A DNA stretch of 64,000 bases from Methylomonas sp. AM2-LC. GTDB taxonomy: Bacteria; Pseudomonadota; Gammaproteobacteria; Methylococcales; Methylomonadaceae. The DNA lies in assembly GCF_039904985.1 (NCBI RefSeq), contig NZ_CP157005.1, positions 4,359,501 to 4,423,500 of the forward strand, given 5' to 3'. Each line of letters begins with the position of its first letter. Positions within the stretch are counted from its first letter, which is position 1. Below the pieces are notes generated by a model. That model did not search any database. It was not told the origin of the DNA and saw nothing but the letters and a program-made list of their open reading frames with translations. Below are positions 1 through 64,000 of this stretch, piece by piece. Both the position numbers and the translations under genes were made by a program.

Positions 1-1806
<1,806 letters not shown>

Positions 1807-2195
1807 CTTAAAGTAGTTGGTCAGATTAAATGAAATTTCATAAAATTGCAAGAATTTCCAGTACAAATCACTTATAAAACAATAGGTTTTATAAGAAAAA
1901 ATCAGCCGAAATCAATTCGACTACTAGCAGTTTCAGTCCATTTTATCTGACAAAAATCTGAAATTTTTACTGTAAACACCTGATAAGATAAGCATTGCAT
2001 AAAACTTTTGTAATTATTCAGCGCAGTCTTTTATGAATAAAAATCAATGAACATTAGGCTTCTGGTGAGAAACAAACCGCATCATTAAGCTAAACACACC
2101 AAAATTTCGCCGAATCGTTACAAACTTTTTTATGATTTTATCGCTAAAATGCATGACAAAATTTTCTTGCTTATTCGTTGTCAACAGGAGTTATT
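1807..2195. other. Divergent intergenic region thiC/recD
   Basis: About 390 AT-rich bases between the riboswitch and recD. It must hold the divergent thiC and recD promoters. I see no gene, tRNA or clear repeat in it. Confidence 0.5.
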
Positions 2196-3824
2196 TTGAC
2201 TACCCCAGATGAAAAACTCTATAGCCGTCTTGATTTTGGTTTTGCCCGTTTTCTGGGAGAACGTAGCCATTTACAAGGTGAAAGTAGAATTCGCTTTGAA
2301 AACTTACTCTTGCAATTATCGGCACAACAATCTTCTGGACATAGCTGCATAGCATTAAGCCCTGAAGACGAGGCAGTTTCTAAGGCATCAGGGCTTTCTT
2401 CAAGCAATGAACTAACACCATTAATTATTGAGCAGCACCGTCTGTATTTGCATCGTTATTGGCAATATGAACAAAAACTGGCCGAAAAATTAAAAGCCCT
2501 AAGCAATAAAATCTTTGCTTTAAACGAGGCCGATAAACTTTTAGATTGCTATTTTCCAGTAATAGATAACGCTATTGACTGGCAAAAACAAGCAGCAAAA
2601 TGTGCGCTCACCCAAGGCTTAACTATTATTACTGGCGGACCCGGCACAGGAAAAACTACGACAGTGGTTAAAATTCTGGCCTTGTTACAAGAAACATCTA
2701 CCTCAGTTTTGCATATGGCTTTAGCCGCACCTACTGGTAAAGCCGCCATGAGGCTACAAGAGTCGATAGCTAAAAACAAGGCTGAGCTGCCCTGCTCACC
2801 GCTAATTAAAGCACGTATTCCTGAAAGCGTAACAACACTGCACCGACTTTTAGGCCCCCGACCATTCTCACCTTACTTCCGGCATTGTGCCGAAAAACCG
2901 TTACCTTATGACCTGCTAGTGGTGGATGAAAGCTCTATGGTTGATCTAGCCTTGATGAGCAAACTAGTGGATGCATTAAAACCCGGTGCACGCTTGATTT
3001 TGCTAGGGGACAAAGACCAATTGGCTTCGGTTGAATCCGGTGCAGTTTTGGCCGATTTAACCCTTAGCTTGCCAAACCAAACAGTGGAATTAATAAAATC
3101 ACATCGTTTTCAAGGTGCTATTAAAATCTTAGCCGATGCTGTTAATAAACAACAAGCAGAACAGGCTTGGCAGTTGTTAACCCAAAACAATAATGAAACT
3201 AGTTTGCTTACAGACGACCCAATTGACTATATCGTTGCAAACTATTCACACTATTTACAGTTAATCAAGAGTTCTGCTGATTTTCTAAGCATTTTTAATG
3301 CGTTTAACCAATTTCAAGTGTTATGTAGTAATCGACATGGCTCTAATGCAGTTACTGACATTAATCAACGCGTTGAACAACAGTTATTCAAACTGAATAA
3401 AATCAACTTAAGCGGACAGTGGTACGCTGGTAGACCCATCATGATTACTGCTAACAACCCAGGTTTGCAACTGTTTAACGGTGATGTAGGTCTGTGTATA
3501 CAAGATCCGGATAGTGAAGGTCAGTTGCGAGTATTTTTTTTTCGCGGCGATGGCAGCATTAAAAAACTACAACCCGCTCGCATAGAGGCGTGCGAAACAG
3601 TGTATGCAATGACAATTCATAAAAGCCAGGGCTCAGAATTTGAGAATATTCTTATTATACTACCTGATCACAGCAACCCTGTTCTTAGCAAGGAGTTATT
3701 GTACACAGCTATTACGCGTGCCAAAACGCAGGTTAAAATGATCAGTAAAGAAAGTGTATTTAAAACAGCGATTACTCACAAAGTACAACGACATAGTGGC
3801 TTAGCTGAAAAATTACTTGAGTAA
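2196..3824 (+). CDS. recD: RecD, exodeoxyribonuclease V alpha subunit
   Basis: 5'-3' helicase subunit of RecBCD, acting on double-strand DNA ends. About 542 residues, slightly shorter than the E. coli protein. Superfamily 1 motifs are clear: Walker A GGPGTGKTTT near residue 147, Walker B DESSMVDLAL near 248, and TIHKSQGSEF plus LYTAITRAK in the C-terminal helicase domain. The N-terminus (DFGFARFLGERS) is RecD1-like rather than RecD2. I choose TTG 2196 because AGGAG ends five bases before it; an upstream in-frame TTG at 2178 lacks such a site. recB and recC are not in the window, so the complex is inferred. A T9 run near 3534-3542 is in frame. Confidence 0.93.
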   Translation: MTTPDEKLYSRLDFGFARFLGERSHLQGESRIRFENLLLQLSAQQSSGHSCIALSPEDEAVSKASGLSSSNELTPLIIEQHRLYLHRYWQYEQKLAEKLKALSNKIFALNEADKLLDCYFPVIDNAIDWQKQAAKCALTQGLTIITGGPGTGKTTTVVKILALLQETSTSVLHMALAAPTGKAAMRLQESIAKNKAELPCSPLIKARIPESVTTLHRLLGPRPFSPYFRHCAEKPLPYDLLVVDESSMVDLALMSKLVDALKPGARLILLGDKDQLASVESGAVLADLTLSLPNQTVELIKSHRFQGAIKILADAVNKQQAEQAWQLLTQNNNETSLLTDDPIDYIVANYSHYLQLIKSSADFLSIFNAFNQFQVLCSNRHGSNAVTDINQRVEQQLFKLNKINLSGQWYAGRPIMITANNPGLQLFNGDVGLCIQDPDSEGQLRVFFFRGDGSIKKLQPARIEACETVYAMTIHKSQGSEFENILIILPDHSNPVLSKELLYTAITRAKTQVKMISKESVFKTAITHKVQRHSGLAEKLLE

Positions 3825-3918
3825 TAAAAAAATAATTTTGTAAAAACCCAGTTTAGATCGTGTTAGCTGCTCAATTTATAGTACTTTTAGGCATTATAAC
3901 TACTAAGGATGTAAATCA

Positions 3919-4326
3919 ATGAAGTCAGTAAAAAAACGCTTTAAAAAAATGCTCGGTGATATTGATACTTCTGCTACTGAGTTGGCAGCCCTATGTATGG
4001 ATTTAACCCTATTAATTGATATACAGGAATTTACGACCAAGGTATTGACTGTTGTAGATAAACTCAAACTGCAATGTTCTAAAGTTTCTAAAGAGGAATT
4101 TAGCGAAACCATTTTAGCTTCTGAAGCATTAGCGGAACTGGAGGAACTTATCGATACAGATGTCATTAGCACTATTGAGGAACGTTTTTTTAGTACTTTG
4201 AACTATGATGCAGATCATCCAGTTGGGCTTTTTTTACAGCAAGTACTAAATAAAATAGAAAACCGTCATAAGCTTATTATTGCTCAAATTCAGCAATTAC
4301 TCACAGTCTGCACAGCCCAAGAATAA
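3919..4326 (+). CDS. Hypothetical protein, 135 aa
   Basis: I do not recognise this protein. It is predicted soluble and largely helical, with alternating hydrophobic heptad-like stretches and many acidic residues (for example ELEELIDTDVIS). An AAGGATG purine-rich stretch precedes the ATG by about ten bases. It lies alone between recD and the convergent ispB, whose stop codon is only three bases away. No signal peptide or membrane segment is visible. Confidence 0.65.
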   Translation: MKSVKKRFKKMLGDIDTSATELAALCMDLTLLIDIQEFTTKVLTVVDKLKLQCSKVSKEEFSETILASEALAELEELIDTDVISTIEERFFSTLNYDADHPVGLFLQQVLNKIENRHKLIIAQIQQLLTVCTAQE

Positions 4327-4329
4327 GCA

Positions 4330-5334
4330 CTAATGATCGCGTTGCACTGAAAAACGCGCTAATAATTCTAAAGCAGTTTTATAATCAGAATCGGGCAAAA
4401 CAGCCAGTGATGCGATGGCTTTAGCTGCAGCACGTTCAGCACACTGCTCGGTATACTCAATGGCATTAGTAGCCTTTACCACGGCATAAACTTCGTTAAA
4501 CGCATCTCTGGATCCTTGCCGAATCGCATCTATAACAGTTTTTGCCTGTTGTTCATTACCGTGTTGAATAGCGTATATTAAAGGTAATGTCGGTTTGCCC
4601 TCGGCAAGATCATCCCCCAGGTTTTTCCCCAACTCTGCGGTGCTGGCCTTATAATCCAACGCATCATCAATCAACTGAAAAGCCACTCCTAATTGTTGTC
4701 CATAAATTGCCAATGCATCTTCGGTTGCCTCATCTGTATTTGCAATTACCGCGGCCAAACGCGTAGCAGTACTAAATAAAATAGCTGTTTTTCTAGCAAT
4801 GACTTCTAAATATTTTTCTTCGGTGGTATCAGGATTATTGCAATTGAGTAGTTGTAACACTTCTCCTTCTGCGATGGCTGTTGTGGTTTTGGAAAGAATC
4901 TCCATTACCCGCATTTTGTTGGTGCGTACCATCATTTCAAAAGCACTGGAGTACAAGTAATCGCCCACCAAAACGCTGGCAGCATTACCCCAAACTGCAT
5001 TGGCAGATTCTTTACCTCGACGTAATACTGACTCATCCACCACATCGTCGTGTAGTAAGGTGGCAGTATGGATAAACTCAATGACAGCAGCCATTACTAG
5101 ATGATGATCATCTACTTTACCCAGTGCTTTTGCGGCCAAAAGCAACAACATGGGGCGCAAGCGCTTGCCACCATTACCGATAATGTAATGGCCAATTTGA
5201 TTAATAAGCAATACATCTGAACTTAATTCTGCCAAAATTAGTTGATCAACAGCTAAGGTCTCCTGGGCAGTCAAATTTCTGATTGAGTCAAAATCGATGA
5301 TTACTTTAGCTGTTGTTGATTCATTTGCTATCAT
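4330..5334 (-). CDS. ispB: Octaprenyl diphosphate synthase IspB-like
   Basis: Long-chain trans-polyprenyl diphosphate synthase making the ubiquinone side chain from IPP and FPP. 334 residues, normal for the family. The two aspartate-rich motifs are intact: DDVVD at 96-100 (FARM) and DDALD at 223-227 (SARM), with GGKRLRP near 55-61 as the usual substrate-binding basic patch. Chain length cannot be read reliably from the sequence, so nona- or heptaprenyl specificity remains possible. It is transcribed away from rpmH and converges on the small orphan gene. Confidence 0.92.
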   Translation of the reverse strand: MIANESTTAKVIIDFDSIRNLTAQETLAVDQLILAELSSDVLLINQIGHYIIGNGGKRLRPMLLLLAAKALGKVDDHHLVMAAVIEFIHTATLLHDDVVDESVLRRGKESANAVWGNAASVLVGDYLYSSAFEMMVRTNKMRVMEILSKTTTAIAEGEVLQLLNCNNPDTTEEKYLEVIARKTAILFSTATRLAAVIANTDEATEDALAIYGQQLGVAFQLIDDALDYKASTAELGKNLGDDLAEGKPTLPLIYAIQHGNEQQAKTVIDAIRQGSRDAFNEVYAVVKATNAIEYTEQCAERAAAKAIASLAVLPDSDYKTALELLARFSVQRDH

Positions 5335-5515
5335 GGTATATGGAGGTCTGGCAACATTCAGCCTGAAATTATTTAGCCGCCCATGCTATGAATAATAAGG
5401 TACAGTGTCAATAGGGATTATCTATCAATCTGTTGATATTTTGTCTAAATTCAGATTTTTCAACAGTTAAGAGTCATAAAAAAACTTTACCTATTAGCAA
5501 GAAACTCATACTAAA

Positions 5516-5545
5516 TTGACAGACAAGCCCCGCTTCACGTATTAT
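5516..5545 (+). promoter_or_regulatory. Probable sigma-70 promoter of the rpmH operon
   Basis: TTGACA at 5516-5521 and TATTAT at 5540-5545 are separated by 18 bases, and lie about 40 bases upstream of the rpmH start codon. This is the best consensus pair in the ispB-rpmH gap and would drive rpmH-rnpA-yidD-yidC-mnmE. Confidence 0.6.
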
Positions 5546-5586
5546 TCACAACCTTTTTTATCCGTTCCTTATACAGGCAAAATCTC

Positions 5587-5721
5587 ATGAAAAGAACATA
5601 CCAACCCAGCAAAATTAAACGCGCCAGAACTCACGGCTTTCGTGCAAGAATGGCAACTGTCGGTGGCCGCAAAGTAATTAACGCGCGTAGAGCCAAAGGT
5701 CGCGCTTCGTTGACGGTTTAA
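5587..5721 (+). CDS. rpmH: 50S ribosomal protein L34
   Basis: A 44-residue basic ribosomal protein of the large subunit. It begins [18 protein letters not shown] and contains the L34 core [20 protein letters not shown]. First gene of the rpmH-rnpA-yidD-yidC-mnmE cluster. The rnpA start follows immediately after its stop codon. Confidence 0.98.
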
Positions 5722-6087
5722 TTGTCGGCGGAAGATTTTGGCTTTCCTGATCAGTATCGGCTAGGGACGCCTGCTGATTTTAAACATGTATTTAACAATC
5801 CTGTAAAATCGATTGATAAATATTTTACAGTGTTAGCAGCGCCCAATCACTTGCCGCATCCTCGGCTTGGTTTAGCGATTGCCAAAAAAACAATAAAAAA
5901 AGCAGTCGCACGGAATCGCTTAAAAAGAACTGCCAGAGAAAGCTTTAGACTGCACAGGCAGCATATCGTCAACATTGATATTGTTGTATTGGCAAGAGGA
6001 GATGCTGGAAATGCACCCTTATTGATATTGAGAAAGTCATTGGAAAAGCATTGGCTTAAACTGGTAGAACGATGCGACTCCTGCTGA
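5722..6087 (+). CDS. rnpA: Ribonuclease P protein component
   Basis: Protein subunit of RNase P, binding the catalytic RNA and pre-tRNA leader. 121 residues, normal length. The RNR signature is visible as [16 protein letters not shown], and an FKHVF motif occurs near the N-terminus. The start is TTG 5722, directly after the rpmH stop with no spacer, so translation is probably coupled to rpmH. Its 3' end overlaps yidD by 16 bases. Confidence 0.96.
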
Positions 6088-6296
6088 TAGCCCTAATTAA
6101 GGCTTATAAATACTTAATCAGTCCCTTACTAGGACCGAGATGCCGTTTTTACCCAAGCTGTTCTAGTTATAGCCTGGAAGCAATCCAAGTGCATGGTGCT
6201 TTGAAAGGCTCCTACCTCTCGTTTCGTCGACTATTAAAATGCCACCCTTTTCACGAGGGAGGCATTGACCTTGTTCCAAAAAAATTGAGTGAATAA
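6072..6296 (+). CDS. yidD: Membrane protein insertion efficiency factor YidD
   Basis: Small membrane-associated helper of YidC-dependent insertion. 74 residues with the diagnostic [15 protein letters not shown] motif followed by [12 protein letters not shown]. It overlaps rnpA and ends two bases before yidC, the classic arrangement of this cluster. Confidence 0.96.
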
Positions 6297-6298
6297 CA

Positions 6299-8005
6299 AT
6301 GGATAACATTAGATTTGTACTTGTCATGGCGATGTTGATGATTTCCTATATGCTCTGGGAATCTTGGCAAATTGATTATGGCCCCAAACCTCAGGCAATT
6401 ATCTCTGATAAACCTGTTGTCACTGATAAAGATACAGCAGGAGTCAACACTGAAGCATCGCAAATTGGTAATTTGCCTACAGGTAGCAGCAATGCAACGC
6501 TTTCCGCAACAACCGAGCATCAAATCATAACGGTTAAAACCGATGTCGTTTCAGTAGAGATTGATACCGAAGGCGGCACTTTACGTAACCTTGACCTGTT
6601 GCAATACCCACATGAGAAAGAAAATACTATCGTCAACAAAGCCTATGAACTTATTGGGATACAAGCCCCTGAAAAAAACCTGAGTCCAATCCGTTTGTTC
6701 GATAGCAATCCTGAGCATCTGTTTCTGGCACAAAACGGTCTGGTTTCCAGCGACAACTCAAGCCTGGCCCCCGATCATCACGCCACTTTTACTGGTGAAA
6801 AATCGGCTTACACCCTTCAAGAAGGTCAAGAGCAAATCAACATACCGCTGACATGGACTAACGAACAAGGCTTACGCGTAACTAAAATTTACACTTTCAA
6901 GCGCGGCAGTTATACCATTGATTTAGAACAAAAAGTTATCAACCAATCAGCAAAACCCTGGACAGGTCGCCAGTATGAACAATTGGTGCGAATAGAACAT
7001 AGCGACAAAAATAATAATAACTTTATCAGAACTTTTTCCGGCGGCGTTGTATACACCGACAAAGATAAATTTAAAAAAATTAAATATGAAGACATGGAGG
7101 ATAACCTGAGTTTAACTGCCACTGGCGGTTGGAGCGGAATGATTCAGCATTATTTTGCCAGCGCCTGGATTCCACCGGTTACTCAGGAAAATCATTTTTA
7201 TACTAAAGCGCTTAACGATTCTCGCTTTGCTATTGGCTCTTATTCAGCTGACATGACTATCCAACCCGATAGCGAAGGCGTATTTAAAGCCGAACTTTTC
7301 TCCGGCCCCAAAATTCAACCCATGCTGGAAGCAACAGCCAAGGGTTTGGAACTGACCGTTGATTACAGCTGGCTAACTGTTATTGCCAAACCCATATACT
7401 GGCTTTTAAATCAGATACATAGCTACGTTAACAACTGGGGAATAGCGATTTTAGGTATCACTTTCACTATAAAACTGTTGTTCTTCAAACTATCGAAAGC
7501 CAGCTATCAATCCATGGCTAAAATGCGCAAAATACAGCCCCGCCTTAAAGAGCTGCAAGAGCGCTATGCTGATGACAGACAGAAATTTAATACTGAAATG
7601 ATGTCTATGTACAAACGCGAAAAGGTTAATCCTTTGGGCGGATGTTTACCTATCATGGTGCAAATTCCGGTATTTATCTCCCTGTACTGGGTGTTGATTG
7701 AAACTGTCGAATTAAGACAGGCCGATTTTGCTTTGTGGATACAAGATTTGTCGGCACAAGATCCTTTTTACTTGCTGCCAATAGTCTATGGTATCACCAT
7801 GAAAATTCAGCAAAGTCTTAACCCTGCACCTATTGATCCGCTACAGGCTAAAGTCATGAAAATGTTCCCTATCATTTTTACCGTCTTCTTCCTGTTCTTT
7901 CCCTCTGGATTGGTTTTATACTGGATTTGCAATAACAGCTTATCAATTATCCAACAGTGGTATATCACTAAACACATCCTAGCAGGGGATGAGCCGACTC
8001 ATTAA
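6299..8005 (+). CDS. yidC: Membrane protein insertase YidC
   Basis: Inserts and folds inner-membrane proteins, alone or with SecYEG. 568 residues, typical of Gram-negative YidC. An N-terminal membrane segment lies at about residues 4-23, then a large periplasmic P1 domain to about 350, then the conserved C-terminal hydrophobic core with NPLGGCLPIMVQIPVFISLY and FFLFFPSGLVLYWICNN. The cytosolic loop KASYQSMAKMRKIQPRLKEL is well kept. Only six bases separate it from mnmE. Confidence 0.97.
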   Translation: MDNIRFVLVMAMLMISYMLWESWQIDYGPKPQAIISDKPVVTDKDTAGVNTEASQIGNLPTGSSNATLSATTEHQIITVKTDVVSVEIDTEGGTLRNLDLLQYPHEKENTIVNKAYELIGIQAPEKNLSPIRLFDSNPEHLFLAQNGLVSSDNSSLAPDHHATFTGEKSAYTLQEGQEQINIPLTWTNEQGLRVTKIYTFKRGSYTIDLEQKVINQSAKPWTGRQYEQLVRIEHSDKNNNNFIRTFSGGVVYTDKDKFKKIKYEDMEDNLSLTATGGWSGMIQHYFASAWIPPVTQENHFYTKALNDSRFAIGSYSADMTIQPDSEGVFKAELFSGPKIQPMLEATAKGLELTVDYSWLTVIAKPIYWLLNQIHSYVNNWGIAILGITFTIKLLFFKLSKASYQSMAKMRKIQPRLKELQERYADDRQKFNTEMMSMYKREKVNPLGGCLPIMVQIPVFISLYWVLIETVELRQADFALWIQDLSAQDPFYLLPIVYGITMKIQQSLNPAPIDPLQAKVMKMFPIIFTVFFLFFPSGLVLYWICNNSLSIIQQWYITKHILAGDEPTH

Positions 8006-8011
8006 GTCTGT

Positions 8012-9349
8012 ATGTTTGCTGGCGACACCATTGCAGCCATAGCTACACCGCCGGGTAACGGCGGTGTAGGCATTATTAGAATTTCCGGTCCTGCCGTTGC
8101 TGACATTGCCCATCACCTCACACGTAAAAAACTCATCCCCCGTTACGCGACATTCTGCAAGTTTCTAAATACAGACGGTAGCAGCATTGACTCCGGCCTA
8201 TTAATTTATTTCCCTGCACCTGCTTCGTTTACCGGCGAAGATGTACTGGAACTGCAAGGACATGGCGGTCGAGTGGTATTGGACATGTTGCTGCACCGTG
8301 TTATTGCAATCGGCGCCCGTCAAGCAAATCCAGGCGAATTTAGTCAACGAGCCTATCTAAACCATAAACTGGATCTGGCTCAAGCCGAAGCTATAGCCGA
8401 TCTAATTACTAGTAGCACCGAACAAGCAGTACGCTCTGCACAACAATCTTTGCAAGGCGTATTTTCCAAACTGATCAATGAACTGATAGACGAACTGATT
8501 GAATTACGCGTTTACATTGAAGCGGCAATAGACTTTGTTGACGAAGAAATTGATTTTCTGCACGACGGTGTGGTGGCTGGAAAAATCACACAACTACACA
8601 ATAAAGTCCTGAACATTCAAAGTACCGCCCAACAAGGGCGTCTGTTACATGATGGTATGACAGTGGTACTGGCAGGCAAACCTAATGCAGGCAAATCCAG
8701 CTTGCTTAATGCCTTGGCTGGACACGAAGCAGCTATCGTTACAGAAATTGCAGGCACCACCCGCGATGTATTACGGGAACACATTCAGCTAGATGGCATG
8801 CCCTTACACATTATCGACACAGCAGGCTTGCGTGACAGCGATAACCTGGTGGAACGAGAAGGCATGCGCCGCGCCCGTCAGGAAATTGAAAATGCCGATA
8901 AAGTACTACTGCTAATTGATAGTACTGATCCAGAAATCGACAGCACTTTTGATACGCTACCAAACAACATCAACATTACCCGAATTTTCAACAAAATAGA
9001 CAAATCCGGCAAAATAGCTCAGCGCATAGAAACGGAGCAAGGTACAGATATTTATTTATCGGTTAAAACCGGTGCAGGCATGGAACTCCTAAAACTGCAC
9101 CTTAAACAAAGTGTAGGTTTTAGCGAAACCGCTGATAGCGTTTTTGTTGCCCGCCGCAGACATCTACAGGCCTTACAACGTGCCAGCCTGGCACTGCAAA
9201 ACGCCGCTCAACAACTAGAAAATTATGCACCGGAACTGGTAGCAGAAGATCTACGCGAAGCACAAACAAGTCTAGCAGAAATAACGGGTGAATTTACTGC
9301 TGATGACTTGTTAGGTGAGATTTTTAGTAGTTTTTGTATTGGAAAGTAA
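8012..9349 (+). CDS. mnmE: tRNA uridine-5-carboxymethylaminomethyl GTPase MnmE
   Basis: With MnmG it modifies the wobble uridine (cmnm5U) of several tRNAs. 445 residues. The N-terminal tetrahydrofolate-binding domain begins [20 protein letters not shown]. The G domain has Walker A GKPNAGKS at 222-229, DTAGLRD and NKID. The C-terminal FCIGK motif (catalytic Cys at 443) closes the protein. The last codons lie inside an 18-bp direct repeat that recurs at 21057-21074, so the extreme 3' end has been replaced by an integrated element without changing the protein. Confidence 0.97.
9328..9345 (+). repeat. attL core (18-bp direct repeat) in mnmE 3' end
   Basis: TAGTTTTTGTATTGGAAA occurs here and again at 21057-21074 in the same orientation. 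It covers the codons for FCIGK at the mnmE end. Both copies are followed by bases that restore lysine plus TAA. The mnmE (trmE/thdF) 3' end is the known attachment site of SGI1-type islands, with an 18-bp core of closely similar sequence. Confidence 0.88.
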
Positions 9350-9457
9350 GCAAGTAAAACAAGCGCAAACAACATACAAACAAAAGCAAATATAACAAAG
9401 ACTTATAAAATTTTAAACGCTGTATATTGTCTAATTATTTCCTTTACTTTCCCATTT

Positions 9458-9507
9458 TTTACACCTATATTACACCTTTGGATTTTTTAGGTGTAAAAAG
9501 GGTGTAA
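9458..9507. promoter_or_regulatory. Left arm-type sites / int operator: four phased TTACACC motifs
   Basis: TTACACC occurs at 9459-9465 and 9470-9476, and its complement GGTGTAA at 9490-9496 and 9501-9507. Each pair is spaced 11 bases start to start, about one helical turn, and the two pairs face each other just before the integrase start codon. A matching pair lies beside attR. This fits integrase or excisionase arm sites, which could also regulate int. Confidence 0.6.
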
Positions 9508-9511
9508 GTAA

Positions 9512-10648
9512 ATGAAGATTACAATAGAAAAACGCACCAACAAAGATGGAGACAAGCAAAGCCTTAGGCTTGTCTATTGGCACGGCAGCTATACAGATTC
9601 AAACGGTAAAACCAAGCACACCCGAACCATAGAGCAGCTCGACCAATATCTATTTACTTCACCAAAGAGCAGACCGGAAAAACAGCACAATAAAGAAACC
9701 ACACAACTTATTGAAAATATCAAAGCCAAACGAATGACCGAAGCTGCCAGTGGTCAGCATGGTTTTACGGATACTACCAAGCTAAACGCTAGTTTCTATA
9801 GTTTCTTTTCACAGATCATGGAAACCAAAAAAACCAATAGCAATAGCAGTAACTATAGCGTGTGGAATGGCTGCCTTATTCAACTTAAAAAGCATGCACC
9901 AGATGCAAATTTAACTTTTGAGCAAATCACACCTGAATGGCTCGAAGGTGTACGAAAGTTTTTTGAAACCCAAGCAAAAACTAAAAGCGGTAACAATATC
10001 AGCAACGGCACCGCTCTTTCATATTTCAACAAGGTAAGAGCCGTTATTAATGCTGCTTACGCTAAAGGGATTATTATTCGTAATCCATTGCCGCAAGTTA
10101 AAGGAATTAAGGCTGAACAAACAAAACGAGTTTATTTAACAATTGAAGACGTGCGAAGCCTGGTTAAAACTGAATGCAGATATGATGTATTAAAACGTGC
10201 TTTTCTTTTCTCATGTTTAACAGGCTTAAGATGGAGTGATATAAATAAACTTGATTGGCCGGAAATAAGCCAACTTGATGGCGTTTATAGAATTACATTT
10301 AATCATAAAAAAACTGGCACATTACAATATTTAGACATAACACAACAGGCTTTTAGTCTATTGGGTGAACCAGCTAAGCAAGGCCGTGTTTTTGAGGGTT
10401 TGAAATATTCATCTTATGTCAATGTGGAATTATTACGCTGGTCAATGTCGGCAGGCATTAGCAAGCACGTTACCTTTCACACTGGCCGCCATACTTTTGC
10501 TGTAACACTGTTATGTAATGGAACGGATATTTATACACTTTCCAAGTTGCTTGGGCATAGCGAAGTTAAAACAACGCAGATTTACGCTGATATTATCGAC
10601 AGTGTAAAAAAAGAGGCTATGCACCGTATACCTGATATAGGTCTTTAA
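9512..10648 (+). CDS. int: Tyrosine recombinase (integrase)
   Basis: Site-specific recombinase that probably inserts and excises the element at mnmE. 378 residues: an N-terminal arm-binding region (about 1-75), a SAM-like core-binding domain (about 90-195), and a catalytic domain. The catalytic residues are all present: R240 in TGLRWSD, a lysine at K266/267, H323 and R326 in HTGRH, H349 in LLGHS, and Y358 in TQIYAD. The protein style resembles integrases common in Bacteroidetes conjugative elements, an impression only. It lies 166 bases inside attL with phased repeats in front of it. The next gene begins four bases after its stop, so they are probably co-transcribed. Confidence 0.93.
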   Translation: MKITIEKRTNKDGDKQSLRLVYWHGSYTDSNGKTKHTRTIEQLDQYLFTSPKSRPEKQHNKETTQLIENIKAKRMTEAASGQHGFTDTTKLNASFYSFFSQIMETKKTNSNSSNYSVWNGCLIQLKKHAPDANLTFEQITPEWLEGVRKFFETQAKTKSGNNISNGTALSYFNKVRAVINAAYAKGIIIRNPLPQVKGIKAEQTKRVYLTIEDVRSLVKTECRYDVLKRAFLFSCLTGLRWSDINKLDWPEISQLDGVYRITFNHKKTGTLQYLDITQQAFSLLGEPAKQGRVFEGLKYSSYVNVELLRWSMSAGISKHVTFHTGRHTFAVTLLCNGTDIYTLSKLLGHSEVKTTQIYADIIDSVKKEAMHRIPDIGL

Positions 10649-10652
10649 CAAT

Positions 10653-11810
10653 ATGGATATAAAATCCCAATATAAGTTTCCTATATGGGCACCAACAGCC
10701 CTTGTGGATGAATTCAGGTCATTAAAATTACTAGCAAGCGATTGCGAAAGCGGAGCGTATCGGTTTGATAATATTGATATTGATATTGATGATTTTTTAT
10801 CCTATATAAATACTGCCAATGATATGGCCGACATTCTTTTTAATTTGCTAACAAATCCAGACATGGAAGCCGCGTGGCGAGCTTTAGATAGACACCCCCA
10901 GAAACCCCGTGATATTTGTCCAAGCTCAGGTAGTAGCTATTATAATGAATTGAAATGGTTTGCTAATCACGGGGGATATACAGATAATTCAAGCAAAGGT
11001 GCTTTAGCCATTTGGCGATGTACTGAATTAGCCATTAGAGAGTTTTCTACTAAAATTTTAATAGCAAAAACTCCCGCAGAACGAAGAAGAAAACTTACGT
11101 CAATTATTGATAATGCAGAAGTTTTATTAGCTAATATTGAGGAAGATGATTTTGCAAAAAATATTAATGCCACACTAGTAGAAAAATACTTATCTCAAAA
11201 ATTCATTGAAAATCAAACCACTAATGAAATAAAACTTAGTCCATTGGAAATTTTATTTAATCATGCAGGTTCGCCAAGTCTTAAAAATGATATTTCTGAG
11301 GCTAGAAATGCAATGCGAGAAATTATTAATCATGAAGTAGATTCTAAGCTAAAGGAAAATAAAGATTATCAGAAATTTTTAGCAAATACTTCTGATGAAA
11401 ATTTTAATAGTATTGAAACACCACAAGAAATAAATGATTTTGAAGCTGAGCTTACAGAATTTGAAGATAATTTTTATAATCGTCCTTGGAATGAAAATCC
11501 TTTGATCTATAGACTTGTATATTGGGTATCGGTTGCCAAAAATATAAACACTTCCGAGCTTTTACGTTTTTTAATTGATTGTGTTCAACACGAGGCGAAT
11601 ACAGAGTTAGAAATTAAGCAACCAAACCGAGGCGAAACCTTGAAAAAGGCATTCTTAATACGCCGCCTTAGCGATCACATGATGTGGCTTTATGGTCAAC
11701 CGCTAGATGATGTTGTTGCCCGCATTGTCTCTGTTATTATCGGCATCCCTCTATCAAGAGATGATGTTAAACCATACCGCTTAGGGAATAAAAACAGCCG
11801 TATTAACTAA
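10653..11810 (+). CDS. Unknown element protein, 385 aa
   Basis: I do not recognise this protein. It is 385 residues, soluble, acidic and AT-rich in codon use. It has an N-terminal run of DNIDIDIDDF type and a hydrophobic helical C-terminal part containing DDVVARIVSVIIGIPLSRDD. It starts four bases downstream of the integrase stop, which ties it to int expression. It may be a regulator, an integration partner or cargo; the sequence does not decide. Confidence 0.72.
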   Translation: MDIKSQYKFPIWAPTALVDEFRSLKLLASDCESGAYRFDNIDIDIDDFLSYINTANDMADILFNLLTNPDMEAAWRALDRHPQKPRDICPSSGSSYYNELKWFANHGGYTDNSSKGALAIWRCTELAIREFSTKILIAKTPAERRRKLTSIIDNAEVLLANIEEDDFAKNINATLVEKYLSQKFIENQTTNEIKLSPLEILFNHAGSPSLKNDISEARNAMREIINHEVDSKLKENKDYQKFLANTSDENFNSIETPQEINDFEAELTEFEDNFYNRPWNENPLIYRLVYWVSVAKNINTSELLRFLIDCVQHEANTELEIKQPNRGETLKKAFLIRRLSDHMMWLYGQPLDDVVARIVSVIIGIPLSRDDVKPYRLGNKNSRIN

Positions 11811-11850
11811 GTTTCATCCCGTTACACCGCTATTTTTCCGCTTAATAATC

Positions 11851-11881
11851 TTGACTCCATAACTAAATTCAAAAGAGTCAA
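11851..11881. promoter_or_regulatory. Inverted repeat upstream of the HTH gene
   Basis: TTGACTC at 11851-11857 and GAGTCAA at 11875-11881 form a perfect 7-bp inverted repeat spaced 17 bases, ending five bases before the start codon at 11887. It could be an operator for the small DNA-binding protein or an mRNA hairpin over its ribosome binding site. Confidence 0.4.
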
Positions 11882-11886
11882 GAAAC

Positions 11887-12213
11887 ATGCAAACAATTAC
11901 CTTACAAGATATTTCTGACCGTCTGGCCGTGCTAACAACGGCTGTCTTAAGTAATAAAAACGCTCTGAACCTCGATGAAGCCGCGGCCTTTACAGGGTTA
12001 ACCGCTTCCACAATTTACAAGCTAACATCCACTCAACAAATCCCCCACTACAAGCCGCGCGGCAAAATGTTGTACTTTGATCGGGCAGAGCTTGAATCAT
12101 GGCTATTATCGCGGCGCGTTAAACCTATCGACGAAATCGAACAGGCCGCAACTAATCACATTGTAGGAACCAACACTAATCAACATAAATCAATTAGTGG
12201 GGGTGCTAAATGA
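11887..12213 (+). CDS. AlpA/excisionase-family helix-turn-helix protein
   Basis: 108 residues with a central HTH_17-type domain: ALNLDEAAAFTGLTASTIYK followed by IPHYKPRGKMLYFDRAELESW. This domain is typical of excisionases and small regulators in phages and integrative elements. It probably controls excision of the element or the primase-helicase operon that follows. Its stop overlaps the next start codon (ATGA). Confidence 0.85.
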   Translation: MQTITLQDISDRLAVLTTAVLSNKNALNLDEAAAFTGLTASTIYKLTSTQQIPHYKPRGKMLYFDRAELESWLLSRRVKPIDEIEQAATNHIVGTNTNQHKSISGGAK

Positions 12214-12491
12214 GTAAGTTTTCTACAATTGAAATTCCACCTAATTGGCGTGTTATTTATCGTTTTACTGATATGAAAACCAACACACTAAAATTTCAAG
12301 AATTACCTGTATTTGGCGTTATGTGTGTTGAAGAGTCTTCAGAAGTAAAAGCAATAACACCTATTGGTTTAATTTCTTGCAATTTTGCATTTATAGGTGA
12401 TGACGGGCGCGTTTATAGTTGTACTAAAATCAGAAAGGAATTTAACTCAATTCAAGCGTGGAAAGATTTTTTATCAGACAGGATAAGTTAA
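12210..12491 (+). CDS. Hypothetical element protein, 93 aa
   Basis: Unrecognised small soluble protein. Its ATG overlaps the preceding stop as ATGA, and its stop directly abuts the next start codon, so it belongs to a tight operon with the HTH and primase-like genes. The sequence is predicted to be rich in beta strand, with motifs such as IGDDGRVYSC. No function is proposed. Confidence 0.7.
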   Translation: MSKFSTIEIPPNWRVIYRFTDMKTNTLKFQELPVFGVMCVEESSEVKAITPIGLISCNFAFIGDDGRVYSCTKIRKEFNSIQAWKDFLSDRIS

Positions 12492-13424
12492 ATGACCTGG
12501 CGACATATAGAAGATACATGCCGCGCGGCCTGCCTGGTTGTTGGAGTCGAATTTAAAACCGTTCCCAGTGATGGCCGATGGCATACGGCTAATTTATTGG
12601 ATGATCATAAAGGCCGTAATGATGGTCGAATTAAGGTTTTTCCAGATCAACAAGGGGGAATTGTTTGGAACCACAAAACAGGTGATAGGCAAACATTTTT
12701 TATCAATAGTGTTGGTAAAGGTGTTTCGTTATCCCCTGAAGAACGGCGGCGTATTGAGACTGAACAAGCAAAACGGCAAGCTGAACAGTTAGATATCTTA
12801 GAAAAAGCTGCACAAAGGGCTGTTTCTATCTGGTCTGAAGCCTTGCCCGCGCCGGTTGATCATCCTTACTTAGTAAGGAAACAAATTAAGCCTTACTCGC
12901 TACGTGTTGGTAAGTGGAAACGGGTTATTAAAACCGATAGTGGACAACGTAAAACACTGATTATAAACAACTCGCTATTGCTGCCTTTGTTTAATGAGTC
13001 GGGCGCTATTCGTAGTATGCAGGCAATATTTCCTGAAACACACTCCGATTTTGGCCGTGATAAGGACTTTATACCTGGTGGCGGTTTAGCTGGTTTGTTC
13101 TGGTGGATTGGTGCAAAAACTGAAACTGTTTTGATAGCAGAGGGATTTGCTACAGGCGCAACGCTGCATGATGAAACAGGTTATCGCGTCTATTTGGCGT
13201 TTACGGCTAATAATTTATTAGCGGTTGGCCGGATTGTTAGAGAAAAACTGCCAGATGCATCAATTATTTTTTGCGCCGATAACGATAAAACAGCCGGTAA
13301 TCCCGGCTTAACTAAAGCTACAGAAGCGGCGGCCTATGTGGGTGGAAGCGTGGCCGTGCCGCCGATCTGGGGGGATTTTAACGAATATGCTATATTTTTA
13401 AAGGCTGGTAATCATGTCAGATAA
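12492..13424 (+). CDS. TOPRIM-domain primase-like protein
   Basis: 310 residues. The C-terminal half carries a TOPRIM fold: LIAEGFATGATL near residue 217 provides the conserved glutamate, and IIFCADNDKT near 255 the DxD pair. The middle contains DHPYLVRKQI and LLLPLFNESGAIRSMQAIFP, seen in TraC-like and P4-alpha-like primases of plasmids and satellites. The N-terminal part has no visible zinc finger. It likely primes replication of the element together with the ATPase encoded next, whose start overlaps by 11 bases. Confidence 0.82.
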   Translation: MTWRHIEDTCRAACLVVGVEFKTVPSDGRWHTANLLDDHKGRNDGRIKVFPDQQGGIVWNHKTGDRQTFFINSVGKGVSLSPEERRRIETEQAKRQAEQLDILEKAAQRAVSIWSEALPAPVDHPYLVRKQIKPYSLRVGKWKRVIKTDSGQRKTLIINNSLLLPLFNESGAIRSMQAIFPETHSDFGRDKDFIPGGGLAGLFWWIGAKTETVLIAEGFATGATLHDETGYRVYLAFTANNLLAVGRIVREKLPDASIIFCADNDKTAGNPGLTKATEAAAYVGGSVAVPPIWGDFNEYAIFLKAGNHVR

Positions 13425-15402
13425 TAATGAAAACAAGCGTGTTTTAGCCGTTGTTAATTCTGCCAAGAAAGCACCAAGCAAAGTAAAGGGTAGCAAGAGC
13501 AGTGGTGATGGCACAGAAAAAAACGAGGGCTTACGGTTTGGTCAATATCAAATAATCAATAACGCATTTAATCGCATAAAAACCAAAGAGGGCGGTATTG
13601 AAATTACAATTCCATTATGTAATTTTACTTGTAAAATTCTTGAAGAAATCTTTTTTGATAGCGGTCTAAGTGATGAAATTAAATTAAAAATTGAAGGAAT
13701 ACGGCAAGATGGCAAGCCATTATCGGCTTTTGATATACCGCTCAACCGCTTCACGTCTAGTCAAGGTGGTTGGCAAAACGACGCGTGGGGCATGTTGCCG
13801 CGGATTGCAACTGGTTCAACTGTAAAGGAAAGCTTAAGGGATTGCGTTCACCACTATTCACAATTAAACGGTGATATTCCTAGACGTACCGTATACAAAT
13901 ATATGGGATGGAAGAAAATTAATGATAAATGGCATTACTTGACACCAACAGGTGCAATAACTGAAAGCGGTCTGATTAATTCAATAAAGGTTGATTTAGG
14001 AACTGGTCACATGGGTTTGTATGGTTTACCAGCGCCTTTGACAGGAGAACCGCTTAAGCAGGCCGTAAATGATGCGTTAATGCTATTAAAAGTTTGTCCT
14101 AATAAGCAGCATATTGGCATTGCATTACTGGCCGCAATTGCCCGCGCCCCACTTGGCGAGTGTTTACATACAGATTTTGCTTTATGGCTACACGGTAAAT
14201 CAGGTTCTCGAAAATCAGCTTTAGCGTTTATTGCTCAAGGTTTTTTCGGTAAATTTGAGGATAAAGGATTTCCCGCAAATTGGGGCGATACAGGCACCGA
14301 CATTGAAGCAAAAGCCTATCAAGCAAAAGATGCATTCTATGTAATTGATGACTATAAGCCTATCGGTGGTGAAAGAGACGTTAAGGCGCTTGAAAAAATA
14401 GCAGACAGAATAATTAGGGGAACCGGAAACCAAAGCGGGCGCGGTCGGCGCGGCGCTGGAATGGAGGAAATGGCAGCTTATTATAATCGGTCAATGACGT
14501 TAATAACTGGTGAGGACGTGGCACCTGGTCAATCGTTGATTGGTAGGTTATTGGTTCTTGAAATGTCTCCTGGTGACATTGACCTTTCAATTTTAAATAA
14601 AATGCAAGATGCATCTAGGGCTGAAAAGCTTTCAGGCTTAATATCTGCTTATGTGCAATGGTTAGCGCCTAAATATGATCAACTTAAGCTTGATTTGCCC
14701 GTTATAGTTAAACAGTATAGAGATGCGGCAGACCGGGATAAGATTGCTACATCCCATTCAAGAGCACCTACCATTTATGCCAACATGGTTGCTAGTTCTG
14801 AAATTTTTCTGGAATTTCTTGAGGATATTGGCGTTATTAGTAGTGAGCAAAGCAATAATTTACTATCCAACTTTGAAATAAGTCTACAGGGATTACTTAA
14901 AGAACAAAATTCCTACCAAGCAGATCAAGATGAATGTAATCGGTTTATTGAGTTGTTAAGAGCCGCATTAAGTGGCGGGAATGCTCATATTTCCGACAGT
15001 AAAACCCAAGAAGAACCCGCAACAAGGCCGCATTCATTTGGTTGGATAAATATGGGCATTGGTGATGATAAAGTTTATCAACCTAAAGGGGATTTGATCG
15101 GGTGGTACGTTGCCCCAAAAAACAACCGGCCAAGTAAGATTTTCTTACAAAAGGACATGGCTTATCAGGCCGCCCAAAGATGCGCTACAACACAAAAGCA
15201 AACATTTCATAGCGGTAGTATGGCTTCTTTATGGCGGCTGTTACTTAATAAAGGTTGGATAGAACCAGATAATAGTGAGGGTAAGCCAAGGCCAGACCCG
15301 AAAAAACGTATTGATGGTGTTTATCATCGTGTTTTAGTTTTACGTGAAGATGTATTGTTTCCACCTGCCCCAGTGGTAAAAGATAGTGAAGACGACGATT
15401 AA
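13414..15402 (+). CDS. DUF927-type P-loop ATPase, putative replicative helicase
   Basis: 662 residues. The central domain has a Walker A GKSGSRKS at 261-268 and a Walker B-like FYVIDDYKP near 310, in the setting (LHTDFALWLHGKSGSRKSAL) typical of DUF927 ATPases found beside primases in plasmids, phage satellites and islands. The N-terminal 40 residues are low-complexity and basic. Overlap with the primase-like gene implies coupled translation and a joint role in element replication. The candidate origin begins directly after its stop codon. Confidence 0.83.
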   Translation: MSDNNENKRVLAVVNSAKKAPSKVKGSKSSGDGTEKNEGLRFGQYQIINNAFNRIKTKEGGIEITIPLCNFTCKILEEIFFDSGLSDEIKLKIEGIRQDGKPLSAFDIPLNRFTSSQGGWQNDAWGMLPRIATGSTVKESLRDCVHHYSQLNGDIPRRTVYKYMGWKKINDKWHYLTPTGAITESGLINSIKVDLGTGHMGLYGLPAPLTGEPLKQAVNDALMLLKVCPNKQHIGIALLAAIARAPLGECLHTDFALWLHGKSGSRKSALAFIAQGFFGKFEDKGFPANWGDTGTDIEAKAYQAKDAFYVIDDYKPIGGERDVKALEKIADRIIRGTGNQSGRGRRGAGMEEMAAYYNRSMTLITGEDVAPGQSLIGRLLVLEMSPGDIDLSILNKMQDASRAEKLSGLISAYVQWLAPKYDQLKLDLPVIVKQYRDAADRDKIATSHSRAPTIYANMVASSEIFLEFLEDIGVISSEQSNNLLSNFEISLQGLLKEQNSYQADQDECNRFIELLRAALSGGNAHISDSKTQEEPATRPHSFGWINMGIGDDKVYQPKGDLIGWYVAPKNNRPSKIFLQKDMAYQAAQRCATTQKQTFHSGSMASLWRLLLNKGWIEPDNSEGKPRPDPKKRIDGVYHRVLVLREDVLFPPAPVVKDSEDDD

Positions 15403-16150
15403 AACAAAATACCCCAATGTATTTTTGGGTATATTCCCAGTTTTTTACTGCACTTGGGTATACTCAAAGCCTTGCCAGCCCTAGTCTAGAGACGAATATA
15501 CCCAAAAACCCGTATTATTTTGAACACATACATACAATAGATTTTTAATTTGTTCTTTAGTCCTAGATTCTGAATGTTATATATATCTAATCCCCGCGCC
15601 CCGTCTCATATACGCCATAGGTTGGCTGGCTCTGTTGTTGCTATTAAGACTTAAAGCGGTATGGATTTAAATCCATACCTTACAAACTGGTAACGCACCC
15701 CCATGGGGGTATAAATCCCTAAAGCTAATTAATCACTTTGCGCTAGCCCAACCCCAGATAGTTACGGCAGTAATTAATATAAAAAAGCCCATATAGGGGG
15801 GGGTGGGTAAAAGTCTAAATTTGACACTGCCCTTTGCGTCGCCAGAGCTAAATTTTTACTAATGGGATTTTGAATACAAAAAACCAATTAATTAACAACA
15901 ACTTATCAATAAATAATGTAAATAATTTATTGCTTGTGGATAACTAAAATTCCATTTCTAGCATTAAATCAACACGTATACAGTAATGGTTAAGCCTCGC
16001 TTAAAAAAATAATTACTATATATATAAATATTAATAGGGATATTGGGTATATATAGCTGTATACCTTGCTACACTTAGCTTTGCGTATACCCAGAAATTA
16101 TTTTACTTATGGGTATATACCCAATTTTTTGGGTGTATTTTTGGATTTTG
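15403..16150. other. Candidate replication origin: TGGGTATA dyads plus DnaA box
   Basis: Non-coding, with AT-rich runs. TGGGTATA or its complement occurs at 15426, 15455, 15497 (complement), 16044, 16086 (complement), 16110 and 16116 (complement). The last two make a perfect 14-bp palindrome, TGGGTATATACCCA, at 16110-16123; 15426-15439 is a near palindrome. A consensus DnaA box lies between the two clusters. Placement directly downstream of primase and helicase genes suggests an origin or regulator-binding region. No experiment supports it yet. Confidence 0.55.
15935..15943 (-). promoter_or_regulatory. DnaA box TTATCCACA
   Basis: Perfect consensus DnaA box on the minus strand, flanked by AT-rich sequence (AATAATGTAAATAATTTATT) and by TGGGTATA dyads on both sides. 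Confidence 0.5.
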
Positions 16151-16169
16151 CAGCACTTAGGGCAATACG

Positions 16170-17220
16170 ACTAACATAAGCAGGTTGGCCGCCTTGCCCG
16201 GATCGACAGTCAGCCGGTATACCTGGTCAGCCTTGCCATGATCGGCAGCCAGTCGGTGCGCCTGGTCAGCCTTGCCCTGATCGACGGCCAGCACGTTACC
16301 TGGTCGGCCTTACCCATATCGGCAGCCAGCCGGTAAGTGTAGTCAGTCTGTGTATTTAGCAACCACAATTAAGCCGCCCACCTCTTTGGCGTAAATCGTT
16401 GGGTGCGGGGCATACTGAGCACCTTTGGGTAAGGAAAGTTATTTGATGAGTTGTGTTAACTAAAATCAACCCTGCCCAGATCGGCAGCCAGTCAGTGTAC
16501 CTGGTCAGCCTTGCCATGATCGGCAGCCAGTCAGTGTACCTGGTCAGCCTTGCCCTGATCGACAGTCAGCCGGTATACCTGGTCAGCCTTGCCATGATCG
16601 GCAGCCAGTCGGTGCGCCTGGTCAGCCTTGCCCTGATCGACGGCCAGCACGTTACCTGGTCGGCCTTACCCATATCGGCAGCCAGCCGGTAAGTGTAGTC
16701 AGTCTGTGTATTTAGCAACCACAATTAAGCCGCCCACCTCTTTGGCGTAAATCGTTGAGTGCGGGGCATACTGAGCACATTTGGGTAAGGAAAGTTATTT
16801 GATGAGTTGTGTTAACTAAAATCAACCCTGCCCAGATCGGCAGCCAGTCAGTGTACCTGGTCAGCCTTGCCCTGATCGACAGTCAGCCGGTATACCTGGT
16901 CAGCCTTGCCATGATCGGCAGCCAGTCGGTGCGCCTGGTCAGCCTTGCCCTGATCGACGGCCAGCACGTTACCTGGTCGGCCTTACCCATATCGGCAGCC
17001 AGCCGGTAAGTGTAGTCAGTCTGTGTATTTAGCAACCACAATTAAGCCGCCCACCTCTTTGGCGTAAATCGTTGGGTGCGGGGCATACTGAGCACCTTTG
17101 GGTAAGGAAAGTTATTTGATGAGTTGTGTTAACTAAAATCAACCCTGCCCAGATCGGCAGCCAGTCAGTGTACCTGGTCAGCCTTACCCAGATCGACAGC
17201 TAGTCGGTTTACCTGGACAA
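16170..17220 (+). repeat. 39-bp tandem repeats nested in 317/356-bp macro-repeats
   Basis: A 39-bp unit (core GATCGGCAGCCAGTC with CCTGGTCAGCCTTGCC) is repeated in blocks at about 16199-16333, 16479-16689, 16835-17006 and 17152-17220. Between blocks lies a 145-bp spacer, nearly identical at 16334, 16690 and 17007. Copies two and three of the whole unit start 356 and 317 bases apart; the difference is exactly one 39-bp unit. The unit length is a multiple of three, so open frames of 79 and 66 codons appear, but they lack good start signals and I do not call them genes. The role is unknown. Confidence 0.9.
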
Positions 17221-17228
17221 CTTAACTT

Positions 17229-17450
17229 ATGTTTACGGAAGCCTTGACAGCGTTACATACAGGGTTCAGAATTAAACCACCTTACAGCAGTAAGGACGGG
17301 ATTTGCACCCCGACAAACAAAGGCGGTAAAACGCCACTTTTTACAGTGGCTTTTTTGTGCGCGTCATTCTGCGTGGCTTACTTCCATGCTATCTGTTATG
17401 GCGTGGCTATTTGGGCAGCCGTAAGGTTGGCCGGTGCCTTTGTCCGGTAG
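17229..17450 (+). CDS. Possible Ash/Icd-like small protein, 73 aa
   Basis: An ATG-initiated frame with a hydrophobic C-terminal half (TPLFTVAFLCASFC, then YGVAIWAAVRLAGAFV). It recalls the small Ash/Icd-like frames often seen in phages and satellites before replication or regulatory genes. A terminator-like hairpin lies inside the frame at 17333-17356, so the region may instead be an RNA regulatory leader. Low confidence as a protein-coding gene. Confidence 0.35.
   Translation: MFTEALTALHTGFRIKPPYSSKDGICTPTNKGGKTPLFTVAFLCASFCVAYFHAICYGVAIWAAVRLAGAFVR
17333..17356 (+). terminator. Intrinsic terminator-like hairpin
   Basis: GCCACT (17333-17338) pairs with AGTGGC (17345-17350), followed by six T residues. 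It lies inside the possible 73-aa frame and upstream of the two small genes, so it could act as an attenuator. Confidence 0.5.
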
Positions 17451-17529
17451 TGCAAACCCACTTAGCCACGTCGCCACATTGATTTGCACCAATGGGCGGC
17501 GGTTGTTCACTTTACAAAGGAAAACCGAC

Positions 17530-17838
17530 ATGTCTAAACCTACCCAAATTTCAATTTTCAAAAAACTTAATGCAAGCGAAATAAGCTCTTTAGCGACATA
17601 TTTGGAAAAAATAGAACAATCTCAACGTGCAATTGCATCGTGCGCCAAATTACTTTACATGTTTCAGCTTGATGATGAATGCGGCGGCGAAATTCCGGAA
17701 AATGTTAAAACAGGTTATGTTAAAGGCGGGTTGTTAGAAGCAATACAACTAGCCGTTAATGAAATCGATTGTTTAATTGAAGATTTAGGAACACAAGCCC
17801 AATTTGCAAAAAAGTTAAATCTAGGCGGTGCACAATGA
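17530..17838 (+). CDS. Hypothetical element protein, 102 aa
   Basis: Unrecognised soluble, mostly helical protein with an acidic C-terminal half. I start it at ATG 17530 because AAAGGA lies just upstream at 17518-17523; the frame is open farther upstream (to about 17434) but without a convincing ribosome site. It overlaps the next gene as ATGA, so the two are a translationally coupled pair. Confidence 0.65.
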   Translation: MSKPTQISIFKKLNASEISSLATYLEKIEQSQRAIASCAKLLYMFQLDDECGGEIPENVKTGYVKGGLLEAIQLAVNEIDCLIEDLGTQAQFAKKLNLGGAQ

Positions 17839-18128
17839 TCGATTTATTATTTGATAAAGCAAAGGGTTGTTTATCGACTAAAGATATTAAAAGCCTTGCA
17901 AGTTATCCTGACTATATTGAGATGCAGTCAGAAAGCATAGCTGATACGTTGGATTTTGTAGCAATGGTTATTGCTGATGATTCCCGCAAAAATTTTATAA
18001 GCCTTGATAAAGTTGCTTCAATTTTATGGGGTTTGTCGTATCGAGCAAGGGATGTTGCCAAATTAACATCTATTGCTAGTGAAGCTGAATATTTGTTAAG
18101 CGTCTATAAAGACAACCGGTCATCCTGA
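17835..18128 (+). CDS. Hypothetical element protein, 97 aa
   Basis: Unrecognised small helical protein, translationally coupled to the preceding gene through an ATGA overlap. It is followed by a good bidirectional terminator. Paired small helical proteins in such elements can be toxin-antitoxin or regulatory pairs, but no family motif is visible, so this is only a thought. Confidence 0.62.
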   Translation: MIDLLFDKAKGCLSTKDIKSLASYPDYIEMQSESIADTLDFVAMVIADDSRKNFISLDKVASILWGLSYRARDVAKLTSIASEAEYLLSVYKDNRSS

Positions 18129-18152
18129 TTTAATCACTGTCGCTAATAAAAG

Positions 18153-18176
18153 GCCGGTATAGTGACCGGCTTTTTT
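18153..18176. terminator. Bidirectional intrinsic terminator
   Basis: GCCGGT (18153-18158) pairs with ACCGGC (18165-18170), followed by TTTTTT. On the opposite strand the stem is followed by CTTTTATT. It separates the two small plus-strand genes from the convergent recombinase gene and probably stops both. Confidence 0.8.
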
Positions 18177-18178
18177 AT

Positions 18179-18736
18179 TTAGGCTGAAATTATCTTGTAA
18201 AGGGTTGGTCTGCTAATACCATAATCTTTAGCTAGTTTGCTTTTGTCCTCACCTAGTGTTGCCTTGGCTTTGATTTCTGCGGTTTGTTCTGCGGTAAGTT
18301 TGGATGGTGCGCCTAGTTTTTTACCTTGTGCTTTGGCGGCCTCTATGCCCTCGCGTTGTCTTTCTTTGATTAAGGTTCTTTCAAATTCTGCAAACGCGCC
18401 TAACATTTGTAGCATAAGTGTTTGCATGGGTGAAGTGTTGGAAGCTTCAAAGGTTAGGTGTTCTTTGTAAAATTTAACTGTTACACCTTTTGCCGTTAAG
18501 GTTTCGATGATGGTTTGCAGGTCTTTTAAATTTCTGGCTAAACGGTCGATGCTATGAACGTGCAATATATCGCCGTCTCTAAGATGGTTTGTGCAGTTTG
18601 TCAGTTCTGGCCGGTTAGCATCTTTGCCGCTGGCCTTATCGGTAAATGTACGATCTAGTTGCACATCCACTAATTGGCGTTCTGTGTTTTGAGATGTTGA
18701 GCTTACTCTAATGTATCCAATATTTTGACCTTTCAT
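18179..18736 (-). CDS. Serine recombinase (resolvase/invertase family)
   Basis: 185 residues, the usual length of small Tn3-type resolvases and invertases. The catalytic serine is S12 in GYIRVSS. Supporting motifs are HSIDRLARNLKDL, GAFAEFERTLIKERQREGI, and a C-terminal HTH (SKLAKDYGISRPTLYKI). I start at ATG 18736; a GTG nine bases upstream is in frame. Three palindromic GTGTAAA-type sites lie directly upstream, as expected for a res site. It may resolve multimers of the circular element, or may be the remnant of a transposon. Confidence 0.92.
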   Translation of the reverse strand: MKGQNIGYIRVSSTSQNTERQLVDVQLDRTFTDKASGKDANRPELTNCTNHLRDGDILHVHSIDRLARNLKDLQTIIETLTAKGVTVKFYKEHLTFEASNTSPMQTLMLQMLGAFAEFERTLIKERQREGIEAAKAQGKKLGAPSKLTAEQTAEIKAKATLGEDKSKLAKDYGISRPTLYKIISA

Positions 18737-18753
18737 AGTAACCACCCATTGAT

Positions 18754-18883
18754 GTGTAAATAAATATCTTAGAGTAATGTTAACAAGTGTAAAATAAATG
18801 TCAAATTAAGTTTATTTTACACGGTAGAATGCGGGTTTGCTGGGTGTCTGCAAAGTGTAAATTAATGTATACATTATTTACAC
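18754..18883. repeat. Putative res site with three GTGTAAA subsites
   Basis: Subsite nearest the gene: GTGTAAATAAATATC at 18754 with a weak partner ending near 18786. Middle subsite: GTGTAAAATAAA (18787-18798) and TTTATTTTACAC (18811-18822), perfect 12-bp arms in a 36-bp element. Distal subsite: an imperfect 29-bp palindrome at 18855-18883, GTGTAAA... to ...TTTACAC. Three such sites upstream of a serine resolvase match the classical res layout. Confidence 0.7.
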
Positions 18884-19187
18884 TGATTTGCGGTAGTAGA
18901 TGATTTTCGTATAGAGTGACTTTGTTCAGTCTATAATAGTGCCTAGCTTAGACGCTAAATTATCCAACCTTATTTCTTTACAATATTGTTGGTGTTTCTT
19001 CGTTACTCAGCTTAGCTACTCTGATTATTCGCTGATGAGTTTGTAACATTTTTTCAGAATTGCACTATAAACGATTTAATTAAAGTAACTATTGCTACGC
19101 GAGGCCTTTCGGTGTGTATAAGTTAGCGTTTTATAGTAAATCATAAGACTGAATAAAAACTATTTATATATACAATAAAGGATTTTG
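18884..19187. other. Intergenic region before the cargo operon
   Basis: About 300 bases between the res-like region and the cargo operon. I see no gene. It is expected to hold the promoter of the downstream pair. Confidence 0.4.
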
Positions 19188-20141
19188 ATGCATTCGTTAT
19201 TACCATATTCGATAAGATGCTATAACCCATCATTAACTGGCGACAGTGACAGTAAAAACAAATATGCACTGCTAGATAAAATTGGGCAATTTGATGTTTA
19301 TAATTTACTAAAAAGCTACATTGATTCACATATAAATTTTAAAATTGTTGAAGAGCATAAGCAAGTTTTCAGATTCAATAGTGTAGTATTTAATTCTGAT
19401 AAAAGAATTATATATGGTTGGCTTCAAGTTGGCATGTATGGAATAAAAACCGATATAATAAATATAGATACTGGTGAAGTTGATTTTGAGAAAGCTGTTA
19501 ATAATGCTGAAGTTATAAATCATTTTGTATATTTTTATTTGCCTAAAAATTTAAATAAAGGGATAGCTCTTCTTCATGCTCATGGCTTGCATGGGGTAAA
19601 AACATTGTTTTTTGAATTATTTAGTAAATATTTTAATCAAGTAACTAAACTTAACCTCCAAATGAATCCTTTATCTTATGAAAAAGCGGTTAACAAATGG
19701 ATGGATGGTAATATTGTAGAAATCAGATTAAATAAGTTTGATGGTTGGAAAGATCGTACTGATGCGCTTTTCAATGGTGGGAGTAATGAACATTCACTTA
19801 TTATAAAATCTATTAAAAAAGGTAAGATTTCAAATGCTATTGGTCAATTTAAGGATTGCTTGAATAAAAACTCTGATACAGCAAAAGCAATAGAGGTGTT
19901 GAGTTCTCATTGCTCTCAAGTTAAGACTGTTGTAGCACTAGGAAAACAAACTCGTATTTTTACAGTTGGAAACTCAGAGGCTCATACGATGTACTCAATA
20001 GAAGCGCCCGACGAATTAAAATTGGTGGATGGCAATCCAGAGTATACAGCTATACAGGAATGGTGTGAGGAAATATCAACAGAATTTTTTAACGAATTGT
20101 TTCCGGGAGTTGTCATGTATCCAAGTATTGAGGTTCCATAA
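19188..20141 (+). CDS. Unknown cargo protein, 317 aa, first gene of a pair
   Basis: I do not recognise the family with certainty. The protein is soluble, with a central stretch reading NHFVYFYLPKNLNKGIAL and HAHGLHGVKTLFFELFS, a pattern I associate with uncharacterised proteins encoded beside small membrane proteins in defence-type cargo. ATG 19188 is preceded by AAAGGA at suitable spacing. Its stop shares a base with the next start codon (TAATG), so it is co-translated with a four-helix membrane protein. Very AT-rich codon use compared with chromosomal neighbours. Anti-phage or abortive-infection function is inference only. Size and pairing resemble the Kiwa (KwaA/KwaB) layout, but the gene order is reversed and no homology is shown. 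Confidence 0.75.
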   Translation: MHSLLPYSIRCYNPSLTGDSDSKNKYALLDKIGQFDVYNLLKSYIDSHINFKIVEEHKQVFRFNSVVFNSDKRIIYGWLQVGMYGIKTDIINIDTGEVDFEKAVNNAEVINHFVYFYLPKNLNKGIALLHAHGLHGVKTLFFELFSKYFNQVTKLNLQMNPLSYEKAVNKWMDGNIVEIRLNKFDGWKDRTDALFNGGSNEHSLIIKSIKKGKISNAIGQFKDCLNKNSDTAKAIEVLSSHCSQVKTVVALGKQTRIFTVGNSEAHTMYSIEAPDELKLVDGNPEYTAIQEWCEEISTEFFNELFPGVVMYPSIEVP

Positions 20142-20692
20142 TGAGTAGCAAACTAAACATAACAGAAATAATATTAGGACATTTCAAAACGTTAAAAAAT
20201 AGCAATGGCAATTTTTCGAAAGCAGATATTTCTGTTTTTTTTATAATGCCTCTGATATTTACTTTTTTTTCTATATATAGTTCATTCCGGTTAAATGATG
20301 ATATCACTTCGTTGCTAGTGAATTTTGGCTCTATATTTACTGCGCTTCTTTTATCAGTATTAGTCCTAGTTTATGATCAAGAATCAAAATTAGATGCCGT
20401 CAAAAATAGCGATCCATTTTTTACAATAAAAAAAGAGCTATTAAGGGAGCTTTATTACAATATAAGTTATTCAATTATTTGCTCATTATTACTTGTTCTT
20501 CTGTGCTTTATTCACTCAATTGTTGAATCGAAATGCTTTCTATTTAATGTTTTTGATATGACGTTATGTTTTAAATATGATGAGTACTTGGCAACTCCTT
20601 TAGTTATTTTTATTACTTCTAATTTATTTTTAAACATTATAATGATTGTTAAAAGAATGCATGCTATGTTGATATCACATCACGGGCCATAA
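20141..20692 (+). CDS. Four-helix membrane protein, second gene of cargo pair
   Basis: 183 residues. Four hydrophobic segments are visible at about residues 29-48, 57-79, 104-125 and 149-168, with a short charged cytosolic region (YDQESKLDAVKN) between the second and third. There is no signal peptide and no recognised catalytic motif. The start overlaps the stop of the 317-aa gene, so the two products are probably partners, for example a cytosolic sensor and a membrane effector. AT-rich, near attR, consistent with recently acquired cargo. Confidence 0.75.
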   Translation: MSSKLNITEIILGHFKTLKNSNGNFSKADISVFFIMPLIFTFFSIYSSFRLNDDITSLLVNFGSIFTALLLSVLVLVYDQESKLDAVKNSDPFFTIKKELLRELYYNISYSIICSLLLVLLCFIHSIVESKCFLFNVFDMTLCFKYDEYLATPLVIFITSNLFLNIIMIVKRMHAMLISHHGP

Positions 20693-21056
20693 TAGAATAA
20701 AAGTCATCATAACTAGCTATAAGTCACAATATAAACTACAAAATTATTTTTTTTATACAAATACCTGTGACGATTCTTCTTAATGTAGTAAGAACTTGCC
20801 CTGCAAGCTACTTACAATCTTTTGCTGGTACATCAAAGCCTTTGCCAAATAGTTTCTCTATTTCTGACCTAAAAACTAAAGCTGTAAAAGCTTGGGCATT
20901 AAAAAACCCATTGTTTTATAATCTTTCTCCTTCCCCCGCCCGTCCTAACCATCATGCCTTTAGACGCTGGCTGCGTATTCCATTCTATAATACCACTAAT
21001 ACTTACACCCAATTTACACCTATAAATATATAAATTATTGAAATATAAGTTATTTA
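20693..21056. other. Right end of the element, non-coding
   Basis: About 360 bases between the cargo pair and attR. A GTG-initiated open frame of 88 codons (20767-21033) has no recognisable features and I do not call it. The stretch contains the right arm-type sites. Confidence 0.5.
21003..21024. promoter_or_regulatory. Right arm-type sites: paired TTACACC
   Basis: TTACACC at 21003-21009 and 21014-21020, again 11 bases apart, 37 bases inside attR. The second lies in a 12-base stretch, TTTACACCTATA, that is identical to 9458-9469 at the left end. Confidence 0.6.
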
Positions 21057-21074
21057 TAGTTTTTGTATTGGAAA
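21057..21074 (+). repeat. attR core (18-bp direct repeat)
   Basis: Second copy of TAGTTTTTGTATTGGAAA. With the bases that follow it still reads AGT TTT TGT ATT GGA AAA TAA, that is SFCIGK stop, the leftover tail of the original mnmE. This marks the right boundary of the element. Confidence 0.88.
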
Positions 21075-21371
21075 ATAATACAGTAAAACAATAACATACA
21101 CCCTATTTATCCCTGTAATAATTTTTGTAGGGTCTTAGGTTCTGCTAACCAACAGACAACATATCATCCACGAATAAGTTTTAAATAAATAGCGATTAAG
21201 ATAGAATGTCGAAAAATAAATATTTTTTACTTTTGCTTATTCGACAGATGCGCCGCCCATTGGTTGGTAAACCCTACGACTCAAGAGTCCCACCTAAGCC
21301 AATCATCCCCACCATCACACCTGAGATTTTTTGACGGCTAATTGATAAGATTCAAGAAAGGGAAAATCCAC
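21075..21371. other. Intergenic region attR-chrA
   Basis: About 300 bases of original chromosomal sequence downstream of mnmE. No gene is evident. It includes the chrA leader with AAAGGGA about eight bases before the start codon. Confidence 0.4.
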
Positions 21372-22748
21372 ATGAATCAACCTAAACAACCTTCACAGAC
21401 TCAGCCTTTTCTAGACAGACCCACCCCAGTTGGCTTTTGGGAAGCTTTTCGCTTTTGGTTAAAGCTAGGCTTCATCAGTTTTGGTGGGCCAGCAGGGCAA
21501 ATTGCCATTATGCATCAGGAGCTAGTGGAAAAACGCCATTGGCTTTCGGAACAGCGCTTTTTACATGCTCTAAATTATTGTATGCTTTTGCCAGGACCGG
21601 AGGCACAACAATTAGCCACTTATATCGGTTGGTTAATGCATCGCAGTTGGGGTGGAATCGTTGCAGGCAGCTTATTTGTATTACCATCCTTGCTGATTTT
21701 GATTGGTTTAAGTTTCATCTATATGGCCTATGGTCATATGACGGGTATTACAGGAGTCCTTTACGGCATAAAACCAGCGGTAACTGCTATCGTGATGTTT
21801 GCTGCATATCGCATTGGCTCTAGAGCACTTAAAAATGGCTTTTTATGGACCATAGCAACATCAGCATTTCTTGCTATTTTTTTGCTCGACACTCCTTTCC
21901 CATTAATTGTGCTCATCGCGGCCATCTTCGGTGCTATTGGAGGAAAGCTACTGCCTGATAAATTCCTAACCGGCGGCGGGCATGGCTCGACTAAGCACAA
22001 CTATGGTCCGGCATTGATAGATGACAACACACCAACGCCAACCCATGCTTTATTCAGTTGGTTAGGTTTGGCAAAAGTAACCCTTGTGGGTCTGCTACTC
22101 TGGTGTGGAGCCATCGGGTTTCTGTGTACCCTCTATGGTTGGGATGGCGCACTGACTCAAATGGCGTGGTTCTTTACCAAAGCAGCCTTACTCACTTTTG
22201 GTGGTGCCTATGCGGTATTGCCTTACGTTTATCAGGGTGCAGTAGAACATTTTCACTGGTTAACCCCCCAGCAAATGATTGATGGCTTAGCCTTGGGCGA
22301 AACCACCCCTGGCCCACTTGTTATGGTTCTGACCTTTGTAGGCTTCGTAGCCGGATGGGCAAAGGAAATATTTGGTGCCGACCACCTATTACTTGCGGGG
22401 ACAAGTGCGGCAATTGTAATCACTTACTTTACTTTTCTCCCCAGCTTTGTATTTATTTTGGCAGGTGGCCCTATAGTAGAATCAACACATGGCAATCTAA
22501 ATTTTACTGCACCCCTAACAAGCATTACCGCTGCAGTGGTAGGCGTAATACTCAATTTGGCTGTGTTTTTCGCTTGGCATGTATTCTGGCCACAAGGCTT
22601 TGCAGGGATATTTGATGCCATTTCCGCACTCATCAGTCTGTGTGCTTTTTTGGCATTGTTTCGTTACAAAATTGGTGTTATCACAGTCATTGCTACTTGT
22701 GGCGCATTGGGGTTTTTGTTAAGTTTCATCAAAATCTGGCCTGCTTAG
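21372..22748 (+). CDS. chrA: Chromate transporter ChrA
   Basis: Long-chain CHR family protein thought to export chromate. 458 residues with two homologous CHR halves: FGGPAGQIAIMHQELVEKR in the first and FGGAYAVLPYVYQGAVEH in the second, plus GETTPGPLVMVLTFVGF. Around ten hydrophobic segments are visible. I choose ATG 21372, which follows AAAGGGA; an in-frame TTG 30 bases upstream is less likely. It is the first chromosomal gene right of the element. Confidence 0.93.
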   Translation: MNQPKQPSQTQPFLDRPTPVGFWEAFRFWLKLGFISFGGPAGQIAIMHQELVEKRHWLSEQRFLHALNYCMLLPGPEAQQLATYIGWLMHRSWGGIVAGSLFVLPSLLILIGLSFIYMAYGHMTGITGVLYGIKPAVTAIVMFAAYRIGSRALKNGFLWTIATSAFLAIFLLDTPFPLIVLIAAIFGAIGGKLLPDKFLTGGGHGSTKHNYGPALIDDNTPTPTHALFSWLGLAKVTLVGLLLWCGAIGFLCTLYGWDGALTQMAWFFTKAALLTFGGAYAVLPYVYQGAVEHFHWLTPQQMIDGLALGETTPGPLVMVLTFVGFVAGWAKEIFGADHLLLAGTSAAIVITYFTFLPSFVFILAGGPIVESTHGNLNFTAPLTSITAAVVGVILNLAVFFAWHVFWPQGFAGIFDAISALISLCAFLALFRYKIGVITVIATCGALGFLLSFIKIWPA

Positions 22749-22773
22749 CTAGGCAGATTTCCCAAATTGCTGG

Positions 22774-23277
22774 CTAATACAAATTCCCATGCAAACTTAA
22801 ATAGGTCAGATAAAGACGCATATCAAATTCCAACTGATGATAATTCGGCTCCATATATTCGCACAGTTTGTAAAACGCTTTGTTATGCTGTTTTTCACGC
22901 AGATGCGCCACTTCGTGCACGCTAATCATACGCAAAAACTCAGCAGGTGCTGTTTTAAAAACCGTACCGATGCGAATTTCAATTTTTGACTTTAGTTTGC
23001 CCCCTTGTACGCGAGACACAACCGAATGTAAACCCAGCGCTTGATGTAACACATCTATTTTATCATCGTAAACCACTTTACTCAGTGGTCCCGACTGGCG
23101 AAGAAACTGATTTTTTAACGCTACAATATAGCCATATAAGGCATTATCCGTTTTGATTTCATGGCAAACAGGATATTTTGTTAACAATACTTGTCCTAGT
23201 TTACCACTATCAATTAACCTTAAAACTTGCTCGTTGTTATTAGATGAATATCCAGCTAAATATTTTAGGGGTAGCAT
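22774..23277 (-). CDS. YgjP-like (DUF45) zinc metallopeptidase-like protein
   Basis: 167 residues. The zinc-binding HExxH motif is present as HEVAH at 121-125, with H131 in LREKQHNKAFYKL as likely third ligand. This is the pattern of the YgjP/DUF45 (WLM-related) family. There is no signal peptide, so it is probably cytoplasmic. Convergent with chrA. The substrate is unknown. Confidence 0.85.
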   Translation of the reverse strand: MLPLKYLAGYSSNNNEQVLRLIDSGKLGQVLLTKYPVCHEIKTDNALYGYIVALKNQFLRQSGPLSKVVYDDKIDVLHQALGLHSVVSRVQGGKLKSKIEIRIGTVFKTAPAEFLRMISVHEVAHLREKQHNKAFYKLCEYMEPNYHQLEFDMRLYLTYLSLHGNLY

Positions 23278-23329
23278 AATTATTACCCGACAAGTAGTTG
23301 GATATAATGAATAATCATGTCGAAAAAAC

Positions 23330-23483
23330 GTAACTACTCACTCTGTTGTTTAAAAACCGTTAAGCTCTGGCAATCTTTGCTTTTGGTGCTGGCATAAACC
23401 TACATGGAGGTATTCACGGCATCCTCTGCCAAGAACGCCAGCATCATAAGCCCAGTAGCCATCCAACTTGAGTGTGTAGTTAC
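23330..23483. repeat. MITE-like element A (TAACTACTCACTC termini)
   Basis: About 154 bases starting GTAACTACTCACTCTG and ending CTTGAGTGTGTAGTTAC, so the ends are inverted repeats with one mismatch over 15 bases. A related element with the same ends lies at 44733-44918. No open frame is visible inside. It sits between the metallopeptidase gene and ugd. Confidence 0.6.
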
Positions 23484-23510
23484 GAAAAACGGGTTTACCG
23501 AAACAAATTT

Positions 23511-24830
23511 TTAACGGCCAATACTAAAATAGGTTAAGCCGCTGGATGTTACTTGCTCAGGATCGTAAATATTACGACCATCAAAAATAACCTTATCTTT
23601 CAATAACCTGCTAAGTTCATTAAAATCCTGACTACGAAAATGCTTCCACTCAGTAACGATAATTAATGCGTCAGCACCCTGAACGGTACTTTCCTGTTGA
23701 TTACAATAAACTAGCCCGAGCGTATCTCCATAAATGCGTTTGGCCTCGTTCAATGCTTCAGGATCATAGACTTTAACTGTTGCCCCTGCAGCTATTAATG
23801 CCTCCAAAATCACTCGACTAGGCGCTTCGCGCATATCATCAGTATTGGGCTTAAATGCTAACCCCCACAAAGCAAATACTTTACCTTGCAATTGATTTTG
23901 ATAAAAACTATTAATTTTTTCCACTAAGCGATGCTTCTGTCTATTATTCACATTTTCGACAGCACTTAATAATTCGGCTTGATAACCATATTCATGCGCA
24001 GTTCGCTCTAATGCTTTTACGTCTTTTGGAAAACAAGAACCGCCATAACCACAACCCGGATAAATAAAGCTGTAACCAATTCGTGAATCAGAACCAATAC
24101 CTTTACGGACTTCTTCGATATCTGCACCCAATTTTTCGGCCAGATTAGCCAATTCATTCATAAAACTGATTTTGGTGGCTAACATGGCATTGGCAGCATA
24201 TTTAGTCAACTCTGCAGAACGGATATCCATAGCCACAATACGATCCCGATTACGATTAAAAGGCGCATACAGTTGTTTGACTAAGCGAGCTGCCTTTTCA
24301 TTATCGGTACCAATAATGATGCGATCAGGCTTCATAAAATCTTCTACCGCTGAACCTTCTTTCAAAAACTCTGGATTGGAAACCACATCAAATTCTAAGG
24401 TTTGTTGACGTTCAGCTAACACTGCATTCACAGTTTGTCTGACTTTATCGGCAGTACCCACTGGCACTGTCGATTTATCAATAATAATTTTGTATTCAGT
24501 CATATGCTCAGCAATGCTTTTAGCCACAGCCAACACATATTTCAAATCAGCAGAGCCATCTTCATCTGGAGGAGTGCCAACGGCAACAAATTGAAACAAG
24601 CCAAAATTTACAGCCTCTTTTACATCAGTTGTAAACTGCAATCGCCCATCTGCCTGATTATCTTTAACTATCTGTTCAAGACCAGGTTCGTAAATTGGAA
24701 TAATACCCTGTTTAAGCTGATCAATTTTATGTTGATCAACATCCATACACATTACTCGAATACCAGCATCGGCCAGACAAGCGCCGGTCACTAATCCCAC
24801 ATAACCACTGCCAAATACAGTTACTTTCAT
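23511..24830 (-). CDS. ugd: UDP-glucose 6-dehydrogenase
   Basis: Oxidises UDP-glucose to UDP-glucuronate for polysaccharide synthesis. 439 residues. N-terminal Rossmann motif [10 protein letters not shown] at 8-16; [10 protein letters not shown] near 152-161; catalytic Cys266 in [11 protein letters not shown]-terminal NAD-type domain with [13 protein letters not shown]. Together with the UDP-glucuronate epimerase at 32419-33426 it would supply UDP-galacturonate to the EPS pathway. Confidence 0.95.
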
Positions 24831-25255
24831 CCAAACTCCCCTTTGTAATTATCGATGATTATCTTAACTTAATTAAAAATATGTATTTTTCCAGAGCGGT
24901 AATAACTTAATTTAGCAAATTCTAGTACAAAATAAGCAGCCTGACTAATAACGCTAACGTTTTAAATGATATCTAATTCACTTTTTAGAGAAAGCCTGAC
25001 TACCATCTTAGTTTAAACTTTCAAAATCAATTTGTAACAAATCATCAACTATGCCAACCATTATTTTACAAATAGCCAAAAAATTAGGCTTCATTCTCGC
25101 ATAAGATTACTGATATTTTCTAACTATTCAATAATGCAAGATGGTTTTTTAGTGAGGTTTTTTCAATTATACGAAAACGGCTGATGCTATTAAATAAAAA
25201 TCAGAATCACTATACCAAAATTTGATTTCAGCTATACAAACTCACTATCAATAAC
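24831..25255. other. Intergenic region downstream of the ygjV-like gene
   Basis: About 425 AT-rich bases between ugd and the YgjV-like gene. I see no gene, tRNA or strong repeat. It should contain the ugd promoter. Confidence 0.4.
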
Positions 25256-25783
25256 TTACACATTTGAACAAAATCGCCTGATAGTGCGTAAGTTAAGGCC
25301 TACTGCAACACATTCAGCTAACAAAGCAAACCAAGCATGCCAATATAGATCATTCCCTATCCAGGCAAGACTGGATGCTAACAGAATCATACGCATATTT
25401 CTGCCAGTTAGATAAAACAAGGCCAAGGTGGTATTCAGAACCGCAAACGCCGGTAACAGTGAAATTATTCCTTGCCAAGAAATTGCTGCAAGCATTACAA
25501 ACAACGCAGAAAACAACATAAAAGTCACATTTTTATATTGTTTTTTATAAAAAAATCCTGATGATAGAGTACGTAGTGCGGTTAATCCCATAGTTAAACC
25601 AGCCGTCCAAGCCCCCAGCAAACAATATTGTATTGCCCAAAATAATGCCGCAACTGTAGACCAATAACGAAACGCCAAATCACGATTAGATAAATAAGAG
25701 TACCATTCAAAAATAACCCCGACCCCACCAACTATGTAGGCTAGAGTTAATAGATTCAATGCGTCGCTCCAAGAATTAGGCAT
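25256..25783 (-). CDS. YgjV family inner membrane protein
   Basis: 175 residues with about five hydrophobic segments and the pattern of the YgjV/Imp-YgjV family: RYWSTVAALFWAIQYCLLGA, then LTALRTLSSGF. Function unknown in all members I know. Divergent from the protease operon across a 226-base gap. Confidence 0.75.
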   Translation of the reverse strand: MPNSWSDALNLLTLAYIVGGVGVIFEWYSYLSNRDLAFRYWSTVAALFWAIQYCLLGAWTAGLTMGLTALRTLSSGFFYKKQYKNVTFMLFSALFVMLAAISWQGIISLLPAFAVLNTTLALFYLTGRNMRMILLASSLAWIGNDLYWHAWFALLAECVAVGLNLRTIRRFCSNV

Positions 25784-26009
25784 ATGCTAAACAAGCCAGT
25801 TAAATCAGTTTGAAAAAGACAATTCCATCTACTCGAATCACACTATAAAAAACTATGAAGCTAAAAGCAAAATACATAAATATTGGATGCAAATTCTAAA
25901 AATGTCGAGTATATAGCTTATTAAATAACGTGTGGCATACGAAACAGAAAGTCTATAAACTGATTTACTACCCAGAAGAGTAAAAGGATATTTTTCACGA
26001 GAAAAGTCA

Positions 26010-27743
26010 ATGTGTTGCCATAATACGCTGGTAAAACTAACTGTAGCAACATTTTGCCAAATCAATAGGCAAAGCTATTACTTGATCTGGAAAAAACCCA
26101 ATTACATTATTAACTTTCACCTATTAATGTTATTTTTCGTCTTCAACTTGGTGCAGGCTGACGAAAAACATGGCATGGGATTTATCCCTGAAAATCCTGA
26201 AAAATATGCTTCTATGCCCAAAGTATCGCGCTACCGCGCCTATTTCCCACTCGAAACAGATCTATCCAACTATTTCCCCAAACCAGGCGACCAGGGAAAG
26301 CAGGGGTCTTGTGTAGCATGGGCCACTGCCTATGCAGCGCGTAGTTATATGGAAGCGCGCCGACAAGGTGTCCCCCCCAACACACCCGATCAAATTTTCA
26401 GCCCTGCATTTATTTTCAATCAAGTCAAGATAGGTAATTGTGAAGACGGAGGAAGTATTTCCGATGCGTTGGGAATTTTACAAAACACAGGAGTCGCTAG
26501 TCTGACCGATTTTCCCTACGTTGAGAGTAATTGCTCGCGCTTACCCGATGCAAAACTTCTTTCTGAAGCGGCACCGTTCCGGATTAAAAACTGGAAAAAA
26601 ATCGACACTGAACAATTGGATGATATAAAAGGCCAAATCTACGAGGGTAATCCAGTTATTTTTGGCATGTTTGTGTCCAGATCGTTTGAAAACCTTAAGA
26701 AAAATCAGCTTTACGATGACATGTCTTCCGAGCGAACTGGTGGACATGCCATGGTACTGGTTGGCTATAGCGAACCAAAACAAGCATTCAAGTTGATTAA
26801 CTCTTGGGGTAACACTTGGGGTGATAAAGGGTTTGGTTGGGTTTCCTATCGAGCCTTCAAGAAATGGGCGCAAAATGCATTTATTATGCTAATATCTTCT
26901 GCTCCAGGCCCATTACCTCATTCCGAATTAGCCGATATTGTTCCTGAGAGTGAGAGTGATACTGTACACGACATAAACCCTACGCCAAAGCCAATAACGC
27001 CTCTCCCCATCCCTAACCCGGTTTGGATTCCCCCTGCCCTGCCGGAAATAATACCCGTCACCCTTACAGAATTGAAACAGACAGTATCAGGCTTAATCCA
27101 CACTGCAAAATGTGCAGATTTGCAAGGTTCTGTTACTAGCGACGGTCTTGTGAGACTGACTGGTTTCGTGAGCGAGCAACAAGATTTAAATCATATTGTA
27201 AGAGAATTAAAAAAGATTGGTGCTTCGATTTCTATAAATACTACCTTGCGTCCTTGGCCACAATGCGAAGCGTTACTAACTTTACGTGATGTTCTGGCTA
27301 AACCTACAGGTTTAAAAATTTCAGTATCAGGCTATAGTCCAGCTCGGCTGAATGATGGAGATAAGTTATACATTAACATTACTACGCCTGACTTTCCCAG
27401 CTATCTGTACTTGACATATATTCAAACGAACGGCGAAGCCATTTATCTGTTACGTCCGCAAGGGAATCCGCCTAGACCGCTTACACCTAATAGCCACCTA
27501 CTCCTAGGCAATGGTGAAGGAGGTGGACCCAAGTTTACGATCCGACCACCTTTCGGTGAGGAGATGATAATTGCAATAGCCGCTGCTAAACCACTATTTG
27601 CAGGAGAATTACCAAACAGCCAAACAGAACGAGAATATTTGACTCGATTTCGACAGGCATTTTTAAGCACACCCGAATCAAAAGTTAATACACGTATTGT
27701 AGCGGCAACCATGACTACACTAACAACACGCGCCAAACGTTAA
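26010..27743 (+). CDS. Secreted papain-like (C1) peptidase with DUF4384-type tail
   Basis: Up to 577 residues. The C1 catalytic set is intact: Cys101 in KQGSCVAWATAYAARS, His246 in GGHAMVLVGYS and Asn264 in KLINSWGNTWGDKGFGWVSY. A BON-like segment (about 350-425) follows a proline-rich linker, and then a DUF4384-like domain (about 430-550; LNDGDKLYINITTPDFPSYL). A hydrophobic stretch ends VFNLVQA before DEKHG, so it is probably exported. The start is uncertain: ATG 26010 gives a long leader, TTG 26082 a more normal signal peptide, ATG 26127 a short one. It is followed after 18 bases by the caspase gene. Confidence 0.88.
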   Translation: MCCHNTLVKLTVATFCQINRQSYYLIWKKPNYIINFHLLMLFFVFNLVQADEKHGMGFIPENPEKYASMPKVSRYRAYFPLETDLSNYFPKPGDQGKQGSCVAWATAYAARSYMEARRQGVPPNTPDQIFSPAFIFNQVKIGNCEDGGSISDALGILQNTGVASLTDFPYVESNCSRLPDAKLLSEAAPFRIKNWKKIDTEQLDDIKGQIYEGNPVIFGMFVSRSFENLKKNQLYDDMSSERTGGHAMVLVGYSEPKQAFKLINSWGNTWGDKGFGWVSYRAFKKWAQNAFIMLISSAPGPLPHSELADIVPESESDTVHDINPTPKPITPLPIPNPVWIPPALPEIIPVTLTELKQTVSGLIHTAKCADLQGSVTSDGLVRLTGFVSEQQDLNHIVRELKKIGASISINTTLRPWPQCEALLTLRDVLAKPTGLKISVSGYSPARLNDGDKLYINITTPDFPSYLYLTYIQTNGEAIYLLRPQGNPPRPLTPNSHLLLGNGEGGGPKFTIRPPFGEEMIIAIAAAKPLFAGELPNSQTEREYLTRFRQAFLSTPESKVNTRIVAATMTTLTTRAKR

Positions 27744-27761
27744 AGCTAGGAGAATCAATAC

Positions 27762-29297
27762 ATGAATCGACTATTTTTGTTAGTTTTGCTTTCATTTAGC
27801 CTATTAATTTTACCCAAACAGCGTGTTTGGTCAGAAATGTATACACCAAACTCCGACGAAATGATTCAATCTATAAAGCATAAGACGCTAGCATCAACTA
27901 AAGTACTTGACCATAGTTGGCCCACCCGAGGCGTAAGCGTTGAAAATATAAGCACCGATTCACAAGATACTGTTTTCAGCATTGATAACGACAGACCAGA
28001 CACCGATACAGCAAAGCGACTGGCGCTGGTCATTGGTAACAAAGATTACCTGCGAAAACCTTTAATAAACCCAGTTAACGATGCCAGAGACATGAAAGCA
28101 GCTTTGGAGCAAGTTGGTTTTCGAGTTATTTACCGAGAAAACACTTCATTATTAGACCTGGATAACGCCGTACATGAATTCGTTAACAACTTAAAAAAAG
28201 AAAGCGTCGGACTTGTATATTATTCAGGTCATGCCGCACAGACAGATGGCACTAACTATCTGATCCCTGTAGGAATAGAAATTCAAAATAAATCAGAACT
28301 CAAAGCCCGCGCCTATGATGCAGGAATTATTCTTGGAGAAATGCAAGAAATAGGTAACCAGATAAACATATTGATACTTGATGCCTGCCGTAACAACCCT
28401 TTCAAAGGCTTTCGGGGTAGTTCTGAAGGAATTGTAGGCATGTACGGACCTAAAGGCTCTCTAATTGCTTATTCAACTGCGCCAGGATCCATTGCAGATG
28501 ATAATACTGGAGGTAGAAATGGTCTGTATACCTCGTACCTAAAAAAATATCTGATACAACCCGGTCTAACTATTGAGGAAATGTTTAAAAAAGTACGTGA
28601 AAGTGTCATTAATGAAAACAATGATCAGGTACCTTGGGAAAACTCGTCAATTATCGGCGATTTTTGTTTTGCAGGCTGCTCGAAAAAAGATGTAACATCC
28701 TTACCAGTCATTGCCAGCATTGAAACCACAAAAATACAAACATGTAACTTTTGTCCAGAAATGTCTCAATTACCGACGGGTCTGCAATTAGGTAAATATG
28801 AAATCACGCAAAGGCAGTGGCAAGCAATCATGGGCAACAATCCTGCTAAATATTCTAGTTGCGGTGATAACTGCCCAGTAGAAAACGTAAGCTGGCAAGA
28901 TATACAGGAGTTTATAAAACGCCTAAACAATCAGACTGGCAAACATTATCGATTACCTACCGAAGAGGAATGGTTCGTAGCTTGCCAAGCGGGAAATACC
29001 CGTAAACAATTTTGCGATTCTGATAATTTGGACGATAGCGCTTGGTATCGTGGTGATTCAGGCTCCAGCACTCACCCAGTGGGAAAAAAACAAGCCAATG
29101 CCTGGAATTTATATGATATGACAGGGAATGTTTGGGAATGGACCAGCTCGTGTGAAAGTAGAGATTGCTCGCGTCGCTATGTACGCGGAGGTGGCTGGGA
29201 CGGTATTCCTAATTTCGTAAGATCCAATGTGCGTATTAAAAGCACACCATCTGATCACTTCATCAACCTTGGCTTTCGTTTGGCGCTGGACCAATGA
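27762..29297 (+). CDS. Exported caspase-like protein with C-terminal FGE/SUMF1 domain
   Basis: 511 residues. An N-terminal signal-like segment (1-20) precedes a caspase-p20 (C14) domain from about residue 85: LALVIGNKDY, catalytic His157 in YYSGHAAQ and Cys209 in LDACRNNPF. The C-terminal domain (about 332-510) is of formylglycine-generating-enzyme type: GKYEITQRQWQAIMGNNPAK, YRLPTEEEW, NVWEWTSS, RYVRGGGW, GFRLAL. The FGE-like fold in bacterial caspases is often non-enzymatic and binding. Encoded 18 bases after the papain-like gene, in one operon. Confidence 0.92.
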   Translation: MNRLFLLVLLSFSLLILPKQRVWSEMYTPNSDEMIQSIKHKTLASTKVLDHSWPTRGVSVENISTDSQDTVFSIDNDRPDTDTAKRLALVIGNKDYLRKPLINPVNDARDMKAALEQVGFRVIYRENTSLLDLDNAVHEFVNNLKKESVGLVYYSGHAAQTDGTNYLIPVGIEIQNKSELKARAYDAGIILGEMQEIGNQINILILDACRNNPFKGFRGSSEGIVGMYGPKGSLIAYSTAPGSIADDNTGGRNGLYTSYLKKYLIQPGLTIEEMFKKVRESVINENNDQVPWENSSIIGDFCFAGCSKKDVTSLPVIASIETTKIQTCNFCPEMSQLPTGLQLGKYEITQRQWQAIMGNNPAKYSSCGDNCPVENVSWQDIQEFIKRLNNQTGKHYRLPTEEEWFVACQAGNTRKQFCDSDNLDDSAWYRGDSGSSTHPVGKKQANAWNLYDMTGNVWEWTSSCESRDCSRRYVRGGGWDGIPNFVRSNVRIKSTPSDHFINLGFRLALDQ

Positions 29298-29508
29298 ACC
29301 TAAAATAACCGTTTTGTCGCTCAATAAGCACAAACAACCCAGAAAGCTGGTTCAGCTCCGCAAAATATTTTAAAATCGATGGCCTAGCAATTCGTCATCT
29401 TAAGTAATGCACTCGCTAAAGCCGAAAATAAACGAAAACTCAATTGCAGATGGCAGCATTAAGCAAGCTAACTCCAATGAAATAAATCATTAACAGGACG
29501 CCCATAGA

Positions 29509-30099
29509 TTGAACCATTACCTAATTATGATCACTGATTATGGCGACAGCGCCGTTACCAGTACATTTACGCTTGCTAGCACCCTTTTTCTACTAGTTTA
29601 TAAACAATTTCATGCAGCACTCGCCATCCTGCTAGCGTTTTGTTTTGCTGCCATTTGTATTTCTTTAAGTAAATTTGCTATTTACACGGGTTATATTGTA
29701 CTACCCAATAAATTTGAAATTTACTCTCCAAGCGGACATAGTGCAATGTCTTTAGCTGTCTACGGAACCTTTGCTGCTATTATTTCTTCATCCCAAACAG
29801 GATGGCGAAAAATTGTACCTTACCTATTCTTTAGCTCTTTGATTTTCTTAATCTCCATTTCGCGAGTAGCACTAGCCAATCATACGATCAGTGATGTGAT
29901 TATTGGGGCCGTAATTGGTGGAATCGTTTTATTTTGTATATGGTTTGTGTTTCTGAAAGACAAAGTTATTCACTTTTGCAGGCTTAGATTTACTCTCATA
30001 CCTTTTATTGTGGCGGTCACCATACATGGTATACGCTTTCCGGCTGAAAGCTTAATCAGGCGGTTTTCTCAATATTTCCATTCTTATATGCTTTCCTGA
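29509..30099 (+). CDS. PAP2-family membrane phosphatase
   Basis: 196 residues with about six hydrophobic segments. PAP2 motifs C2 and C3 are visible as PSGHSAMS and SRVALANHTISDVIIG. A role in dephosphorylating undecaprenyl or other lipid phosphates is likely. TTG 29509 is the first start, with AGGA about 11 bases upstream; ATG 29527 is an alternative. A gap of about 210 bases separates it from the caspase gene. Confidence 0.85.
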   Translation: MNHYLIMITDYGDSAVTSTFTLASTLFLLVYKQFHAALAILLAFCFAAICISLSKFAIYTGYIVLPNKFEIYSPSGHSAMSLAVYGTFAAIISSSQTGWRKIVPYLFFSSLIFLISISRVALANHTISDVIIGAVIGGIVLFCIWFVFLKDKVIHFCRLRFTLIPFIVAVTIHGIRFPAESLIRRFSQYFHSYMLS

Positions 30100-30260
30100 G
30101 ACTTGTTAGTCTTTATTCGGTTGATAAACTTTGAGCTTCTTGCAAAGCTAGTCTCTTTTAGAGGAAAATAGATATTTATGTAGTTTATTACTATTTTTGA
30201 TTGATCTCGTAAATGCCATGTACTCGCTACTGAGTCACTATGTTAGCCTTGGAATATGTT

Positions 30261-31670
30261 ATGAAAAAAACGCTGTATGAAAAAATATGGGACAGCCATC
30301 TGGTCGTGGATGCGGACGGACAGGCACCATTGCTTTATGTTGACCGACATCTTATGCACGAAGTAACCAGCCCCCAAGCCTTTGAAGGTTTGCGGATGTT
30401 TGGTCGCAAAGTGCGTAATCCACACAGCATTCTGGCCACCATGGATCATTGTGTACCCACTAAAAATCGTAACCTGCCGATAGCTGACCCGATTGCACGC
30501 AAGCAGATAGAAACCATGGCGGAAAACTGTCAGCAAAATGGCTTAAATCTGTATGACATGAAAAGCCCAAACAATGGTGTTATTCATGTGGTTGTACCTG
30601 AGCATGGATTTGTCCATCCCGGCATGGTCGTGGTGTGTGGTGACAGCCATACCGCCACACACGGTGCTTTTGGTGCGCTTGCTTTTGGCATTGGCACCTC
30701 TGAAGTTGAGCATGTGATGGCAACCCAGACTTTGCCACAGAAAAAATCTAAAACCATGCAAATTGCCGTTAATGGCGAGCTTTCCCCTTACGCTACGGCA
30801 AAAGATATTGCTCTGGCGATTACTGGCAAAATCGGCACTGCGGGTGGAACGGGTTATGTCATTGAGTATACCGGCTCTACAATCAGAGCTTTATCGATGG
30901 AAGGACGCATGACATTGTGTAATATGGCAATTGAAGCGGGTGCCAGAGCTGGACTGGTGGCTCCAGACGAAAAAACCTATGCCTATCTGCAAGGCCGTGA
31001 ATTTGCCCCATCCGGTGATTACTGGGACAAAGCGTTGGCTTACTGGAAAACTCTACCCAGTGATGAAGGTGCAGTGTTTGATATCACCATTAGCTTGGAT
31101 GCCGCGGATATTGCTCCGCAAGTATCCTGGGGAACATCACCTGAGCAAGTGATTGGGGTTGATGGCTGTGTGCCTGCACCAGATAGTTTTAGCGATGAGA
31201 TTAAACGCAAAGCGTGTGAAAACGCACTGGAATATATGGGCTTGGCTGCGCACACTAAAATTACCGATATTCCGGTTGATTTTGTTTTTATTGGCTCCTG
31301 CACCAATGGCCGTATAGAGGATATACGTATGGCGGCTGGAGTGGCAAAAGGCACTAAAGTGGCAAAAGGAGTAACGGCCATTGCAGTACCGGGCTCTTAT
31401 CATGTCAAGCTTCAGGCCGAACAAGAAGGACTGGATAAAATTTTTATTGATGCTGGCTGGGAATGGCGTGACCCCGGTTGTTCGATGTGTCTGGCCATGA
31501 ATGGTGATGAGTTGTCAAAAGGGCAACGTTGCGCATCCACCTCAAACCGCAATTTTGAAGGCCGTCAAGGCAAAGGTGGACGGACGCATCTGGTTTCACC
31601 TGCCATGGCCGCTGCAGCTGCGGCTGCCGGACATTTTGTTGACATTCGTAAACTTGCGGCGACTGCATAA
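30261..31670 (+). CDS. leuC: 3-isopropylmalate dehydratase large subunit
   Basis: Isomerises 2- to 3-isopropylmalate with LeuD, using a 4Fe-4S cluster. About 469 residues. Conserved segments: [15 protein letters not shown] at the start, [34 protein letters not shown] and GCSMCLAMN (cluster cysteines). I choose ATG 30261 because family members begin at this position; ATG 30240 is also in frame. leuD follows after 45 bases. Confidence 0.96.
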
Positions 31671-31715
31671 CCCGTGGTTATGCAGTTTAATAGCGAGAAT
31701 TGATAGGAAAAAAGT

Positions 31716-32327
31716 ATGGAACCCTATAAAAAACATAACAGTATTGCCGCCTTATTAAATCGCAGCAATGTTGATACTGACCAGATTATCCCCAAGCAGT
31801 TCTTAAAAAAAGTAGAGCGTAGCGGTTTTGGTGCGCATCTTTTTCACGATTGGCGTTTTAACGACGATGGTAGTGATAATGTGGATTTTGAACTGAACAA
31901 TCCGCATTTTAAAGGGGCAAAAATCTTGGTGGCTGGTGACAATTTTGGCTGTGGTTCCTCCAGAGAACACGCACCTTGGGCCATTGCTGACTATGGTTTT
32001 AACACCCTTATTTCCACAAGCTTTGCTGATATTTTTTATAACAACTGTTTTAAAAATGGCATTCTGGCTATTAAAGTGACTAAAACGCAGTTGGACGCAT
32101 TAATGGCTGAAATTTCAGGCAACGAAGGTGTGCAATTTGAAGTGGATCTGGAAAAACAACAAGTGAGCACTCCGGCTGGGAATGGTTTCAGCTTTGAGAT
32201 AGATCCGTTTCGTAAAGGTAATTTGCTAAGTGGACTGGACGATATTGGCCTGACTTTAAAGCATGTGGATAAAATCGATCAGTATGAACAGCAACATAAG
32301 CAAGATTATCCTTGGTTGTGGGCTTAA
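31716..32327 (+). CDS. leuD: 3-isopropylmalate dehydratase small subunit
   Basis: Swivelling subunit of isopropylmalate isomerase. 203 residues, normal length, with NVDTDQIIPKQFLK, GDNFGCGSSREHAPWAI and NCFKNGILAI. Co-transcribed with leuC. A long perfect hairpin follows its stop. Confidence 0.96.
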   Translation: MEPYKKHNSIAALLNRSNVDTDQIIPKQFLKKVERSGFGAHLFHDWRFNDDGSDNVDFELNNPHFKGAKILVAGDNFGCGSSREHAPWAIADYGFNTLISTSFADIFYNNCFKNGILAIKVTKTQLDALMAEISGNEGVQFEVDLEKQQVSTPAGNGFSFEIDPFRKGNLLSGLDDIGLTLKHVDKIDQYEQQHKQDYPWLWA

Positions 32328-32349
32328 GCCAAAATCTTAAAAATGCGCT

Positions 32350-32386
32350 CCCTGTTTATTTTGCTTCTGTGGCAAAATAAACAGGG
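32350..32386. terminator. Perfect 15-bp hairpin between leuD and the convergent epimerase
   Basis: CCCTGTTTATTTTGC (32350-32364) pairs perfectly with GCAAAATAAACAGGG (32372-32386) around a 7-base loop. No T-run follows on either side, so it is an atypical terminator or an mRNA-stabilising hairpin, placed between convergent genes. Confidence 0.6.
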
Positions 32387-32418
32387 TACACAGTTAGATA
32401 CAACACTCGTCGCATTGT

Positions 32419-33426
32419 TCAAACCTTATAATAATCCCGATACCATGCCACAAACCGCTCTATACCCTGCTCAATAGGTGTAGACGGCTGATAACCCACA
32501 TCCGCAATTAATTGTTCAACATCGGCATAGGTATCGACCACATCACCCGGTTGTAAAGGCAACAGAATTTTTTCTGCGGTTTTGCCCAGATAGTGCTCCA
32601 GGGTTTCAATATATGTGAGTAGCTCTACCGGTTGTTGATTACCAATATTATAGATGCGCCATGGTGCCAAACTGGTGGCTGCGTCCGGTTGCAGGCCGCT
32701 CCAGGCCAGATTGGGCTGTGCGTTATGATCTAGAGTTCTAATTACACCTTCGACAATATCATCAATATAAGTAAAATCGCGGCGATGTTTACCAAAATTA
32801 AATACTTTGATGCTTTCGCCTGCCAGAATGGCGCGCGTAAAAGAAAACAAAGCCATATCTGGACGTCCCCACGGGCCATAAACCGTAAAAAACCGTAAGC
32901 CAGTGGTTGGCAATGCATGCAAATGGCTGTAGGTATGCGCCATTAATTCATTGGCTTTTTTAGTGGCTGCGTACAAGCTTAGGGGATGATCAACGTTATC
33001 ATGTACCGAAAACGGCATAGATTCATTGGCGCCATAGACTGAGCTTGAAGATGCGTAAACCAAATGCTCTACCTGTTGTTGACGACTGGCTTCCAGTATA
33101 TTCATGAAGCCGACGATATTACTATCAATATACGCATAGGGATTTTCTATGGAATAGCGGACACCCGCCTGCGCAGCCAGATTGACCACTTTTTGCGGTT
33201 GATAGCGTTTAAACAGTGCATCCACTCCGGCTCTATCAGCTATATCCAAGCGTACGTCAGTATAAGCTGAATAGTCTTTTAAGCGGGCTAAGCGATCCAG
33301 CTTTAAATTGACATCGTAGTAATCATTAAGATTATCGACACCTATCACTTCATCGCCGCGCTCTAGTAATCGTATTGCCAGATGATTTCCAATAAAACCA
33401 GCGGTGCCGGTTAGCAAAATTCTCAT
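32419..33426 (-). CDS. UDP-glucuronate 4-epimerase-like NAD-dependent epimerase
   Basis: 335 residues, extended SDR fold. N-terminal [18 protein letters not shown] site; [14 protein letters not shown] is typical of the UDP-glucuronate epimerase (GAE) group; catalytic YAATKKANE with SSSSVYG upstream; [15 protein letters not shown]. It would interconvert UDP-glucuronate and UDP-galacturonate, using the Ugd product. Its position inside the leu gene group is unusual. Confidence 0.88.
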
Positions 33427-33611
33427 TATTTAAAGCTCCTTGGTGAAGTCTCAAAAACGGGTATAAAGGGTTTTAATATGTTCAAGATTTTATTGGATGC
33501 GTCTATGTCAGAAGGTGTGTCAATCGCGACAGATGCGCTTCACTTCGTTCAGCACCTATATTTCTTTCATGGCAGCTTGCGCCCTAATACCCTATGTTGA
33601 GTAATTACGGC

Positions 33612-35180
33612 TTATTTACTGACAGTCAGCTCCATTTCGTGCAATTGCAGATTGATGAGTTTAATAGTAGCAAAGATTGCGGCAAATACCTGATTAACGT
33701 GTACACCACGGGTTTTACGTAGTTCGCTGCCACAATCCCAGGTAATGACACATTCGGTCAACGCACTGGCATGACCGCCTTTAGGGATACGAATTTCATA
33801 GTCTGCCAAGCGAGGTAAGCTATAATCGTAACGACCAAGTACCTTGCTGATAGCATCGATAAACGCATCGAAACCACCACTGCCAGCGCCGGTAATTTGA
33901 TGTTTATCACCTTTAATATCCACGCGTAGACTGACAGTTGATTCCAAATCCAACCCGCTGTTAATTGAGCAGGCTTGTAATTTTATATGCTGATAATTTT
34001 TGCTTTCCAGTACATCGGCAATAATAAACGGCAAATCGTCAGTGGTGATGGTTTGTTTGGAATCGCCAATACTGACAATACGTGCCAGTACTTTCTTTTG
34101 ATCTTCTTCAGATAGATCCAGCTCCAGCAGTTCCAGGTTTTTTTTCAGCGAGGCTTTGCCACTCATCTTGCCAAGCGCATAGCTACGGGTGCGCGAAAAG
34201 CGTTCTGGCCCCAAGCGGGTTTTATATAAGCCGCCTTTTTGGTCTCCATCCGCATGAATGCCGGCTGTTTGGGTAAAAACATCGGCACCTACAATTGGCG
34301 CATTGTCAGCAATGCGTTTTCCAGAAAAGTTTTCTACTAAATTACTGATACGTACCAGATGACTTTCATCGATAGAAATATCCATTGCCATTTTATCGCG
34401 CAGCACTACAGCCACTTCGGCCAAAGAGGCATTACCGGCCCGCTCTCCCAAACAATTAATAGTACAGTGCACAGCGCTAACACCTGCTCTTACAGCGGCC
34501 ATGACGTTAGCCGTTGCCAAGCCGTAATCGTTATGTGGGTGAAAATCAAAGCTTAAATCGGGATAGCGTTGACACATATCGGTAAAACTTGCATAAACTT
34601 CCTCTGGCGACATTACACCCAGGGTATCTGGCAGCATGAAATGACGCACCGGACTGTGTTGTAGAGTATCCATAATGCCATACACATAGGCAGGATTATC
34701 TTTATAGCCATTTGACCAGTCTTCTAAATAGACATTAATTTTTAAACCCTGCTGGTGCGCATAATTAATAGTTTTCAACACATCGGCACTGTGTTGTTCT
34801 AGTGTTTTACCCAGCTGTTCCCGGCAATGTTTTTCGCTACCTTTTGCCAACAGATTAATTACCTGACCACCGGTAGAGAGTATCCAGTCCACACTGCTGG
34901 TATGGTCAACAAAACCCAGCACTTCTACGCGGTCGGCGAAACCTTCTTGTTTTGCCCATTCATTAATACAGGTAACCGCCTCTTTTTCTCCTTCCGAAAC
35001 GCGAGCCGAAGCCACTTCAATACGATCCACGCGTAAAAACTGCAACAAGGCCTTAGCAATGCTGACTTTTTCCATGGGTGTAAAAGACACGCCTTGTGTT
35101 TGTTCGCCATCACGTAGCGTGGTATCCATCAATTCGATCTTTCTGGGAAGCGAAGTGGCAGGTAGAGATTGAGTATTCAT
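33612..35180 (-). CDS. 2-isopropylmalate/citramalate synthase family protein
   Basis: 522 residues. N-terminal TIM barrel with MDTTLRDGEQTQGVSFTP, metal ligands in DFHPHNDYGLATAN, CTINCLGERAGNA and TQTAGIHADGD; the C-terminal part (from about 400) is a LeuA-type allosteric dimer domain. It condenses acetyl-CoA with a 2-oxo acid. The motif VDRIEVASARVSEGE places it in a branch distinct from standard E. coli LeuA, so citramalate synthase activity is also possible. The setting between leuCD and leuB supports leucine or isoleucine synthesis. Confidence 0.85.
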   Translation of the reverse strand: MNTQSLPATSLPRKIELMDTTLRDGEQTQGVSFTPMEKVSIAKALLQFLRVDRIEVASARVSEGEKEAVTCINEWAKQEGFADRVEVLGFVDHTSSVDWILSTGGQVINLLAKGSEKHCREQLGKTLEQHSADVLKTINYAHQQGLKINVYLEDWSNGYKDNPAYVYGIMDTLQHSPVRHFMLPDTLGVMSPEEVYASFTDMCQRYPDLSFDFHPHNDYGLATANVMAAVRAGVSAVHCTINCLGERAGNASLAEVAVVLRDKMAMDISIDESHLVRISNLVENFSGKRIADNAPIVGADVFTQTAGIHADGDQKGGLYKTRLGPERFSRTRSYALGKMSGKASLKKNLELLELDLSEEDQKKVLARIVSIGDSKQTITTDDLPFIIADVLESKNYQHIKLQACSINSGLDLESTVSLRVDIKGDKHQITGAGSGGFDAFIDAISKVLGRYDYSLPRLADYEIRIPKGGHASALTECVITWDCGSELRKTRGVHVNQVFAAIFATIKLINLQLHEMELTVSK

Positions 35181-35817
35181 TGCAGACCAGTACTTAAAGC
35201 TAAGCGGACATTTTCCCTTAAATGGTATGCGCTTTGCAATGCACGTAGCGCAATCAATAATGTTGATTATGACAATTCAAATTAATTTTCAGGCAGGATA
35301 GCTAAGTTCTAAGTAAAATAGTCGGCTTAAACCAAATTGGCAGTGACGTAAGAATATAAGGGTAAATATCGATAGGATGGGTCGAGGTTGGTTGGCGCAT
35401 TAATCGTGTAGGATTGTGTTAGCTTGCAAAGCGTAAGCCATTAATTGAAGCTTATAGTCTGTTGTTAAGCTGATTGCTGGGTTACCAATCAAAGCTTATA
35501 GCCTATTTTTAAGCTGACTGCTGGGTTACGGCCTTCGACGACGGATGCGGAAAACCGCATGTCCGTCGGACACCCATAGGTCTTTGATAATCGGGCGGTT
35601 TACTTATGCCCATGGTGGGTTAAGATGCGCACAGTGGCTTTTAAATATTTTAAATCGTACCAATTGGGCATCTAAACCCACCCTACGCACTTAGACATTA
35701 GCAAAAAAAATGAAGCATTATAAAATCGCAGTATTGGTCGGCGTACGCTTTTGAATTTATTAAATCGATGCCATTTGGTTTAGAGTTTTCCAATTTACTT
35801 ATAAATTAGCATAAAAA
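35181..35817. repeat. Repeat-rich intergenic region upstream of leuB
   Basis: Holds a direct repeat of about 39 bases (AAGCTTATAG... to ...GCTGGGTTAC near 35449 and 35493), partly palindromic GGTGGGTTAAGATGCGCAC versus CTAAACCCACCCTACGCAC sequences (35615-35690), and a copy of the leuB start region at 35697-35737. It contains no complete gene. Confidence 0.7.
35697..35737 (+). repeat. Duplicated 5' end of leuB
   Basis: From ATG 35710 onward 28 bases are identical to the true leuB start at 35818, and the upstream ATTAGCAAAAAAA also matches with one change. The copy is 108 bases upstream and its frame ends after 14 codons, ending VGVRF. Looks like a decayed tandem duplication. Confidence 0.85.
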
Positions 35818-36915
35818 ATGAAGCATTATAAAATCGCAGTATTGGCCGGTGACGGTATCGGCCCAGAAATCACCCAAGAAGCCATCAAAGTTCTTAAAGT
35901 TATTGAAGAACGTAATGATGTAGAATTTGAGCTATTGCCCGCCTTATTTGGTGCTTGTGCCTACTTCGAAACCGGCGATGCATTTCCGCAAGCCACTATA
36001 GATATTTGCGATCAGGCTGATGCTATACTGAAAGGTCCCATCGGTTTAAGTCATGAAGACTCGAAAAAAATCCCCATCGATAAACAGCCGGAACGCGGCG
36101 CACTTTTGCCTATGCGCCGTCGCTATAATACTTACGCCAACTTTCGCCCGGTTTCTCTGCCCAAAGCACTGGCACATTTTTCTCCGCTAAAAGCCGAAAT
36201 CATCGGTGAAGGCATTGACCTGATGATTGTGCGCGAACTGGTGGGTGGCCTGTATTTTGGTGAGAAAGAAATGGGGGTGAACGCTCAAGGCTTACGCTAT
36301 GTGCGCGAAACATTGGAATATGATGAAGAGCAAATCCGCCGCATTATGCACCAAGCGTTTAAATTAGCCAGTAAACGGCGTAAATTGCTGCACAATATTC
36401 ATAAAAGCAATGTGCTTAAATCCAGTGTACTCTGGAATGAAGTCATGGAAGAAGTGGCTATAGAATATCCAGACGTAAAGGTCATCAATTTTCTGGTTGA
36501 TGCAGCCGCCACTGCTTTGTGCTTAAAACCCACCCAGTTTGATGTGATGGTCATGGAAAATATGTTTGGCGATATTCTTAGTGATCAAGGTGGTGGCATA
36601 CTGGGTTCTTTAGGACTAATGCCATCTGCCTGTATCGGCCCGGATAAAGCTTATTACGAACCTTCACACGGTTCTGCACCGGATATCGCCGGAAAAAACA
36701 TCGCCAACCCTTATTCCATGATAGGCTCTGTTGCCATGATGTTGGAAAACAGCTTTGGCATGGAAGCTGAAGCCAAAAATGTATGGACAGCCATGCAAGA
36801 TGTGTTTGGTGATGGCTTCTCGACTGCCGACCTATCCAAACCCGGCAGCGGTGTAACCATGATCAGCACCGTAGAGTTTGGTGATAAAGTCGTTGAGAAA
36901 CTGCGAAAAATGTGA
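35818..36915 (+). CDS. leuB: 3-isopropylmalate dehydrogenase
   Basis: Oxidative decarboxylation of 3-isopropylmalate. 365 residues with the beta-decarboxylating dehydrogenase pattern: LAGDGIGPEITQEA, RRRYNTYANFRPV, NMFGDILSDQGGGILGSLGLMPSA, EPSHGSAPDIAGKNIANP. Sequence details (MRRRYNTYANFRP, EGIDLMIVRELVGGLYFG) fit LeuB rather than isocitrate dehydrogenase. It stands apart from leuCD, separated by the minus-strand epimerase and synthase genes. Confidence 0.93.
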   Translation: MKHYKIAVLAGDGIGPEITQEAIKVLKVIEERNDVEFELLPALFGACAYFETGDAFPQATIDICDQADAILKGPIGLSHEDSKKIPIDKQPERGALLPMRRRYNTYANFRPVSLPKALAHFSPLKAEIIGEGIDLMIVRELVGGLYFGEKEMGVNAQGLRYVRETLEYDEEQIRRIMHQAFKLASKRRKLLHNIHKSNVLKSSVLWNEVMEEVAIEYPDVKVINFLVDAAATALCLKPTQFDVMVMENMFGDILSDQGGGILGSLGLMPSACIGPDKAYYEPSHGSAPDIAGKNIANPYSMIGSVAMMLENSFGMEAEAKNVWTAMQDVFGDGFSTADLSKPGSGVTMISTVEFGDKVVEKLRKM

Positions 36916-37231
36916 AGAGTTTAACAAAATGAAAACTTAATCGTTCATAAGTGCCGTCGACTCATGAACGATGTAAACAACTAGATGTCAGCGTAACAGA
37001 ATAACTAAGTACTGATAACTGATACGCTGGCAGCTGTTACAAGCTACATACTTGATTTTGTCATAAACGTGTGAACATTATCAGTGGCTATAATTTATCA
37101 GGATAGCCTGTATTTTGACTGTACATTCTATAAAATAAATAGTTTAATAATAACGCTATTAAATTAAACCATGACGCATAATAAGCTGTATAAAGTTATG
37201 CCTTTCAACCCGATTGATCAGCAAAATTTAA
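36916..37231. other. Intergenic region leuB-EPS locus
   Basis: About 315 AT-rich bases. A perfect 9-bp stem, ATCGTTCAT (36940-36948) with ATGAACGAT (36964-36972), lies after leuB but lacks a T-run. No gene is seen. It should carry the promoter of the following sugar transferase. Confidence 0.45.
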
Positions 37232-38650
37232 ATGCATCGGAACAAAGCTAAAGGATTTATTCGCCCACTCCAGATAGAACTGCAAGGTATTAAGCGGGTG
37301 CTTGACCTTGCTATGATATTTCTAACGCTGGCGGTTTCATTAAAAATTTACGCCCTACCCTTAAACGCCGAGTACCTGGAGTTATTTATATTCTCGGGTT
37401 CTCTATACGGTATTATTGCTGAACAAAACGAAATTTATCGAGTTTGGCGCGGCGACTCCTTGTTTAATATTGCCGTACGCATTTGCGGTGCCTGGATAGT
37501 TGCCTTTTCTCTGGTTACTGGCTGCTTTTATACCTTTGATGCCGAAGTCAACTTCTCAAAAACCGTACTGGAACTCTGGCTTCCGCTAGCCCCCACCAGT
37601 ATCATTATTTTACATTCAGTACGCCGTCTAATACTGGCCTATCTGCGAAAAATGAACCTGAATGTGCGATATTGCGCAATACTCGGAGCCAACGAACTGG
37701 GGGAGCGGGTAAAAAACACTCTGGCAGAAATGCCTTGGTTAGGCTATAAATTTGTCGGGTTTTATGATGACCGAATAGACCAGAATCAGGAACGTCTTCC
37801 TGCAAACGCCACACAACCCATCGGCAACTTTAAAGATTTGCTGGCATGTGCGCAACGCGGCGAAATTGATCACATATATCTTACTCTGCCATTACGCGCA
37901 GAAAGCCGCATCAACGATCTGATACAAGAACTGGCGGATAGCACGGTATCGGTGAACATTGTGCCCGATTTTTTTATTTTTAACCTGATGCATTCCAAAG
38001 TGACCAACCTTAGAGGCATACCTATTGTTAGTGTATTTGATACACCGCTTAATTCCCCGTTGGATGGTTTAATTAAACGCATAGAAGATTTAGCCTTATG
38101 TTCGGTCATTCTACCGCTGATTGCTCTGCCCATGCTCATCATTGGCACCATTATCAAACTTAGCTCGCCCGGCCCGGTCATTTTTAAACAACTACGTTAC
38201 GGCGTAAATGGCGAGGCGATTAAAATTTGGAAGTTTCGTTCCATGACGGTAATGGAAAACGGCAATACGGTTACTCAAGCCACGGCCAATGATAAACGCG
38301 TTACGCCGTTTGGCAATTTTTTACGCCGTACTTCGCTTGACGAACTGCCTCAATTTATCAACGTATTACAAGGTACCATGTCGGTAGTGGGGCCTCGCCC
38401 GCATGCCATTGCCCATAACGAATATTATCGTAAACATATTCAAGGCTATATGCTGCGCCACAAAATGAAGCCGGGGATTACCGGCTTGGCGCAAGTAAAC
38501 GGCTGCCGAGGCGAAACTGAGACTATGGATAAAATGGAAGCGCGTATTCATTATGATCTGGATTACATACGGCAATGGTCGGTATTTCTGGATTTAAAAA
38601 TTGTAGCGCAAACTATTTTTAAAGGTTTTGTTGGGGAGAATGTTTATTAG
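37232..38650 (+). CDS. Undecaprenyl-phosphate glucose phosphotransferase (EPS initiation)
   Basis: 472 residues, WcaJ-type. Four to five N-terminal membrane helices (about 1-150), a CoA-binding-like central domain (YCAILGANELGERVKN), then the bacterial sugar transferase domain: SSPGPVIFKQLRYGVNGEAI, KFRSMTV, RTSLDELPQFINVLQG, GPRPHAIAHNEYY, KPGITGLAQVNG. It transfers a sugar-1-phosphate, usually glucose, to undecaprenyl phosphate, starting repeat-unit assembly. It heads the polysaccharide region and is likely the partner of the polymerase and flippase downstream. Confidence 0.92.
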   Translation: MHRNKAKGFIRPLQIELQGIKRVLDLAMIFLTLAVSLKIYALPLNAEYLELFIFSGSLYGIIAEQNEIYRVWRGDSLFNIAVRICGAWIVAFSLVTGCFYTFDAEVNFSKTVLELWLPLAPTSIIILHSVRRLILAYLRKMNLNVRYCAILGANELGERVKNTLAEMPWLGYKFVGFYDDRIDQNQERLPANATQPIGNFKDLLACAQRGEIDHIYLTLPLRAESRINDLIQELADSTVSVNIVPDFFIFNLMHSKVTNLRGIPIVSVFDTPLNSPLDGLIKRIEDLALCSVILPLIALPMLIIGTIIKLSSPGPVIFKQLRYGVNGEAIKIWKFRSMTVMENGNTVTQATANDKRVTPFGNFLRRTSLDELPQFINVLQGTMSVVGPRPHAIAHNEYYRKHIQGYMLRHKMKPGITGLAQVNGCRGETETMDKMEARIHYDLDYIRQWSVFLDLKIVAQTIFKGFVGENVY

Positions 38651-39061
38651 TAGAAATGTTTACCTGATTACTCACAAGCTTCAGCTAAACAATCATACCA
38701 AACGGAAATTGGGTATGCGTATGCTTCGAAGCTGGGTTTCGCTATCGCGCTTTTCAAGTCATTTTCACTCAACCCAGCCCTGACCCCTGGTAGATCCATA
38801 CCGGAATGGGGGTTTCGATGACTAATATTTGCAGTTGCCTGAAGATTATAGGTAATCAGGAATGCAATTATATTTGTAACAAAACATTTTTTACTGCTTG
38901 CATAAAAATATTTGCCTACTAATATCCAAAAACTAAAATCGACCTACCTGTGAAAGCGTTGCAACAAGACAATCGTTCGACATTGATTTGAATTTTATTG
39001 TATTTTCAGCAACAACTAACTAGTACAGCGAAATTGCCCGATTTAGCTTATATTGATGACA
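38651..39061. other. Intergenic region with a palindromic repeat
   Basis: About 410 bases without a gene. GCTGGGTT at 38731 and AACCCAGC at 38771-38778 form an inverted repeat resembling the dispersed GGGTT...AACCC extragenic palindromes common in related genomes (from memory). Confidence 0.45.
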
Positions 39062-40032
39062 TCAATGCTTAAAATCATCCTGATGTTCAATAAACCATTG
39101 ATAAGTCTGCTTCAATCCTTCTTCTAACGAAATCTTTGGCTGCCACCCCAAAGCGTGCAACTTAGAACTATCCATCAACTTTCTGGGTGATCCGTCTGGC
39201 TTACTGGTATCCCAACTAATTTCACCTTGGAAGCCAACAGTTTTTTTAATCATTTCCGCTAATTCCAAGATAGTTACATCAACACCAGAACCCACATTAA
39301 GATGCGATAACATGGGCTCGGTAACGGATTGATATTTTTCTTTATCTAACTCCATTACGTGCAAACAGGCATTTGCCATATCATCGACATGTAAAAATTC
39401 GCGCATGGCTTTACCTGTTCCCCAAACGGTAACTGCTTTTGCATTGGCAAGTTTTGCTTCATGAAATTTACGTATTAAGGCGGGTAACACATGGCTGTTT
39501 TCTAAATGAAAATTGTCATTTTGCCCGTATAAGTTGGTGGGCATTACTGAGCGATAATCAAGCCCATATTGCCGATTGTACGACTCACAGAGTTTTATAC
39601 CGGCAATTTTGGCTATTGCGTAAGGTTCATTGGTTGATTCTAAACTGCCGCTTAACAATGCCGATTCCCGCATGGGTTGTTCTGCAAATTTTGGGTAGAT
39701 GCAAGAACTACCTAAAAACAGAAGTTTTTTACAGCCCACTTTCCAGCCCTGATCAATAATGTTAATTTGCATGGCTAGATTTTGATAAATAAACTCGGCA
39801 GGGAAAGTGTTATTAGAATGTATACCCCCTACTCTTGCGGCAGCAAGAATAATTAGTTCTGGTTTTTCCTGTTCCATAAAAGTACGCACAGCCGCTTGGT
39901 CGGTTAAATCAAGTTCTGAACGGGTACGGACTACAATATTGTTGTAACCCGCTTCCTGTAATTGCCTATATATAGCACTGCCAACCATGCCACGATGACC
40001 AGCTAAAAATATTTTTTTTGTTTGTTGCTCAT
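39062..40032 (-). CDS. fcl: GDP-L-fucose synthase, start out of frame at an A8 tract
   Basis: Converts GDP-4-keto-6-deoxymannose to GDP-L-fucose. From ATG 39988 the frame encodes 308 residues: NAD region, [23 protein letters not shown] catalytic Tyr-Lys, [16 protein letters not shown]. The conserved N-terminal beginning [10 protein letters not shown] lies upstream in the same frame but without a start codon. ATG 40032, preceded by AGGGA, is one base out of frame across the A8 run (T8 on the plus strand at 40012-40019). Adding one A gives [19 protein letters not shown]. So the gene is frameshifted, phase-off, or mis-sequenced. The usual partner gmd is not in the window. Confidence 0.88.
40012..40019 (-). 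repeat. A8 homopolymer tract at the fcl start
   Basis: Eight A residues on the coding strand, six codons after ATG 40032. One added A would join the start codon to the fcl frame. Possible slippage site, or a sequencing undercall. Confidence 0.7.
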
Positions 40033-41158
40033 TCCATTATTCCCTGCTGATAGAAATTGTATAACCTTGGATTTTAGTCGCGCATATTTTTGCGCATGTT
40101 CAAAATCGAAAGCAAGCATTGATATAATGGCTTGATAAAATCTCGTTGGCTTTTCCTGTCTAAAATCGTAACGATTCCAGTAAGCAAAAGCGCCCATTCC
40201 TGATCATTGCTCCTAAATTATACACTTCAGTGAGTTTGGTTTCACTTAAGATACGGGTTAAGTTAGATGTATCGATATCGCTTTAATACAGTTATAATTT
40301 TGAATCTTAAAGTTGATATGATTCTTGATAGTTATCATAAATCCATTCTGGATTAAATTAACAAAGTAGTAATACTTAGAATATCTTTCAACTATCAAAT
40401 CTCAATTATTTCCACCCACTGTCATTAAAAAGCAAACATAAAGCATCGCTTCGGACACATTGTTTTTCCGAAAAGTAGATAAATAACTGCGCCTGCGGCA
40501 AAAATAATCGCACCTTCTTAGCTAAGAATGCAGCCTGAAATTTTCTGCTATACCCAGGTATGCTGATAGGATTTTAACTCTGAATATAAAGATTACTTAT
40601 GCATCAGCCATCACAAGGCTTCCTACTCATAGTAAAACCGCTTGCAGAATATTTCTAAGTTAGCAAAAGTTACCGATTACTCTGAATCGATCAAATTATT
40701 TTCACTTCAGATTGTTGGTAAAAATGTGTAAACTGTTAACCAGTGTGTTGGGATCTTTGCCTGATTTAGCAGTAACCTGCAAGAACTGACCAACATGCTG
40801 GACAATCTATGATTACGTGGAATAACTTTCAAGGCATTGAACGCTTGTTAGGTTAGAGCCTAGGTCCAACACTATTTTGTTTGTCTAGTGGGGCTATATG
40901 TCAAGATAGCCTTACTTGCACCAGTAAAACAAGTGTTATTGTGCGGCGTGTGCCGCAGGTTTAAAACAGATCAGTACTGCTAGCCAACAACTAACAATAT
41001 ACACGGAATGTGGTTTACGCATTCAGCATTGTACAAAGCAACAATTTATTTCGCATTGAAAAATGAAAGCACCTCATATGTGCATAAAATGCCAGATATA
41101 TAACGAATTTGCTTGGCTGAATTTTGATACAAATTAATTATTTTACATATTAATCAAA
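40033..41158. other. Long non-coding stretch upstream of fcl
   Basis: About 1.1 kb with no gene I can support. A 64-codon minus-strand frame (to 40197) only extends the fcl start frame and has no family features. No repeats of note were found. Decayed genes are possible. Confidence 0.45.
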
Positions 41159-42235
41159 ATGGACATAAAAAAGCACCAGTACGACGGCATTCAAGCATTA
41201 CGCTTCATCGCTGCATTATTAGTTGTAATCACTCACTCTACATTCTACGCAGCAGAGCGTCTTGGAACACATAATCAGATTTGGAATAATGGGGCAAGCG
41301 GTGTAGATATTTTTTTTGTAATAAGTGGTTTTGTAATGGTCATATCATCACGAAATCTTATAGGCATCCCGCAAGGATGGGCGAAATTTGCAATTCAGCG
41401 TCTCACTAGAATAACGCCTTTGTACTGGTTGGCAACCTCTATAAAAGTGATTGTAATGTTGTTTTCGGCTGAAATGGTTGTTCATTCAACTTTGAATATA
41501 GGAAATATAGTCAACTCCTATTTTTTTATTCCATACAAAAAAAGCGCTGATTTAATAGAGCCTTTGTTGGGGGTGGGATGGACCCTTACTTTTGAGATGT
41601 TTTTCTATCTTGTCTTTACTTTTGCATTATTGATAAGAATAAATATTTATATTTTTGTTGGGATTTTAATGGGGCTAATTTCAGTTTTATCTCTATTTCG
41701 TCCTGAGAATTTTCCTGTTTGGATGTTTTTATTTAATTCAATAGTGCTTGAATTTTGGCTTGGGATGATTATTGGGTATTTTGCACTCAACAATAAACTT
41801 ATATCACCTGCTTTGGCTATGATATTTTCGATTGTATGTCTTTTGTGGATTGTTTTTAAACCTAGTTTTCATTTACCAAGACTCATAGTAAGTGGCATAC
41901 CATCTGCGATTCTGGTTTTTTCAATGGTATCAATCGAGCCTTATATACAGAACAGAATACCTAGAATAATCTTGTTTTTTGGGGCAGCATCCTATTCTCT
42001 TTACTTGTTTCATCCGTTGATTGCTCCAGTGGTGCCGGTGTTATTGAATAAAATACATGCACCAATTTTGAATTTATCTATAGGCGTGTCAATTTTAGTT
42101 GCGCTTGCTGCTTCTGCGATTGTTTACCGGTATATTGAGCTATCCATAATACATGCTGTAAAACGATTGCCGTTAATTGCACGATACACACACAAACCAA
42201 TCATTGAAGTAGAACCGTCAGTCACAAATTTATAG
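41159..42235 (+). CDS. Acyltransferase 3 family membrane protein
   Basis: 358 residues with about ten hydrophobic segments. The family signature is at the N-terminus: IQALRFIAALLVVITHSTF (catalytic His), followed by GASGVDIFFVISGFVMVISS. This family O-acetylates or otherwise acylates sugars of surface polysaccharides. Context in an EPS locus suggests decoration of the repeat unit. Confidence 0.9.
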   Translation: MDIKKHQYDGIQALRFIAALLVVITHSTFYAAERLGTHNQIWNNGASGVDIFFVISGFVMVISSRNLIGIPQGWAKFAIQRLTRITPLYWLATSIKVIVMLFSAEMVVHSTLNIGNIVNSYFFIPYKKSADLIEPLLGVGWTLTFEMFFYLVFTFALLIRINIYIFVGILMGLISVLSLFRPENFPVWMFLFNSIVLEFWLGMIIGYFALNNKLISPALAMIFSIVCLLWIVFKPSFHLPRLIVSGIPSAILVFSMVSIEPYIQNRIPRIILFFGAASYSLYLFHPLIAPVVPVLLNKIHAPILNLSIGVSILVALAASAIVYRYIELSIIHAVKRLPLIARYTHKPIIEVEPSVTNL

Positions 42236-42325
42236 AGAAAAGCCAACCAGACTAATGTTTTGTATTAATGTAACAATTTAGCGTGAATTGCAAAGCACCT
42301 GGCATTCAATAGCATCAAGTTAAGT

Positions 42326-42392
42326 CGTTCGTGGTGAGCTTGTCGAAATATGCCCTGCTTAACCCTTAACCTTTCCAACTACAGGGCGAACG
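42326..42392. repeat. Small dispersed inverted repeat (CGTTCG...CGAACG)
   Basis: CGTTCGTGGTGAGCTTGTCG begins the element and AGGGCGAACG ends it. It resembles the short CGTTCGTGGTGAGCTTGTCGAA dispersed repeat common in many proteobacterial genomes (from memory). Confidence 0.45.
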
Positions 42393-42439
42393 GTAAACCT
42401 CAGCATGTCTGTATTTAGAGTTAAGCGAACAGTTACCTA

Positions 42440-43096
42440 TTAATTTAATGCCTCATATATCCTATCGGCAATAGCTTTCATTCCTTTGTCGCCTGGGTGT
42501 ATTCCAACTCCAGGGTCTTTAATATCTCGCTCGTTTTTGGCAATGTTTTCTGGATGTTTACCTAAATCAGAGATGTCGACAAATATTCCACCGACTTCTT
42601 TACAATTTTCTCTAATAATTCCATCTTTTTCTGGAGAAGACCACCAAGTACTAACGCATGCCAATATGCCTCTTGTGGGTTGTAAAGAAGCTAGCAAGTT
42701 TAAATAAGATTTGGAAAAATCACTAATACTAGCTGTTTTTGAGTCAAAATTATCCCCTAGCTCAACAATTACAAAATCTGCGTTTCGTGCAAACACTTGC
42801 AGTTGACTATCGAGCTTGAAATTTAATGGATCTTTTTCTAATGTGTAAATATTTCTAATATAGGGTTCCCAAACAGTGGTATTGTATTTTTCTGATAACC
42901 TTTTTAAAAGCTGAGAACTAAAATCCTTATCTTTGCTGGAAGCGGCCATACCCCAGGAACCATGTTGTGTAATTGAGTTACCAACAAATACAATACAATT
43001 TTTTTTGTCTTGATTTTCACAAGCATTGGCTAGGAATGAGGTCGCGGCAAAAAATAATCCTAGAAGGATTTGAATGTTATTATTTAATATTTTCAC
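42440..43096 (-). CDS. Exported SGNH/GDSL-type hydrolase
   Basis: 218 residues. The signal peptide ends near residue 25 (FFAATSFLANA). Block I serine in CIVFVGNSITQHG, block III-like VIVELGDN, and block V-like GIHPGDKGMKAIADRI with the histidine. Likely a secreted or periplasmic esterase acting on acyl groups of the polysaccharide, fitting its place between two acyltransferase genes. The exact substrate is unknown. Confidence 0.82.
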   Translation of the reverse strand: MKILNNNIQILLGLFFAATSFLANACENQDKKNCIVFVGNSITQHGSWGMAASSKDKDFSSQLLKRLSEKYNTTVWEPYIRNIYTLEKDPLNFKLDSQLQVFARNADFVIVELGDNFDSKTASISDFSKSYLNLLASLQPTRGILACVSTWWSSPEKDGIIRENCKEVGGIFVDISDLGKHPENIAKNERDIKDPGVGIHPGDKGMKAIADRIYEALN

Positions 43097-43518
43097 TGTT
43101 CAGTATCCTTGTATAATTAAATTTTAGTATTACTTAAAAGCCTACTAGGCTGTTCACATTACAGAAAAATTGTACATTTAAATTGATGCTTTTTGGATTA
43201 TTGATTTTCTGACATAATCTAACTGCTATTGGGAACAAAGTAGCGGTTAGATCACTCGCTATTTTGGTAACTAGCATTCATCTTCAACAGAAGTATAACT
43301 ACTTTTTATGGGTTATATTCTTTTTTTGTTGTTAAGGCAACCTTTTGTTTTATTAGCGAATTACCTAAAACTAGTGACAACCCAAAGTAACTGGACTATC
43401 ACTTAGGGAAAACAGACACGAAAGGCATATTTTTACAGGGTAAGCGCTTATCCTGGCAATTTTAAATGGTGATGAACTGTATATTCGGTCATCAAAAAAC
43501 ATTCAGCTTAACTTAATA
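43097..43518. other. Intergenic region with a broken acyltransferase start
   Basis: About 420 AT-rich bases between divergent genes. ATG 43466 opens a short frame (MVMNCIFGHQKTFS) that would join the downstream acyltransferase frame if the A6 run near 43493 had one more A. Confidence 0.4.
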
Positions 43519-44520
43519 ATTGAAATAAATAAAATAGATCGAATTGACTGGATTGATCAAGCAAAAGGGTTAGGTATTGTTTTAGTTGTTACTGCCCATG
43601 TCTTTATTAATTCCCTCGACACAGTGCTTCAACAACTTGCCAGATTTATCTATCTGTTCCATATGCCACTTTTTTTTATACTATCCGGCATGTTATATAA
43701 ACCAGAGATGACTATGGTTCTTATCAAGAAGAGAAGCACTTCTCTACTTATCCCATATATGGCTTTCCTCTTATTATTAAATATAAAACCCATAGTAGCT
43801 ACAATTATCCATCCTTCTTTTCAAGCTTTACCCTTTTTTTGCGGGTTAATTTACGGCGGATTCGTACTAAAGGGTTGGTTTGGTGTATTTTGGTTTATCA
43901 GTTGTCTATTTATCACTCAAATTTCTTATAATACACTTTTAAAATATGGGGGGGGGGGGACTTATAATCCACTTTCTCGTCAAATGGTATTTATAATATT
44001 GATCTGTGCTACCCTAACATTACAAAAAACACCTGTGAGACTTCCTTTAGCTGCAGAAGTAGTACCGATTGCTCTTGTTTTTTTCTGGACAGGACACCTT
44101 GCAAGCACTCAAAATCTTCTCAAATCTAAGCTTATGCAAATACTATCGACATTAGGCACTAGTTCCTGTTTATTAATATTTTGCAGTGGATACGCTACAC
44201 TTATTGCTTTCGATATGAAATCATCTTTGTTTGGTTTACCAATTGTTAGTCTGATTTTTGCAATTTCACTGGTGTTGATAGTTTTGAAAGTCGTTATCTT
44301 TATCTCAAAATACCGTTTAATTGGAAAAATGATGGCATCTTTAGGATCTGCTTCTTTGATAATAATGTATTTAAGCCAACCAATAAACATAACATTGAGA
44401 AGCAGAGATTGGCCAGATTTTTTTATATTAATATTGTCTGTTGCCCTTCCATATTTAATTTTCCATTTTATCAATCTTCATTGGATGCCTAGGTTTGTTT
44501 TGCTAGGGATTAAAAAATAA
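43519..44520 (+). CDS. Acyltransferase 3 family protein, no canonical start, internal G12 tract
   Basis: Similarity to the family begins at about 43540 with RIDWIDQAKGLGIVLVVTAH, the usual N-terminal membrane segment, then FHMPLFFILSGMLYKP and RSTSLLIPY. The first ATG/GTG/TTG in frame is GTG 43624, which lies after this conserved part. So either a rare start (for example ATT 43519), a frameshift from ATG 43466, or a damaged 5' end applies. A run of twelve G (43948-43959) lies inside the frame as GGGG; length change would truncate the protein. The remainder has about ten hydrophobic segments. Probably decorates the polysaccharide. Confidence 0.78.
   Translation: MEINKIDRIDWIDQAKGLGIVLVVTAHVFINSLDTVLQQLARFIYLFHMPLFFILSGMLYKPEMTMVLIKKRSTSLLIPYMAFLLLLNIKPIVATIIHPSFQALPFFCGLIYGGFVLKGWFGVFWFISCLFITQISYNTLLKYGGGGTYNPLSRQMVFIILICATLTLQKTPVRLPLAAEVVPIALVFFWTGHLASTQNLLKSKLMQILSTLGTSSCLLIFCSGYATLIAFDMKSSLFGLPIVSLIFAISLVLIVLKVVIFISKYRLIGKMMASLGSASLIIMYLSQPINITLRSRDWPDFFILILSVALPYLIFHFINLHWMPRFVLLGIKK
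43948..43959 (+). repeat. G12 homopolymer tract in coding sequence
   Basis: Twelve consecutive G encoding four glycines (KYGGGGTYNP) about 140 codons into the acyltransferase frame. Tracts of this length are prone to slippage. Confidence 0.9.
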
Positions 44521-44925
44521 TAAGCGGCAATCATTCAACAACAAATTCAAAATATAAGTTTTGATGCCCACTAGTTAGTGTCAGAATTACAGAGCCAGAA
44601 TGTCAATCAATTTTAGGATTGTCGGCAACAGCTAAGAGCTGTTCAATACCTTTAATCTGCTGGAACCTTTTACAATCTTAGGTAAACGACATTTCAATAT
44701 TCGATAATATAATAACGTAAGTTGAAATTTCATAACTACTCACTCGGTTTTTCAAAAACCGCCAAAGAGCTAACAAATTGGCTCTTAGTGCCGGTTTGCC
44801 TAGCATAAGACGTTCAACAGAGATGTTTGACTAAAGTAACAGAATGGAATTGCCACTGCTTCTGCCCAAGTAAACCAACACCAAAATTTAGGTAGCTAAC
44901 CAGCTGAGTGAGTAGTTACATATAA
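44521..44925. other. Intergenic region containing MITE-like element B
   Basis: About 405 bases without genes between convergent genes; most is the TAACTACTCACTC element described separately. Confidence 0.5.
44733..44918. repeat. MITE-like element B (TAACTACTCACTC termini)
   Basis: About 186 bases beginning TAACTACTCACTCGGTTTTT and ending CTGAGTGAGTAGTTA, a perfect 13-base terminal inverted repeat. The ends and the TTCAAAAACCG stretch resemble element A at 23330-23483. No coding frame inside. Confidence 0.65.
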
Positions 44926-46020
44926 TCAAAGCCATTTAGTTAATAAAGCTTCATAGTCAGACAACACATGTTCCCAAGTAAACTCTGCTTTATAGCGAGC
45001 TAAGATATTCTCACTCATTGACAACAGTAACTGTGGATCATTTAAGATAGCATCAAGTTGTATGGCACAACTCTCTTCGTCATGAAAATAACGTGCCGCC
45101 TCCCCAGCAACCCAACGATTAAATTTATTGTCATTTGCTAAAACAGGATTACCAACCCCCATAGCTTCTATCAACGAAGGATTGGTACCACCAACCTGAT
45201 GACCATGAATATAAACAGCACAAAAATAACGCAAAGATTTAACAACCTGCTTATCGTAAATCGCACCTACAAATTTTACCTCTGCGCTGGCTGATTCCAA
45301 AACAGCTTTCTGATAAGTATGGGTTTCATCGTACTTACCCAAAACCAACAGTGTTTTTCCGCGCGGTTTTCGAGAAAATGCTTTAACAATTTCAAGTACC
45401 GAATTTTCGGGTTCTGGGCGAGCGATTAGCGTTAAATATTCGCCAGGTTCAAGTCCATAAGTAGATAACACAGACTTATCAACTTTATCAGCAGCATCGG
45501 CTCCATATGGAATCATAGTAATTTTATCTGGGGAAACCCGTGTAAGCAGATGATCTACTATCCCAGGGTTATCTGCGATCAAATGATTACCCAACCAACA
45601 TCCAAAACGCTCATTGATATAAAACCAGGCCTGAACGGGCTTAGGCCATTTGGCGCGCTGCCATTCCAGACCATCCATATTAATCAGATTACAGATACCC
45701 TTTAATCGGTAGATTAAACAAAAAACAGCAGTGTTATAACCTAAAGTAAGAATTAAATCCGATTCTCTTGCGGCGTGTAAAGTCGATTTCAAGTCAAAAA
45801 TTATTGTAGCAATTGAACCTTTTAACTTGACCGGAATATGTACCCTACGCACACCACACCACTCATCTTCCCAGATTTTATAACCATCATCCGCTTGGTT
45901 ATAAACCGTTACCGACCAACCCTGTTCTGCAAGATAAAGAGCTAAATGCTCCGCAAATGTTTCAAACCCACCATGAGCAGCAGGAATTCCTCTCGTTCCA
46001 AGAATACGTATTTTTTTCAT
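44926..46020 (-). CDS. Glycosyltransferase, DUF1972/GT4 type
   Basis: 364 residues. The N-terminal motif ILGTRGIPAAHGGFETFAEH is diagnostic of DUF1972-containing GT4 enzymes (rhamnosyltransferase-like). The C-terminal GT-B half has the nucleotide-sugar region with NPSLIEAMGVGNPVLA. It likely adds one sugar to the lipid-linked EPS repeat on the cytoplasmic side. Donor and linkage cannot be read. Confidence 0.88.
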   Translation of the reverse strand: MKKIRILGTRGIPAAHGGFETFAEHLALYLAEQGWSVTVYNQADDGYKIWEDEWCGVRRVHIPVKLKGSIATIIFDLKSTLHAARESDLILTLGYNTAVFCLIYRLKGICNLINMDGLEWQRAKWPKPVQAWFYINERFGCWLGNHLIADNPGIVDHLLTRVSPDKITMIPYGADAADKVDKSVLSTYGLEPGEYLTLIARPEPENSVLEIVKAFSRKPRGKTLLVLGKYDETHTYQKAVLESASAEVKFVGAIYDKQVVKSLRYFCAVYIHGHQVGGTNPSLIEAMGVGNPVLANDNKFNRWVAGEAARYFHDEESCAIQLDAILNDPQLLLSMSENILARYKAEFTWEHVLSDYEALLTKWL

Positions 46021-46377
46021 CCAGCCCTCATTCTTAAATAGTGAGACAACTCAACCTTATAAATAGCATATTTAGACAAGCTAAGCTCAAATTGTCGCGC
46101 CTTACCTAAAAACCATTAATTAAAACTTTGATAAACCCTAAAGTGAACATCTTCAATTAAATTGTACTTTCGCATAATATATCAAGCAGCTGCCTTAAAC
46201 TTTTAACCATATCACATTAAAATTATATTATAGATATAAAAAAATCAATTAACCTTCATTACTTAAATAAGTTATTATTTTTGCCTAAATTTTAATTGCT
46301 TGATTGGAGTATTGCGAATATATAACTAACCAACGTCTACGGGTCAACCACCCAACTAAACACAATTACCCAGATAA
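46021..46377. other. Intergenic region between two glycosyltransferase genes
   Basis: About 355 strongly AT-rich bases. No gene or clear repeat. It separates two genes on the same strand and probably holds a promoter. Confidence 0.4.
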
Positions 46378-47535
46378 CTAGAGCTCATCGTATATTTGGG
46401 TAATGTTTTTTACATACTTTGTAAGTGTAAAATCTGATGCGTATCGATTATATGCGGCACGCCCCATATTTTGCCGTATAGCAGCATCCCCAGCAAGCCT
46501 ATTTATTGCACTTGCCAATTCGATAGGATCATTGGGGGTCACCAGCAACCCAGTTTCATCTGTAAGCACAATTTCTGCCAAACCTCCATGATTTGCAGCA
46601 ATGACAGCTTTTGAAGAAGCCATTGCTTCTAAAGCAACCATACCAAAAGGTTCTGGTTCAGTAGATGGTATAACTCCAATATCACAAGCATCCCATATGG
46701 TCCAAATATCTTCAGTGAATGATTGTATGATAAAACATTGTTTTGCATGTGATTTATCGATTGCTGCTTCCAAATCCGTTAAAAAATTCTCTTGGCCGGG
46801 TACTACACTACCTACAAATAGAATTTTTAAATTACGTATACCTTTGTGCCATAAAATTTCAACTGCATTTACTAGCAGATGCTGCCCTTTCCATCGATTT
46901 ATACGTCCAACTAATACTAAAAGCACTTCGTCATCTTTTACGCCATATGCATTGCGAGTGTGTCTAACAGACTCTGAATTTAGCACATGATCACGTATCA
47001 AGCCATTCCAAACGACCCTTATCTTGTCGTTAAGCGCAGGATTATCAAGTAATAAATTAGACTTAGTTGCGTTTGAAATACAGATTATCGTATCAGCAAA
47101 AAATGATAGCAAAAATGCATAGATTTTACGCACCATTGCAGGTCGGAGAATAATTTCATGTACATGCCAAATATGAGGTATACGATAAAATCGACTCCAA
47201 ATTGCACCGGATAATACAGCTAATGTATTTGAATGTACGATATCAACCTGCCTGCCTTGTAACACGTGATTAATTGCAACTGTACTTTTAATCAAATGAC
47301 CTGGTAAGCCCAGTACCCCTTTCAGTGATAAAGTGGCTCGTGAAAGCCGCGTAATTGGTATAACGTGACACTCAATACCTGCTTCAATAAATTTATCCAG
47401 TAAAGGCCCAGTAAAAGGCAGCAAGACAATAGGTTGAAACTTCTCTTGATCTAAACCTGTTACCAAAGCAAGCAAAACTTTATCAGAGCCGTATAAATCA
47501 GCAGATTGGTGTACAAATAAAATAATTTTTTTCAC
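46378..47535 (-). CDS. Glycosyltransferase family 4
   Basis: 385 residues, GT-B fold. Starts MKKIILFVHQSADLYGSDKV; the C-terminal donor-binding half shows LVGRINRWKGQHLL and EPFGMVALEAMASSKAVIA with NHGGLAEI, the E-x7-E pattern of GT4 enzymes. A cytoplasmic enzyme of EPS repeat assembly; the sugar specificity is unknown. Confidence 0.9.
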   Translation of the reverse strand: MKKIILFVHQSADLYGSDKVLLALVTGLDQEKFQPIVLLPFTGPLLDKFIEAGIECHVIPITRLSRATLSLKGVLGLPGHLIKSTVAINHVLQGRQVDIVHSNTLAVLSGAIWSRFYRIPHIWHVHEIILRPAMVRKIYAFLLSFFADTIICISNATKSNLLLDNPALNDKIRVVWNGLIRDHVLNSESVRHTRNAYGVKDDEVLLVLVGRINRWKGQHLLVNAVEILWHKGIRNLKILFVGSVVPGQENFLTDLEAAIDKSHAKQCFIIQSFTEDIWTIWDACDIGVIPSTEPEPFGMVALEAMASSKAVIAANHGGLAEIVLTDETGLLVTPNDPIELASAINRLAGDAAIRQNMGRAAYNRYASDFTLTKYVKNITQIYDEL

Positions 47536-47766
47536 AACGCAATACTCTCATAACAAAACAAAACTTAAGGGAACCACAAAAATACATACTGAAAAAAATA
47601 AAAACACTTTACTATTAGCAGAAATATTGAACTAGATGAATCTACTATTGTAAACTACACATACCAATATCAGCGTACAAATTTTTTAGCATAACTGCTG
47701 ATAAATAAATTGAATATACGTGTCATAATCAATTAGAATATATTTTTACCGGATTTGGATTCAATA

Positions 47767-48837
47767 ATGAGTATTATAGTTACAGGCGGTGCGGGATTTA
47801 TCGGTTCAAATTTTGTACTTGACTGGTTAGAAAGCCACGATGAACCCGTTATAAATCTAGATGTACTCACCTATGCAGGTAATCTTCAGAATTTGGCATC
47901 AATTGCGACAGATAAAAGGCATATTTTCGTGCAGGGTGATATCGGTGACACTAACCTGATTAACCGCTTGCTCAACAAACACCAACCCAGAGCAATACTC
48001 AATTTCGCAGCTGAAAGTCATGTAGACCGATCTATTCACGGCCCAGAAGACTTTATACAAACCAACATCCTTGGAACATTCCGCTTACTGGATGCCGTAC
48101 GCGCCTACTGGACAACCTTAACAGACGAAAACAAAACACAGTTTCGTTTCCTGCATGTATCCACCGATGAAGTATACGGCTCATTAAACAAAAATGACCA
48201 CGCGTTTACTGAAAATAACCGTTACGAACCCAACAGCCCATACTCTGCCAGTAAAGCAGCAAGTGATCATTTAGTGCGCGCCTATCATCACACCTATGGA
48301 TTGCCGGTGTTAACCACTAATTGCTCCAATAACTACGGTCCTTTCCACTTCCCAGAAAAACTGATTCCATTAATCATAGTTAATGCGCTTGCCGGAAAAG
48401 CCTTACCTGTCTATGGCGATGGCATGCAAATCCGTGACTGGTTATACGTTAAAGACCATTGTAGCGCCATCCGCCGCGTCCTGGAAGCCGGCATCACAGG
48501 AGAAACTTATAATATAGGCGGTTGGAATGAAATGCCCAATATTATGATCGTAAACACCGTATGCACACTGCTGGACGAACTGCGCGGCAGACCAGATCAA
48601 AAAAGCTATAGCGAACAAATCACCTATGTCACCGACAGACCAGGTCATGACCGCCGTTACGCGATAGACGCCAGCAAAATTGAGCGCGAGCTCGGCTGGA
48701 AACCCGCAGAAACCTTTACAACAGGTATACGCAAAACGGTGCAATGGTATCTTGACAACCAAGATTGGGTAGAAACGGTATTATCGGGCAATTACCGTCA
48801 ATGGGTAGAAAAAAACTATAATGGGCGTAGTGTGTAA
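47767..48837 (+). CDS. rfbB: dTDP-glucose 4,6-dehydratase
   Basis: Second step of dTDP-L-rhamnose synthesis. 356 residues from ATG 47767, which gives the usual [15 protein letters not shown] start (a TTG at 47755 is in frame). [22 protein letters not shown] and [10 protein letters not shown] (catalytic Tyr-Lys) are all present. First gene of rfbB-rfbA-rfbC. Confidence 0.96.
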
Positions 48838-48913
48838 AATTGAACAATAATTACATTTTCAGCAGAATACCGGCATAACCCATTACTTACCCATCTTTAG
48901 CAAATCAAAACAT

Positions 48914-49798
48914 ATGACCCAACGCAAAGGTATCATTTTAGCAGGCGGCTCTGGAACACGGCTGTATCCTGTCACCAAAGCCATCTCCAAACAGTTACTA
49001 CCCATTTACGACAAGCCCATGATTTATTACCCACTCAGCACACTCATGCTGAGCGGCATACGCGATATACTGATCATTTCTACGCCACAAGATACCCCCT
49101 TATTTCAACATCTATTGGGAGATGGCAGCGACTGGGGCATAAACCTCAATTACGCAATCCAACCAAGCCCAGACGGTTTGGCACAAGCATTTATTATTGG
49201 TCGTAATTTTATTGGCAACCACCCCAGCGCCCTAGTGTTAGGTGATAACATCTTTTATGGACACGACCTACACTTACAACTTAAAAACGCCGACTCTAAA
49301 GATCAAGGGGCAACAGTATTTGCATATCATGTTCACGACCCGGAAAGATACGGCGTTGTCAGTTTCGACACCCAAGGTAAGGCCATTTCTCTTGAAGAAA
49401 AGCCTGCGCAACCCAAAAGCAACTACGCCGTTACGGGCTTATATTTTTATGACCAACAAGTTGTCGACATTGCCGCCAACCTAAAACCTTCGCCACGTGG
49501 TGAACTGGAAATAACAGATGTTAATAAAGTGTATCTTGCCCAACGACAACTCGGCGTAGAAATTATGGGCCGCGGCTATGCGTGGCTTGACACAGGCACG
49601 CATCAAAGCCTTATCGAAGCCGCTAACTTTATAGAAACTATTGAAAGCAGACAAGGGTTAAAAGTCGCTTGTCCCGAAGAAATAGCTTGGCGTAACCAAT
49701 GGATAAGTGACGAAAAAATTGAAACACTCGCCAAACCACTCGCTAAAAACGGCTACGGCCAATACCTATTAAGACTGTTACAACAGCGCGTGTTTTAA
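48914..49798 (+). CDS. rfbA: Glucose-1-phosphate thymidylyltransferase
   Basis: Makes dTDP-glucose from dTTP and glucose-1-phosphate. 294 residues, with [39 protein letters not shown] and [19 protein letters not shown]. Follows rfbB by 76 bases. Confidence 0.96.
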
Positions 49799-49830
49799 AA
49801 CGCGTATTTATTAAACTATACCATTACATT

Positions 49831-50382
49831 ATGCAGGCAACTCATCTAACCATCCCGGAGGTGATTTTGTTTACTCCTAAGCTAATTGGAGATGATCGTG
49901 GTTTTTTTTACGAAAGTTTTAGTCAGAATAACTTTGTAGAATTAACCGGGCTAACACACAATTTTGTCCAGGACAATCACTCTAAATCACAAAAAGGTGT
50001 GCTACGCGGATTGCACTATCAATTACAGCCAAAAGCCCAAGGAAAATTAGTGCGAGTAATACAAGGTAATGCGTTTAATGTCGCTGTTAATTTACGTAAA
50101 AACACCCCAACTTTTGGACAATGGGTCGGTGCTATTTTATCGGCTGAAAATAAACAGCAAATGTGGATACCTGAAGGTTTTGCACATGGATTTCTAACCC
50201 TTTCTGAAACAGCCGAAATTTCATTCAAAACCACCAATTACTATGCACCCGATTATGAAAGGAGTATTCTCTGGAACGATAAAGAAATTGGAATTAACTG
50301 GCCTATAGAGAAAGCACTCATATTATCCGATAGAGATAAGCAAGGTAAAAATTTATCGGATGCAGAATGTTTTTATGGATAA
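49831..50382 (+). CDS. rfbC: dTDP-4-dehydrorhamnose 3,5-epimerase
   Basis: 183 residues, cupin fold, with RGFFYESF, GVLRGLHYQLQPKAQGKLVR and MWIPEGFAHGFLTLSE. It follows rfbA by 32 bases. The fourth gene, rfbD (reductase), is not found in the window, so dTDP-rhamnose completion needs a copy elsewhere, or the sugar is another dTDP-6-deoxyhexose. Confidence 0.95.
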   Translation: MQATHLTIPEVILFTPKLIGDDRGFFYESFSQNNFVELTGLTHNFVQDNHSKSQKGVLRGLHYQLQPKAQGKLVRVIQGNAFNVAVNLRKNTPTFGQWVGAILSAENKQQMWIPEGFAHGFLTLSETAEISFKTTNYYAPDYERSILWNDKEIGINWPIEKALILSDRDKQGKNLSDAECFYG

Positions 50383-50603
50383 ACGTAAGCTTTAATTCGA
50401 AAGTTATAATCAGAGTCCATGCAAGGGAAAGTTCAGTCGAACCGTAAATAGATTAAGAACAATTTCATACCATCCAGTTAATTACTAAAGTACACAACAA
50501 TTAATGAAGGAAAGAATAAGGTAACGCAAACTGATTAGTTTAACCTTATTCATTCCTTATTACTTGTTAAAGGCTGGTATTTATGAAAAACAAAATGCGG
50601 GCA

Positions 50604-51677
50604 TTATGGGCCAAACACAGCCTTAACTTGCTCCAGATAACTAAATCCAAATTTTTTAGTTGGCTCGAGATAAGAACCTTCACCAAATTCATTCCAGCAA
50701 CAAATAATACCCATTTTTTTGGTTTTCACTGGATATGCATCCATTAATTTCTTCGCCTCCAGCAAATGAGCCTCAAATTCCTGCGGCGTTGGTATAGAGT
50801 CATCTAATTTAGCAGGCTTGCTGCCTCCCCAAGGACGCCTGTCCCAGCCTATTGACATTGGTACAATATAATTATCTAAAGCAGAATGTTTGATCATCCA
50901 ATCCCAATTTTGATGATAAGCAGCAGCCAACGCATCCCAACCACCCGTATTAACAGTGACAGACTCAGCAGAACCGCTATATCCTAAACGGTAGTTATAG
51001 ACAGAGGCTGAAGAAAAACCGGCCTTTTTTGCAACATTATTAAACCAGTATTCAAGTGCATGGTCTTCACCCACAAAATAGATTTTGGGTAACCCAGCAT
51101 TCTGTGTTATTTCATCGGCCATATCTATTAGATTTTTTGGGGTAACACCTAAGTCTTTGGCTGTATCAAAAAAACGCCCCACTGAGAAGACAAATATAGC
51201 AGGCCTACCATCGATCTTTAAAAAATCCGGATCTTTAAAATACTCTTTAACCCAGTATTCGACCATTTTTTTATACTCTGGAACGCCCCCAGGGAATTTA
51301 AAATGATTCGCCCACAATATTGAATATTTCATCTCTCCAGGCACTTTTGAAGCTTTAAAGGCATCCACTGCCTGAGAAAGAAAAGGCTGGTTACCGCCCC
51401 AATACCAATCAAAAGCAACATAGCCAATACCATATTCACGCATCCATTCGACTTGTTGATGCAACATAGCTGGATCGTTATCAGAATACCAACCAAGCAA
51501 TGGCTCTTTATCCGGATATTTTTTAACCGGTGACCAGGGAATGGGATAAATTAGTCCTTTTTCGTGATTAGTCCAACCCGGAAAATAATAAGTGCCTATT
51601 AAATAATCACTAGCACTACTAAAGATAGGCGCCATTAAAAACAAAAGACAAAAGCAATATTTTATTTTAGAAGTCAT
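50604..51677 (-). CDS. Exported GH99/WbsX-like protein
   Basis: 357 residues with a signal peptide (FCLLFLMAPIFSSA at about 9-22). The mature part begins DYLIGTYYFPGWTNHE and has YGIGYVAFDWYWGG and CWNEFGEGSYLEPTK, typical of the glycoside hydrolase family 99-like WbsX domain seen in O-antigen and EPS loci. Possible periplasmic glycan-processing enzyme; the reaction is not established for this group. Confidence 0.85.
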   Translation of the reverse strand: MTSKIKYCFCLLFLMAPIFSSASDYLIGTYYFPGWTNHEKGLIYPIPWSPVKKYPDKEPLLGWYSDNDPAMLHQQVEWMREYGIGYVAFDWYWGGNQPFLSQAVDAFKASKVPGEMKYSILWANHFKFPGGVPEYKKMVEYWVKEYFKDPDFLKIDGRPAIFVFSVGRFFDTAKDLGVTPKNLIDMADEITQNAGLPKIYFVGEDHALEYWFNNVAKKAGFSSASVYNYRLGYSGSAESVTVNTGGWDALAAAYHQNWDWMIKHSALDNYIVPMSIGWDRRPWGGSKPAKLDDSIPTPQEFEAHLLEAKKLMDAYPVKTKKMGIICCWNEFGEGSYLEPTKKFGFSYLEQVKAVFGP

Positions 51678-52136
51678 AATTTATTTACCGTGTTTTAATA
51701 AAAAATATGCTAAATTAAAGCTGTTTTATCACAAAAAATCTGTTAAGTACCGAATACATAAAGAATTAAAAAAAGTATTTGTGAATAAATTGTAGAGATG
51801 GCTAAGCACATTATAAAAAGTACTCTGGATTAGATCGCTAAGTTCCGTTCGTGCATAGCTCAATCGAACCATTAATGGACTGTGCGATCCGACATAGGAT
51901 TGCATATTGACCTAGCTTATTGCTAAGCACTTAATCCCATATAAACTCAGTAAATATAATTTATCAAAATTATGTAAAATTACACGGAATGCAAGGGCAA
52001 CTAAGCAAAACTGATAAAAACCATAATTTCGCAAAAATAAAAAACTATATAAAGAAACTCAATCTTATTGATTAAGCTTAGGTTTTATTAACCTTATCCG
52101 ATTATATCAGAAATATCTAAAAACCCAAGTTTTGGC
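51678..52136. other. Intergenic region, AT-rich
   Basis: About 460 bases between the WbsX-like gene and the transposase remnant. Near 51840-51900 a CCGTTCGTGC... stretch resembles the dispersed repeat at 42326. No gene is supported. Confidence 0.4.
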
Positions 52137-52433
52137 TCAAATTAAGTAAAATCGTCGCAAATTGTAGATAGCGGCATAAAAACTCAATTGTAGCTTTGCG
52201 CAATCCAGCCCAGTACAACGCAAGCATTTGCCACCCATTTGTTCTATATTTGGTAGATATAAGCTCGACCCATGCTCGTGTTTTAGCAATGCGCCAGTTT
52301 CACTCCTTCTGACATTTAGTTGGTTTGTTTTTGGTGGCTTTACGCTGGATATTGACTCGCAATCCAGATTCTCTCAGCCAGCCTTCCCGTTCGCCATATA
52401 TATAACCTTTGTCCGCATAGAGTACGCAGCACC
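52137..52433 (-). pseudogene. IS5-family transposase remnant
   Basis: The minus strand encodes, in broken frames, LYADKGYIYGEREGWLRES, then NWRIAKTRAWVE, then MGGKCLRCTGLDC and FYAAIYNLRRFYLI. This is the C-terminal third of an IS5-type DDE transposase (ADKGY, R-IA-TRA-VE-, -IEQMGGK-). At least two frameshifts separate the pieces, and neither the N-terminal part nor the ends are recognisable. An insertion-sequence scar beside the flippase gene. Confidence 0.82.
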
Positions 52434-52475
52434 ATGGGGTAACAACCCCGATAAAACTCTAAATAAACCAAACAA

Positions 52476-53906
52476 TCAAAAACCAACACCTCCTAAAAGC
52501 ACCTTTAACTGCTGTCTGGCCAATAAATAACTGATAATAAAATAGGCTAACATTCCAACTAGTATTTCAATGATTAACACTACATATACAGGGTAATCAC
52601 CAAAAGGAAAATGTCGATGACAAAGTGTAATTGCCATCATCATAAGCACCGAAACTATCAAGGGGCGCAATATATACATTAACAGTGATAAAATGGAATC
52701 ATTTAACAACCGCATGGTAATAATCAAACAGGGTATACTGTTAATAAGGTTAGCAAAGAAATAGGCCTCCGCAACTTCAACTACACCCCATTGCACGCCA
52801 ATAAAAAAAGCACTAACTTGCAAAATGGCACCCAATATACCCAACTGCATCAAAATATCTGTTCTACCACGCGCCATAAAAACCGTACCCGTTGTACTAA
52901 CAATGGACTGTATAAAACCAACAGGACATAACCAAACAAGGATATCGGCCACAACCCCCCAGTTGGGACCGAAGGCAACAAGCACGAACTGCTCTCTGGT
53001 AATAAATAGCCCAGCCATTAAAGGCGCTGTAATGTAACAAATGTATGAAATGGTGGCACCATAGAGTCTTGCCACTTCTTGAGGTGAATTTTGTTTCTGA
53101 CTAAAAATGGGGAAAAGTGCCCGCGTAGAAACAAAAGTTAACGATTGCACTGGAAATAACATCAATTTATAAGCCATAGAGTATGCACCTAAAACCGATG
53201 TACCTAAAAACCTACCGACAATAAAGCCATCGGCATTCCTTGAAAAATAGTTAATAAAATTAAATAGCGACAAGTTTCCACTAAATCTGAATAATGCAGA
53301 AAACTCAGACTTATCCCAACTAAATGCAGGTTTCCATTTTGAATAAAACCAAATAAGTGAAGAAGATAAAAATGCAAGTGACAACGCTTGATATACTAAA
53401 CTATATTCACCCTGACCTAAATAGGCTGCTGTAATTGCAACCACTAAACTGGTAACAGAGGAAAATGACTCAATTATTGCTAAAGTACGGAATGAGGAAT
53501 TACGCTCCATCAACGCCTGATGTACGCCAGCCGAGCTGGTTACGGGAAAGATGATCGCCAAAATATATAACATTACCACTAACTCAGGCTCTTTAAAAAA
53601 AGCACTGATTAAAGGAGAAAACAAGACTAGTACAATGGCGATAAAAACACCTATCATTACATTTAAGGTAAAGACGGTATTTTTAACTGACTCAGTCAGT
53701 TCTTTTCTTTGAATGATAGCCGCAGCTGTCCCCATATCTTTGAACAATACTGCAAAATTAGTCACCACAGTAGCCATAGTCATCAAACCATATTGATGTG
53801 GGTTTAACAGCCTAGTAAGAACTGCCAAACTAATTAACTGTACTGCTATTCTTATAATCTGTGAAAGAGCAATCCATTTTGCATTATTTGAAACTGAAGG
53901 CTTCAT
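52476..53906 (-). CDS. Polysaccharide flippase (Wzx/MOP family)
   Basis: 476 residues with about 12-14 hydrophobic segments. Starts MKPSVSNNAKWIALSQIIRI; typical LLNPHQYGLMTMATVVTNF, FSRNADGFIVGRFLG and GAYSMAYKLMLFPVQ resemble WzxC-type exporters. Expected to flip the lipid-linked repeat unit to the periplasm for the polymerase at 56416-57741. Three bases separate its start from the upstream glycosyltransferase stop. Confidence 0.9.
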   Translation of the reverse strand: MKPSVSNNAKWIALSQIIRIAVQLISLAVLTRLLNPHQYGLMTMATVVTNFAVLFKDMGTAAAIIQRKELTESVKNTVFTLNVMIGVFIAIVLVLFSPLISAFFKEPELVVMLYILAIIFPVTSSAGVHQALMERNSSFRTLAIIESFSSVTSLVVAITAAYLGQGEYSLVYQALSLAFLSSSLIWFYSKWKPAFSWDKSEFSALFRFSGNLSLFNFINYFSRNADGFIVGRFLGTSVLGAYSMAYKLMLFPVQSLTFVSTRALFPIFSQKQNSPQEVARLYGATISYICYITAPLMAGLFITREQFVLVAFGPNWGVVADILVWLCPVGFIQSIVSTTGTVFMARGRTDILMQLGILGAILQVSAFFIGVQWGVVEVAEAYFFANLINSIPCLIITMRLLNDSILSLLMYILRPLIVSVLMMMAITLCHRHFPFGDYPVYVVLIIEILVGMLAYFIISYLLARQQLKVLLGGVGF

Positions 53907-53909
53907 AGG

Positions 53910-54812
53910 TTAATTAATATTTTCAGCTTCATCAACCATTGCCGGTAGTCCATAAACATTTATCATAGCTTGGATTTGACCATCATTTCTACTACCATAT
54001 ACATTATTCATCACCAAACCATATTGCTGAGTATTTCTCCAATTGTAATGAACACGCACAGGACCTATTTTTCTAACCATTGCACCATTTAATCTTACCA
54101 TCCAATACAACCAAACATCATCTGCATAAGGACATAACTTTTTAAATTGATCGACATCAAGCACATCAGGGTGAAATATACCAGATGGATATAATACTCC
54201 GCCAACGCCTGTTAAAAAAATTAGTGGAGATACTTTTTGAATGCCGGTATCAAATACCCAATCATTATATGGCAAAGGGTATCCATCACCATTACATCGT
54301 ATTTGATGCGCTCTATGGCATATTACTGAACGACTATCTTCTTGATAAGCTTTTGTTAAATCTTCCAACCAAGTTGACCAGTAATACAAGTCATCATCAG
54401 CTGTAACAACAATGCTATCAGGATAATTAATTAAAGTAGGTATAATTTTGGTAAATGAACGTAAATCATCACAGAAATTAATTTCAAGGCCGACATCTTG
54501 CAACGCAAGAATCTCTGGAGTTAAAGCATGTTTATCATCATGCGAAATCCATAAAATCAAATGATCGGGTTTAATTGACTGTGACAATAGACATTTAAGA
54601 GTCAATGGTAATTTTGGAAATCTCGGAGGATACGATGTTAGGGAAACTATTAATTTTTTATCCAAATTATGAGGAACAGATTTTTTTCTGGTTGAGTATG
54701 TCAATTTAACATAAAATTCCAAAAAATCAGCAATAATTGGATTTGCATAATCCCTTCTTATACGATCGTAAATACGATTGAAAAGTTTTCTTATAAAATC
54801 AATCTTCAACAT
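53910..54812 (-). CDS. Glycosyltransferase-like protein, GT2-type fold
   Basis: 300 residues. KLIVSLTSYPPRF near the N-terminus and VVTADDDLYY (DxD-like metal site) with SVICHRAHQIR fit a GT-A enzyme resembling glycosyltransferase family 2 or capsule transferases. It is directly followed by the flippase gene. The substrate is unknown. Confidence 0.8.
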   Translation of the reverse strand: MLKIDFIRKLFNRIYDRIRRDYANPIIADFLEFYVKLTYSTRKKSVPHNLDKKLIVSLTSYPPRFPKLPLTLKCLLSQSIKPDHLILWISHDDKHALTPEILALQDVGLEINFCDDLRSFTKIIPTLINYPDSIVVTADDDLYYWSTWLEDLTKAYQEDSRSVICHRAHQIRCNGDGYPLPYNDWVFDTGIQKVSPLIFLTGVGGVLYPSGIFHPDVLDVDQFKKLCPYADDVWLYWMVRLNGAMVRKIGPVRVHYNWRNTQQYGLVMNNVYGSRNDGQIQAMINVYGLPAMVDEAENIN

Positions 54813-55107
54813 ACTGTTGTCTCAAGTTTATATATAAATTTGTCAAATTTTATTAACATAAAGCTTTTTAAAAATTCACAATTAAATTTATTTAATACAA
54901 TTATTAAAATATAAGTCAATATGACGTTCTTCATAAAAAGCATTAAGTCAGTGAATACATATTCATTAAAAAAACATAAAATATTTGCACTACATATTAG
55001 GTAAGTTAATATGATATTATAAGAGATTCAAAAAAATATTCGAATAAGTTATAATATTCGAAACAGGAATCAAACAACAACTTAAAATAGCATACCTTAT
55101 TTAAGAT

Positions 55108-56331
55108 TTACAACACATTTAATACATCATTTAGAATAATTTCCACCCGCTTACTCCAAGTATTATCGCCAGCCAATTTCTTACGCTTGGCAATTTTTTC
55201 AGGTGTTTTTTCTCTTACTGCCAATTTAATACAAGCCGAGAACTCTGCTTTATCATCAGAAACATATATCACATCAGAAAATCTTGTTGCCGGAGCAATT
55301 GAAGTACTTACTATGGGCTTACCTGTTGCAAGATATTCATAAATTTTAATAGAATCATTTCCAGCTGTCGTAATATCTGCCTTTTTATAATTAGCCATCA
55401 CATCAAAATTACTGACATATTTACCTAGGTTTTTGTGTGCAATTTGACCATAATATATAACATTTTTCTTATTTTTAACTAATTCTAAAAATATTGGGCC
55501 AATCGTAGGTTCTATCTTACCAATAAAATGAAAATCTATTTCAGGGTTATCATTCACCAGATATTCAATAATGGATATATCGACTTCTCTATTTAGAATA
55601 CCAAAATAACCCACCACAGGCGTTTTAGCGATATTTTCAGCTTGGGGATCTTGACTATTGTCTATACTATCTACACCATTTGCCAAATATTGTATATCGC
55701 ACGAGAACTTCTGCGCATAGCGCTTAGCTAACATATCGGCCGTCGCGTAACCCTTTTTACATTTTGATAGTACGGTAGCATACATTTTCTCTACGGAGCG
55801 ACCGTTTATTTCGGTATGTACCGTTTCCAGATCATCTACCAGATCAACAAACAGCAAATCGTGCTCAACGGTATCAATAATAGCTTCTAAATATTGGTTA
55901 GGCGGGTACGCCAACATTATTTTTGGGCCTTGAATTAATTTTAATTGCTGGTTTAGACAGAACAGCTGTAATTTACTTAATAAATTAACGCCAGGATAAT
56001 CATTGTAGCTTCGATTTGATACGACTAATATTGTATATAAACCTAATTTATCATTTACTTTGACTACTTTCAGGCTTAATGCTTTTTTAATATGCAACAA
56101 ATATAATGCTTTTAAATCTTTATCTTTACAATAAAGATAATTGTACAGCATGCGAAGCAAACCACGTAATGGTAACCATTCCACATGCACGACTTGATTT
56201 ACTTTTTCGTTTACTGCCAAGTGCTTGGTAAATGCCTCATTCCTTCTATTGTAAAACCCCCAATCTGGTTGCCGCCAGAACACAATAAAATTTAAATATT
56301 TTTTTTCTTCCTGACTAAAAGACTTTAACAT
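55108..56331 (-). CDS. Glycosyltransferase, GT-B type (TuaH-like)
   Basis: 407 residues. FWRQPDWGFYNRRNEAFTKH at the start and KIYEYLATGKPIVST in the donor-binding half match the GT-B enzymes annotated as TuaH-like. The C-terminal part is weaker than typical GT4. Probably one transferase of the EPS repeat unit. Confidence 0.8.
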   Translation of the reverse strand: MLKSFSQEEKKYLNFIVFWRQPDWGFYNRRNEAFTKHLAVNEKVNQVVHVEWLPLRGLLRMLYNYLYCKDKDLKALYLLHIKKALSLKVVKVNDKLGLYTILVVSNRSYNDYPGVNLLSKLQLFCLNQQLKLIQGPKIMLAYPPNQYLEAIIDTVEHDLLFVDLVDDLETVHTEINGRSVEKMYATVLSKCKKGYATADMLAKRYAQKFSCDIQYLANGVDSIDNSQDPQAENIAKTPVVGYFGILNREVDISIIEYLVNDNPEIDFHFIGKIEPTIGPIFLELVKNKKNVIYYGQIAHKNLGKYVSNFDVMANYKKADITTAGNDSIKIYEYLATGKPIVSTSIAPATRFSDVIYVSDDKAEFSACIKLAVREKTPEKIAKRKKLAGDNTWSKRVEIILNDVLNVL

Positions 56332-56415
56332 GGGTAACGACTTTTATAACATAAAATATTATTATGATTTATCATTTTCTTTGTTTATAAAATTAAAAAT
56401 TAATTCATATAATGT

Positions 56416-57741
56416 CTATTTAGCATAAACAATATTTACACCATAACTGTACTTTTTATTTGGTATAGATTTATCTTCGGCAACTTTATCTTTAAAAAGA
56501 AAACCTATCGTCAAATAGATAAAATAGAAATAAATAATCAATTCATGCTCAAACACATAAGGCAATAAAGTACAAGGTAACATAAAACCCAACAGTAACA
56601 CTATCTGCTCCTTTGTTTTATAACCGATTAAAAACAACATTATTACTGACAAAATATATAATAATGCTATAAAAACCCCCATATCCATTAATATTCCGAA
56701 AAAACAATTTTCAACGTGATTAAAAACCCCAGTAAAGATAATAGATTTTGGCCCTACTGTACCACGTGGATATCCGAAATATACATATTCATTAAAATGA
56801 TTTATCGCGTAGAGAATGCTGTCCATGTGCCCATTCATGGATGGATCTTTACCACTTAAATTTAATTCTATCCAACGATATATAAATCCTCCACTATAGG
56901 TATCAGCCACTATTCCAACTACAACACTTAATACCGCTATTAGCAAAAAAGTTAACAAAATTTTTAACAATTTCTCAGACTTAATATCACCTGAAAATAC
57001 TAAGATAGGTAGAACAAATAAAACTAATAGCAGACTACTTCTTGAAAAAGTCAGTATTAAGCCAATTATTGCAATTACCAAACTGGTCACTAGAATTCTA
57101 TTAGATACACCATGTACATATAATTTTGTATGCTTAATTAAAAGCACACTAAATACAACAATATTTAATGAAAATATTAACCCTAAGGTATTTGGTCCTG
57201 ATGCGGGCAACCCCATACGCATCCAAAGCCCACCCGAGATATACCAAGTTGATGAGAGTAGATCACCTGATTCACCAGCAAAAAAAGTATGCTGGTATTG
57301 CGGAAAGTTTTTTAAAACTAGAAAAATAACTATAGCACACAAAAATAATAGAAAATTCCACCAAGCCATAAATTTGACTAAATATTTTGCGAGGTTAATT
57401 TTATTTTGTGATTGCATAACTCCATATGCACCAATAAAAAACAAAAAAGGTTGCATATAACTTCTTTGATAATACAAACCTGCATATATTTTGTTTTCAT
57501 ACATTGCAACCAGAAGGTAACCTATATTGAACAAACATAATATGCTGATTAATATGCCCCATTTAATTGAGGAAAAAAAATTAAGCTTACTTATTCCATA
57601 CAGTGTAGTAGCAATTAGTAATGGATCTCGTATGACAATAAGAATATTGGGTAATCCAACGAGTGTACAAAAATTTTTAATAAATGCAGATAAAGAACCC
57701 AAAACCAAGACTACTAAAATTAAGAACAAGGATTTATTCAT
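56416..57741 (-). CDS. O-antigen/EPS polymerase (Wzy-like) membrane protein
   Basis: 441 residues with about 11 hydrophobic segments and a larger loop near residues 290-340. Contains LTFSRSSLLLVLFVLPIL and GLPASGPNTLGLIFSLN, common in O-antigen ligase/polymerase family members. Its start overlaps the stop of the GT2 gene (57738-57741), so translation is coupled. Polymerase is more likely than ligase in a Wzx-dependent EPS locus. Confidence 0.82.
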   Translation of the reverse strand: MNKSLFLILVVLVLGSLSAFIKNFCTLVGLPNILIVIRDPLLIATTLYGISKLNFFSSIKWGILISILCLFNIGYLLVAMYENKIYAGLYYQRSYMQPFLFFIGAYGVMQSQNKINLAKYLVKFMAWWNFLLFLCAIVIFLVLKNFPQYQHTFFAGESGDLLSSTWYISGGLWMRMGLPASGPNTLGLIFSLNIVVFSVLLIKHTKLYVHGVSNRILVTSLVIAIIGLILTFSRSSLLLVLFVLPILVFSGDIKSEKLLKILLTFLLIAVLSVVVGIVADTYSGGFIYRWIELNLSGKDPSMNGHMDSILYAINHFNEYVYFGYPRGTVGPKSIIFTGVFNHVENCFFGILMDMGVFIALLYILSVIMLFLIGYKTKEQIVLLLGFMLPCTLLPYVFEHELIIYFYFIYLTIGFLFKDKVAEDKSIPNKKYSYGVNIVYAK

Positions 57742-58691
57742 TTATTATGCTCAAACACAAATACATTTTTGAGCAGTTTTGTACCCGCCTGGGCATATCC
57801 TGATGATTTATCATGCTGAACTTTGGACTTTTCTGTATTAAGTATTGCTTGCAAGAAATAGCCTGTAGCTCTCGCATAGAATACCCCACTAAGCATTAAA
57901 GATGTGAATACAGCCCCGATCTTTCCGTAATACTTGGTAGTGTATAAATGATAAGAATTAACTGTTCTTATTAGTGCAGGAGTACCAATCCATACCCGTC
58001 CAGCACCTTCGTAATGGGTTACAGTACATTTAGGTGTATAACTAACTCTTAAGCCTAATTGTCTAACCCGCACAGAAAGATCTACATCTTCACAATACAT
58101 AAAAAAACGCGTATCAAAACCACCCACTGTTTTCCAAACACTTTGTCGTATTGCAAAACAGGCACCCGATATCCAATCAACACTACTATGTTCTATTAAA
58201 TATTCAGCAGGATTAGTTTCTACGCGTCTAAATAACTTGGGTAATTTATGTTTTTTTTCGAAGCCTAGCCAGGATAGGACTATTCGTAAGGGAGTGTGCT
58301 CATATCCGATTGAAAACTGTTGCCTTTGATCTCCATAAACCAGCCTACAACCTATCATACCTATCGATTCGTCTGCTAGTTGATCTATTAGGTAATCCAT
58401 TGGTGTATTTACCACAGTATCATTATTTATAAACAACAAAATTTTACCGCTTGCATACTCAGCTGCTACATTATTTCCTCCGGTAAAGCCGAGATTTTCT
58501 TCGCTAGGCACGAATAGTATGTCGTTACGCTTCTTCAACCATTCGTAACTACCATCGATTGATGCGTTGTCTATTATTATGATTTCAGTTTTATAACGTT
58601 CAAATGCCTTTTTTAAAGAAACGATACAATCTTCTAGAAAATTAATACCATTATAGTTTACTATTATTATACTGATATCTGGTACTGTCAT
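57738..58691 (-). CDS. Glycosyltransferase family 2
   Basis: 317 residues, GT-A fold. SIIIVNYNGINFLEDC at the start, LFINNDTV as the DxD-equivalent site, and GACFAIRQSVW with CEDVDLSVRVRQLG further on, as in rhamnosyltransferase-type GT2 enzymes. A C-terminal hydrophobic stretch may hold it to the membrane. Confidence 0.92.
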   Translation of the reverse strand: MTVPDISIIIVNYNGINFLEDCIVSLKKAFERYKTEIIIIDNASIDGSYEWLKKRNDILFVPSEENLGFTGGNNVAAEYASGKILLFINNDTVVNTPMDYLIDQLADESIGMIGCRLVYGDQRQQFSIGYEHTPLRIVLSWLGFEKKHKLPKLFRRVETNPAEYLIEHSSVDWISGACFAIRQSVWKTVGGFDTRFFMYCEDVDLSVRVRQLGLRVSYTPKCTVTHYEGAGRVWIGTPALIRTVNSYHLYTTKYYGKIGAVFTSLMLSGVFYARATGYFLQAILNTEKSKVQHDKSSGYAQAGTKLLKNVFVFEHNK

Positions 58692-58754
58692 TTTTGGGTT
58701 CTTTAAAAAATATGTTGGTACAAAATTATATGAAATTTGTTTTCAATTGTTTCT

Positions 58755-59435
58755 TTAATCATCCTTTCCGATTATAAAATCTCGCACGCCTACTTCAGAG
58801 TTTGCTAGTAATTGATTAATAAATTGTTCTTGAAGAGTATAATCACTTTTACCATCTACTCTTATTGTTGATACCCTGAATAACAAACCGTCTGCAATAT
58901 AACCTTTTAATCCGTAAGATACCCTTGCTATGCCTTGCTCCAGATTGCCTCGGACTAATTTATTACCAATTCTAACCCAATAGATTATTGATTCGAATCT
59001 TTGACCTTTTTGGGCAAAAAGTTTCATGACTGGAATATTAGCGAACGATGTTGCAATGGTCGCTTTTTCAGCTTTTCTTATATTGAACCCTTGGGCGGCA
59101 TAACATACTTCTGGCCGATGTATTTGTGATTTCCTATCTTGATTATCGCCATAGGCCAATGACAGCATTACAGTGTCACCATTGCTGTTGACATAAGTTC
59201 GCGCAAGCGTTTGTGTATATATTCTTTTTAGCTCTTCATCAACCTGGACATTACTAATAATTTGCACTTGTTCTTCGCTATATGTCCAATCCCCAAACTT
59301 TTTTGGTATTAAAACTTCCAAATCACTATTAGCAAATTGGCTGACAAATTTTTCCGTTGGTTTTAAATACACGGAAAAAGCAACCGATATAAACATAACC
59401 ATACAAATTAGCACTGACTTTGTTTTAATCGGCAT
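58755..59435 (-). CDS. epsI: Exosortase-associated protein EpsI
   Basis: 226 residues. An N-terminal membrane anchor (about 7-24), then an EpsI domain: FGDWTYSEEQVQI, SLAYGDNQDRKSQIHRPEVC and YWVRIGNKLVRG. EpsI is found with exosortases and its role is not settled. It follows xrtB after 66 bases in the eps operon. Confidence 0.92.
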   Translation of the reverse strand: MPIKTKSVLICMVMFISVAFSVYLKPTEKFVSQFANSDLEVLIPKKFGDWTYSEEQVQIISNVQVDEELKRIYTQTLARTYVNSNGDTVMLSLAYGDNQDRKSQIHRPEVCYAAQGFNIRKAEKATIATSFANIPVMKLFAQKGQRFESIIYWVRIGNKLVRGNLEQGIARVSYGLKGYIADGLLFRVSTIRVDGKSDYTLQEQFINQLLANSEVGVRDFIIGKDD

Positions 59436-59501
59436 ATTACTCCAGCAATAAATTTTAAAAAAAATGGTTTTTAATATAACTAAAATTATTTAACTTAGTG
59501 A

Positions 59502-60380
59502 TTACTTAACTTTTTCAACTATTATTAAACCGAGAATAAAATCTAATAGAAAAAAACATCCTAATGCTGCACTAAATAATACTATACTTGCAAAACCATG
59601 CAAAAATCCTTGTCCAACTTCATCACCAAAATAATATGTTATTAACACCAGGCTAATTATTCTAAGAATATTAGATAAAATTGCAATTGGTATTATACTA
59701 ACAATCATAATTACATTAAATATTTTACTTTTTCGTGCCATTAGGTACATATATAAAACACCTATTGCACCCAACGAAAACATTGAATTTAATCCAGAAC
59801 ATGCATCTGCTACTAATAGTTGATATTGGCCTATCATTAACACTACACCTTGGCGAGCTATTGGAAAACCTACTGGATACAGTATATGCTCTACACAATA
59901 GGATATCCATTGCTTTAATGGCGCAGTAAAACTGTCAATTATTATTCCAGGCAGTGGCACCATAAATAATAAAAAAAATAACGGAAACCATACAATATTG
60001 ATTATTTTCTTACCTAGAAGTAACCATAACGTACCGGCTATTATTGGAATTTCGGAGCTTACTTCTAATACCAACATCTCCTGTGAGCGCCCTACTATGT
60101 AAAACGCCAACCCTAAACCCAAGAAAAAACTACCCAATATATTGGCATTATTTTCAGTATTTATAACATCCGAATGCTCTGTAAATGTTATATTACTTTC
60201 AATTAAGCACTTTCTCAGCAACCAAATCGAAATCAGTAACACCATTGGACCATGTGTCTGCTCTTCTGTCAGCCATAGATCTTGCGACAAATCCCAGTAT
60301 GTCGGAATAAATAATGCCATAAAACCTATTAATGGAAGCAGCCAGTTTGATTTGTATGCTTTAATTACCCAAGTTTGCAT
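59502..60380 (-). CDS. xrtB: Exosortase B (EpsH)
   Basis: Membrane-embedded transpeptidase-like enzyme. 292 residues with about eight membrane segments. The exosortase triad is visible: Cys184 in ADACSGLNSM, Arg230 in SNILRI and His251 in GFLHGFAS. Length and neighbours (epsL, epsD, epsG, epsF) fit the exosortase B type of the methanolan EPS system. No PEP-CTERM substrate gene is obvious in the window. Confidence 0.92.
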   Translation of the reverse strand: MQTWVIKAYKSNWLLPLIGFMALFIPTYWDLSQDLWLTEEQTHGPMVLLISIWLLRKCLIESNITFTEHSDVINTENNANILGSFFLGLGLAFYIVGRSQEMLVLEVSSEIPIIAGTLWLLLGKKIINIVWFPLFFLLFMVPLPGIIIDSFTAPLKQWISYCVEHILYPVGFPIARQGVVLMIGQYQLLVADACSGLNSMFSLGAIGVLYMYLMARKSKIFNVIMIVSIIPIAILSNILRIISLVLITYYFGDEVGQGFLHGFASIVLFSAALGCFFLLDFILGLIIVEKVK

Positions 60381-60412
60381 ATATGTTTATTAATGTTAAG
60401 CTCTAGTTTCTG

Positions 60413-61744
60413 CTAAAATTTTGCCTGAATATTTAATCCAGCTGACTCATCAACAAAAGATCTATTCAAGTTTTGTGAATCCCGTTTTTCATAATTTAAT
60501 TGCCCGCCTATACTTAGATTATCCAGCGGTTGATAACTCATAGTCATACCTACTCTACTTGAGGTGTAATCGTTATAATCTTGATTTTGTAATATGGCTG
60601 CGTCAAAACCCGTATTACCTAGATATTGTATTTGCTGATAGGATAAGGGTAAGGATAAAGCAAATTTTGGCGTTGCTTTCCAGGTTGGTTTTAACGTAAC
60701 CCCCTGAGTTGATTGAAAGGTGGCATATAAATTTGTCGATTGCATAACATTCCGGGCCACAAGTAAATTCATACTTGTTTTTTCAGTCATCGCCCAATCT
60801 AACCCAATTTGCGCAATCCAGGTAGTAAAATCTCTAACACTTAAATGCACATAATTTTGTTGAATTATACCGGCATAGCCATCAACTTTTATTTTCTCTA
60901 ATGCTTGATAACTTGATGTTAATGCATAATTATAACTTGTGAATGAGTTATCAATTGTACTCGTGGATGTGTATTCCCTTTGTGGATATTGTCCATTTTC
61001 TAGTATAAAGCGCAACCCTATAGTATCTCCGGTTGGCTTTATATACTGCAAATTAATTTGATAATCGTCTAGAATACTATTACTAGCACGCCTTGTTATA
61101 CTATCGTATACCGTATCAGTTCTGGTAAACCCAACTGATACTTTACCACTTGGATGAAATAAATACCCACCAGAGCCATAATAACTCTGGGTATTAAGCA
61201 TATTGGACACCAAGCCATTCAACTGAGAAAAACTTCCCATTGTTTCCTGATTTTTGTAGCCTAAGTTGCCACTAAGATAATTACCTGCTACCCAGTTCCA
61301 TTTAGCCTCAGTATTCCATCCGGTATAGTCTAAACCGGTTAAGTTTTGAAACCAGTTTTGATTTACATTTGCATTAATTAAAAAATGCTGTCTGCTGAAA
61401 AACTGCCAATCTGCATTGACACCGGCTGTCACTGTCTTGATTATCTCACTTGTAGTGTTCTTACCTGTTACCAGAAGTGGATTTACATTTTTACCTAATC
61501 GCAAAAAATTGCTGTCATAAAGTATGCTAGAAGCAACATATGGATTTATTGTATCGTCTGGTGATGAAGCCGCATAAGTATTATTCCCAACAATATAGCC
61601 GCTGAGTATTACTATTTCGATAGCGCCCTGTAATTTTTTTTTCACTTTACGACTCACTAAATGCCCTTTATTTTTTGAACTAGTCGACACCTTAAATTTC
61701 ACCTGTTTACTAAAGACCTTTAACACCCTTGTTAATAACATCAT
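60413..61744 (-). CDS. epsL: EpsL outer-membrane beta-barrel protein
   Basis: 443 residues. A basic N-terminus and a hydrophobic stretch (IEIVILSGYIVG) precede alternating aromatic beta strands typical of an outer-membrane barrel, ending in the C-terminal residue F. Matches the exosortase-associated EpsL family, which is thought to aid export of the polysaccharide. Its start overlaps epsD by 35 bases, so it may begin at a later codon. An A9 tract (T9 on the plus strand near 61634) lies in the leader. Confidence 0.86.
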   Translation of the reverse strand: MMLLTRVLKVFSKQVKFKVSTSSKNKGHLVSRKVKKKLQGAIEIVILSGYIVGNNTYAASSPDDTINPYVASSILYDSNFLRLGKNVNPLLVTGKNTTSEIIKTVTAGVNADWQFFSRQHFLINANVNQNWFQNLTGLDYTGWNTEAKWNWVAGNYLSGNLGYKNQETMGSFSQLNGLVSNMLNTQSYYGSGGYLFHPSGKVSVGFTRTDTVYDSITRRASNSILDDYQINLQYIKPTGDTIGLRFILENGQYPQREYTSTSTIDNSFTSYNYALTSSYQALEKIKVDGYAGIIQQNYVHLSVRDFTTWIAQIGLDWAMTEKTSMNLLVARNVMQSTNLYATFQSTQGVTLKPTWKATPKFALSLPLSYQQIQYLGNTGFDAAILQNQDYNDYTSSRVGMTMSYQPLDNLSIGGQLNYEKRDSQNLNRSFVDESAGLNIQAKF

Positions 61745-62648
61745 CTTTTGACTTGTTGTCGGAACCTGATTCTTCGATTACTTTAGCAGGTGCTTTAATT
61801 TGTTGATCGCTATTTAGCGCCGAATAATCGCCCAAATATTCTATTTTGGCTTTTGCTTTTAAATTTTCCACCACTTTTTCAATCGCTTTTTTACGCTCTA
61901 AATTTACTAAGTAGGTTTCTATAATTGGATACGCCTTATTTTTTTCTACCGGATTTTCAGATGAGGCCATTACAGATACTAATAGCACATATGCACCTTT
62001 ATCAAATACAATGTATTCACCGTCTATTAACTTACTGATTTCAGACAATTTATCTAAAGGTATATTTTCGGCTGGTTGGACGCCAATATTCTCTTTATAG
62101 GCCAGCTTCTCAGCATCTAATTGGCTAAGCAACAAATCTAACTTTTTATTTTCTGATATTATTTGATTAATTTTATTTTCTTTATCGTCCGTTTTATTAA
62201 TTGTTACTTCTTTTATTTTATACGTTTTATGTTTCGCAAATAACTCTGGATGATCTTCATAATATTTTTGAATCTCTTCTGTACTTGGTTTTATGCCATT
62301 TTGCGATTTCTTTTCAAGCCAGGCTTGCGCTAAAATTTGCCGCTTTGTTTGCTCAATAACCAACATCACCTGGGGCTCCCGATCAAGCCCATCGGCTACT
62401 GCTTGTTGATAAACCAGTGATTGTTCTACCAATCCTTTTGCTACTTGGGTTTTTGCCGCTTCCAAATTATTTTTATTTATATCTTTGCTTTGCGACAACG
62501 CTAAATTAATTTGATGAATTGAAACTTCATCATTATCTACTTTAGCCACTATTTGACCTGATTTTTTGTCTGTATTTTTCTTTCCACAACCTGAAATAGA
62601 CAAAACACAAAATAGTATTAAAAAAATTACTACTGATTTATTTTGCAT
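61710..62648 (-). CDS. epsD: EpsD family peptidyl-prolyl isomerase-like lipoprotein
   Basis: 312 residues. Lipobox LSISGC with Cys21 after a hydrophobic signal. A SurA-like N-terminal segment (INLALSQSKDINKNNLEAAK) and a degenerate parvulin-type domain (EIQKYYEDHPELFAKHK) follow. It probably assists folding of EpsL or other outer-membrane parts of the exporter. Confidence 0.88.
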   Translation of the reverse strand: MQNKSVVIFLILFCVLSISGCGKKNTDKKSGQIVAKVDNDEVSIHQINLALSQSKDINKNNLEAAKTQVAKGLVEQSLVYQQAVADGLDREPQVMLVIEQTKRQILAQAWLEKKSQNGIKPSTEEIQKYYEDHPELFAKHKTYKIKEVTINKTDDKENKINQIISENKKLDLLLSQLDAEKLAYKENIGVQPAENIPLDKLSEISKLIDGEYIVFDKGAYVLLVSVMASSENPVEKNKAYPIIETYLVNLERKKAIEKVVENLKAKAKIEYLGDYSALNSDQQIKAPAKVIEESGSDNKSKDDVINKGVKGL

Positions 62649-62673
62649 AATTATTTAACATTTGTAATTCTTG

Positions 62674-63522
62674 TTAAAACTCTGCCATTATTGCGCCTAA
62701 GCACTGGCTACCCGTCTCTACTAGTGTTTCTTTTAGCATTTTCAAATCGTTTAAGCGTGTTTTATGTTGCCTGGCCAAAATTAAGGCGCCACCACTACAT
62801 GTGGCCGTTATTTGTGCCTCTATCCCTTGATCTGCCGATGGCGTATCAATTAAAATTACGTCATAGTCATCTTGTAATTCTTGCAAGCAGCCTCTTAAAC
62901 CTCGACTTATCAGTTCAACCGGATTGGGCGGAACTGTACCTGCGGGCAATATAGATAAATCTCTAAATGCAGGTATGCGTTTTATAACATTTTTATCGGC
63001 TCGCCCCACTAATAAATCAGATAAGCCATAATTACCATCCAATTTAAATAACTCATGCTGTTTTGGATTTCTTAAATCCGCATCAATAACCAATGTTCTT
63101 TCACCCAATTGTGAAAATACAATAGCCAAATTCGCTACTAAGCAACTTCGACCTTCTTCTCGCCCTAAACTTATTACAGCCAACGTTTTATGCGTTACCA
63201 ACCAGCGCATCATTAACTGTCCACGTATAGCTCTTAAGGCTTCCACTTGTGGACTGAACGGTTGATAAGCTGCCACTAATTGCTGGCTAAAACTTTCCTC
63301 AGTAATCTTAAGGTAGGGGTAATCAAATTGGTAGGCTAACGCTTTTTGTATGTCTTCGTCATCAATTAAACCCAATGACTTTGCCGCATCGCCAAAACGC
63401 AAGCCTTTTTGCTTTTGTAGCGCTATTATGCGTTCTGCATCTGAAAGATTAATTTTTCCAGCATCGAGCAATAATGAGCCTATCGATGCATTATTTTCTA
63501 TTTTGGTAATTTTGTTATCCAT
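62674..63522 (-). CDS. epsG: EpsG chain-length tyrosine kinase-like ATPase
   Basis: 282 residues. An N-terminal degenerate domain (about 1-80) precedes a BY-kinase/ParA-like ATPase: GREEGRSCLVANLAIVFSQ near 121, RTLVIDADLRNPKQH and VILIDTPSADQG. The Walker A position has arginine where most BY-kinases have lysine, as I recall for other EpsG members. No C-terminal tyrosine cluster is seen. Pairs with EpsF to set chain length. Confidence 0.88.
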   Translation of the reverse strand: MDNKITKIENNASIGSLLLDAGKINLSDAERIIALQKQKGLRFGDAAKSLGLIDDEDIQKALAYQFDYPYLKITEESFSQQLVAAYQPFSPQVEALRAIRGQLMMRWLVTHKTLAVISLGREEGRSCLVANLAIVFSQLGERTLVIDADLRNPKQHELFKLDGNYGLSDLLVGRADKNVIKRIPAFRDLSILPAGTVPPNPVELISRGLRGCLQELQDDYDVILIDTPSADQGIEAQITATCSGGALILARQHKTRLNDLKMLKETLVETGSQCLGAIMAEF

Positions 63523-63592
63523 TTCTTAACGATTACTCATAGTTTTCTATATTTTAATGGAACACACTTAATTAAATGCACCTATATTTTGT

Positions 63593-64000
63593 CTAACGTT
63601 GTATATACTTTTGTTCTACCTTAAATTTAGAACGGGTTATTACCGCAAATACCGGCAAATCCAGCGCTTCAGCAATATCAAAAACTGAACGCACACGTCT
63701 ATCCAACATTTCGGCTATAAGTGCTGCACCTAAGCCTAACATACCCCCTAGAAATACCGAAATAATGAAATTTAGCAGAAGCTTTGGTTTCGAGGCACTA
63801 GCCGGAGCAATCGCTGGATTCAAAATTGAAATATTGGTATGATTTAACTCACTTTCCATCCGTGTTTGTACTGTTCGTTGCATTGCAGTGTCAAAAGTCC
63901 TTTGTGCATTTTCCACTTCATGACTGAGTACTGCAATTTCATCTCTCTGCTTCTTTAGTTCCAATACTTTTGCTTTTTGTTCTGCTAGTTCTTTTGCAAA
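63593..64000 (-). CDS. epsF: EpsF chain-length determinant, C-terminal part, cut by window edge
   Basis: Only the last 136 or so codons are in the window, and the frame continues past 64000. It shows a coiled-coil stretch (ELAEQKAKVLELKKQ), PAIAPASASKPK, the second membrane helix (about 20 hydrophobic residues with GGMLGLGAAL) and LDRRVRSVFDIAEAL, which are typical of Wzz/EpsF proteins. Confidence 0.9.
   Translation of the reverse strand, partial: FAKELAEQKAKVLELKKQRDEIAVLSHEVENAQRTFDTAMQRTVQTRMESELNHTNISILNPAIAPASASKPKLLLNFIISVFLGGMLGLGAALIAEMLDRRVRSVFDIAEALDLPVFAVITRSKFKVEQKYIQR

What the first reader, a model, noticed from the sequence alone, without database searches (positions are those of the whole stretch)
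9328..21074. Integrative element with complete att cores in mnmE
An 18-bp direct repeat brackets an integrase-bearing segment of about 11.7 kb. Both repeat copies restore the FCIGK stop codons, so mnmE stays functional. The same site is used by SGI1-type islands, but the gene set here (unknown 385-aa gene, primase, DUF927 ATPase, resolvase, tandem repeats) has no transfer genes. It may be a small satellite or hitchhiker class.
Basis: partly seen in the sequence, partly recalled or inferred. Interest (0 to 1): 0.75.

Follow-up and report, generated by a model that had tools for sequence, protein, structure and literature searches.

The report
Phage satellite integrated behind mnmE
An 11.7-kb piece of DNA inserted behind a housekeeping gene of a probable methane-eating bacterium looks like a parasite of phages: it carries a copy of the packaging start site of a known phage type, an antisense-RNA off-switch and its own resolvase, and related elements sit at many sites in sister species.

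Summary
The exact 18-bp core (9328-9345, 21057-21074) brackets an 11,729-bp element behind an intact mnmE. Elements with 75-80% identical integrases sit behind mnmE in G007, G022 and G037, a fragment in G014. A conserved noncoding stretch (15796-15890) matches the HNH-TerS gap (cos region) of HK97-type phages: a profile built only from other satellites finds it in the window (E 2.9e-13), in a prophage of a same-genus genome (E 1.8e-20) and whole in four IMG/VR contigs. A P4-type C4 antisense RNA lies at 17394-17478; its loop pairs with targets on both sides, and the pairing covaries in 16 related elements (0 of 20,000 permutations). A serine resolvase has a conserved three-part res-like site. 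Most likely this is a cos-packaged, PICI-like phage satellite with modules of mixed kinship; it fails defining gene tests of P4-like satellites and PICMIs, and no SGI1-type transfer gene was found. Induction, packaging and transfer are inferred. The host genome has no PF03354 terminase gene, so such a helper would come from outside.

The parts
9328..9345 (+). attL core, last codons of mnmE
   Evidence: exact 18-bp repeat
21057..21074 (+). attR core
   Evidence: exact 18-bp repeat
9459..9507 (.). left arm-type repeats (2x TTACACC, 2x GGTGTAA, 11-bp steps), candidate integrase arm sites
   Evidence: three sister elements have TTACCCC/GGGGTAA-type repeats at the same place
21003..21020 (.). right arm-type repeats (2x TTACACC)
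   Evidence: inverted repeat I2
9512..10648 (+). tyrosine integrase
   Evidence: PF13102 and PF00589
10653..11810 (+). orf385, variable gene directly behind int
   Evidence: no family; one relative (29%) besides itself in a search of 5.8 billion proteins
11887..12213 (+). AlpA/excisionase-type HTH regulator
   Evidence: PF12728, TIGR01764, phrog_66
12210..12491 (+). small ORF (93 aa)
   Evidence: weak homologues in L043 and L055
12492..13424 (+). Toprim primase
   Evidence: phrog_2249 E 1.9e-53; PF13362 below its cut-off
13414..15402 (+). replication ATPase/helicase (role inferred), DUF927-like only weakly
   Evidence: homologues in 23 of 101 genomes incl. own
15767..15792 (+). possible right arm of a decayed first cos copy
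   Evidence: short match to L057, which has two copies (E 0.11, weak)
15796..15890 (+). cos-like packaging region
   Evidence: profile E 2.9e-13; pattern match 15800-15843
16149..17243 (+). 39-bp repeats within 317/356-bp units, function unknown
   Evidence: found in this genome only, of 101
17291..17356 (+). seqA-like (isrK) target with terminator-like hairpin
   Evidence: RF01394 28.4 bits, below its cut-off of 50
17394..17478 (+). C4 antisense RNA (boxes CCTTTGT 17437-17443 and GTGCAAA 17450-17456)
   Evidence: RF01695 59.7 bits, cut-off 45
17483..17520 (+). seqC-like target: TTTGCAC 17483-17489 and ACAAAGG (ribosome-binding region) 17514-17520
17530..17838 (+). orf102, gene predicted to be silenced by C4
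   Evidence: no Pfam family
17835..18128 (+). orf97
18179..18745 (-). serine resolvase
   Evidence: PF00239; 77-89% identical relatives at 14 other places
18753..18883 (-). res-like site, three subsites (III 18753-18785, II 18787-18822, I 18855-18883)
   Evidence: conserved in 12 aligned loci incl. the window; subsites assigned by eye
19185..20141 (+). cargo orf318
   Evidence: phrog_15676; 55 homologues besides itself
20141..20692 (+). cargo orf183, membrane-like by its hydrophobic stretches (by eye)
   Evidence: no NCBIfam or Pfam family; PADLOC only E 0.039

Best explanation
It is a phage satellite of PICI-like design. Int joined the attP of the circular element to attB at the 3' end of mnmE (recombination products shown by sequence). 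In the dormant state the C4 RNA pairs with a seqA-like site before it and a seqC-like site over the ribosome-binding region behind it, stopping expression of orf102/orf97 (pairing shown by covariation; effect inferred from P4 and P1). When an HK97-type cos phage enters, the element is excised (Int, AlpA-type factor) and replicated by its primase and ATPase into concatemers (inferred). The helper's HNH-TerS-TerL machine cuts at the element's cos copy and packs it into helper capsids, since no capsid or terminase gene was found in the element (site shown, use inferred). In the next cell the resolvase acting on res reduces multimers to monomers (gene and site shown, role inferred from the SGI1 resolvase).
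For: att cores, recurrence and sites without integrase. A 49% identical integrase in a Salmonella phage record, among the two best hits in the phage records, also lies just behind an FCIGK-stop mnmE-type end. Arm-type repeats that differ together between sister elements. cos: the pattern was found at 14 places in 7 of 101 genomes: 11 in elements with the ATPase core, 2 in one decayed element, 1 in a prophage between HNH and TerS; the reversed control pattern gave 0. A profile from 12 satellite copies (window and phages excluded) finds the window, the prophage, L039, L040 and L051 and, of 51 IMG/VR TerL loci, 5 at E<1e-6, 4 of them whole and between genes that Pfam names HNH and Terminase_4. 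Prophage genes named by Pfam. In phages AS1 and pAN the linear records end 32 and 34 bases after the same kind of motif. C4 in 17 of 21 ATPase loci examined; covariation 0 of 20,000 permutations. Resolvase and res-like site. Sister elements: HK97 capsid plus ClpP in L057, proteases in L045 and L053, tape measure in L047.
Against: No induction, packaging or transfer data. The host genome has no TerL of PF03354 and the matching TerL is in 1 of 101 relatives. The cos profile hits 10 of 21 related elements at E<1e-3, six of which supplied seeds; 11 gave no such hit, and the mnmE element of G022 is among these. The right part of the window's cos differs from the phages'. Only 5 of 51 related TerL loci gave the motif at E<1e-6. 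The isrK match is below its cut-off. In single rows of the covariation test the own partner is strictly best in only 6 (downstream) and 2 (upstream) of 16, best or tied in 13 and 12.
Confidence: 0.84

Rival explanations
1. An integrative mobilizable element of the SGI1 kind, moved by a conjugative plasmid; the shared mnmE site and the resolvase reflect that way of life.
For: Same target gene end as SGI1-related elements, many of which carry a resolvase (PMC9035990 and PMC12217951, passages).
Against: No relaxase or mobilization family among the element proteins scanned with Pfam. Sister cores with other integrases sit at tRNA genes. A cos-like region and C4 RNA are present. oriT and AcaCD boxes were not searched.
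Confidence: 0.05
2. A self-replicating integrative plasmid that is not packaged: the stretch at 15796-15890 is a replication origin shared with phages, not a packaging site.
For: It lies just downstream of the replication genes, where PICI origins are reported (PMC10111431, passages), in a long intergenic region.
Against: In the five phages or prophages with a whole match (L201, L212, L213, L214, L219) the stretch lies between HNH and TerS; the records of AS1 and pAN end 32 and 34 bases after the same kind of motif, if those ends are the true chromosome ends.
Confidence: 0.07
3. A remnant of a full prophage that lost its late genes.
For: Integrase, primase and C4 RNA also occur in prophages; distant ATPase relatives (28-31%) lie in viral contigs of 18-59 kb.
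Against: The reading frames of int, alpA-type gene, primase, ATPase and resolvase are whole; a similar compact plan recurs at putative sizes of 7.9-13.7 kb in 21 measured elements and in the mnmE elements of G007 and G022.
Confidence: 0.04

Closest known systems
Gram-negative PICI, e.g. EcCICFT073 and HE-PICIs (PMC6092414, PMC6739421, PMC10111431; passages read)
   Same: int, AlpA and primase; about 10-20 kb; cos sites (two in EcCICFT073); CI/seqA-type immunity RNA in some; phage late genes in some; own capsid genes not needed
   Different: C4 lies after the replication genes in the window; the ATPase's nearer relatives (37% or more) found in named genomes are Methylococcales; resolvase in 13 of 21 loci, whereas in PMC10111431 a resolvase marked one odd group; no Rpp or Bro gene recognised
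P4-like satellites (PMC8628076, passages; CI/seqA/seqC: PMC4825925, passages)
   Same: integrase, AlpA-type gene, primase/helicase function, CI (C4) RNA with seqA and seqC
   Different: no psu, delta, epsilon or alpha Pfam family among the proteins scanned; the cos-like region is of HNH/TerS phages
PICMI (PMC10803314, abstract and passages)
   Same: int, AlpA-type gene and primase, no capsid genes, a gene directly behind int (iolg there, orf385 here, alike by position only)
   Different: site is mnmE, not fis; primase families differ; C4 RNA and resolvase present
SGI1-related elements (PMC9035990, PMC12217951, passages)
   Same: 3' end of trmE/mnmE, 18-bp att, resolvase
   Different: no mobilization genes found here; much smaller (SGI1 42.4 kb, abstract of PMC3285670 as listed)

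Membership tests
Gram-negative PICI | int, alpA and primase co-oriented in a 10-20 kb element with att sites | tested here: met
Gram-negative PICI | packaging site of a helper phage, no own large terminase | tested here: met
   cos-like region; no terminase family among the proteins scanned; use of the site not tested
Gram-negative PICI | zone order integration, Bro/immunity RNA, replication, late | tested here: not met
   C4 lies behind the replication genes in the window; before them in L039, L040, L053, L054, L056
Gram-negative PICI | helper-dependent induction and transfer | not testable with these tools
   needs phage and strain
P4-like satellite | psu, delta, sid, epsilon, alpha | tested here: not met
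   no Pfam family of psu, delta, epsilon or alpha among the proteins scanned; sid needs a custom profile (PMC8628076) and was not tested
PICMI | DUF3987/DUF5906 primase and fis site | tested here: not met
   no such Pfam match; site is mnmE
SGI1-related element | integration at the 3' end of trmE/mnmE | tested here: met
   definition
SGI1-related element | mobilization genes and conjugative helper | tested here: not met
   no such family by Pfam; oriT and AcaCD boxes not searched; integrase not compared with SGI1 Int
C4 antisense RNA (RF01695) | covariance model above cut-off | tested here: met
   59.7 bits, cut-off 45
C4 antisense RNA (RF01695) | complementary target over the next gene's ribosome-binding region | tested here: met
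Tn3-type resolution system | serine resolvase with a three-subsite res next to its gene | tested here: inconclusive
   resolvase family and conserved inverted-repeat blocks; binding and recombination not tested

The most novel reading that the evidence does not exclude
A satellite lineage of methanotrophs that travels as concatemers cut by the terminases of HK97-type phages and carries its own resolvase and res site to take the concatemers apart after delivery, with immunity groups set by a two-box antisense barcode (16 different box pairs in 16 elements) and with integrase, late genes and cargo exchanged around a core of primase, ATPase, cos, C4 RNA and resolvase.
Probability: 0.45. Interest if true: 0.75.

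Novelty: new variant of a known kind. Interest (0 to 1): 0.62.

Why it matters
It moves an anonymous island of a methanotroph into the phage-satellite world and names a likely helper type, which makes it directly testable. The two-box covariation gives a sequence rule for predicting which co-resident satellites exclude each other, as in P4 immunity. A resolvase kept by a cos satellite would suggest how multimers packed into full-size capsids are reduced on arrival. The mix of integrases around one core shows how satellites change chromosomal sites.

Tried and rejected
Size quantization: integer multiples of element length at about 35-38 kb looked frequent in the first 14 elements (9 of 14, read), but of 7 further sizes none fits (L039, L055, L147, L148, L150, L151, L152); the range was chosen after seeing the first sizes. 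Dropped. No end repeat was found for L054 and L056 and only a weak one for L044.

The tandem repeats as a shared origin: they occur only in this genome of 101, and two relatives carry other, 47-bp repeats in that slot; unexplained.

DUF927 label: weak. PDB sequence searches with the ATPase and orf318 alignments gave nothing useful. PADLOC gave no match for orf318 and one at E 0.039 for orf183. An exact cos pattern in viral contigs found nothing twice; the profile did on TerL loci. A DNA search of the phage collection with the cos stretch gave four matches with E of 1 or more. L288 holds a resolvase without the satellite core.

Rows left out: of 30 relatives' ATPase matches, I fetched 20 as long stretches; the other 10 were mostly weaker or partial. 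L044 was left out of the covariation test because its C4 region is the same as that of L043. L049 was left out of the res alignment (short gene). Two gaps in the box count: L043 lacks the upstream box-1 pairing and L045 has only 5 nt downstream.

Full report
What is there. The 18-bp core occurs exactly twice in the window, at 9328 and 21057, inside a longer 56-nt, 77% similarity. mnmE ends normally at 9349 and both copies read FCIGK*. Between the cores lie integrase, orf385, an AlpA-type regulator, orf93, Toprim primase, a large ATPase, a long intergenic region, orf102 and orf97, a serine resolvase on the minus strand, and a cargo pair.

Host and relatives. The window is 64 kb of a 5.39-Mb genome in 3 contigs. 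Of 42 named ATPase loci, 16 are Methylococcales (Methylomonas, Methylovulum, Methylobacter, Methylocaldum and unnamed Methylococcaceae), and these include all 13 with 37% identity or more; the rest are distant. The ATPase has relatives in 23 of 101 genomes, the own one included.

Integration. The nearest integrases are in G007 (78%), G022 (80%) and G037 (75%), with a fragment in G014 (78%); all four lie directly behind mnmE. A 59% relative in G027 lies on a contig other than that of mnmE. G007 and G022 have second, imperfect cores (3 and 5 mismatches in 18 between left and right copy), giving elements of 11.76 and 10.62 kb; G037 is cut by the contig end. A Salmonella phage record with a 49% identical integrase has an mnmE-type end about 220 bases before the integrase match, so this integrase clade may keep to this site. 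Arm-type repeats are TTACACC/GGTGTAA at both ends of the window's element, TTACCCC/GGGGTAA-type at both ends in G022 and at the left end in G007 and G037; the right end of G007 is less regular and that of G037 is not in hand. This joint change suits integrase binding sites; it is inference.

The family. Of the 20 relatives' ATPase loci fetched as long stretches plus the window (21), 17 have a C4 RNA and 13 a resolvase of the window's cluster, one of them shortened. The same core is found with other integrases at tRNA genes for Thr, Arg, Leu and others. G022 holds two loci with the same C4 region and closely similar core but different integrases (L043 and L044). Putative sizes, from end repeats of varying quality, are 7.9-13.7 kb in 21 elements.

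cos. A noncoding stretch downstream of the ATPase is conserved between elements. A pattern for it was found at 14 places in 7 of 101 genomes, none for the reversed control: 11 in elements of this family, two in a decayed element (L200), and one in G031 in a prophage, overlapping the end of an HNH gene and just before TerS, followed by TerL, portal, protease and HK97 capsid. A profile made from 12 satellite copies finds the window at E 2.9e-13 and the prophage at E 1.8e-20 in 1.3 Mb. In 51 IMG/VR loci that hold a related TerL it finds 5 at E<1e-6; L212, L213, L214 and L219 have it between genes that Pfam names HNH and Terminase_4, while L218 is cut by the contig start. E. coli phage mEp235 has a similar G-run and GGGTCAAAA between HNH and TerS, though its profile match is weak (E 0.19). 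The linear records of AS1 and pAN end 32 and 34 bases after such a motif. That the satellites' GCGTCGCC block marks the cutting point is inference. L051, at mnmE in G007, has another variant there, nearest by eye to phage L213, which could mean another helper; the mnmE element of G022 gave no match.

C4 RNA. RF01695 matches at 59.7 bits; an isrK-type (seqA) match below cut-off lies before it. P4 CI RNA pairs with seqA and seqC (PMC4825925, passages), and C4 and isrK hits are reported for PICIs (PMC10111431, passages), so this mechanism is known. In 16 elements the longest perfect pairing of the C4 loop region with its own downstream and upstream targets averages 7.9 and 7.3 nt, against 5.7 when partners are swapped; 0 of 20,000 permutations reached either value; the own partner is best or tied in 13 and 12 of 16 rows, strictly best in 6 and 2. 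The elements are related, so the permutation count is not a strict probability. Taken box by box, 62 of 64 pairings reach 7 nt or more. There are 10 types of box 1, 6 of box 2 and 16 different pairs in 16 elements (from boxes copied out).

Resolvase. It is 77-89% identical at 14 other places in the 101 genomes; 11 of these lie in the fetched ATPase loci, one (L289) beside an ATPase fragment, one (L287) at a contig end beside other genes of the family, and one (L288) without the core. Upstream of the gene three blocks of TGTAAA-type inverted repeats are conserved in 12 loci, and conservation stops after the third. In SGI1 a restored resolvase system removes multimers (PMC12217951, passages). 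EcCICFT073 lacks capsid genes and is packed into full-size capsids (PMC6092414, passages), and PICMI as a concatemer (PMC10803314, abstract and passages). Joining these gives the model of unpacking by resolution; it is a hypothesis.

Late region and cargo. Ten late-region proteins of sister elements were scanned with PADLOC and Pfam, and ten proteins, one of them from the window, with PHROGs: an HK97 capsid gene with ClpP (L057), S49, SDH or ClpP-type proteases (L045, L053), a tape-measure protein (L047), a small protein with a PADLOC 1TM-TIR match and a phrog_10276 protein (L043), an SLT domain (L054) and TPR repeats (L051); L057's 181-aa protein had one weak PHROG match (E 0.0089), and the rest had none. 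The window's cargo is orf318/orf183. orf318 has 55 homologues besides itself, and two Pseudomonas phage records hold one. Its function is unknown; phage interference is a guess.

Literature. No listed paper describes such elements in methanotrophs: of 47 papers ten were listed, none with the word methanotroph; one search listed 15 of 1,134, none with Methylomonas; one search found two papers with four of its five terms. Most subscription papers are not held.

Verdict. A real element, most likely a cos-packaged PICI-like satellite with P4-type RNA control and its own resolution system. Site, family, RNA pairing and cos-like region are shown by sequence; induction, packaging, immunity and resolution are inferred.

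Noticed in passing
window 16149-17243: GC-rich 39-bp repeats inside 317/356-bp units, unique to this genome among 101 searched; function unexplained.
   Followed up: partly
window 21075-21105: The right flank resembles the element's left inner end (56-nt repeat at 77%); G018 (L075) and G030 (L072) show similar sequence behind mnmE without an integrase in the fetched flank: scars or extended att similarity.
   Followed up: partly
window 35705-35737 and 35813-35845: Exact 33-bp direct repeat with 108-bp spacing outside the element.
   Followed up: no
G000:C1 245170, 451508, 833304: Three equal-scoring weak integrase matches, perhaps a repeated element in the host genome.
   Followed up: no
G000:C3 52124, 71153, 91311: Three equal-scoring serine recombinase matches on one contig, perhaps a repeated unit.
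   Followed up: no
L043 and L044 (G022): Two elements in one genome share the C4 region and a closely similar core but have different integrases and sites.
   Followed up: partly
L200 9843-10080 (G036): Decayed element keeping two cos-like copies 193 bp apart.
   Followed up: no
L290 1108-2471: Unannotated Salmonella phage record: 49% identical integrase just behind an mnmE-type end, perhaps a related island in enterobacteria.
   Followed up: partly
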